From Jiulongibacter sp. (GTDB lineage Bacteria > Bacteroidota > Bacteroidia > Cytophagales > Spirosomataceae): a DNA stretch of 34,453 nucleotides. The position numbers and the translations under genes were made by a program. The stretch spans positions 1,005 to 35,457 of the forward strand of contig JAHEBN010000022.1 of NCBI GenBank assembly GCA_024645245.1. The letters are read 5' to 3'. Of this stretch, positions 1 to 34,453 are shown piece by piece. Each line of letters starts with the position of its first letter. Within the stretch, counting starts at the first letter, position 1. The notes under the pieces are model-generated. The model ran no database searches and had not been told where the DNA came from. It saw only the letters and a list, made by a program, of their open reading frames with translations.

Positions 1-824
1 CTACCACTTTTGTAGATAAATTAGGCGATACACAAACAGATTTATTTTGGCTTTCAAATTCAGATGATGCCGATGGATTTACTATTGATGTGAGTTTAGA
101 TGGTGGTGCCACATATAAATATTTGGCTTTTGTCAATCAGCAATTTCCCAATACAAATCTACGCGGTATGCATCATAAGCCAGTTCAAGAAGGTGTTACC
201 TACACCTATAGAGTAAAAGCTTATAATAAATGGGGAGATTCGAAATACTCAGAAACCTTTTCTTTTACACCTGCTTATTCTAAAATACCAAATCCTCCTT
301 TTAATTTAAAAGCGAAGGCAACTGGCACAACTGTGGATTTAAACTGGAGCGATGATTCTGATCGAGAGGCTTATTTTGTAATTGAAAGATCAAACGATGG
401 ACTTACTTACGATTCACTAGGTAAAGCTGATAGAAATAAAACTACTTTTTCTGATAATACTGCTGTAAATGGCAAAACTTATATTTACCGGGTTAAAGCT
501 GTTAATACTTTAGGATCGGCTACCAGTAATTCGGTTTCTCTTACCATAGGAGCATCCGGTATTGTAGATGCTGGTGATAATGGAATCGGTATATTCCCGA
601 ATCCTACGGTTGACCTGGTCAATTTGAAAGTTGCGTCTAAATACAACGGTACCAAAGGTGACGTGATGATTATAGATCAAAATAATCGGGTAGTTATGAA
701 ACAATCGGTTAAGTTTACAGAAGAGAATATACAAATTGATATGAAAAACTTCAAAGAAGGATCTTATTCAATCATAGTGATTACGGATGATTTCAAACTT
801 TCGAAGAAAGTATTCAAATATTGA
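1..824 (+). CDS. 3' part of secreted FnIII-repeat protein with T9SS C-terminal sorting domain (5' end outside window)
   Basis: The reading frame is open from base 3 with no stop before 824, so the gene begins upstream of the window; the GTG at 90 is just an internal codon. Seen: the end of one fibronectin type III-like module (about 1-270, with a 'TYTYRVKAYN' strand), then a complete FnIII module (about 285-540, 'NPPFNLKA' to 'YIYRVKAVNTLGS'), then a roughly 85-residue C-terminal module with 'IFPNPTVDLVNLKV' and 'FKEGSYSIIV' ending in 'SKKVFKY'. That last module is the pattern of the type A sorting domain used by the Bacteroidota type IX secretion system. Family knowledge implies export across the outer membrane and cleavage of this domain during surface attachment. 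The catalytic or adhesive domain lies upstream and cannot be seen. A strong terminator follows directly, so it ends its transcription unit. Confidence 0.85.
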   Translation, partial: TTFVDKLGDTQTDLFWLSNSDDADGFTIDVSLDGGATYKYLAFVNQQFPNTNLRGMHHKPVQEGVTYTYRVKAYNKWGDSKYSETFSFTPAYSKIPNPPFNLKAKATGTTVDLNWSDDSDREAYFVIERSNDGLTYDSLGKADRNKTTFSDNTAVNGKTYIYRVKAVNTLGSATSNSVSLTIGASGIVDAGDNGIGIFPNPTVDLVNLKVASKYNGTKGDVMIIDQNNRVVMKQSVKFTEENIQIDMKNFKEGSYSIIVITDDFKLSKKVFKY

Positions 825-842
825 TATTATCAATCATATTTT

Positions 843-874
843 AAAAAAAGCCGGCTTGAGCCGGCTTTTTTTTT
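843..874 (+). terminator. Rho-independent terminator after the T9SS-sorted protein
   Basis: Perfect 6-bp stem GCCGGC/GCCGGC (850-855 and 860-865) with a TTGA loop, flanked by seven A's before and nine T's after. It starts 19 bases after the stop of the FnIII protein and separates it from the thiolase gene. The flanking A/T runs extend the stem and would allow some function in the reverse direction. Confidence 0.9.
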
Positions 875-877
875 GCG

Positions 878-885
878 TAATTTTG
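878..885 (+). promoter_or_regulatory. TAnnTTTG (-7-like) promoter box of thiolase gene
   Basis: TAATTTTG matches the Bacteroidota primary-sigma -7 consensus TAnnTTTG. It ends only 4 bases before the ATG at 890, so a start point a few bases downstream would give a nearly or fully leaderless mRNA. No clear -33 TTTG lies at the usual 19-21 base spacing, because that position falls inside the terminator hairpin. Motif match only. Confidence 0.4.
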
Positions 886-889
886 AGAA

Positions 890-2017
890 ATGAATTTAAG
901 TCAGAGAGAAGTCTATATTTATGATTTACTCCGTGTTCCTTCCGGGAAAAAAGGTGGTATTTATAAAAATATCTTGCCGGAAGAATTAACCGCGTTCCTG
1001 ATAAATAAGCTGTTGGAAAGAAACCCCGTTTCTGGTAAATTTATAAGTCAACTTATTCTGGCGAATTCCATAGGGACAATGGGTAATATGGCCAGAAATG
1101 CCCTTGTTCGCAGTAATCTTAATGAAGAGATCAGTGCTTTCACGATTGATTTTCAATGCGGTGGAACGTACAAGTCTTTGGAACATGCTGTTTTACAAGC
1201 CATAGCAAATTCAGAATACCTTTCTATTGCCGGTGGTATGGAGTCAAACTCTCTTATGCCAGAAAGATATTACCATCAGAATGATCCGCGAAAAGAAGCT
1301 AGTCCAGGCCCTTTATTTTATGCACAATTTTCTCCAGATCAAAACTTAAGCCTTTCTCAATCCGCGGAAAAATTGGCAAATGAATACCAGATTACTAAGC
1401 TTGAAATGCAAAAATGGACAGTAGAGAGTCATCAAAAGGCCTTTCAAGCTTTCGAAAAAAAATATCTTAATTATTATTTATCCTGTTTTGATTCATTTAA
1501 GGAGAGAGATGAGACGCTACGCCACGATATTAGCTTAGATAAGCTAATCTTATTGCAAACTAACGAACTTATTGATCGAACTAATACAGCCGATTTACAC
1601 GACGGTGCCGGTGTAATGGTAATAGGCAATTGTTCCCGGTTAAAGCCAATTGCAAAAATTTTGGCCTATCAAGAAATTGGTCTTAATTCTGATTTATCGG
1701 TATCTGGTGCCATAAATTCTGCAGAGAAGCTTTTTGAAACAACAGATTTTGCCATTCCGGATTTTGATCTGTTTGAAATAAATGAATCTTTTGCAGTTAA
1801 ACCGCTTAGTTTTGCAAAACATTTTGGAATTCCGCATTCAAAAATTAACATATTAGGCAGTAATCTAGCTATGGGACACCCGTATGCCGCTTCAGGCGTG
1901 ATTAATATTATCAATCTGGTGGCAGCACTTAAAAAGGAAAATAAAAAAAGAGGGCTGGTTTCAGCTGGTGTAGCCGGTGGAATGGGTGTTTCTGTAGCAA
2001 TAGAATTGATCGAATGA
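890..2017 (+). CDS. Thiolase-like protein lacking the second catalytic Cys
   Basis: This is a 375-residue protein with thiolase-fold landmarks in order. The nucleophile region 'DFQCGGTYKS' gives Cys90. It is followed by 'GGMESNSLMP', 'LHDGAGVMV', 'EINESFAV' (the NEAFA-type Asn) and 'AMGHPYAASG' (His330). Near the C-terminus, classical thiolases have 'C-I-G-G-G-x-G' with the acid/base Cys; here the matching stretch is 'SAGVAGGMGVS', with Gly360 where that Cys should be. The protein may therefore be a condensing or decarboxylating relative, a reduced-activity thiolase or a partner subunit rather than a normal acetyl-CoA acetyltransferase. The stop overlaps the start of the following ligase (ATGA), implying translational coupling and a shared pathway. 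A thiolase/acyl-CoA ligase pair recalls staphylococcal VraB/VraA, but that resemblance is a recollection and was not aligned. Substrate unknown. Confidence 0.75.
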   Translation: MNLSQREVYIYDLLRVPSGKKGGIYKNILPEELTAFLINKLLERNPVSGKFISQLILANSIGTMGNMARNALVRSNLNEEISAFTIDFQCGGTYKSLEHAVLQAIANSEYLSIAGGMESNSLMPERYYHQNDPRKEASPGPLFYAQFSPDQNLSLSQSAEKLANEYQITKLEMQKWTVESHQKAFQAFEKKYLNYYLSCFDSFKERDETLRHDISLDKLILLQTNELIDRTNTADLHDGAGVMVIGNCSRLKPIAKILAYQEIGLNSDLSVSGAINSAEKLFETTDFAIPDFDLFEINESFAVKPLSFAKHFGIPHSKINILGSNLAMGHPYAASGVINIINLVAALKKENKKRGLVSAGVAGGMGVSVAIELIE

Positions 2018-3297
2018 TTTTCAAGGAAATACTAAATAATTCTTTCCTATTTACGGATAAAACAGCCATTGTTTATCAAAGGAGTCATATAAGTTATGGG
2101 GAATTGTTTAATCGTGTTAATATAGCCGTCGAACATTTAAAAAATGATTCGACTCCTGTATTTTTACTTAATAGCAACGATCCTGTACAAAATATTTGCG
2201 ATTTTCTGGCTGCTAATAAGTTGGGTAAGCCTGGAATATTTTCTCCAAAAGATTATAAAATAGAGATTGAAAATATCTACATACCTGAAAATAATACTTC
2301 CGAAGAATTAAAAGATGACGATTTATTTCTTGGAGTCCTTACTTCCGGAACCATTACAGATCCAAAAATTATTTGGAAAACAAACAGGATTTGGGAAAGA
2401 GCATTTTCTGCTCAGTCTGAAGTATTTGGGATAGATTTTAATGACAAATTGTTCGTATTGAATGCTTTATCTTATTCTGCTAATTTAAACGCAGCCTTAC
2501 ATATACTGTACATAGGAGGAACACTCGTTTTGGGTGATCTTGAAAAGGCAAACAAGTGGGATGAATTATTTAAAAATGAGAAGATTAGTTCAGCCTTTCT
2601 AGTTCCGTCTCACCTCCGATTATTGACCAAAAAGCTACAATATAATTCATTTGTGAAATCTTTGGTTTGTGCCGGAGAAAAGTTGGATAGTGAAACTGCC
2701 CGGGATTTTTTTCAAAAATTTCCCAGTGTATTGCTTACTGAATATTATGGAGCATCGGAATTAGGTCATATCACTTACCATCAAAACAAAGATATCATTG
2801 AAAAACCCGGTTCGGTAGGTAAATTATTCCCGGGTGTAAAAATTGAAATTAGAGATAATCAGATTTATGTAAATAGCCCTTATTTTGAACAAAATAACCA
2901 AAAATGGCAATCAGTTAGCGATTTGGGCTATTGGGATGGCGATCAATTGATTTTGTTGGGGCGACATGGCCGGATGTTTAATAAAAGAGGATTAAATATA
3001 TTTGCTCAGGAAATTGAGCAGATTGCCAAGGGCTTTTTTGGAATAAAAGAGTGTGTACTGATTCAAAATGAAAATAATAGAATCTGTCTGATTTTTACCA
3101 GGGATCGAATATCTGAACCTGTTGATTTAAACGAAAAAAGCCTCATTGCGTACCTACAAAGTAAATTGGGGGCTCACAAAATGCCTCATTTGGTAAGAGA
3201 AGTTGAATTTATTCCAAGAACCCTTTCTGGAAAAATAGATATTAAAAAACTAAGTAAAAGGCCGGTAGAGGAAGAGATTAAATTATGGATTGAATAA
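2014..3297 (+). CDS. AMP-forming acyl-CoA synthetase (ANL superfamily), short form
   Basis: This 427-residue member of the ANL adenylate-forming superfamily probably activates a carboxylic acid to acyl-AMP and then acyl-CoA. Visible motifs are the Thr/Ser/Gly-rich P-loop 'TSGTITDPK' (about 110-118), 'YYGASE' (245-249), 'SDLGYW' around Asp303, 'GRHGRMFNKRG' in the hinge (317-325), and the C-terminal 'PRTLSGKIDIKK' with the catalytic Lys near 407. It is about 80-100 residues shorter than typical long-chain acyl-CoA ligases, mostly in the N-terminal lobe, resembling compact o-succinylbenzoate-CoA or VraA-type ligases. The ATGA overlap with the thiolase-like gene suggests that the two proteins act in sequence. 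Neither gene reveals the acid used. A freestanding adenylation role in secondary metabolism is possible. Confidence 0.8.
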   Translation: MIFKEILNNSFLFTDKTAIVYQRSHISYGELFNRVNIAVEHLKNDSTPVFLLNSNDPVQNICDFLAANKLGKPGIFSPKDYKIEIENIYIPENNTSEELKDDDLFLGVLTSGTITDPKIIWKTNRIWERAFSAQSEVFGIDFNDKLFVLNALSYSANLNAALHILYIGGTLVLGDLEKANKWDELFKNEKISSAFLVPSHLRLLTKKLQYNSFVKSLVCAGEKLDSETARDFFQKFPSVLLTEYYGASELGHITYHQNKDIIEKPGSVGKLFPGVKIEIRDNQIYVNSPYFEQNNQKWQSVSDLGYWDGDQLILLGRHGRMFNKRGLNIFAQEIEQIAKGFFGIKECVLIQNENNRICLIFTRDRISEPVDLNEKSLIAYLQSKLGAHKMPHLVREVEFIPRTLSGKIDIKKLSKRPVEEEIKLWIE

Positions 3298-3337
3298 ATT
3301 TTAACTTTTTATTTTTTTCATTTCTAAATCTAATCGG

Positions 3338-5242
3338 ATGAAGAGGATCTCTTTTCTAAGTTTTTTTATTTTTAATTCTTTAATTCTTTTTTCTCAGGAT
3401 AGTTTACAGTACGAGCTAAATTCTGTAACGGTTTCAGCAAATATCAATCAATCAAGTCTCTTAAAAACTGCGAGAAATGTTACTGTAATTACGGCAAAGG
3501 ATATTGCCGATATGCCGGTAAAGTCATTAGATGGTATACTTCAATATGCTTTAAATGTGGATGTGCGATCTCGCTCTGCTTTTGGGGTGCAAAGTGATAT
3601 CAGTATTCGCGGTGGAAATTTTGATCAAACTTTAATCATGCTTGATGGAATAAAAATGAATGATCCACAAACCGGTCATCACTCGTTTAATTTGCCAATA
3701 CCTATCGATATGATTGAACGAATTGAAATTTTGGAAGGCGGTGCTTCACGGGTTTTTGGGCCTAGTGCTTTTGCTGGTGTAATTAATATTATTACGAAAA
3801 GTCATAACATTAAAATGCATTCCATAAAGCTTCAAACCGGTGAAAACAAACTGATTGGAGTTGGGTTACAGACAGGTTATCAGGATAATAGCAAAAGGTT
3901 ACTGGTAAATTTCGAAAAATTAAAATCAGATGGATTTTCCTACAACACGGCATTTAATAAAACTAATGCTTACCTGCGACTTGATAAGAATTATTCAAAA
4001 GGATATGTAAATTTTCAGGCAGGAAACCTGGCAAACAAATTTGGTGCCTCGAATTTTTACCATCCCAAATTTTACGATCAGTATGAGGAAATAAAGGCAA
4101 CTTTTGGTTCTGGAACTTGGGTTCATAATTATTCGAATACGATAAACAGTACATTTAACTTGTTGTATAGAGTACATCATGACGTTTACGATTTCAATAA
4201 TTATTTCAGTACAAAGCCAGCTTTAGTTAATTTTCATGAATCAAAAGTAATTGATGCCGAATGGAAGAACCGTTTTCTGCATAAAAAAGGAAGTTCGGCA
4301 ATTGGTTTTGAATTCCGATCGGAAAATATCATTAGTAACAGATTAGGTAAATTAACCGAAAAAATAGCCATAAAGGGTCAGAAAAACCTATTTTATGATA
4401 AAAGTGCATCCCGAAATTATTTGAGTATGCATGGTGAGCACATTCGAAAATGGAGTGGTGCCCAGCTGGTATTTGGGATATTGGCAAATTACACAACTAA
4501 TTATGGGCTCAATATTTATCCAGGTGCCGATTTTTCCTGGTTTATTGATGATAATCATACCTGGTATGCCTCAGCCAATCGTTCGCTTCGATTTCCTACA
4601 TTTACTGAATTATATCTTAATACCGCCACTTTGAAGGCAGATTCGAATTTGTTGCCTGAAAAAGCCAATTCCTATGAAATTGGTTACAAAATCAAAAATG
4701 ACAAATTGCAATTTAACTTGGCTGCTTTTTATCGTCAAACACAAGATGCAATTGATAAAATTTTAAGTATTGCAATTCCTGTTCCTCAGATGGTCAATAT
4801 TGATAATATAAATATGCTTGGCATTGAGAATGAATTGATTTATAAGATAAAATCTGAAAGAAAATCAGCAATTACACAGGTAAACCTAAATTATGCTTGG
4901 TTAATGGCCGACAGGCATGAAGAGGGATTTCAATCATTTTATAGCCTAAATTACCTGAAAAGTAAGCTGGGGGCAGGTATTAATTACCGATTCGGAAGGT
5001 TTGTTTCAGGTGCCCTGAAGTATACTTTTAAGCAAAGAGCCGGCGATTATCAGCTGGATAGCACAACTCCTCTTTTAGCTTACAGAGCCGTCAACTTGCT
5101 GGATTACAGAATGAATTATACTTATAAGTGGGTAAACCTGAATTTGGATATTAATAATATATTAAACTACACATATTATGAGTTTGGATTTGTAAAGCAA
5201 CCTGGTAGATGGTCAAGTATAGGAATTAAGTTAGCTTTTTAG
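3338..5242 (+). CDS. TonB-dependent outer-membrane receptor (BtuB/siderophore-type)
   Basis: A 634-residue protein with a signal peptide (about residues 1-19, 'MKRISFLSFFIF...LFSQ'). A TonB-box-like 'NSVTVSA' follows (about 28-34), then a plug domain with 'SLDGILQYALNVDVRSR', 'ISIRGGNFDQTLIMLDG' and 'RIEILEGGASRVFGPSAFAG' (about 55-150), then a beta-barrel ending in 'WSSIGIKLAF' with the C-terminal aromatic typical of outer-membrane proteins. It lacks the N-terminal carboxypeptidase-like domain of SusC-type receptors, so it belongs to the smaller BtuB/FepA-like class that imports chelated metals, cobalamin or similar ligands. It starts 40 bases after the acyl-CoA ligase on the same strand and may be cotranscribed with the thiolase/ligase pair. 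Its 3' end overlaps the convergent hldD by four bases. The ligand cannot be told from sequence. Confidence 0.9.
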   Translation: MKRISFLSFFIFNSLILFSQDSLQYELNSVTVSANINQSSLLKTARNVTVITAKDIADMPVKSLDGILQYALNVDVRSRSAFGVQSDISIRGGNFDQTLIMLDGIKMNDPQTGHHSFNLPIPIDMIERIEILEGGASRVFGPSAFAGVINIITKSHNIKMHSIKLQTGENKLIGVGLQTGYQDNSKRLLVNFEKLKSDGFSYNTAFNKTNAYLRLDKNYSKGYVNFQAGNLANKFGASNFYHPKFYDQYEEIKATFGSGTWVHNYSNTINSTFNLLYRVHHDVYDFNNYFSTKPALVNFHESKVIDAEWKNRFLHKKGSSAIGFEFRSENIISNRLGKLTEKIAIKGQKNLFYDKSASRNYLSMHGEHIRKWSGAQLVFGILANYTTNYGLNIYPGADFSWFIDDNHTWYASANRSLRFPTFTELYLNTATLKADSNLLPEKANSYEIGYKIKNDKLQFNLAAFYRQTQDAIDKILSIAIPVPQMVNIDNINMLGIENELIYKIKSERKSAITQVNLNYAWLMADRHEEGFQSFYSLNYLKSKLGAGINYRFGRFVSGALKYTFKQRAGDYQLDSTTPLLAYRAVNLLDYRMNYTYKWVNLNLDINNILNYTYYEFGFVKQPGRWSSIGIKLAF

Positions 5243-6204
5243 AAATAGGAATGATCATTAAGGTAATTTACAACGTAGTCGAAAACAGCATCTTCTAAAA
5301 TAGTAAAAGGAGAATTATAGCCGTTTTTTCTCAATTTGCTCATGTCGGCCTCAGTAAAATATTGATAACTTTCTCTGATATCTTCCGGGGTTGGTATGTA
5401 TTCGATATCAGGCTCAATTTCCAGGGCATGGAATGTGGCTTTTACCAGATCATTAAAGCTTCGGGCAATGCCCGTTCCTAAATTATAAATACCACTAGCT
5501 GGCTTATTTTCCAATAAAAACAAGCAAACCTTTACTACATCTTTTACATAAACGAAATCTCTTTTTTGCTCTCCATGGGCTATTCCAGCCTTGTGTGATT
5601 GGAAAAGACGCATCTTGCCTGTGCTTTTTATTTGATTAAAACAATGAAAAATAACCGAAGCCATGCGTGACTTATGGTATTCATTTGGCCCAAAAACATT
5701 GAAAAATTTTAAACCTGCCCAAAATGGCGGAGTATTTTGTTGTTTCAAAACCCACTTATCAAAGTCGTTTTTAGAATCACCGTATGGATTTAAGGGTTTT
5801 AGCTTTTCAACAATTTCCAAAGAGTCGGAATAACCGAATTCACCGTTTCCATAAGTGGCTGCTGATGAGGCATATATTAAGGGAATTTGATTTTCTACGG
5901 CATGTTTCCAAACCATTTTAGAATAGTTTAGATTTAAGCTGTCAAAAACCGTTTTATCTTGTAAAGTGGTATCGGTGCGGGCACCAAGGTGAAAAATAAA
6001 TTTAACTTGTGGCCCATTTTTTAAGAGCCAATTATCGAAAACACTCCTTTCTATAAATGTCGTGTTACTAAGGCTAGAAAGGTTACGCTGTTTCTCTTCA
6101 TTTCCAAAATGATCAACACCAATTATATCGGTAACACCTTTTTCCTCTAAAGCCTTAATCAGGCAACTTGCTATAAAACCAGCTGCTCCCGTTACTACAA
6201 TCAT
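5239..6204 (-). CDS. hldD: ADP-L-glycero-D-manno-heptose 6-epimerase
   Basis: An extended short-chain dehydrogenase/reductase that would epimerise ADP-D-glycero- to ADP-L-glycero-D-manno-heptose, the sugar donor for the LPS inner core. Seen: the N-terminal NAD(P)-binding 'VVTGAAGFIAS', catalytic Tyr/Lys in 'YGDSKNDFDKW', and HldD-specific stretches 'FFNVFGPNEYHKSRMASV', 'LFQSHK' and 'GEQKRDFVYVKDVV'. The third glycine of the nucleotide loop is Ala (GAAGFIAS). I place the start at ATG 6204 (MIVVTGAAGF, 321 aa). A longer frame opens with TTG at 6213 but adds only three residues before the beta strand that must begin the Rossmann fold. It is convergent with the TonB receptor (4-base overlap) and divergent from the queD/lpxB operon. 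lpxB nearby makes this a lipid A/LPS neighbourhood. Confidence 0.9.
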   Translation of the reverse strand: MIVVTGAAGFIASCLIKALEEKGVTDIIGVDHFGNEEKQRNLSSLSNTTFIERSVFDNWLLKNGPQVKFIFHLGARTDTTLQDKTVFDSLNLNYSKMVWKHAVENQIPLIYASSAATYGNGEFGYSDSLEIVEKLKPLNPYGDSKNDFDKWVLKQQNTPPFWAGLKFFNVFGPNEYHKSRMASVIFHCFNQIKSTGKMRLFQSHKAGIAHGEQKRDFVYVKDVVKVCLFLLENKPASGIYNLGTGIARSFNDLVKATFHALEIEPDIEYIPTPEDIRESYQYFTEADMSKLRKNGYNSPFTILEDAVFDYVVNYLNDHSYF

Positions 6205-6372
6205 AATGTTCAAATTTTAAAGCAAAATTAAAGCTAATTGTTTTACAGACTGAATATTCTTTTGAAATAGTATTTTTTTAATGTAGCAAAAATCTCAAGA
6301 CATTAATAATCAGTATTGTGTGATTTTTGAATTATAATTATAATCTAAATGGTTTTTTAAAACTTTAGGTGG

Positions 6373-6380
6373 TAATTTTG
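6373..6380 (+). promoter_or_regulatory. TAnnTTTG (-7-like) promoter box of queD-lpxB-lipoprotein operon
   Basis: TAATTTTG lies 20 bases upstream of the ATG at 6400 in the 195-base divergent spacer between hldD and the queD-like gene. It matches the Bacteroidota -7 consensus; no clear -33 TTTG is seen at the right distance. The rest of the spacer is AT-rich with no further structure that I can support. Confidence 0.45.
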
Positions 6381-6399
6381 CGGAAATGTTAGGTTCAGA

Positions 6400-6807
6400 A
6401 TGATTCAGATTACCAGGAGAGAGATTTTTAACGCCGCTCACAGATTATATAATCCTAAATGGGATAAAGATAAAAATTTTGAGGTATTTGGTCCGTGTTC
6501 AAGAATACATGGTCATAACTGGGAGCTATTTGTTACGGTTGAAGGTCACATAAACGAAGAAACTGGTTTTGTGATGGATCTGAAAGACCTGCGTGACATT
6601 ATGCGGGAATACATCATTTCAAAAGTTGATCATACTTACCTCAATGATGACGTTGAGTTTTTGAAAGGGCAACTTACCAGTACCGAAAATTTTGCTATCT
6701 CAATATGGAAAATCCTTTTTCCTGTTTTAGAAAATATTGGGGTCAAGTTGACTAAAATAAAATTAGTGGAGACCGCAAATCACTATGTAGAATATTTCGG
6801 TAAATGA
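6400..6807 (+). CDS. queD: 6-carboxytetrahydropterin synthase / 6-pyruvoyltetrahydropterin synthase family (QueD-like)
   Basis: A 135-residue single-domain T-fold enzyme, the normal size for the family. Zinc-ligand histidines are visible at His14 ('NAAHRL') and His37/His39 ('RIHGHNW'). The catalytic Cys33 is in 'FGPCSR', the Asp77-His78 pair in 'KVDHTYL', and the substrate-binding Glu in 'VETANHY'. In bacteria this enzyme usually converts dihydroneopterin triphosphate to 6-carboxytetrahydropterin for queuosine and other 7-deazapurines. The 6-pyruvoyl (biopterin) activity cannot be excluded by motif alone. No other queuosine gene is next to it. Its last four bases overlap the start of lpxB (ATGA), so it is the first gene of a translationally coupled operon. 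Confidence 0.88.
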   Translation: MIQITRREIFNAAHRLYNPKWDKDKNFEVFGPCSRIHGHNWELFVTVEGHINEETGFVMDLKDLRDIMREYIISKVDHTYLNDDVEFLKGQLTSTENFAISIWKILFPVLENIGVKLTKIKLVETANHYVEYFGK

Positions 6808-7895
6808 GGTATTTTATTATTGCCGGAGAGAAATCCGGAGACATGCATGCAGCCAATTTGGCTAAATCCATCAAAGAAATAGATTCCGATGCCATTTTGG
6901 AAGGCTGGGGTGGGGAAGATATGAAAGCCAATGGTGTTTTACTTCATCAGCATATCCGGGATCTTGCTTTTATGGGTTTTGATTTAATAGGTTCTTTACC
7001 CAAAATTTTACGACTTTTTAAAGAATGCAAAATTCAGATTGAAGCATTTAAGCCCGATGTTTTAATCTTGGTTGATTACGCAGGTTTTAATCTGAGGATG
7101 GCCAAATGGGCGAAATCTAAAAGTATAAAAACAAGTTTTTACATAGCACCAAAAACCTGGGCCTGGAATGAAGGCAGAGTGAAAAAGCTAAGGAAATATG
7201 TAGATCAGCTTTTGGTTATTTTCCCTTTTGAAGAGGCATATTTCAGAGGTTTTGGTATAAATACCATCTATGTTGGTAATCCTTTGTGGGATAAGATAAA
7301 TGCTTTTAATAGGTCACGAAACCAGAATGAAAAGCAATCAGAGGTAATTGCACTTTTACCAGGTAGCCGAAAAAAAGAAATAGAAAAAATGACTTCAGTA
7401 ATGGTTGATATCGCCAGATTATTTCCACATTTAAAGTTTGAAGTAGCGGCGATTTCGGAAATGAAAATGCTATATTCTTATTTTGAAAATATAAGCAACA
7501 TTAAAGTAAGTTTTGATAATGCCTACGACATTTTATGCCGATCAAAGATGGCCATAGCTACATCGGGAACGGCCACCCTTGAAACTGCACTCTTTAGGAT
7601 TCCTATGGTTGTAGTTTTTAAGACTTCCTTTTTTTCGTATTTCATCGCTAAATCACTAATTAAAATAAGGTTTATTTCGTTAGTAAATATAATTTTGAAT
7701 AAAAATGCGGTTCCCGAGTTAATACAAGAACAATATAATCTGGAAAATCTAAAGATTTGGATTAATAAATTAACGGAGAATTCGGTAGAAAGAGTAAGTC
7801 AACTAAATGATTTTGAAGTATTAATAAATTCTTTGCAAAATACTAAGGCATCTGAAAAGGCTGCCGTTGAAATTCTTAAAACCATAAAAAAATGA
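6804..7895 (+). CDS. lpxB: Lipid-A-disaccharide synthase
   Basis: A 363-residue GT19 glycosyltransferase that condenses UDP-2,3-diacylglucosamine with lipid X to form the lipid A disaccharide at the inner face of the cytoplasmic membrane. Diagnostic stretches are the N-terminal 'AGEKSGDMHAA', 'GWGGEDM', 'FMGFDLIGSLPKI', 'DVLILVDYAGFN', 'IAPKTWAWNEGR' and 'LLPGSRKKEI' in the donor-binding half, and the 'ATSGTATLETAL' loop. The length is slightly below the E. coli enzyme (382 aa), as is usual in Bacteroidota. It overlaps queD upstream and the lipoprotein gene downstream by four bases each, so all three are translationally coupled. With hldD on the other strand it marks an LPS-making organism. 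Confidence 0.93.
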   Translation: MRYFIIAGEKSGDMHAANLAKSIKEIDSDAILEGWGGEDMKANGVLLHQHIRDLAFMGFDLIGSLPKILRLFKECKIQIEAFKPDVLILVDYAGFNLRMAKWAKSKSIKTSFYIAPKTWAWNEGRVKKLRKYVDQLLVIFPFEEAYFRGFGINTIYVGNPLWDKINAFNRSRNQNEKQSEVIALLPGSRKKEIEKMTSVMVDIARLFPHLKFEVAAISEMKMLYSYFENISNIKVSFDNAYDILCRSKMAIATSGTATLETALFRIPMVVVFKTSFFSYFIAKSLIKIRFISLVNIILNKNAVPELIQEQYNLENLKIWINKLTENSVERVSQLNDFEVLINSLQNTKASEKAAVEILKTIKK

Positions 7896-8377
7896 AAAAA
7901 TATGTATTAGTGCTTGTTTTAACTACCCTGGCCTTCGCATGTAAAGATAAAACTGTTGATCCTGTTGAATTGACAACTTTAGAATTACTGACTGGCACCA
8001 CGGGATCTAAAACATGGAAACTCTCGGATGGTACGGCCAAAAAGGGAAACCTGGAAGTAAATTTAATTTCTACCCAGAATCCTTGTGTTACAGATAATCT
8101 GGTAAAACTTTATCAGGATTTTACTTATGAGTTTTTAGAAGGGTCCACAAAATGTAACCCTTCTACAGACCCCGATTTGATTGTAAAATCAAACTGGTCG
8201 CTTTCGTCAGATCAAAAACAAATTACGGTCAGTAAATTTATTTTTCTGAACAGAACGGTAGATAATCCTGTTTTTCAAATAAGTGAATTAACTGAAACCA
8301 GCTTTTCCGGCAGTACAACAGTGGTATTGGATGGCGAATCATATTCAATGACAGTAAAATTCGCATCGGTTAAGTAA
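7892..8377 (+). CDS. Small lipoprotein, lipocalin-like
   Basis: A 161-residue protein with a lipoprotein signal peptide ('LTTLAFAC', predicted lipidated Cys17). The mature part contains 'GSKTWKLSDG', a 'G-x-W'-like opening seen in lipocalin-like domains of Bacteroidota lipoproteins, and then alternating polar/hydrophobic strands ('WSLSSDQKQITVSKF', 'TTVVLDGESYSMTVKF'). Two further cysteines (in 'NPCVTD' and 'TKCNP') could form a disulfide. Its start overlaps the lpxB stop (ATGA). Probable location: periplasmic face of the inner or outer membrane. The specific function is unknown, and coupling to lpxB may reflect expression rather than pathway. Confidence 0.7.
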   Translation: MKKYVLVLVLTTLAFACKDKTVDPVELTTLELLTGTTGSKTWKLSDGTAKKGNLEVNLISTQNPCVTDNLVKLYQDFTYEFLEGSTKCNPSTDPDLIVKSNWSLSSDQKQITVSKFIFLNRTVDNPVFQISELTETSFSGSTTVVLDGESYSMTVKFASVK

Positions 8378-8416
8378 GCAAATCAAGATTTAATAGATAA
8401 TTATTTAGAATAGTTC

Positions 8417-8424
8417 TAATTTTG
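8417..8424 (+). promoter_or_regulatory. TAnnTTTG (-7-like) promoter box of sufB
   Basis: TAATTTTG sits about 58 bases upstream of the sufB ATG at 8483, in the 105-base spacer after the lipoprotein gene. It matches the Bacteroidota -7 consensus; no clear -33 element is seen. It implies a leader of roughly 50 bases. Confidence 0.4.
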
Positions 8425-8482
8425 AGAACATATTCATAGCGATGTGTGTTTTCAATAAGCAAACAAATTGCTAAATTATAGC

Positions 8483-9928
8483 ATGAGAGAAGATTTAGAA
8501 TTACTGGAAGAGATTACCGGAAGCGAATACAAGTACGGCTTTTATTCTGATTGGGAGGCTGATGAAGCCCCTCCCGGCCTGAGTGAAGATATCATACGCT
8601 TTATTTCTTTAAAGAAAAAAGAACCTGAGTGGTTATTAAATTGGCGTTTAGACGCTTATCGGGAATGGTTGAAAATGACAGAACCAACCTGGCCTAATGT
8701 AAAATATACAAAAACTGATTTTCAGGCTATAAAGTACTATTCTGCTCCCAAAAAAAATAAGGAAATTAAAAGCCTGGATGAAATTGATCCGGAACTCCGG
8801 AAAACATTTGAGAGACTTGGTATTTCCCTTAAAGAGCAGGAAAGACTTTCAGGAATAGCAGTGGATGCAGTTATTGATTCTGTTTCTGTGGCAACTACTT
8901 TTAAAGAAAAGTTAGGTGAATTGGGAGTTATTTTCTGTTCAATCTCAGAAGCTGTAGAAAATCACCCGGATTTAATTAAAAAATATCTGGGTTCAGTAGT
9001 ACCTGTTAAGGATAATTTTTATGCCGCTTTAAATGCAGCCGTATTTACCGATGGATCTTTTTGTTATATTCCGAAAGGGGTTAGGTGTCCGATGGAGCTT
9101 TCCACCTATTTCCGCATAAATGCGGCTGGTACAGGTCAGTTTGAACGTACCTTGATTGTTGCAGATGAAGGCTCTTATGTGAGTTATCTGGAAGGTTGTA
9201 CAGCACCACAACGTGACGAAAACCAATTACATGCAGCGGTAGTTGAGATTTTTGCTCATGAAAACGCTTCGGTTAAATATTCAACTGTTCAAAACTGGTA
9301 TCCGGGTGATAAAAACGGAGTAGGGGGTATTTATAATTTTGTAACCAAAAGAGGTATTTGTTTTGGAAACAACTCGAAAATTTCGTGGACACAGGTAGAA
9401 ACGGGCTCCGCAGTTACCTGGAAATACCCTTCAGTAATCTTAAAAGGAGATAATGCCATTGGGGAATTTTATTCGGTAGCAGTAACTAATAATTACCAGC
9501 AAGCCGATACAGGTACCAAAATGATTCATTTGGGGAAAAACACCAAAAGTCGCATTGTTTCGAAAGGAATTTCGGCAGGTTTTAGTCAGAATTCATACAG
9601 GGGTTTGGTAGAAATTAGTAAGCGGGCAGAGAATGCCAAAAACTATTCTCAATGTGATTCTATGCTGTTGGGTGATAAATGCGGAGCACATACTTTCCCT
9701 TATATAGAAGTACATAATTCTACCGCATCGGTAGAACATGAAGCTACCACATCAAAGATTGGTGAAGACCAATTGTTTTATTGTAATCAACGTGGTATTG
9801 ACACGGAATCGGCAGTGGCCTTGATTGTAAATGGCTATGCCAAAGAAGTTTTAAATCAATTGCCGATGGAATTTGCCGTAGAAGCACAGAAACTACTTGA
9901 AATTTCGCTGGAAGGCTCGGTGGGATAA
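8483..9928 (+). CDS. sufB: Fe-S cluster assembly scaffold protein SufB
   Basis: SufB forms the SufBC2D scaffold on which nascent Fe-S clusters are built in the cytoplasm. Clear family blocks are '[20 protein letters not shown]', '[20 protein letters not shown]', '[20 protein letters not shown]', '[19 protein letters not shown]' (which includes the conserved scaffold Cys) and '[10 protein letters not shown]' (conserved Glu). I take ATG 8483 as the start (481 aa, beginning MREDLELL). A TTG at 8468 would add five residues without family support. The length is normal. Unusually, sufC, sufD and sufS do not follow: a strong terminator comes 25 bases after the stop and the next gene is unrelated. 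The remaining suf genes must lie elsewhere, since none is in this window. Confidence 0.95.
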
Positions 9929-9952
9929 GCAATAATGTATATATTTAACAGG

Positions 9953-9977
9953 AAAAGGCTGCCTTGGCAGCCTTTTT
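9953..9977 (+). terminator. Rho-independent terminator after sufB
   Basis: GGCTGC/GCAGCC stem (9957-9962 and 9967-9972) with a CTTG loop, extended on both sides by an A run (9953-9956) paired with a T run (9973-9977). It ends sufB as a one-gene transcript, about 30 bases before the DUF5694 gene. Confidence 0.9.
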
Positions 9978-10008
9978 GAATATATTTAAATGATGAATTC
10001 ATAAAAAG

Positions 10009-10860
10009 ATGCGGTGTCTAATTCTCTTACTTTTCTTACTAAATATTGATACCAATGCTCAACAATTCAGGAAAATTGAAGTAGTAGTATTAGGTACATT
10101 CCATTTTGGTGAAAGTAATGATTATCAAAGTGGAAAACTGGAAGATTTGCTAAGCAATAAAAGACAAAAAGAAATAGCCGAAGTTGTCCGAAAGCTTGCC
10201 AAATTCAATCCTGATAAGATTTTTGTAGAAAACACACCTGAAGTTCAGGATTATTGGGATCAGGTTTTTGCAAATTATAAAAATGGACTGGAACCCAACG
10301 AAACTACCGCATCGAATGAAATTTTTCAATTAGGAATCAAACTTGCCCGGTTCACTAAAAACTCAAATGGCGTGCGATGTGTAAATTATGATTTCCCTGA
10401 ATTCGAAGTTTCGGATAAACAAAATTTAAAACCTGAGCAGCTGTTTAACGCTTATTCCCATTATTTAAAAAGCAAAACGCCTGATCATTGGGAATTTCTT
10501 TTAACCAATCCATTGACCAAGGATATTTTTACCCGATACATGTCGAAAAATGATTCCTGGAAGAAACTCACGCTACGCGAACATTTATTGAAAATGAACG
10601 AACCATCTAATTTGCAGGAATTGGCTTATTTAAACGTATTGAGCTATATGGATCGCAATACCAACGGCGTTGGTGCAGAAATAAGCTCCAAATTGTATTA
10701 CAGAAACCTACAGATTTTGCAAAATATCTACCTGAATATGTCTTTAAAAGACAATCGAATGCTCCTTATAATTGGAGCCGGTCACGCTCAAATACTGAAA
10801 GATATGATGAAAAATCATCCTTTATTTAAAGTGATTGAGGTGGCAGATGTGCTCAATTAA
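10009..10860 (+). CDS. Exported DUF5694 (TraB/GumN-like fold) protein
   Basis: A 283-residue protein with an N-terminal signal peptide ('RCLILLLFLLNIDTNAQ'). The mature protein opens with 'VVVLGTFHFGES' and ends with 'MLLIIGAGHAQILKDMM'. This pairing of an N-terminal G-x-F-H and a C-terminal G-x-G-H motif is the hallmark of DUF5694 and, more distantly, the TraB/Tiki/GumN proteins thought to be metalloproteases or hydrolases. 'KIFVENTPE' supplies a conserved acidic residue. It probably works in the periplasm. The substrate is unknown. It is convergent with the amidase gene, sharing four bases at their 3' ends. Confidence 0.75.
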   Translation: MRCLILLLFLLNIDTNAQQFRKIEVVVLGTFHFGESNDYQSGKLEDLLSNKRQKEIAEVVRKLAKFNPDKIFVENTPEVQDYWDQVFANYKNGLEPNETTASNEIFQLGIKLARFTKNSNGVRCVNYDFPEFEVSDKQNLKPEQLFNAYSHYLKSKTPDHWEFLLTNPLTKDIFTRYMSKNDSWKKLTLREHLLKMNEPSNLQELAYLNVLSYMDRNTNGVGAEISSKLYYRNLQILQNIYLNMSLKDNRMLLIIGAGHAQILKDMMKNHPLFKVIEVADVLN

Positions 10861-11720
10861 TCTATAAATCTCTTTAAAATACCCTCGTAGCTATCGATTC
10901 TACGGTCACGGAAATAAGGCCAGGTAGTGCGGTAATATTCAGTAATTTCTGAATCAATTTCTTCTACATGTACTTCTTCTTTATCATGCGATGCCAGATA
11001 AATCAATCTACCGTGTGGATTTGCGATAAAGGAACCACCCCAGAATTGTTGATCTGCCTCACGACCAACCCGGTTTACAGAAATTATATGTATGCCATTT
11101 GCAACAGCATGACCACGTTGAATGGTTTGCCATGCTTCGTATTGTTCTTTGTTAATTAGTTCGCTTTGCTCATTCACATCCCAGCCAATTGCAGTAGGGT
11201 AGAAGATCATTTCCGCACCCATTAATGCGGTTATTCTTGCAGCTTCGGGGTACCATTGATCCCAACAGATTAAAACGCCCAATTTTCCGAATTTGGTTTC
11301 CCAAACTTTATAGCCTAAATCACCGGGTGTAAAATAGTACTTTTCGTAATATCCGGGATCATCCGGGATATGCATTTTGCGGTATTTTCCTAAATAGGAG
11401 CCATCTGCATCTATTATAGCTGTGGTATTATGATATAGGCCCATTGCTCTTTTTTCAAAAAGAGAGGCTATAATTACAATGCCCAATTCTTTAGCAAGTA
11501 CCTGAAAACGTTCTGTTGTTGGTCCGGGAATGGTTTCTGCCAGATTGAAATTTTCCGGATCTTCTACATCGCAGAAATAGAGAGAGGAGAATAGTTCTTG
11601 TAAGCACACAATTTGTGCCCCTTTCGAAGCGGCTTCCCGGGTTTTTTCAAGTGCTTTTTGGATGTTTGTTTCCACATCGGCCACGCAACTCATTTGTACT
11701 ATTCCAACGTTTACTTTCAT
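10857..11720 (-). CDS. aguB: N-carbamoylputrescine amidase (nitrilase superfamily)
   Basis: A 287-residue carbon-nitrogen hydrolase with all three catalytic residues: Glu42 ('CLQELFSS'), Lys115 ('KYRKMHIPDD') and Cys152 ('LICWDQWYPEA'). The stretches 'PGYYEKYYFTPGD' and 'IGWDVNEQ' are characteristic of AguB, which hydrolyses N-carbamoylputrescine to putrescine, CO2 and ammonia in the agmatine route to polyamines. The usual partner, agmatine deiminase (aguA), is not adjacent. Instead the gene lies 6 bases downstream of an Ldh2-family dehydrogenase and is probably cotranscribed with it. A beta-ureidopropionase-like specificity is the main alternative. Confidence 0.85.
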   Translation of the reverse strand: MKVNVGIVQMSCVADVETNIQKALEKTREAASKGAQIVCLQELFSSLYFCDVEDPENFNLAETIPGPTTERFQVLAKELGIVIIASLFEKRAMGLYHNTTAIIDADGSYLGKYRKMHIPDDPGYYEKYYFTPGDLGYKVWETKFGKLGVLICWDQWYPEAARITALMGAEMIFYPTAIGWDVNEQSELINKEQYEAWQTIQRGHAVANGIHIISVNRVGREADQQFWGGSFIANPHGRLIYLASHDKEEVHVEEIDSEITEYYRTTWPYFRDRRIDSYEGILKRFID

Positions 11721-11726
11721 TTCTGA

Positions 11727-12797
11727 TCAAAGTTTAATTCCAAATCTTTTGCCCAATTCTTCCAGGCTTTCAATTACCTTATCATTCAATGGAATACCAT
11801 TTTCAAGTCGCTCTTTCCTGAAATTTCGCTCCTGATCGCCGGGTATTTGAACCACCTGACCCTCCACAGCAGGGGCGGCCCGAAAACGTTTGATCCATCG
11901 ATCCATATTTTCTTTAAAAACATCCGCCGGCTGAAAAGCATCTATACGCATGGCACCTAAGAAATGGCCGGTACCTTTTCCTACTAATTCTTCAGCAACT
12001 CCATGAAAACCTGCAGTTGCAAAAGGTGGCACCCAAGGACCAAAATTAGCACCGGAAAGAACACCCGAAAGTATATCAACGACTGCACCGAGTCCATAAC
12101 CTTTGTGGCTTCCATGCTCACGGTCACCACCAAGAGGCAGTAGTCCGCCACCTTCTTTCACTGCATTATTATAGGTGGTCGGGTCACCGTTTTCATCCTG
12201 AGCCCAACCAATTGGCAGGGGTTCATTTTTTCTTTGCAGAATCTCCAATTTGCCGTATGCAACGGCAGTGGTGGCAAAATCAGCCAGAAAAGCGGGTTCT
12301 GTGGCTGCAGGAATGGCAACAGAGATCGGATTTGTTCCTAATAATTTCTCTTTCGAAAAAGTGGGAACCACCAAAGGAGCTGCATTGGTCATCGCCCAGC
12401 CAATCATGTCTTCGGCCAAAGCATGTGAAGAATGATAACCTGCAATTCCGAAATGATTGGAGTTTTGAACCGCCACCCAGCCTGTACCCACATTTTTGGC
12501 TTTTTCGATCGCTACTTTCATGGCAAAAGGTGCTACCACAAGCCCAAGTCCTTTGTCACCATCAACGGTTGCCGTACCTGGTGTTTCGTGAATTATTTTT
12601 ATTTGCGGTTTTGGATTTAGCCTACCGTGATCGGAAAGCCTGACATAACCGGCTAAACGGGCGACTCCATGCGAGTCTACGCCATTTAAATCTGCTGATA
12701 TCAGCACATCAGCAGCCAGTTTAGCATGCTCTTCCGAGCAGCCAATTGCCTGAAAAACGGATTCGGTAAAAATGCGTATTTGATTAGAATCTGCCAT
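11727..12797 (-). CDS. Ldh2 / MDH2-family NAD(P)-dependent 2-oxoacid dehydrogenase
   Basis: A malate/L-lactate dehydrogenase-type enzyme of the Ldh2 (YlbC/ComC-like) family, distinct from classical Rossmann LDH/MDH. Signatures are 'ADLNGVDSHGVARL' near the N-terminus, 'NSNHFGIAGYHSSHA', 'KLLGTNPISVAIP', and 'HKGYGLGAVVDILSGVLSGA' in the cofactor-binding part. I choose ATG 12797 (MADSNQIRIF, 356 aa). The frame remains open to an ATG at 12854, but those 19 extra residues are basic and hydrophobic and look unlike the family. The exact 2-hydroxyacid (malate, lactate, ureidoglycolate, sulfolactate) cannot be read from motifs. It is the first gene of a pair with aguB. Confidence 0.8.
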   Translation of the reverse strand: MADSNQIRIFTESVFQAIGCSEEHAKLAADVLISADLNGVDSHGVARLAGYVRLSDHGRLNPKPQIKIIHETPGTATVDGDKGLGLVVAPFAMKVAIEKAKNVGTGWVAVQNSNHFGIAGYHSSHALAEDMIGWAMTNAAPLVVPTFSKEKLLGTNPISVAIPAATEPAFLADFATTAVAYGKLEILQRKNEPLPIGWAQDENGDPTTYNNAVKEGGGLLPLGGDREHGSHKGYGLGAVVDILSGVLSGANFGPWVPPFATAGFHGVAEELVGKGTGHFLGAMRIDAFQPADVFKENMDRWIKRFRAAPAVEGQVVQIPGDQERNFRKERLENGIPLNDKVIESLEELGKRFGIKL

Positions 12798-12950
12798 GTT
12801 TTTTATATCTCTATGCAAAAGTATCAATTTGAATCTTAAAAAAGAGGCTTTCATTTAGCTAAAAAAGATTTTTAGGCGTTATCTGAAAGCAGGCAAGTAA
12901 AAAACTGGTTAACTTGCATAAAAGAATATTAGAAACTTAAATCCCTTAAA

Positions 12951-14531
12951 ATGCTAAAAAGATATTACTTTATATTTTTCCTGAGTATTTCATTGAATAC
13001 TCTTGCTCAAACAGAAAAACGCGTAATTTCAGAAATAAGTCAGATAACCGTTTTCTTAAACCGGGCTCAAATAAATGCGGCGGTAAAAACAACAATTCCC
13101 GTCGGTATTTCTAAAATTGTAGTGGAAGATATAGCTTCTACTATTGATCAGCAATCTATAAAAATCGGTGGAAAAGGAGATTTTACCTTACTTTCGGTGA
13201 ATTTTCAGCCTAATTTTTTGAATAAAAAAACCAAGGCATTGCAAGACTCTATCCGCATGACGGAAGAGGAAATGAATACGGTTAAAATGCTTTTGGAGGT
13301 GGCAAATAATGAGCAAAATATGGTTATGGCCAATGCCGAAATCAAAAGCGAGTCGGATGGACTAATCCCGGAGGACTTTAAAGAAATGATTGATTTTTTT
13401 AGAACAAAACTTACCGAAATTGGTACACGTAAACTGCAGTTGAACAGGCAATTACGTGAGCTTACTGAACTAAAAAGCAGACTTGAAAAACAACAAAATA
13501 CAGATCCAAGTAGGAATATGCCTTTGGGTGATATCGTGTTAACTGTTTCGGCAAATACGGCAACTAATGCGGATTTAAGTCTCACCTATCTGGTTTACAA
13601 TGCAGGATGGAATCCGGCTTATGACATTCGTGTACCAGATACCAACTCAGACGTTCAAATGACCTATAAGGCCAATGTCTATCAAAATACGGGTTTAGAT
13701 TGGAAAAATGTAAAGCTCACTCTTTCTACAATTGATCCAAGTGCTGGTGGAACTAAACCCGAGTTATATCCGCAATACCTGAGTTTTTATACTCCACCTC
13801 CGGCTCAGGTCTATACCCGTTCGGCAAAAGTTTCGATGGAAGCACCGATGGCTGGTGCGATGAAAATGGAAGAGAGTAACGATATGGTATCTTCTGCAAA
13901 CTTTACACAAGTTACAGAAACTACGCTTTCGGTAAATTTTGATATCAGTATTCCTTATAGCATAAAGTCAGGCGGGAAACCTGAGGCTGTGGAAATCAGG
14001 CAATATACCTTACCTGCAGATTATAAGTATTATCTAGTTCCAAAGTATGATACCAATGCATTTTTAGTCACCAAACTCAAAGATTGGGAGCAATATAATT
14101 TACTGCCAGGTGAGGCAAATGTATATTTTGAAGGCACTTTTGTGGGGAAAACTTTTGTGAACGGAAGTGGTACAAAAGAAGAATTATTGATAAGCCTGGG
14201 TAGAGATAAAAAAATAATAGCAGAAAGAAAAGAAATTCTGGATTACAAAGCCAGACGGACCATTGGATCTAATATTCGCGAAAATTTTGGATATCAAACC
14301 GTAATTAGAAATACGAAAAACGAAATGATCAATCTGGTAATTGAAGATCAGTTACCCGTATCACAAGACAGCGATATTTCAGTAAGTGTGGAGGATATTT
14401 CGGGAGCAGTACAAAATGCACAAGATGGCAAGCTGACTTGGGAATTGAGCATTCCTCCGGCCCAAAGCCGTGAAATACAGCTGAAATACGAAGTGAAATA
14501 CCCAAAAGATAAGACCATTAATGGATTGTAA
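12951..14531 (+). CDS. MuiA-like DUF4139 exported protein
   Basis: A 526-residue protein with a signal peptide ('YYFIFFLSISLNTLAQ'). An N-terminal DUF4140-like strand region comes first ('ISQITVFLNRAQINAA'). A long helical, probably coiled-coil section follows (about residues 85-185, rich in Glu/Lys/Leu). The C-terminal DUF4139 domain carries 'LTYLVYNAGWNPAYDIRV', 'ANVYQNTGLDWKNVKLTLST' and 'AQSREIQLKYEVKYP'. This matches the 'mucoidy inhibitor MuiA' family, found mainly in Bacteroidota, whose biochemical role is not established. It is the first of three closely spaced plus-strand genes: only three bases separate its stop from the DUF502 gene. Confidence 0.85.
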   Translation: MLKRYYFIFFLSISLNTLAQTEKRVISEISQITVFLNRAQINAAVKTTIPVGISKIVVEDIASTIDQQSIKIGGKGDFTLLSVNFQPNFLNKKTKALQDSIRMTEEEMNTVKMLLEVANNEQNMVMANAEIKSESDGLIPEDFKEMIDFFRTKLTEIGTRKLQLNRQLRELTELKSRLEKQQNTDPSRNMPLGDIVLTVSANTATNADLSLTYLVYNAGWNPAYDIRVPDTNSDVQMTYKANVYQNTGLDWKNVKLTLSTIDPSAGGTKPELYPQYLSFYTPPPAQVYTRSAKVSMEAPMAGAMKMEESNDMVSSANFTQVTETTLSVNFDISIPYSIKSGGKPEAVEIRQYTLPADYKYYLVPKYDTNAFLVTKLKDWEQYNLLPGEANVYFEGTFVGKTFVNGSGTKEELLISLGRDKKIIAERKEILDYKARRTIGSNIRENFGYQTVIRNTKNEMINLVIEDQLPVSQDSDISVSVEDISGAVQNAQDGKLTWELSIPPAQSREIQLKYEVKYPKDKTINGL

Positions 14532-14534
14532 ATA

Positions 14535-15128
14535 ATGCTGGAAAAGATGATTCGCCGATTATTAAACTATTTTGTACGGGGACTGCTTTTTACAGCCCCT
14601 GTAGGCCTAACTATACTTATACTTTACAGTGCTTTTGATTTTGTAGATAGTTTGGTAAGAATACGCTTTCCCACTGGCACTGCCAATCAGCAATTTTTTA
14701 TTCCGGGCCTCGGTTTTTTGATTGTGGTTGGAGGAACCATGTTGGTGGGCTTTGTTTTTACTGTTTTATTACCTCAAACTTTACAAAATCTGATTGAAAA
14801 CTGGATAAAAAGACTTCCTTTGGTTAGTATTTTTTATTCTGCTTTTAAAGATTTAATTTCTGCTTTTGTTGGTGATAAAAGAAAATTTAAACAAGCTGTT
14901 TTGGTTACGATTAACAACGAATCTAACATTAAGAAACTGGGTTTTATTACGCAGGAAAGCCTGGATGAAATCGGTGAAGATGATTTAGTTTCGGTATATT
15001 GTCCGCATAGTTACGCATTTTCAGGCGAAATGTTTATTGTCCCCAGAACTCAGGTGAAATACCTGAATATACCAAGTGCCGAGGTTATGAAGTTGATTAT
15101 CTCAGGTGGAGTTTCTTTCAAAGAATAG
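14535..15128 (+). CDS. DUF502 family inner-membrane protein
   Basis: 197 residues with two predicted membrane segments: about 13-38 ('GLLFTAPVGLTILILYSAF') and about 55-82 ('GLGFLIVVGGTMLVGFVF'). The second is followed by 'PLVSIFYSAFKDL' and a soluble C-terminal domain with 'AVLVTINNE' and 'VYCPHSYAFSGEMFIVP'. This arrangement is typical of DUF502, a widespread bacterial (and plant COV1-related) membrane family without a proven biochemical function. Plant relatives affect trafficking and vascular patterning. It sits 3 bases after the MuiA-like gene and 12 bases before the next, so it is very likely cotranscribed with both. Confidence 0.8.
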   Translation: MLEKMIRRLLNYFVRGLLFTAPVGLTILILYSAFDFVDSLVRIRFPTGTANQQFFIPGLGFLIVVGGTMLVGFVFTVLLPQTLQNLIENWIKRLPLVSIFYSAFKDLISAFVGDKRKFKQAVLVTINNESNIKKLGFITQESLDEIGEDDLVSVYCPHSYAFSGEMFIVPRTQVKYLNIPSAEVMKLIISGGVSFKE

Positions 15129-15140
15129 TAGCGATTGCTA

Positions 15141-15713
15141 ATGAAATATTTGTTTTTTTTCTTCTTAATAAGTTTTTGGTGTCAGGCTCAGGATTCGCAT
15201 TTGCGGGAAGCAGATTCTGTAGAGGAATTACTTCGAAAAAAGAACCCCAACCAATTTCGGGCTATGGAAAATAAGGAAAAATACCTGGCCTTGGAAAAAG
15301 TAAAAACGGGTAAAAGAAGAAGAATATTTCTGGGAGATACTTTTCGGTTTAAAACAGATCAAGGCTTAGTTTTTCAGGATGAGTTAACCCGCTTGACGGA
15401 CTCTACATTTGCAATAACCTATTTCGACCAAACCAGTAACCGGTATGAAATCCGGAATTTTTCCCTTAGTGATGTAGAAAAAGTTTACAAAAGAAATAAA
15501 TACCAAGGCCTGAAATGGGGATTATCGGTAGCTACGCTTGCTCCACTTATTTACGACTGGATTTACTTTAAGGTTAAGCCCTGGCAAAATTCTCAAGCCA
15601 TAGTTCCCATGATTTTAGTGCAAAGTGGAGCATTGCTATTGGGAAATAGCAAGAAATTTTTCAATGGAGTAGGATTGAACGAAAACAAGATTTTAAGGGT
15701 AATGCAGTATTGA
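15141..15713 (+). CDS. Hypothetical exported protein
   Basis: 190 residues from ATG 15141; a TTG at 15135 in the same frame would add two residues. It has a clear signal peptide ('MKYLFFFFLISFWCQAQ'). The mature N-terminal half is charged ('VEELLRKKNPNQ', 'KTGKRRRIFLGDTFRFK'). A hydrophobic pair near the C-terminus (about 135-175, 'LSVATLAPLIYDWIYF', 'IVPMILVQSGALLLG') suggests insertion in or association with a membrane. I do not recognise a named domain. It is the third gene of the MuiA/DUF502 group, so a shared envelope role is a reasonable inference. Confidence 0.65.
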   Translation: MKYLFFFFLISFWCQAQDSHLREADSVEELLRKKNPNQFRAMENKEKYLALEKVKTGKRRRIFLGDTFRFKTDQGLVFQDELTRLTDSTFAITYFDQTSNRYEIRNFSLSDVEKVYKRNKYQGLKWGLSVATLAPLIYDWIYFKVKPWQNSQAIVPMILVQSGALLLGNSKKFFNGVGLNENKILRVMQY

Positions 15714-15751
15714 TATTTGAGATAAAATTCCTCATTCAAAATCAAAGGTTC

Positions 15752-15759
15752 TATCTTTG
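15752..15759 (+). promoter_or_regulatory. TAnnTTTG (-7-like) promoter box of aroA
   Basis: TATCTTTG is a perfect match to the Bacteroidota -7 consensus and lies 29 bases upstream of the aroA ATG at 15789, within a 75-base spacer. No obvious -33 TTTG is at the right spacing. Confidence 0.5.
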
Positions 15760-15788
15760 CGGCTCGATTTCAAAAAAGTTGCGTATTC

Positions 15789-17021
15789 ATGGAGCAAATC
15801 AGCATAAAAAAACAAACCCGAACATTTCAGGAAACCATTAAACTGGCATCTTCTAAAAGCGAAAGCAATCGTGCTTTAATCATAAATGCACTGTGTGGTT
15901 TTAAAGGAGAACTTAAAAACCTGGCTTCTGCCAGAGATACACAGACTATGATCCGCCTTTTGCAGGAGGAAGATGGCCCCATTGCCGATGTATTAGATGC
16001 TGGTACTACCATGCGTTTTCTTACAGCTTATTTTGCATCAAAAGGTCAAACGAAAGAATTGACCGGCACTACCCGCATGCAGGAGCGTCCTATTGGAATT
16101 TTGGTGGATGCCTTGAGAAAAATCGGTGTGGAAATCGAGTATTTAAATAAAGAGGGTTATCCGCCACATCAGATTAAGGGTTTTAAAGAACAAATAAGCG
16201 ATACCTTGCAAATAAGAGGCGATGTAAGTAGCCAGTATATTTCAGCATTACTGATGATTGCTCCAACACTGCCAAAAGGTTTAACTTTAGAGTTGACCGG
16301 CGAACTTGGCTCCATTCCTTATATCACCATGACCATTCAACTGATGGAAGAATTCGGGGTGAAAACAGATGCTGATTGGGAAAATAAAATGCTTAAAGTA
16401 AAACCACAAAAATATAAACCGGTTTCATTTCAGGTAGAATCCGATTGGTCCGGTGCCAGCTATTGGTACAGCCTGGTTGCATTATCGCCATATGAAGATA
16501 CGCGTGTAGAATTGTTGGGATTAAAGAAAAATTCACTACAAGGCGACAGTGCCATTGTTCAGATAATGAATTATTTAGGAGTGAAAAGTGAATTCAATTT
16601 AACCGGAGTTGTTTTAACTAAAAAAGATTCAAAAGCAAGTTTAGAATGGGATTTTACCAATTGCCCGGATTTGGCTCAGACAGTTGCTGTCACTTGCGTT
16701 GCCAAAAATATTCCGGCTAAATTTACCGGAATTGAAAGTTTAAAAATTAAGGAAACAGATCGGGTACTTGCACTTCAAAATGAATTAGCAAAATTGGGTG
16801 GAGTTCTTCAGGAAATCGAAGAAAATTATTTGTACGAAGTTAAAAAAGTGACTGAAATCACGGAAACACCAGTTATAAAAACATACGAAGATCACCGCAT
16901 GGCTATGGCTTTTGCTCCCGTAGCCATGATTCACGACATTGTGATAGAAGAGCCAGGGGTGGTGGTGAAATCTTATCCCGAATTTTGGGACGATATGGGC
17001 AAAGTACTGAGCTATGCCTGA
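15789..17021 (+). CDS. aroA: 3-phosphoshikimate 1-carboxyvinyltransferase (EPSP synthase)
   Basis: A 410-residue enzyme of the shikimate pathway that transfers enolpyruvate from PEP to shikimate-3-phosphate in the cytoplasm. Seen: the N-terminal 'LASSKSESNRALI' (Lys/Ser/Arg substrate loop), 'VLDAGTTMRFLTAYF' (canonical N/D-A-G-T-x-x-R), 'GTTRMQERPIGILVDALR', 'RGDVSSQYISALLM', and the C-terminal 'KETDRVLAL' and 'YEDHRMAMAFAPVA'. All are family hallmarks. The length is slightly short, as is common in Bacteroidota AroA. It is transcribed alone between its own promoter-like box and a terminator; no other aro genes adjoin. Confidence 0.93.
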   Translation: MEQISIKKQTRTFQETIKLASSKSESNRALIINALCGFKGELKNLASARDTQTMIRLLQEEDGPIADVLDAGTTMRFLTAYFASKGQTKELTGTTRMQERPIGILVDALRKIGVEIEYLNKEGYPPHQIKGFKEQISDTLQIRGDVSSQYISALLMIAPTLPKGLTLELTGELGSIPYITMTIQLMEEFGVKTDADWENKMLKVKPQKYKPVSFQVESDWSGASYWYSLVALSPYEDTRVELLGLKKNSLQGDSAIVQIMNYLGVKSEFNLTGVVLTKKDSKASLEWDFTNCPDLAQTVAVTCVAKNIPAKFTGIESLKIKETDRVLALQNELAKLGGVLQEIEENYLYEVKKVTEITETPVIKTYEDHRMAMAFAPVAMIHDIVIEEPGVVVKSYPEFWDDMGKVLSYA

Positions 17022-17033
17022 ATAATTAATATT

Positions 17034-17041
17034 TACTTTTG
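17034..17041 (+). promoter_or_regulatory. TAnnTTTG (-7-like) box before the FMN/glutamate-synthase-like gene
   Basis: TACTTTTG matches the Bacteroidota -7 consensus and lies between aroA and the next gene. It is immediately followed by the aroA terminator hairpin, so a transcript starting here would begin inside that hairpin. This may be a chance match. Confidence 0.25.
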
Positions 17042-17043
17042 TG

Positions 17044-17071
17044 GCCTGTTCTTAAAAGAACGGGCTTTTTT
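17044..17071 (+). terminator. Rho-independent terminator after aroA
   Basis: A near-perfect 10-base inverted repeat (17044-17053 against 17056-17065, one G-T wobble, loop opening to TAAA-like) is followed by six T's (17066-17071). It starts 22 bases after the aroA stop. Confidence 0.8.
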
Positions 17072-17099
17072 GCTAATTTTAGCTAATAAATAATTTGTC

Positions 17100-18581
17100 A
17101 TGCAATTTCTATCTGACATACCCTGGTGGGGATATATTTTACTTATTTTACTGATTATCGGAATCAGAGATGTTTTACAAAAAAATCATACGATTACAAA
17201 CAACTTTCCAATTGTAGGGCATCTGAGGTATTGGTTAGAAAGTGTCGGTCCAGAACTTAGGCAATATATTGTAGCAAATAACCGGGAGGAGTTACCATTT
17301 AACCGAAGACAACGTAGCTGGATTTATGCCTCTTCCAAAAAAGAAAACCATTATCAGGGTTTTGGTACCGATCAGGATTACAAGGAAGCAGGTTATATTT
17401 TCATTAAACCTTCTCTATTGGCTTATAAGTCGGATGGAAAAGAACCTCAATCAATCAAATCTGCTAAAATAATTGGTGGGCACAGGCAAAAGCCTTTTCG
17501 ACCCAATTCCATAATTAATATTTCGGCAATGAGCTATGGTTCGCTATCGGCAGCAGCTATAACCGCTTTAAATACTGGAGCCCATAAATTTGGTTGTTAC
17601 CACAATACTGGAGAAGGTGGCTTGTCTCCATATCATAAAATGGGAGCAGATGTATGTTTTCATTTTGGGACAGGATATTTCGGAGTACGCGATGAGGCGG
17701 GAAATTTCAGTATGGCTAAAATGAAGCATTTGGTTGAAACTAATCCGGAAGTGAAAATGATCGAGGTAAAATTATCCCAAGGTGCCAAACCTGGAAAAGG
17801 TGGAGTATTACCCGGATCAAAAATTACTAAGGAAATTGCCGATATAAGGCATGTGAAAATGGGCGAAGATGTACTTTCACCGGCTACACATTCGGCATTT
17901 AGTAATGTGACAGAACTTGTGGACTTTGTAGAAAATATTGCCAATGAAACCGGATTGCCTACCGGCATTAAGTCTGCCGTAGGAAAATTAGAAATGTGGG
18001 AGGAATTGGCTGATTTAATGATTAAAACCGGTAAAGGACCAGATTTTATTACGATTGATGGGGGAGAAGGAGGCACAGGAGCGGCTCCTCCATCTTTTGC
18101 GGATCATGTTTCGCTACCCTGGGTGTATGCTTTTTCGGCAGTTTATAAAATTTTCCAAAAGCATCGACTTACGCATAGAATCACGTTCATTGGTTCTGGT
18201 AAATTAGGATTACCCGAAAGTGCAATTATGGCAATAGCCATGGGAGCAGATATGATCAATGTTGCCCGTGAGGCTATGATATCTATAGGTTGTATTCAGG
18301 CACAAAGTTGCCATACTAACCGCTGCCCTACAGGAATTGCCACTAATAATAAATGGCTGGAAAAAGGGCTTGACCCCGCTCTAAAAAGTGAGCGGTTTTA
18401 CAGCTACATGAAAAATTTCAGCAAAGAAATAATGGAGATTACCCACGCCTGCGGCTACCAGCATCCTTGTGAATTTAATATGGATGATATTGACATCTCA
18501 ATGGGCGATAATAACCATACTACCCCTTTACGAGTGGCTTATGGATATCAGAAAGATTTGGTGGTTTGTTCTAATGATTGA
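17100..18581 (+). CDS. FMN-binding glutamate synthase-domain protein, membrane-anchored
   Basis: 493 residues. An N-terminal hydrophobic segment (about 7-22, 'WWGYILLILLIIGIRD') is followed by the FMN-binding (alpha/beta)8 domain of glutamate synthase. Visible stretches are 'INISAMSYGSLSAAA', 'NTGEGGLSPYH', 'VKLSQGAKPGKGGVLPG', 'ITIDGGEGGTGAAP' and 'INVAREAMISIGCIQAQSC'. The cysteines Cys-x5-Cys-x4-Cys ('GCIQAQSCHTNRCPTG') have the spacing of the [3Fe-4S] ligands of GltS. It lacks the N-terminal glutaminase domain and the C-terminal GXGXG helix domain of full-size glutamate synthase, so it cannot make glutamate from glutamine unaided. Such stand-alone forms are annotated as an FMN-binding glutamate synthase family of unclear reaction. 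It ends one base before the convergent carboxylase gene. Confidence 0.85.
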   Translation: MQFLSDIPWWGYILLILLIIGIRDVLQKNHTITNNFPIVGHLRYWLESVGPELRQYIVANNREELPFNRRQRSWIYASSKKENHYQGFGTDQDYKEAGYIFIKPSLLAYKSDGKEPQSIKSAKIIGGHRQKPFRPNSIINISAMSYGSLSAAAITALNTGAHKFGCYHNTGEGGLSPYHKMGADVCFHFGTGYFGVRDEAGNFSMAKMKHLVETNPEVKMIEVKLSQGAKPGKGGVLPGSKITKEIADIRHVKMGEDVLSPATHSAFSNVTELVDFVENIANETGLPTGIKSAVGKLEMWEELADLMIKTGKGPDFITIDGGEGGTGAAPPSFADHVSLPWVYAFSAVYKIFQKHRLTHRITFIGSGKLGLPESAIMAIAMGADMINVAREAMISIGCIQAQSCHTNRCPTGIATNNKWLEKGLDPALKSERFYSYMKNFSKEIMEITHACGYQHPCEFNMDDIDISMGDNNHTTPLRVAYGYQKDLVVCSND

Positions 18582-18582
18582 A

Positions 18583-20190
18583 TTAAGTCTGTATCACCCC
18601 CACATTATACCTTTCCATTTCGGAATTATGGTTGGCCGCATCAATACCTAAAGAAATAATTTTTCGGGTCTCCAGCGGGTCAATAACGCCGTCGGTCCAT
18701 AATCGGGCTGCTGCGTAATACGGACTCATTTGTTCTTCGTACCGATCTTCAATTTCTTTCAGTAGGGCGTCTTCGTCGGTTTTTTCCATCATCTTTCCTT
18801 TTCTTTTCATGGCTGCCTGTTCAATTTGAAGAAGGGTTTTGGATGCCGAACCACCACTCATTACTGCCATTTTTGCTGATGGCCAGGCATAAATTAATCG
18901 CGGATCATAGGCTTTTCCACACATGGCGTAATTGCCTGCTCCATAGCTATTTCCAATTATAAAAGTGAATTTAGGAACCACCGAATTGGCCATGGCATTC
19001 ACCATTTTGGCACCATCTTTTATTATGCCGCCGTGCTCACTGCGGCTGCCAACCATAAAACCGGTAACATCTTGCAGAAATACAAGCGGTATTTTCTGTT
19101 GATTACAATTCATGATAAACCGGGCTGCTTTATCGGCAGAATCAGAATAAATTACACCTCCCATTTGCATTTCTGTGGAGCCTCCTGATTTTTTAGCTTT
19201 TACAATTAATCGTTGATTGGCCACTATTCCCACTGCCCAACCTTCAATTCTGGCCAAACCGCAAAGTATAGTTTGACCATAATCCGGTTTATATTCATCA
19301 AACCCGGAGTTGTCTGTAAGCCGGTAAATAATTTCCCGCATATCATAGGGTTTTAGTCTGTCTTCGGGTAGGATAGAATATATTTCTTCTTCCTTTAAAA
19401 CCGGACTTTTACTTTCTTTCCTGTCAAAACCCGCCTTGGTGTTATGGCCCATTTTGTCCATAATCCCTTTTATAGCATCCAGGCAGCTTTCATCATCGGG
19501 GAATTTATTATCAGTCACTCCCGAAATTTCAGAATGCGTTTGAGCACCGCCAAGTGTTTCATTATCAATGTCTTCACCGATGGAAGATTTCACCAGATAC
19601 GATCCCGCAAGAAAAACAGAACCTGTGCCTTCTACAATCATGGCGTAATCCGACATAATAGGCAAGTAGGCTCCACCCGCCACACAACTCCCCATAATGG
19701 CGGCAATTTGCGGTACACCGATTGAAGAAAGTCGGGCATTGTTTCGGAAAATCCTTCCGAAATGCTCTTTATCGGCAAATACTTCGGATTGTAAGGGCAA
19801 ATAGATACCAGCTGAATCCACGAGGTAAATAATGGGTATACGGTTTTCCAAAGATATTTCCTGGGCACGCAGGTTCTTTTTGGCAGTAATCGGAAACCAG
19901 GCTCCGGCTTTTACAGTTGCGTCATTACTTACTACTATACAGAGTCTGCCGGATACATAACCTAAAACACAAATCACTCCACCATTCGGGCAGCCGCCTT
20001 CTTCTTCATACATCCCCTCACCGGCAAAAATCCCGATTTCCTGCCAGGGCATATTTTCGTCTAACAAATAATTAATTCTTTCAAATGCGGTAAGTTTACC
20101 TTTCGACTTATGTTTGGCAATTTTATCCAATCCTCCACCTAATCGTAAATTTTGATTCCTCTCACTAAGTTCTTCTAATGATTCTTTCAT
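18583..20190 (-). CDS. Acyl-CoA carboxylase beta (carboxyltransferase) subunit, methylcrotonyl-CoA-type
   Basis: A 535-residue biotin-dependent carboxyltransferase. 'GKLTAFERINYLLD', 'GGCPNGGVICVLGYVSGR', 'NDATVKAGAWFP', 'LVDSAGIYLPLQSEVF', 'VAGGAYLPIMSDYAM', 'QDVTGFMVGSRSEHGG' and 'GNSYGAGNYAMCGKAYDPR' closely follow methylcrotonyl-CoA carboxylase beta subunits, which carboxylate 3-methylcrotonyl-CoA in leucine breakdown. Propionyl- or geranyl-CoA carboxylase are alternatives. The biotin carboxylase/biotin carrier alpha subunit needed for activity is not in the window. The gene is divergent (151-base spacer) from acyl-CoA dehydrogenase, HMG-CoA lyase and an enoyl-CoA hydratase-family gene, which supports a leucine-type pathway. 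Confidence 0.88.
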   Translation of the reverse strand: MKESLEELSERNQNLRLGGGLDKIAKHKSKGKLTAFERINYLLDENMPWQEIGIFAGEGMYEEEGGCPNGGVICVLGYVSGRLCIVVSNDATVKAGAWFPITAKKNLRAQEISLENRIPIIYLVDSAGIYLPLQSEVFADKEHFGRIFRNNARLSSIGVPQIAAIMGSCVAGGAYLPIMSDYAMIVEGTGSVFLAGSYLVKSSIGEDIDNETLGGAQTHSEISGVTDNKFPDDESCLDAIKGIMDKMGHNTKAGFDRKESKSPVLKEEEIYSILPEDRLKPYDMREIIYRLTDNSGFDEYKPDYGQTILCGLARIEGWAVGIVANQRLIVKAKKSGGSTEMQMGGVIYSDSADKAARFIMNCNQQKIPLVFLQDVTGFMVGSRSEHGGIIKDGAKMVNAMANSVVPKFTFIIGNSYGAGNYAMCGKAYDPRLIYAWPSAKMAVMSGGSASKTLLQIEQAAMKRKGKMMEKTDEDALLKEIEDRYEEQMSPYYAAARLWTDGVIDPLETRKIISLGIDAANHNSEMERYNVGVIQT

Positions 20191-20341
20191 GTTGGATAGT
20201 AATTTGATAGTAAGTTAAGAAAGAAAATTTGGAAAAAAGCCATTCAATTGCATCTTCGGCTAACATAAATGGATAATTTTTGGTCTATTCCAAATTAATT
20301 TTCGTTATATTAACATATACTTCATTGAAAACTATCAGGAC

Positions 20342-21490
20342 ATGCACACGATAACAGAGAATAATTTAGAAATGAGTGAAATGATCAGCCAAAGTGCCCG
20401 TGAATTTGCTCAAACATACATTTTACCTAATTTGATGGAATGGGATGAAGCCCAGGTTTTTCCGATAGAATTATTTAAAAAAGCCGGAGAATTAGGTTTT
20501 ATGGGAATTTTGGTGCCGGAAGAATACGGAGGTTCTGGTTTAGGCTATCAGGAATACATTAGTATTTTGGATGAAATTTCGCAGGTATGTGGTTCAATAG
20601 GACTTTCCATTGCGGCACATAATTCATTGTGCACCAATCATATACTTACCTTTGGTTCAGAAGAACAAAAGCAAAAATATTTACCCAAACTAGCATCAGC
20701 ATTTTGGATAGGCAGTTGGGGACTTACTGAAACCGGAACTGGATCAGACGCCGGAGGTTTGGCAACTACAGCCATAAAGGATGGCGATTATTTTGTTTTA
20801 AACGGTTCAAAAAACTTCATTACGCATGCAATTAGTTCGGATGTTTCGGTGGTAATTGCCCGAACAGGCGAAAAAGGGGATAAGCATGGAATGTCAACAT
20901 TTATCCTGGAAAAAGGCACTGCAGGCTTTAGTTCAGGCAAAAAAGAAAACAAATTGGGTATGCGGGCGTCAGAAACTGCCTGTTTGTTTTTTGATAATTG
21001 CAGAATTCATAAGTCGCAGTTGATTGGTGAAATAGGAGAGGGTTTTGTTCAGGCACTTAAATTGTTGGATGGCGGTAGAATTTCCATTGCTGCACTATCC
21101 TTAGGAATCGCCAGAGGTGCCTATAACTGTGCCTTAAAATATGCCAAAGAAAGAGAACAATTTGATAAGAAAATCATTGAATTTCAGGGAGTTGGTTTTA
21201 AATTAGCAGAGATGGCAACTAAAATTGAAGCAGCGGAACTATTGACTCGAAATGCCGGAAAATTGAAAAATGAAGGTCAGAAAGTGACCAAAGAATCGGC
21301 AATGGCCAAACTTTTTGCTTCCGAGACAGCGGTTGAAGTTTCAAACGAAGCGGTGCAGATACATGGTGGCTATGGTTTCACAAAAGACTTTCCAGCTGAA
21401 AAATTTTTCCGGGATGCCAAACTCTGCACAATAGGAGAAGGCACATCCAATATTCAAAAAATGGTCATAACAAGAGAAATTTCAAAATAA
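20342..21490 (+). CDS. Acyl-CoA dehydrogenase (SCAD-like active site)
   Basis: A 382-residue FAD-dependent acyl-CoA dehydrogenase. 'GILVPEEYGGSGLGYQEY', 'GSWGLTETGTGSDAGG' (FAD/substrate loop), 'LGMRASETACLFFDNCR', 'HGGYGFTKDFPAEKFFRDAK' and 'CTIGEGTSNIQK' are family signatures. Glu366, just before Gly-Thr-Ser, is the catalytic base position of short/medium-chain enzymes; true isovaleryl-CoA dehydrogenases carry Ala or Gly there and use a different Glu. The enzyme may thus act on short straight-chain or 2-methyl-branched acyl-CoAs rather than isovaleryl-CoA, although the neighbours suggest leucine breakdown. It abuts the HMG-CoA lyase start with no gap. Start ATG 20342 is used; a Met eleven residues in is an alternative. 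Confidence 0.88.
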   Translation: MHTITENNLEMSEMISQSAREFAQTYILPNLMEWDEAQVFPIELFKKAGELGFMGILVPEEYGGSGLGYQEYISILDEISQVCGSIGLSIAAHNSLCTNHILTFGSEEQKQKYLPKLASAFWIGSWGLTETGTGSDAGGLATTAIKDGDYFVLNGSKNFITHAISSDVSVVIARTGEKGDKHGMSTFILEKGTAGFSSGKKENKLGMRASETACLFFDNCRIHKSQLIGEIGEGFVQALKLLDGGRISIAALSLGIARGAYNCALKYAKEREQFDKKIIEFQGVGFKLAEMATKIEAAELLTRNAGKLKNEGQKVTKESAMAKLFASETAVEVSNEAVQIHGGYGFTKDFPAEKFFRDAKLCTIGEGTSNIQKMVITREISK

Positions 21491-22330
21491 ATGAAGGCTA
21501 TTGATTTGATTGAATGCCCGCGAGATGCTATTCAGGGATTGGAAAAGATAATTACTACAGATCGGAAAGCAGCTTATATTCAGGGGCTTATTGATTCCGG
21601 ATTTTTTCATACCATTGATTTCGGAAGTTTTGTTTCACATCGGGCAATTCCACAAATGGCGGATACGGCACAAGTGGTGCAACAATTGAATTGTGAAAAA
21701 TCAAATACCAAATTATTGGCCATAGTGGTGAATGAACAAGGTGCTTTGGCTGCCTCCGAATACACTAAAATACATTATCAAGGTTTTCCTTTTTCTGTTT
21801 CCGAAACATTTCAACTTAGAAATACAAAAGCAGATAGAAATCAGGCTTTCGAAAGGTTATTGCGTATCAAAGAAATTTCGGAAACTGCAGGGCAACAGTT
21901 GGTTACCTATATTTCCATGGCTTTTGGAAATCCATATGCCGATTATTGGTCCGCTGATTTGGTGCTGGAATGGGTGGATAAAATTGCAGGTGCGAGAGTA
22001 AAAATTATATCATTGGCCGATACTACAGGAATTGCCAAAACATCGGATATTTCGATTTTATTTAAAGCCTTGATCAATCAATTTCCCGATATTACTTTTG
22101 GAGCACATTTTCATACGAATTCTTTGGATTGGGAAGCGAAAATTAATGCGGCCTACGATGCAGGTTGTCGACGTTTCGATGGAGCCATATTAGGCTTTGG
22201 CGGCTGTCCAATGGCCGAAGATGAATTAGTTGGAAATATGTCCACCGAGAATTTATTGGTCTTTAAGGAAGAAACGGATTTGGTGAAAATTGAAAAATTA
22301 AAAGAATCATTCAGGCAATTAGTCCTTTAA
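21491..22330 (+). CDS. Hydroxymethylglutaryl-CoA lyase-like enzyme
   Basis: A 279-residue TIM-barrel lyase of the HMGL-like family, which cleaves HMG-CoA to acetoacetate and acetyl-CoA at the end of leucine degradation. Seen: 'ECPRDAIQGLEKI' (Arg11, metal ligand Asp12), 'MAFGNPYADYW', 'SLADTTGIAKTSD', 'GAHFHTNSLDW' (metal ligands His206/His208), 'AILGFGGCPMA' (catalytic-loop Cys239) and 'VGNMSTENLL' (metal ligand Asn249). Catalytic and metal residues are therefore retained, but the usual H-x-H-D-T-Y-G stretch is H-F-H-T-N-S-L. This is typical neither of textbook HMGCL nor of homocitrate synthases. It follows the acyl-CoA dehydrogenase without a gap and precedes the enoyl-CoA hydratase-like gene by 19 bases. 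Confidence 0.85.
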   Translation: MKAIDLIECPRDAIQGLEKIITTDRKAAYIQGLIDSGFFHTIDFGSFVSHRAIPQMADTAQVVQQLNCEKSNTKLLAIVVNEQGALAASEYTKIHYQGFPFSVSETFQLRNTKADRNQAFERLLRIKEISETAGQQLVTYISMAFGNPYADYWSADLVLEWVDKIAGARVKIISLADTTGIAKTSDISILFKALINQFPDITFGAHFHTNSLDWEAKINAAYDAGCRRFDGAILGFGGCPMAEDELVGNMSTENLLVFKEETDLVKIEKLKESFRQLVL

Positions 22331-22349
22331 GTTATTCATTAATAGCGTT

Positions 22350-23147
22350 ATGGAAGATTTGAATAGTATCATTCTGGATTACTTTATTGTTTCTGAAAAC
22401 GATAAAGTTCTTACGGTTAAGCTAAGCCGTCCCCAAAAAAAGAATGCTTTTACTCCAGGAATGATTTCAGAATTAAACTGGCTGCTTAACTACGCTAATG
22501 AAAAATCCGAAATCTGGATTATATGTCTGGAAGCCTCCGGGAATGTTTTTTGTGCTGGAATGGATCTAAAATCATTTCAAAATCGGGAATACGAAAAACT
22601 TAATTCCGGAGTCGAATTGGTGGATTTACCTTTGGGTAAAGTAATGAGAAAATCAATAAAACCCATCATTGCTAAAGTAAATGGTCCGGTGTTGGCTGGT
22701 GGTTTCTTACTGATAAATGAATGTCATTTTGTTATAGCTTCTGATAAAGCCTGGTTTCAATTGCCTGAGACAGGTATTGGTTTGTTCCCATTTCAGGTGT
22801 ACGAAAGTTTGGAAAGACTTATTGGGAAGCGTAAAGCGTTGGAATTATGCATTTTAGGCCAAAAGATAACTGCTCAGGAAGCTAAAGAAATTAACTTGAT
22901 AAATGAAGTTTATAATGAAGAAGAACTCGAAATCCAGGGTAACATTTGGATAGAAAAGATAAAGTCAAATGCACCTTTGGCTATCTCAAAAGGTATACAA
23001 GCAATTAATGAATTAGAAAATACGGGTAATAGTGAGACTCAGGAGGTCTTGAAAAGAGAATTAGAAATGCTAAGGAAATCGCAGGATGCCCAGGAGGGAA
23101 TTGAGGCTTTTTTCGAAAAGAGAAATCCAAACTGGACAAATTCCTAA
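22350..23147 (+). CDS. Enoyl-CoA hydratase/isomerase family protein (possible methylglutaconyl-CoA hydratase)
   Basis: A 265-residue crotonase-fold protein. 'LSRPQKKNAFTPGM' and 'NVFCAGMDLKSF' contribute the first oxyanion-hole strand, and 'NGPVLAGGFLLINECHF' the second. In classical hydratases the second motif is G-G-G-x-E, supplying one of the two catalytic Glu residues; here Leu120 occupies that place. The other Glu (Glu140 in 'QLPETGIGLFPF') is kept. A single Glu is the pattern of delta3,delta2-enoyl-CoA isomerases, so hydratase activity is uncertain even though the neighbourhood (acyl-CoA dehydrogenase, carboxylase, HMG-CoA lyase) calls for methylglutaconyl-CoA hydratase. The last four bases overlap the convergent protease gene. 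Confidence 0.8.
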   Translation: MEDLNSIILDYFIVSENDKVLTVKLSRPQKKNAFTPGMISELNWLLNYANEKSEIWIICLEASGNVFCAGMDLKSFQNREYEKLNSGVELVDLPLGKVMRKSIKPIIAKVNGPVLAGGFLLINECHFVIASDKAWFQLPETGIGLFPFQVYESLERLIGKRKALELCILGQKITAQEAKEINLINEVYNEEELEIQGNIWIEKIKSNAPLAISKGIQAINELENTGNSETQEVLKRELEMLRKSQDAQEGIEAFFEKRNPNWTNS

Positions 23148-23950
23148 GCCATTTGATAGCTCACTCCGAAACTATCCAAAAACTTCAGGAGAGTCTTCAC
23201 GTGTACTCCCCAGCCCACATTTAGAAATTGATTCTCTTCAATTTCCTGATCACCTTTTTTTACTTTAGGCGAAAAACCCAGAGGTAAATGCCGGGTTTGA
23301 GACTGAATCGCCCAAATATTTCCGTCTTTGTCAAAAATAGGTCCGCCACTTTGACCTCGTAAGCCAGGTGAAGAGGTTTCCAGAAATAAATATTCATATT
23401 TACCATCTGGTGATTTACCCGTTTGGGCATTACGTGTATACATACCTTCTATCGGGAATCTGGGTACCGGTAAAGAGTTTTTATCCAAAGTAAAACCGCC
23501 CGTTTGAGGATTAAAAGTGCCATTGACCTCATGAAAAGGAAAACCAAGTTTGCATAACGATCTACCTGGTTTCATGTTATCCGGATTTATAAATTTCGGG
23601 TAAACCTGTCCGGCTTTTGCCGTAAAGTTTTCTATTTTTCCAAGTGCCAGATCATTCTCTTTCAAAATGTGAAACTGAGAAATCCGGTTTTGATCTGCTC
23701 CCCACCAAATGCTGTGGTGCGTTATTTTTTTCGGATTTGGTAATTTATCTGCTGTTGGTGTATTTTGAGAAGCAGGTGATTGTATTTCAAGCAGCATATT
23801 TAGCATGTGTGCTGCAGTAACTATCCAACCCTCGGAGTTTATGATTACGAATGAGCCCAATCCATTTTCAACACTTCCATCAGAAAATCGACTGGATAAA
23901 ATTACCGGATAGGTAAACTGACTTGCGATTTCGTATGCATTTACAAACAT
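23144..23950 (-). CDS. Trypsin-like serine protease without signal peptide
   Basis: A 268-residue S1-type protease with a complete triad: His48 ('IVTAAHML'), Asp100 ('KENDLALGK') and Ser201 ('GLRGQSGGPIFD'). It starts directly with a soluble sequence ('MFVNAYEIASQ'), with no signal peptide or membrane segment and no PDZ domain. It is therefore a compact and apparently cytoplasmic relative of DegP/S1 proteases. It is the last gene of the minus-strand run HerA-like ATPase, kinase, folD, protease, starting 10 bases after folD. The substrate is unknown. Single-domain trypsin-like proteases of this kind occur both as housekeeping enzymes and as effector modules in defence systems; nothing else in the operon points to defence. 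Confidence 0.8.
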   Translation of the reverse strand: MFVNAYEIASQFTYPVILSSRFSDGSVENGLGSFVIINSEGWIVTAAHMLNMLLEIQSPASQNTPTADKLPNPKKITHHSIWWGADQNRISQFHILKENDLALGKIENFTAKAGQVYPKFINPDNMKPGRSLCKLGFPFHEVNGTFNPQTGGFTLDKNSLPVPRFPIEGMYTRNAQTGKSPDGKYEYLFLETSSPGLRGQSGGPIFDKDGNIWAIQSQTRHLPLGFSPKVKKGDQEIEENQFLNVGWGVHVKTLLKFLDSFGVSYQMA

Positions 23951-23960
23951 GTGGTATTAT

Positions 23961-24842
23961 TTACTTATAGATTTCCTTTCTGGAAGCCAATAAGGTATTA
24001 TGCATTAATGATGCCACAGTCATAAGACCAACACCACCTGGCACGGGCGTAATAAAACTTGATTTAGGAGCTACCTCATCAAATTTTACATCTCCTTTTA
24101 GTGCAAAACCACTTTTCTTGGAAGCATCGACCACGCGGGTAAGACCCACATCGATTACCACTGCACCTTCTTTCACCATATCGGCAGTAATAAATTCTGG
24201 ACGACCAAGGGCGGCAACAATAATATCAGCTTGAAGGGTTATTTCTTTCAAATTTTGTGTACGACTATGCGTCAATGTAACTGTGCAATTACCCGGATAG
24301 GCATTCCGCTGCATTAAGATACTCATAGGTAAGCCTACAATCTGACTTCTGCCCACTACCACGCAGTGTTTTCCGGCAGTAGGAATTTCGTATCTTTTAA
24401 GTAATTCCATTACACCATATGGTGTGGCCGAAATATATGCCGGAAGGCCTTTTGCCATTCTTCCAATATTTATCGGGTGGAAACCATCCACATCTTTTTT
24501 AGGATCAATTGCTTCAATTATTTTATCAACATCGATATGATCGGGTAGGGGAAGCTGCACAATAAAACCATCAATATCTTCATCCATATTCAGATCATTA
24601 ATGATTTCTAAAACTTCTTCTTCGGTGGCGTGAGCGTCACGCCTTACCAGGGTTGATTTAAAGCCAATTTGCTCACAGGATTTTATTTTACTGGCCACGT
24701 AGGTTTCACTTGCACCATTATCACCAATCAAAACAGCAGCCAAATGAGGAATTTTTCCACCTTCTTTTATCGTTTTTTCAACTTCTATTCTTAATTCTTC
24801 TTTAACCTGATTTGATATAAGCTTACCGTCGATTATTTGCAT
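23961..24842 (-). CDS. folD: Bifunctional methylenetetrahydrofolate dehydrogenase / methenyltetrahydrofolate cyclohydrolase
   Basis: A 293-residue cytoplasmic enzyme that interconverts 5,10-methylene-, 5,10-methenyl- and 10-formyl-tetrahydrofolate. Hallmarks are '[17 protein letters not shown]' (Tyr and catalytic Lys), '[12 protein letters not shown]', '[11 protein letters not shown]', '[17 protein letters not shown]' (NADP-binding loop) and '[19 protein letters not shown]'. The usual P-C-T-P-x-G is S-A-T-P-Y-G here. Length is normal. It lies 7 bases after the P-loop kinase gene and 10 before the protease on the minus strand, so all are probably cotranscribed. Confidence 0.94.
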
Positions 24843-24849
24843 AATTTTT

Positions 24850-25356
24850 TTATTTTTCTAAATAGGCCAAAACCTTTTTCATTTCAAATTCATCTTCTCC
24901 CGAAATACTCAGGTAATTATTTCCCTGAATATATCCTTTGCCATATTTTTGATACGATTTCCAGATGTGATCTATAAACCAGGTGGGCTCATATCCCCAA
25001 CGTTGATCCATCGCTTTTCTTATTAAAAATGTTCTTTTCGAAATTTTGACAAGTATTTTTTTATCGAAAATTCCGAATGTTTTAGGGTCGTTAAAAGCGA
25101 AAAGCCCTTCTACAATTACAATATCAAATCGCTCCTTAAACTCCAATAATATTTCATAAAGCATCTCGTGATCAATGGATTCCGGAGATTCCCAGTCTGT
25201 TCTGCCTTTAATTTTGGGAATTTCAGTTTCGGGAAAAACAAAATCATCCTGATGGAAAATGATAGCCTTTTTACCATTTCGACGGAAAAACGTCACTAAT
25301 AAATTAGCAAGTGTGCTTTTTCCTGATCTGCTTATTCCACCTATTCCTATCAACAT
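24850..25356 (-). CDS. Small P-loop kinase, uridine kinase / nicotinamide riboside kinase-like
   Basis: A 168-residue NTP-binding protein. A Walker A '[17 protein letters not shown]' lies at the very N-terminus. It is followed by '[15 protein letters not shown]', '[14 protein letters not shown]' and '[12 protein letters not shown]' (Walker B-like strand), and '[17 protein letters not shown]' as a lid. The order Q-D-D-F then D-W-x-x-P-E-S-I-D resembles nicotinamide riboside kinases and the uridine kinase/phosphoribulokinase superfamily, so the product is probably a small-molecule (nucleoside) kinase. The exact substrate is undecided. It is 11 bases from the HerA-like gene and 7 from folD in the same operon. 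Confidence 0.75.
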
Positions 25357-25367
25357 AACTTATTCGC

Positions 25368-26903
25368 TTAGAACCAATTCTTTTTGCGGGTACTTACTCC
25401 TAAAGCACCTAAAAGCGATCTCGTTAATATGTTTGCTGCAGTACGACCAACTTGCCTCGCAGTGGTACTTGTAAGAATGGTTTCTAAAGTCGATTTTTCT
25501 TGTTTCGCTCTACCAACTTTGGCTGGTGTTTTATCTTCTTCTTCAGCCGCTTTTTCTAATTTTTTGTTCAAAATTTCGTAAGCACTTTCGCGATCTACCA
25601 CTTTATTGTACTTATCCACTAATTTTGAACCAGCCAAAAGATCATTTATTTCAGAATCGGTTAAAACATCCATGCGGCTTTTGGGAGGACACATATAAGT
25701 AACAGCAAGCGGAGTAGGTACGCCTTTTTCGTTCAAGGCAGTAACCAGTGCTTCCCCAATCCCCATGGAAGTAATTACCGTTTCTGTATCGTAAAAGTCG
25801 GTAAGTGGATAATTATCAGCAGCTTCTTTTATTTTTTTTCTATCCGAGGCCGTAAAAGCCCTTAATGCATGTTGAATTTTCAAACCTAATTGACTTAAAA
25901 CCGAAGCTGGCACATCTTGTGGATTCTGCGTACAGAAATAAATTCCAACGCCTTTGGAACGAATCAACTTAATCACGGTTTCAATCTGTTGAAGCAATGC
26001 TTTGGATGCTTCCTGAAAAACCAAGTGAGCTTCGTCAATAAAAATTACCAGTTTAGGCCTGTCTTCATCGCCTGCTTCGGGCAAACCTGCATATAATTCG
26101 GCGAGAAGACTTAGCATAAATGTCGAAAAAAGTTTTGGTCTGTCCATCAGGTCAATTACCCGAAGAATTGAAATCATACCCCGACCATTCTTATCTATCC
26201 GCATCAGATCGTCTACATCAAACGATGTTTCCCCAAAAAACAAATCGGCACCTTGTTGTTGCAATTCAATCACTTTACGCATTATAGTTCCAAGCGAAGT
26301 GGTTGACATTTTACCGTAACTGTTTTCAAAGTCAGCTTTACCTTCATCCGATAAAAACTGAATAACTTTTATAAAGTCTTTAAGATCTAGCAAAGGCAAA
26401 GCCTGGTCGTCGCAATATTTGAATAAGGCAGAAAGTATGCCCTCCTGCGTATCATTCAGGCCCAGAATTTTGGCTAGAAGAATAGGTCCGAATTCAGATA
26501 CTGTTGCTCTTAATCTAACTCCTTTTTGATCACTTAGTGTTAATAGTTCTACCGGATAACCCGTTGGTGTGTAGGTGATTCCCGCTGCATTGGTGCGTTC
26601 CAGAATAAAATCTTTCGCTTCACCGGGCTGGGCAATACCACTTAAATCGCCTTTAATATCCATCATAAGTACTGGAATACTATTATCACTCATGGCTTCA
26701 GCCAGTACTTGTAAACTTTTGGTTTTACCAGTACCCGTAGCACCGGCAATCAGGCCATGACGGTTTAAGGTTTTTAGTGGTATTTTTATAATCGCTTCAG
26801 GTACAACCTGATCTTCGTACTTGGATGCACCTAAAATGAGCGATTCGCCTTTAAATGTGTATCCTTGATTAATAGATTTTATAAAGTCTTCTTTCTTACT
26901 CAT
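25368..26903 (-). CDS. HerA-like ATPase (DUF853/YjgR family)
   Basis: A 511-residue P-loop ATPase of the HerA/FtsK clade. Walker A 'AGATGTGKTKSLQ' is at about 53-65, preceded by 'LNRHGLIAG' and followed by 'LMMDIKGDLSGIAQPG'. The Walker B is 'LVIFIDEAHLVF', with a sensor-like 'IYFCTQNPQDVPASVLSQLG' and an arginine-rich 'HALRAFTASDRKKI'. This is the YjgR/DUF853 pattern, a widespread helicase-like protein of unknown role. The NurA partner of archaeal-type HerA is absent. The C-terminus is basic with 'TTARQVGRTAANILTRSLLGALG', a conserved tail in this family. It is the first gene of a four-gene minus-strand operon. Confidence 0.88.
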   Translation of the reverse strand: MSKKEDFIKSINQGYTFKGESLILGASKYEDQVVPEAIIKIPLKTLNRHGLIAGATGTGKTKSLQVLAEAMSDNSIPVLMMDIKGDLSGIAQPGEAKDFILERTNAAGITYTPTGYPVELLTLSDQKGVRLRATVSEFGPILLAKILGLNDTQEGILSALFKYCDDQALPLLDLKDFIKVIQFLSDEGKADFENSYGKMSTTSLGTIMRKVIELQQQGADLFFGETSFDVDDLMRIDKNGRGMISILRVIDLMDRPKLFSTFMLSLLAELYAGLPEAGDEDRPKLVIFIDEAHLVFQEASKALLQQIETVIKLIRSKGVGIYFCTQNPQDVPASVLSQLGLKIQHALRAFTASDRKKIKEAADNYPLTDFYDTETVITSMGIGEALVTALNEKGVPTPLAVTYMCPPKSRMDVLTDSEINDLLAGSKLVDKYNKVVDRESAYEILNKKLEKAAEEEDKTPAKVGRAKQEKSTLETILTSTTARQVGRTAANILTRSLLGALGVSTRKKNWF

Positions 26904-26935
26904 CTTTTATTGATAATTTCAGGGATTAATAGAAA

Positions 26936-26943
26936 CAAAAGTA
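26936..26943 (-). promoter_or_regulatory. TAnnTTTG (-7-like) box of HerA-like/kinase/folD/protease operon
   Basis: On the minus strand this reads TACTTTTG, a consensus match about 32 bases upstream of the HerA-like ATG (26903). No -33 TTTG at the right spacing. The divergent spacer (26904-26992) is otherwise an A/T-rich run. Confidence 0.35.
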
Positions 26944-26992
26944 ATTAAAAACAAAAAATAATAAAGCCTTTATACCTTAAGAGGCAAACAAA

Positions 26993-27184
26993 ATGGAAGA
27001 TATACTAAAAAAAATGGCCGTTACCTTAATGATAGCGGCCGGTGGCTTGATGTTTTTATTTCTTTTAATTGATTTAGAAATATTTGGAACAGGCGTAAAA
27101 ATAAGTAATATGTATTACCTGTTCATGGCAATTGTATTTTTGGCTGGCATTGGACTTTTCAGAATCCGAAAGAATTTCCGATAA
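26993..27184 (+). CDS. Small two-helix membrane protein
   Basis: A 63-residue protein with two hydrophobic segments: about 8-28 ('MAVTLMIAAGGLMFLFLLIDL') and about 40-57 ('YYLFMAIVFLAGIGLF'). It ends in a basic tail ('RIRKNFR'), which suggests an inner-membrane hairpin with cytoplasmic C-terminus. No family recognised. Its stop abuts, with zero gap, the convergent stop of the HNH-like gene. It is short, but the ATG, the paired membrane segments and the fit between neighbours make it a plausible gene. Confidence 0.55.
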   Translation: MEDILKKMAVTLMIAAGGLMFLFLLIDLEIFGTGVKISNMYYLFMAIVFLAGIGLFRIRKNFR

Positions 27185-27832
27185 TCAGATTTCGATATTT
27201 CCCCAATACTTCCCGCTTTTTATGTGATCAATTACAGTGGTACTTACTCCAAATTGCTTGGCCAATATACGTATACGGGTTTTTCCCTCACGTAATCTTT
27301 TCTTTAAGACTTTAACCTGAGCAATGGTAAGTTTTACACCTTTACCTTTTTTGATAAGTAATTGTTGCTGGTATTCACTGGCATCTTTTACATCGTAATA
27401 AAAGGCGTAATAATCATCTTTGGTTACCCATTTCAGATTTTTAACCTCATTATTCTGGATATCTTTATCCAAATGAATAATCATATTCTTAATTTCCGGA
27501 TCGTCATTTGGGATGAAAAGTTTAGCTACCTCCAGATGTATACGTCGATGATAAGTTAATACTCTTCTACGGCCATCTTCGGGCGTAGGATTAAAATAGC
27601 TGAAGTTTACATTTATGGGTTTTCCTGCTTCAACCTTCTTATGTATCAAGCGGCCATCCTTTTTTACATCCTCGTAATAGGAGGCAACACGGCCATAATT
27701 AGAAATAGAATACTTTCTTTTTCTTAAATGACTATATTGATCTACATACTCCTTCCAAACCTCTTCGGGGTAGCTTACCAATTTTATTTTGGGAAGCTGT
27801 AATGGTGGTACAGACTTTCTTTTTTCTGACAT
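27185..27832 (-). CDS. NUMOD4/HNH-like protein with C-terminal helix-turn-helix
   Basis: 215 residues. Residues about 25-55 ('EEVWKEYV' through 'YSISNYGRVASY') match the NUMOD4 DNA-binding motif. Residues about 93-138 match an HNH_3-type core: 'HRRIHLEVAKLFIPND' (His99), 'MIIHLDKD' (His120), 'QNNEVKNLKWVT' (Asn127/128, Asn132). Residues about 165-210 contain 'ILAKQFGVSTTVIDHIKSGKYW', a helix-turn-helix of the type that ends many free-standing homing endonucleases. It could be a mobile homing endonuclease or a domesticated chromosomal DNA-binding protein. There are no flanking repeats, intron or phage genes, which favours domestication. A perfect 12-bp palindrome lies 24 bases upstream of its ATG and might be its own operator. 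Confidence 0.75.
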   Translation of the reverse strand: MSEKRKSVPPLQLPKIKLVSYPEEVWKEYVDQYSHLRKRKYSISNYGRVASYYEDVKKDGRLIHKKVEAGKPINVNFSYFNPTPEDGRRRVLTYHRRIHLEVAKLFIPNDDPEIKNMIIHLDKDIQNNEVKNLKWVTKDDYYAFYYDVKDASEYQQQLLIKKGKGVKLTIAQVKVLKKRLREGKTRIRILAKQFGVSTTVIDHIKSGKYWGNIEI

Positions 27833-27856
27833 TTTGGCTATTTTAATAAAAATTTT

Positions 27857-27868
27857 ACTTCCGGAAGT
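27857..27868. promoter_or_regulatory. Perfect 12-bp palindrome upstream of HNH/HTH gene
   Basis: ACTTCCGGAAGT is its own reverse complement. It lies 24-36 bases upstream of the ATG at 27832, where an operator or a symmetric recognition site would be expected. It is GC-richer than the surrounding spacer (27833-27949), which otherwise shows only a repeated GGGAC at 27870 and 27881. A regulatory role is an inference. Confidence 0.4.
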
Positions 27869-27949
27869 GGGACCAATATAGGGACAGTAATAGCTATGAT
27901 TTCAATGCATGTGGAAGAGATACAAAACTGACCAAAATAAATTTTAATA

Positions 27950-29082
27950 TCAAGCAGAATTCATTAATTCTTCAATTTCCTCGGCCAAAAGTGGGATTTT
28001 AGCTGCGAGATTCATTGGTCCCTTTTCTGTTATAAGAATATCATTTTCAAGTCGGATGCCAAAAGCTTCTTTTTCAATGTATATACCTGGCTCACATGTG
28101 AAAATCATACCCGCTTGAAAGCTAATATACCTGCTCCCCACATCGTGCACATCTAAACCCAGCGGATGAGAAATACCATGTGGAAAATACTTTTGAACCA
28201 GTTTTTCATTATCGTCCTTTCCAAAATTTTCGCCCAAACCTATTTTATGAAGTACAGATGCGATAAATGAGATGATTTCTTTTTTTACTTCCAGTAAATT
28301 ATTGCCAGGTCTTAATAATTCAGTTGCAAAAAATAGAATATCGAGCACGGCTTCATACACTTCTTTTTGTCTTGGACTAAATTTACCATTTGCAGGAATC
28401 GCTCTGGTGATATCTGCATTGTAATTGGCGTATTCTGCACCGAAATCAATCAGGATTAAATCTCCATCTTTGATTTGTTCATTATTAGAAATATAGTGCA
28501 AAATACAGGCATTTGAACCACTCGCTACTATAGGTTGAAAAGCATGACCTCTTGAACGGTTCATTAAGAACTCGTGCGTAAGTTCTGCTTCCAGTTCAAA
28601 TTCATATTTTCCCGGTTTAACCGATTTTAAGACTCTTCTGAATGCTTTTTCCGATATGGAAATGGCTTTCTTTATTAATTCGATTTCAATATCTTCTTTT
28701 TTTAATCTTAAGTTGGCTAAAATCGGAGCCAATCTTTTTATTGGATGTAAAGAGAATTTTTGGCGAATTGAATTATTGAATCTTTCGTTTTTTGCGAGAA
28801 ATCCATCTTTTAAAGGATTAGATTCATTCGAATTCAGATAAATAATTTCTCCCGTAAGTTTTCATCCGGGTGATCAGGGAAAATTAACAAATAGGTATCT
28901 TCCTGATCGATTCCTGTTAAATAAAACAGATCATTATTTTGCCGAAAACCCATAATGCCGTCGGCATTGGTAGGCAAAACATCGTTCGAACAGAACAGGG
29001 CAATCCCTTTAGGATCAAGTTTTATTTCTAACTTTTTCCTGTTTATTTGGAAAAGATTTGTATTAATTTGTTCGTAACGCAT
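27950..29082 (-). pseudogene. pepP: Aminopeptidase P (Xaa-Pro aminopeptidase, M24) disrupted by an out-of-frame internal deletion
   Basis: Two pieces of one gene. The first (ATG 29082 to TGA at 28834) encodes the start of the AMP_N domain ('NNDLFYLTGIDQEDTYLLIFPD') and runs out at 'ENLREKLFI'. The second reading frame is open from about 28859 to 27950. It encodes 'YLNSNESNPLKDGF', then 'RLAPILANLRLKKEDIEIEL' and the full M24 catalytic domain, with metal ligands visible in 'DFGAEYANYNADITR', 'FPHGISHPLG', 'CEPGIYIE' and 'IRLENDI'. Family proteins are about 430 residues. Here roughly 45 residues are missing between the pieces near 28840-28850, and the frames do not match, so no full-length product is possible. 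The second frame has only weak start choices (TTG 28732). The cause could be genuine decay or an assembly error. Confidence 0.8.
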
Positions 29083-29083
29083 T

Positions 29084-29890
29084 TTAATTGAGTCGCAAAA
29101 CCATCAAACCACTGTGTTTTTTAATGCGATTAATGTAGCTTAATAAAGGTTCGTCCGAGATTACCACTTCTTTTTGTTCCGTCGATGCGTGCATGAAATG
29201 CAATTGATTTCCTTGCCAAATTGCGAATCCTTCGTGATTTACATCCAAACCTTCTACTGTTGAAGTAAAAGCAATAATATCACCATCTTTAATTTCTTTC
29301 AATTTAGTTGGCAAAGTAACTTTTGGTATTTCGTAAAATGCGTTGACTGCCAAATCATTCTCCATTTTCTGTATCTTGGCAAGCATATTATTATCGGTTT
29401 TAAAGGCCGGATAATATTGCCTGTGCGTACTCATGAAGTTTATTTTTTTTGCCTTTTTAATCCCGATTTTGGCGGTTACATTAGAAAGTATATTTTTTTT
29501 CTCCGCCTCTAGAGCCCAGTCCGTAAAATAATGAATACGAGAGGCGTAGTCTGTAATTTCTCCGTTTCGGTATCTTAAGTTGGTGATGTTATCTAGCACA
29601 GCTTGCTCATTATCAAGTCCTTGTTGATGTGCGAGTGCCATGGCCAACATGGTTTCTACAAAGGTGTAACAATCAAAACCATCGGTTCTGCAAATTAATT
29701 TTTCTGTATCACCCTCCAGAGTACCTCCTATATAGGGCGTGCCCAGGTAGTTTTTACCCAGTTCAAGTACTTGGCGTGGTGTTTCGGTACTACTGGTTTT
29801 CTGAAGGATTTCAGAAATAGAAGCCTTTTGAGCATTTACACTTAGGCAAATCACAAAAAGTAGTAAAAAGGCCGGAGCCGAAAGTTTCAT
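29084..29890 (-). CDS. Exported DUF1460 (N-acetylmuramoyl-L-alanine amidase-like) protein
   Basis: 268 residues with a signal peptide ('APAFLLLFVICLSVNAQ'). The mature part carries 'NYLGTPYIGGTLEGD', 'CRTDGFDCYTFVETMLAMA' (probable nucleophile Cys74) and 'DVNHEGFAIWQGNQLHFMHAS' (probable catalytic His). This is the DUF1460 pattern, an NlpC/P60-like cysteine amidase fold that acts on peptidoglycan. It is expected to be periplasmic. Its stop at 29084 is one base from the broken pepP start (29082), so the two were probably cotranscribed. The 5' spacer is shared with the divergent gatC operon. Confidence 0.82.
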   Translation of the reverse strand: MKLSAPAFLLLFVICLSVNAQKASISEILQKTSSTETPRQVLELGKNYLGTPYIGGTLEGDTEKLICRTDGFDCYTFVETMLAMALAHQQGLDNEQAVLDNITNLRYRNGEITDYASRIHYFTDWALEAEKKNILSNVTAKIGIKKAKKINFMSTHRQYYPAFKTDNNMLAKIQKMENDLAVNAFYEIPKVTLPTKLKEIKDGDIIAFTSTVEGLDVNHEGFAIWQGNQLHFMHASTEQKEVVISDEPLLSYINRIKKHSGLMVLRLN

Positions 29891-30021
29891 TTTTAATATT
29901 TTTGGATGAAGATATCTTTAAAACGTAAAATTGAGAAATGTATGCACTATTTTAAAAATTAATTCAGATTAAATTACTTTTTAGAAGCGGTGAAACATCA
30001 AATATGCTGATTTTGTTAAAG

Positions 30022-30076
30022 AAATTAGGAAAGCTTATCCCAAATAGGTGCTATTTTCCTCTTACTTTCCTAATTT
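30022..30076. repeat. Nested inverted repeat upstream of gatC operon
   Basis: A perfect 12-bp inverted repeat (AAATTAGGAAAG at 30022-30033, its complement at 30065-30076) encloses two unpaired 8-base segments and a second perfect 6-bp stem (AAATAG 30042-30047, CTATTT 30051-30056) with a GTG loop. The result is a symmetric 55-base structure: 12-bp stem, 8/8 internal loop, 6-bp stem, 3-base loop. It lies in the 242/272-base divergent spacer between the DUF1460 gene and gatC, so it is not a terminator of either. The right arm overlaps the promoter-like box at 30071-30078. Possible roles are a bipartite operator, a cruciform or an RNA element. The rest of the spacer (29891-30021) is AT-rich with nothing else that I can support. 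Confidence 0.6.
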
Positions 30077-30078
30077 TG
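30071..30078 (+). promoter_or_regulatory. TAnnTTTG (-7-like) promoter box of gatC-gatA-gatB operon
   Basis: TAATTTTG matches the Bacteroidota -7 consensus and lies inside the right arm of the nested inverted repeat, so anything bound to or folding that repeat would affect initiation. No clear -33 TTTG is present at 19-21 bases. A start point near 30083 would give a leader of 50-80 bases. Confidence 0.45.
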
Positions 30079-30162
30079 TCGGTCTTTAGCTTTCGCAGCT
30101 TGACAAAAACAGTTTAAGATAAAAATTAAAGGGTGTTGAATAATACCCAAGCCGCAATAGGA

Positions 30163-30432
30163 ATGAGTAAAATGATGTCGCTGGAGCACCTCTCCAGTAT
30201 TCGCGGAGCAGAGTCTTCAGAAGCAGTGGAAAAACTGTTTGAAGCAATAAAGAATGCCAAATCAAGTAATTCAGATAGCAGCCACAGGTTGAAAAATACG
30301 GCTGTGGAATTGGACGATTTACGTAATGATGAGGTCATTGAAAGCTCAGAAGATGTGAAAAAATTGATACGTCAGAATTTTCCGATGGAAAAAAATGGAT
30401 ACCTGGTTGTGGCTAAAGTTATAGAAGAATAA
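30163..30432 (+). CDS. gatC: Divergent GatC subunit of tRNA-dependent amidotransferase
   Basis: 89 residues from ATG 30163. An upstream GTG at 30133 would give 99, and a stop codon just before it limits any further extension. The C-terminal half fits GatC well: 'DDLRNDEVIESSEDVKKLI', then 'FPMEKNGYLVVAKVIEE', matching the family pattern L-R-x-D-x-V ... P ... G-Y-x-V-x-K-V. The N-terminal half ('MSLEHLSSIRGAESSEAVEKL') is only loosely like the usual helical hairpin. GatC wraps around GatA and GatB and stabilises the complex. Its stop overlaps the gatA ATG (TAATG), indicating translational coupling, and this context makes the call firm despite the divergence. Confidence 0.75.
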   Translation: MSKMMSLEHLSSIRGAESSEAVEKLFEAIKNAKSSNSDSSHRLKNTAVELDDLRNDEVIESSEDVKKLIRQNFPMEKNGYLVVAKVIEE

Positions 30433-31832
30433 TGGGATCGGAAATACAGAGAATTCACCAATTATTGGTTGAGAAAAAGATAAGTTGTACAGATTTGGTT
30501 CAGGGAAAATTGGATGAATTGACAAAAAGCACTTCAAATACTTCAAATTTCCTGCTGACAGATTATGCATTGAATCTGGCAAAAAAAGTAGACCAAAATA
30601 TAGCTAACGGGAAAGAAATTGGGATTTTAGAGGGAATTCCCTTTGGAATTAAAGATGTTTACCTGCTGCAAGGTTCACCAGCTTCTGGTAGTTCAGATTT
30701 TCTTCGGAATTATATTTCTCCATATACCGCAACAGCTATTCAAAAATTACTTGATGCAGGTGCAATTCCAATTGTTAAAGAAAATTGCGATAGTTTCGGT
30801 CACGGTAGTAGCAATGAAAACAGCGTATTCGGAGCTGTAAAAAATGCAGTTAATGAAAAATTAGTGGCTGGAGGCTCCAGTGGAGGTAGTGCCGTTAATG
30901 TGGCAAAAGGGTACACTGTATTTTCCATCGGTGGCGATACCGGTGGCTCAGTCAGGCAGCCCGCCGGATACAACAAAGTCTATGGTTTAAAACCCACCTA
31001 TGGCCGTATTTCAAGATATGGAATAATGGCCTATGCCTCTTCTACCGATGTGGTGGGTCCGATTGCACGTACAATGGAAGATATTCTGATGGTACTTAAT
31101 GTAATGTCCGGGAAAGATTATCACGACCAAACAACCATAAATTCGGATAACATTAGTTTAAGTGATTGTCAGGATAAGGAAGCGGCCCAAAAGCTAAAAG
31201 TTGGGTACTACAAAAGTTTTATAAACAATAAGGCCATTGAACCGGGTATCAAAACCGATTTTATGGCTTTAATTGAAAAGATAAAAGGCCAGGGAATAGA
31301 AGTTGTAGAGCTTGATTTTCTTGATTCCGAGACTTTGGTATCTACCTATTATACGCTTGCCATGGCCGAAACCGCCTCAAATCTGGCCAGATTGGATGGA
31401 ACCAATTATGGAAATCGCATTACCGGCACCAATCTGAAGGATACTTATGCCATTACGCGTTCCGAAAATTTTACCGTAGAAACGAAAAGAAGAATCGTTG
31501 GTGGAAATCAGGTTTTATCTCAAGGTCATTCGGAAGAAATATACCTGAAAGCGAGGCAAATACGTGATATTATTACTGAGCAGTTTGAATCAGAATTTGA
31601 GGAAGTAGATATTATTTTATCGCCGGTTTCGCCGAATAATGTTCCCGAAATTGGTAATAGCCTGAAAGATCCCATGACCATGTATTTATCAGATGCCTAC
31701 ACGGTCGGGTTTAGTTTGGGCGGTTTACCCACGCTTTCTGTGCCAGTAGGGCCATCAACCGGTTTGCAGGTGACGGCAGCTAAAAATCAGGAGCTTAAAA
31801 TCCTTCAATTTTCAAATTTAATAACAGCCTAA
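30432..31832 (+). CDS. gatA: Asp-tRNA(Asn)/Glu-tRNA(Gln) amidotransferase subunit A
   Basis: A 466-residue amidase-signature enzyme that hydrolyses glutamine and passes ammonia to GatB. The Lys-cis-Ser-Ser triad is visible: Lys74 ('PFGIKDVYLL'), Ser149 ('VAGGSSGGSAVNV') and Ser173 ('GGDTGGSVRQPAG'). 'GLKPTYGRISRYGIMAYASS' is the GatA-specific substrate region. The otherwise strongly conserved K-T-N-M-D-E-F stretch reads K-E-N-C-D-S-F, and the C-terminal end is slightly short, so the protein is somewhat divergent. It is coupled to gatC by a one-base overlap and lies 4 bases before gatB. All three amidotransferase subunits thus come from a single operon. Confidence 0.92.
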   Translation: MGSEIQRIHQLLVEKKISCTDLVQGKLDELTKSTSNTSNFLLTDYALNLAKKVDQNIANGKEIGILEGIPFGIKDVYLLQGSPASGSSDFLRNYISPYTATAIQKLLDAGAIPIVKENCDSFGHGSSNENSVFGAVKNAVNEKLVAGGSSGGSAVNVAKGYTVFSIGGDTGGSVRQPAGYNKVYGLKPTYGRISRYGIMAYASSTDVVGPIARTMEDILMVLNVMSGKDYHDQTTINSDNISLSDCQDKEAAQKLKVGYYKSFINNKAIEPGIKTDFMALIEKIKGQGIEVVELDFLDSETLVSTYYTLAMAETASNLARLDGTNYGNRITGTNLKDTYAITRSENFTVETKRRIVGGNQVLSQGHSEEIYLKARQIRDIITEQFESEFEEVDIILSPVSPNNVPEIGNSLKDPMTMYLSDAYTVGFSLGGLPTLSVPVGPSTGLQVTAAKNQELKILQFSNLITA

Positions 31833-31836
31833 TTTA

Positions 31837-34453
31837 ATGGATATTGAACAATTGACAGCGGAACTCGCTGCCCACGATTTAGAATTGGTAATTGGTCTGG
31901 AAACGCATATCAGGCTGAATACTAAATCTAAATTATTCTGTGCTTGTCCGAATCAGGAAAGTGAAGTGCCCAATACCAATATTTGCCCGGTTTGTACCGG
32001 CCAAATGGGCGTTTTGCCAGCTATTAATAAAGAGGCGATTCGTAAAGCAATTTATTTTGGGAAGGCTGTGAATTCAAGTTTTAAGAATGAAGTAATATGC
32101 TGGGATAGAAAGCATTATGAATATCCCGATTCACCAAAAAATTTCCAGCTTACTCAATTCCAAAGTCCGATAATACCGGATGGAGAAGTAAAATGTTTTC
32201 GGGAAGATGGCAGCACTTTTAGTGTGGAATTGGAGCAGGTACATCTGGAAGAAGATGCGGCAAAATTGATGCACGAAAGAAATCAGACACTTGTTGATTT
32301 CAACAAAGCGGGTGTACCATTGATTGAAGTGGTGACAAAGCCGGTAATTCAAAATATTAAGGATGCTGCTACTTATGCTCAATATTTGCAGAGAATCGTT
32401 CAAAACCTGGGTATTTCAGAGGCCAACCTGGAGAAAGGGGAGTTTAAGTCGGACGTCAGCGTATCCTTACGTAAAAAAGGAAGTGAGGATTTGAATCCAC
32501 GCACCGAAATCAAAAACCTGAACTCGTTTAAGTTTATGATGGAGGCTTTGGTGGAAGAAATCGCCAAGCAATTGGATTACCTGAAGGAACATAAAAAATT
32601 CCGCCCAGATCAAACTACTGTGCTTTGGGACGAAAACCTGAAGCAAACGAAAACGATGCGTAAAAAGGAATTTGCAGCAGATTATCGTTATGCTTTAGAA
32701 CCGGATATCCCTTTTGTCAATATCAAGAAACAAACTGATCTGATTTCGGTTGATGCAAGTCTTTTGCCTTACTCTATTGAATCTACTTTGATTTCGGGAG
32801 GAGTAAGACCAGTTGATGCTAAATTTTTCACGTCTGATCCGGTGAGGTCTAAGGTTTTCCTGGCTATAAATGAACAAGTAGGAGATACCCTTTTTGTTGC
32901 CAAAACTTTACTCAATAATTTTAAGCCTGAGGAGTATATCCAAATTGGTAATTTGCCAGCTTTTGGTCTGGTTTTTACTGAATTGAAGCAGGAAAAAATC
33001 ACCTTAGTTTTATTTCAAAATGCTATTAAAGAGTTATTAAATAACCCGGATTTTGATTTCAAAACCTATTTTAACGAAAATTCTATAAGTGAAGAATCGC
33101 TTCATTTGGCTATTGAAGAGGTAATACACGCAAATCAATCAACGGCATCAGAAATCAAGGCTGGAAACGTAGGGAAAGCTGGTATTTTGGTGGGTCATGT
33201 AATTCAGAAGGTCGGTAAAGGAGCTTCAGGAAAAGTTGTTCGCGAAAAAATATTGGAGCAATTGGCTGCCGATTTAGCCGCTGAAAATTTGGCTAATGAA
33301 AAGATAGGTAATATATCCACTAAACCGATAAAACAAACAGTCTCAGAAGATGAAGAACTGCCTGTTACAGAAATTATAATTAAAGAACAGTATCACAGTC
33401 ATTTGATTGTTGATATTACAGAAGTTACATTAAACCAGCAAATATCGGTGGCAGGCTGGGTAGCCAGCGTACGCGATCATGGTGATCTGGTATTTGTTGA
33501 CTTGCGAGACAATAGCTATGAGGTACTTCAGATTCGGATGGACCGTTCCAATTTTAAAAATCTGGATGAACTTGCCAAGCTAAAGCCCGAGTCCGTAATT
33601 ATGGCAACTGGTGTGGTTATAAAAAGGGAAGAAGATGATTTTAATCCGGGCATTCGTACCGGAAGCATTGAGTTGGATTCAAGTAAAGTAGAAATTTTGA
33701 ATCTGGCTCGTACTTTACCATTTGAAATAAAAAGGGCGAATAAGTCGAATGAAAATGTAAGATTTAAATATAAGTTTTTAGATCACCGAAACGCTGAGGT
33801 AAGGCAAGCGATAGTTAACAGGCATCGCGTAATAAAGCTTATTCGCGATATACTTGATGAAGAGCGATTTATCGAAATAGAAACGCCAATACTTACCGCC
33901 GGCACGGATGAAGGTGCAAGGGAGTTTATAGTACCAAGTAGAAAATATCCGGGTAAATTTTACACTTTACCTCAGGCACCACAACAGTTTAAGCAAATGC
34001 TTATGGTTGGTGGATTTGAAAGGTATTTTCAAATAGCCCGTTGTTTCCGTGATGAAGATTCAAGAGGAGATCGTCAGCCGGAATTCACCCAGTTAGATAT
34101 TGAAATGGCTTTTGTTAGTATGCAAGAGGTCATTGACGTCAATACCAAACTTTTCAGAAATATTGTGGAGAAAATCTACGGTAATAAATGGAAATTATTT
34201 CCTTTCCGCGTGCTGGATTATTATGAATCCATGGAAAAATACGGCTGCGACAGGCCGGATCTTCGATTTGGACTGGAAATGCAAAATATTACCGAAATTG
34301 TTTCAAGTACAGATTTTCAGGTTTTTGCAAAACCAATTGAGCAGGGTGGCATTGTTAAATGTATCAAAGTAGATGGTGCCTTGCAAAAGACCCGGTTATC
34401 GAAAGGTCAGATAGAAAAACTAACTTCCATTGCTCAGGAGCATGGTTTGGGCG
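31837..34453 (+). CDS. gatB-aspS: GatB-AspRS fusion: amidotransferase subunit B fused to aspartyl-tRNA synthetase (3' end beyond window)
   Basis: One uninterrupted frame of at least 872 codons, open to the window end. Residues about 1-480 are complete GatB: 'LVIGLETHIRLN', the zinc cysteines 'FCACPN' and 'NICPVCTGQMG', 'WDRKHYEYPDSPKNFQLTQF', 'LEEDAAKLMH', 'FNKAGVPLIEVVTKP' and 'PRTEIKNLNSFKF', then the tRNA-binding YqeY tail ending near 'GKASGKVVREKI'-type sequence. Residues about 480-518 are a polar linker. From about 519 comes bacterial AspRS: OB-fold 'SVAGWVASVRDHGDLVFVDLRD', class II motifs 'FIEIETPILTAGTDEGAREF', 'YTLPQAPQQFKQMLMVGG', 'FQIARCFRDEDSRGDRQPEF', and the beginning of the GAD insertion. 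His548 matches the His31 of non-discriminating AspRS (Leu in discriminating forms). Inference: it aspartylates tRNA(Asn) and amidates it in one particle. Confidence 0.93.
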   Translation, partial: MDIEQLTAELAAHDLELVIGLETHIRLNTKSKLFCACPNQESEVPNTNICPVCTGQMGVLPAINKEAIRKAIYFGKAVNSSFKNEVICWDRKHYEYPDSPKNFQLTQFQSPIIPDGEVKCFREDGSTFSVELEQVHLEEDAAKLMHERNQTLVDFNKAGVPLIEVVTKPVIQNIKDAATYAQYLQRIVQNLGISEANLEKGEFKSDVSVSLRKKGSEDLNPRTEIKNLNSFKFMMEALVEEIAKQLDYLKEHKKFRPDQTTVLWDENLKQTKTMRKKEFAADYRYALEPDIPFVNIKKQTDLISVDASLLPYSIESTLISGGVRPVDAKFFTSDPVRSKVFLAINEQVGDTLFVAKTLLNNFKPEEYIQIGNLPAFGLVFTELKQEKITLVLFQNAIKELLNNPDFDFKTYFNENSISEESLHLAIEEVIHANQSTASEIKAGNVGKAGILVGHVIQKVGKGASGKVVREKILEQLAADLAAENLANEKIGNISTKPIKQTVSEDEELPVTEIIIKEQYHSHLIVDITEVTLNQQISVAGWVASVRDHGDLVFVDLRDNSYEVLQIRMDRSNFKNLDELAKLKPESVIMATGVVIKREEDDFNPGIRTGSIELDSSKVEILNLARTLPFEIKRANKSNENVRFKYKFLDHRNAEVRQAIVNRHRVIKLIRDILDEERFIEIETPILTAGTDEGAREFIVPSRKYPGKFYTLPQAPQQFKQMLMVGGFERYFQIARCFRDEDSRGDRQPEFTQLDIEMAFVSMQEVIDVNTKLFRNIVEKIYGNKWKLFPFRVLDYYESMEKYGCDRPDLRFGLEMQNITEIVSSTDFQVFAKPIEQGGIVKCIKVDGALQKTRLSKGQIEKLTSIAQEHGLG

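Follow-up and report, generated by a model that had tools for sequence, protein, structure and literature searches.

The gatC gene of this Jiulongibacter sp. is preceded by a nested inverted repeat, and the locus raises the question of whether the repeat regulates the gat operon or lies across something that matters for other reasons. The repeat sits in a gap of 242 nt that separates a minus-strand AmiA-like gene from the plus-strand open reading frame containing gatC, inside the 34,453-nucleotide stretch of DNA that was analysed as a whole (hereafter the window). Its outer arms are 31 nt apart and pair perfectly (12 of 12 bp), and a 6-bp stem lies concentrically inside them, leaving 8 unpaired nucleotides on each side (Table 1). 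The original prediction had drawn this structure with exact sequence and coordinates, and had rightly placed a -7-like box in the right arm, which holds six of the eight bases. It had also pointed to a second complementarity, TTTTGTC/GACAAAA, which exists and has three bases in common with the first repeat. Its proposals for a function were an operator, a cruciform or an RNA switch with competing foldings. Judging by titles and the openings of abstracts, I found no literature on an inverted repeat at a Bacteroidetes gatC promoter. The reading preferred here, at a probability of roughly 0.78, is that the functional element is an ordinary housekeeping-sigma promoter of the Bacteroidota type serving the gat operon, and that the repeat is accidental and probably functionless.

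Table 1. Features of the gat locus, with positions counted from the first nucleotide of the window
Feature	Position	Strand	Basis or remark
AmiA-like gene (PF07313), divergent	29084-29890	-	Also divergent beside gatC in five relatives
Left outer arm AAATTAGGAAAG	30022-30033	.	Sequence; the 26-nt stretch holding the arm is not conserved (5-8 of 26 against relatives)
Inner 6-bp stem, AAATAG (30042-30047) and CTATTT (30051-30056), loop GTG	30042-30056	.	Right arm coincides with the block's -28 motif
Conserved 31-bp block, putative gat operon promoter	30048-30078	+	Identical to five relatives at 22-26 of 31 positions; alignment A1; pattern searches
T-rich motif near -28	30052-30057	+	Block layout
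T-rich motif near -18	30062-30069	+	Block layout
Right outer arm CTTTCCTAATTT	30065-30076	.	Overlaps the -18 motif in part and takes in 6 of the 8 bases that make up the -7 box
-7 box TAATTTTG (TAnnTTTG)	30071-30078	+	Sequence; consensus and position from the available parts of PMC6847099 and PMC9723704
Second pairing, TTTTGTC and GACAAAA	30074-30080 and 30102-30108	.	5' half upstream of the predicted start
Predicted transcription start, 4 or 5 nt past the -7 box	30083/30084	+	Spacing in the available part of PMC6847099
gatC	30163-30432	+	Likely start ATG 30163, from which five relatives align; frame open from GTG 30133
gatA	30432-31832	+	PF01425; TIGR00132 443.5 bits, below the cut-off of 481.1
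gatB-aspS fusion, truncated by the window end	31837-34452	+	Profile and family matches

A conserved block with the layout of a promoter precedes gatC

Searching for gatC as a protein (E <=0.001) across 222 genomes of the family revealed a patchy distribution, with six carriers including the genome under study. The other five (G018, G033, G169, G020 and G168, the order in which values are given hereafter) are of other genera, making four genera in all with that of the window, and served as the comparison set. The relatives matched the window at 23, 25, 26, 22 and 22 positions of a 31-bp block and one another at up to 30, while the 26 bases directly 5' of the block, where the left arms lie, matched at 5, 8, 7, 5 and 6 positions. 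Conservation is thus confined to the right half of the repeat. Common to all six upstream regions is the order GTGC (ATGC in G020), 19 or 20 bases, and TAnnTTTG, and in six of six genomes the block lies 71-119 nt before the ATG of gatC.

This layout resembles the primary-sigma promoters of Bacteroidota as described in the available parts of PMC6847099 (F. johnsoniae) and PMC9723704 (F. psychrophilum). The -7 element of F. johnsoniae reads TAHHTTTG, spans -12 to -5 and stands 4 or 5 nt from the start; it is accompanied by A/T-rich motifs centred on -18 and -28, with a -33 motif that is much less evident, and the box of F. psychrophilum likewise occupies -12 to -5. The window has a matching element in TAATTTTG, and the five relatives have TACTTTTG or TACCTTTG; shared with the described promoters are the TAnnTTTG core with no G at either N position, T-rich motifs roughly one and two turns of the helix further upstream, and a weak -33. 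The TAnnTTTG motif alone is common (40 occurrences in the window against 46 expected) and by itself is no evidence. The block differs from the described promoters in reading GTGC instead of TTTG near -33, which counts against the preferred reading, in having a start that is only predicted, and in a spacer that is unusually conserved between genera. A -33 TTTG or TTG some 20 bp ahead of the -7 box was absent from these sequences, GTG standing there (ATG in G020), and a promoter logo built from TAnnTTTG sites upstream of open reading frames (26, 12 and 39 sites in G020, G018 and G000) was too noisy to be informative for -33.

The presence of the block at the same place in all six gatC-carrying genomes of the family supports TAATTTTG as the gatC -7 box, as first proposed, and from the sequence I infer both promoter activity of the block and its start site. 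The gatC-gatA-gatB/aspS operon would then be driven by a housekeeping-sigma promoter composed of GTGC at about -33, T-rich motifs at about -28 and -18, and the -7 box, with a leader of about 80 nt up to the gatC ATG. The inverted repeat would span about -61 to -7, would not be transcribed from the gat promoter and would probably have no function of its own. With the predicted start downstream of both, neither the repeat nor the TTTTGTC strand of the second pairing should be part of the gat mRNA or fold there. The gat operon would thereby gain a promoter supported across four genera, with a predicted start site.

The block is associated with gatC

Two patterns were built from these sequences, so that recovery of the source sequences is by construction, and the result lies in the absence of matches elsewhere. 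The looser pattern, allowing up to 3 mismatches, matched once before gatC in each of the six genomes (the window's own block at 3 mismatches) and at one extra place in G169, also at 3 mismatches, and the reversed control gave 0 matches. The strict pattern, for which the window's own block is too diverged, matched 7 of the 222 family genomes, five before gatC with 0-2 mismatches and two elsewhere with 3, against 2 genomes for the reversed control. Among 390 genomes of the order it matched 5, three before gatC and two elsewhere at 3 mismatches, and the reversed control again matched 2. The 3-mismatch matches elsewhere count against the preferred reading, as do the 3 mismatches of the window's own block to the looser pattern and its escape from the strict one; homology of the window's block with those of the relatives rests on position and alignment. 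Of 60 loci, mostly from other Bacteroidota, only L015 and L016 came within 4 mismatches, and these two contigs belong to G169 and G018, already counted; the next best match had 5.

As a background for upstream conservation, 58 reciprocal-best gene pairs were collected, 28 of them with usable upstream regions. Four pairs reached 27 of 31, at least some of them owing to mis-set starts or to another short gene upstream (gatC before gatA), and one likely promoter pair (TATCTTTG) stood at 24. Of 60 non-orthologous controls, 58 scored 15-21, one 23 and one 31, the last perhaps the same region drawn twice. On the strength of these pairs and controls the gat block is well conserved, but is not proven to be exceptional.

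The divergent AmiA-like gene was considered as the owner of the block and ruled out. It occurs in 39 of the 59 genomes searched and in 36 of the 37 within the family, only four of which have gatC; because most family genomes carry it without gatC, the block tracks gatC, not the AmiA-like gene.

The repeat is not conserved in relatives

On the gap-free alignment A1, 49 of the 108 hairpin cells were paired, a count that drops to 31 of 90 in the five relatives once the window's own 18 are set aside. Four of the 18 hairpin pairs had changed on both sides, and not one was kept in all six sequences. A conserved hairpin is ruled out by these cells and by the left arms (5-8 of 26 identities); a structured RNA conserved through compensatory change is at odds with the finding that none of the 18 pairs persists in all six, and an operator dyad conserved with the gene it controls with the left-arm identities. 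Within 80 nt upstream, the longest stretch perfectly complementary to the -7 region measured 12 in the window and 4, 6, 5, 4 and 5 in the relatives. Since both the hairpin partners and the upstream complements fail there, the repeat, as judged from these alignments, is not conserved among the five relatives and the block is; among the genomes compared, the repeat is by the same comparison specific to that of the window. The original prediction named a lack of conservation in close relatives as one of the grounds that would refute it, and the dyad is indeed absent from all five, each of another genus.

One control counts against the preferred reading. The observed number of paired cells on A1 was reached by 11 of 500 shuffles and the covariation score by 3 of 500, in a test that includes the window row, the source of the structure being tested. 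Sliding the partners by -3 paired 43.5% of cells against 45.4% and raised the covariation score (0.163 against 0.104). With only the right half conserved, as a putative promoter, the repeat is most likely an accident of its lineage and not a switch, and the switch may be cleared away as a false lead.

Frequency and folding of the repeat

Among 3000 first-order Markov versions of the gap, 50 contained a perfect repeat of at least 12 bp with a loop of up to 60 nt. Twenty-one such repeats occur in 402,453 bases of the same genome, made up of 20 stretches and the window; 18 have loops no longer than 14 nt, many being A/T-flanked and terminator-like (not checked individually), and three have loops of at least 20 nt, against 1, 3, 1 and 2 in four block-wise Markov copies. 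At this length, long-loop repeats are about as common in this genome as chance would give. The repeat as a whole weakly exceeds chance: a coaxial inner stem of at least 6 bp within a 31-nt loop has a probability of 0.008, for a feature picked after it had been sighted, and this too counts against the preferred reading.

Another perfect inverted repeat in the window, of 13 bp with a 4-nt loop (843-872), has an A-rich left and hence a T-rich right end, and is terminator-like.

Operators of transcription factors may show dyad symmetry, and the repeat resembles them in its symmetry across the -7 box. An operator or cruciform specific to the genus would be a dyad that binds a repressor, or that extrudes and hinders RNA polymerase, and the perfect 12-bp arms with their coaxial 6-bp stem suit this role. 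So does the good folding of the exact 55-nt strand as single-stranded DNA (z -4.3, 0 of 200 shuffles equally good), a value biased by the trimming of the segment to the repeat. In contrast to what an operator would lead one to expect, the arms are 31 nt apart, a type of repeat found at chance frequency, they are missing in five relatives that retain the promoter, and a full copy occurs only once in the genome; the remaining 37 matches listed for a 141-nt query were short, with E >=0.02. An operator or cruciform confined to this genus is consequently unlikely. The single full copy in the genome also rules out a dispersed repeat of the REP or MITE kind.

A switch or attenuator in the gat mRNA is scarcely credible. 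The hairpin can form in the plus strand and shares three bases with the second pairing, but the predicted start lies 3' of the repeat and the hairpin is unconserved. The plus-strand RNA fold of 30015-30115 gave z -1.5 (17 of 200 shuffles equally good) and that of the leader, 30083-30190, gave z -0.9 (40 of 200). Searching the whole window with Rfam 15 at gathering scores returned 0 matches, which speaks against a described RNA family.

The minus strand of 30015-30115 folded better (-25.2 kcal/mol, z -2.6, 1 of 200 shuffles equally good), which counts against the preferred reading and is what a hairpin in a minus-strand transcript, such as the leader of the divergent AmiA-like gene, has in its favour. 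Such a transcript would have to start on the minus strand at a point beyond 30076, within the gat promoter or past it, and the hairpin is missing in five relatives with the same divergent gene, making this explanation very unlikely. The comparison with shuffled sequence suggested at the outset therefore came out poorly for the plus strand and better for the minus strand. Unconserved left arms, 31 of 90 paired cells, the lack of a second copy or an Rfam match, and a start downstream of the repeat jointly speak against the operator, cruciform, RNA switch and competing foldings originally envisaged.

Possible origin by template switching

If the promoter is the functional element, the A/T-rich sequence upstream of it may complement the promoter elements by chance, or may have been copied to complement them. 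The latter could have come about by quasipalindrome template switching during replication, in which a repeat that was still imperfect, with 9 of 12 pairs if the relatives' right arm is taken, served as its own template, turning TT into CC and C into A in the right arm and leaving a functionless footprint. This origin is a sub-case compatible with the preferred reading and an alternative to pure coincidence, and it is put forward tentatively as a possibility. The five relatives agree against the window at three of the 31 block columns (A1 columns 48, 49 and 52); all three fall in the 12-column right arm and all fit the left arm, and with the relatives' bases restored there 9 of 12 pairs are left. 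On the other hand, three private sites are few and were examined post hoc, and coincidence in A/T-rich sequence may also account for them.

Template-switch quasipalindromes, as described in the available parts of PMC7202029, PMC8604942 and PMC8794818, share with the window substitutions that are specific to a lineage, fall in a single arm and make the pairing complete. The window differs from them in that no event was observed and the ancestral left arm is unreadable, the upstream 26 nt failing to align between genera. This would be a possible case of template switching perfecting a repeat over a working promoter. That such an event across the conserved promoter also gave birth to a recent regulatory dyad, controlling the GatCAB/AspRS-fusion operon in this genus alone, is distinctly improbable.

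The gat operon and its neighbours

The GatC protein is very diverged, scoring 19.7 bits against TIGR00135 (cut-off 47.1) and matching no Pfam profile at E 0.001. The third gene of the operon encodes GatB fused to aspartyl-tRNA synthetase. Of 60 loci retrieved for their GatA similarity, 56 encode the same fusion, with almost all of the 872 aa covered by one tblastn segment, in hosts that include Flavobacteriaceae, Paraglaciecola, an Ignavibacteriales MAG and others, and the fusion frames of the five relatives are 1105-1126 aa long. A separate AspRS (584-600 aa) and an AsnRS above the family cut-off are encoded as well, both in the genome under study and in each of the five relatives; no asparagine synthetase scored above the cut-off of TIGR01536, the one profile used, in the genome under study. 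According to the available part of PMC4206432, a second AspRS together with GatCAB makes asparagine on tRNA in Deinococcus and Thermus, and by analogy the GatB-AspRS fusion operon perhaps serves tRNA-dependent asparagine synthesis. This accessory operon is the more interesting biology beside the repeat.

A separate leader hairpin, GGGTGTT-GAAT-AATACCC, lies at about 30131-30148 on the plus strand, shortly 5' of the gatC start, and the five relatives have counterparts that differ in sequence. The observed score was reached by 28, 110, 127, 134, 72 and 42 of 500 shuffles, which Fisher's method combines to about 0.03; both region and score were picked post hoc and hence no claim is made.

Two adjacent minus-strand open reading frames of 82 and 260 aa (27950-29082) perhaps reflect a frameshift or an assembly error, and resemble the N- and C-terminal parts of a single Xaa-Pro aminopeptidase. 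On contig L012 of G033, a short tandem array of GGGAGAA units (about 1140-1205) lies between the AmiA-like gene and gatC.
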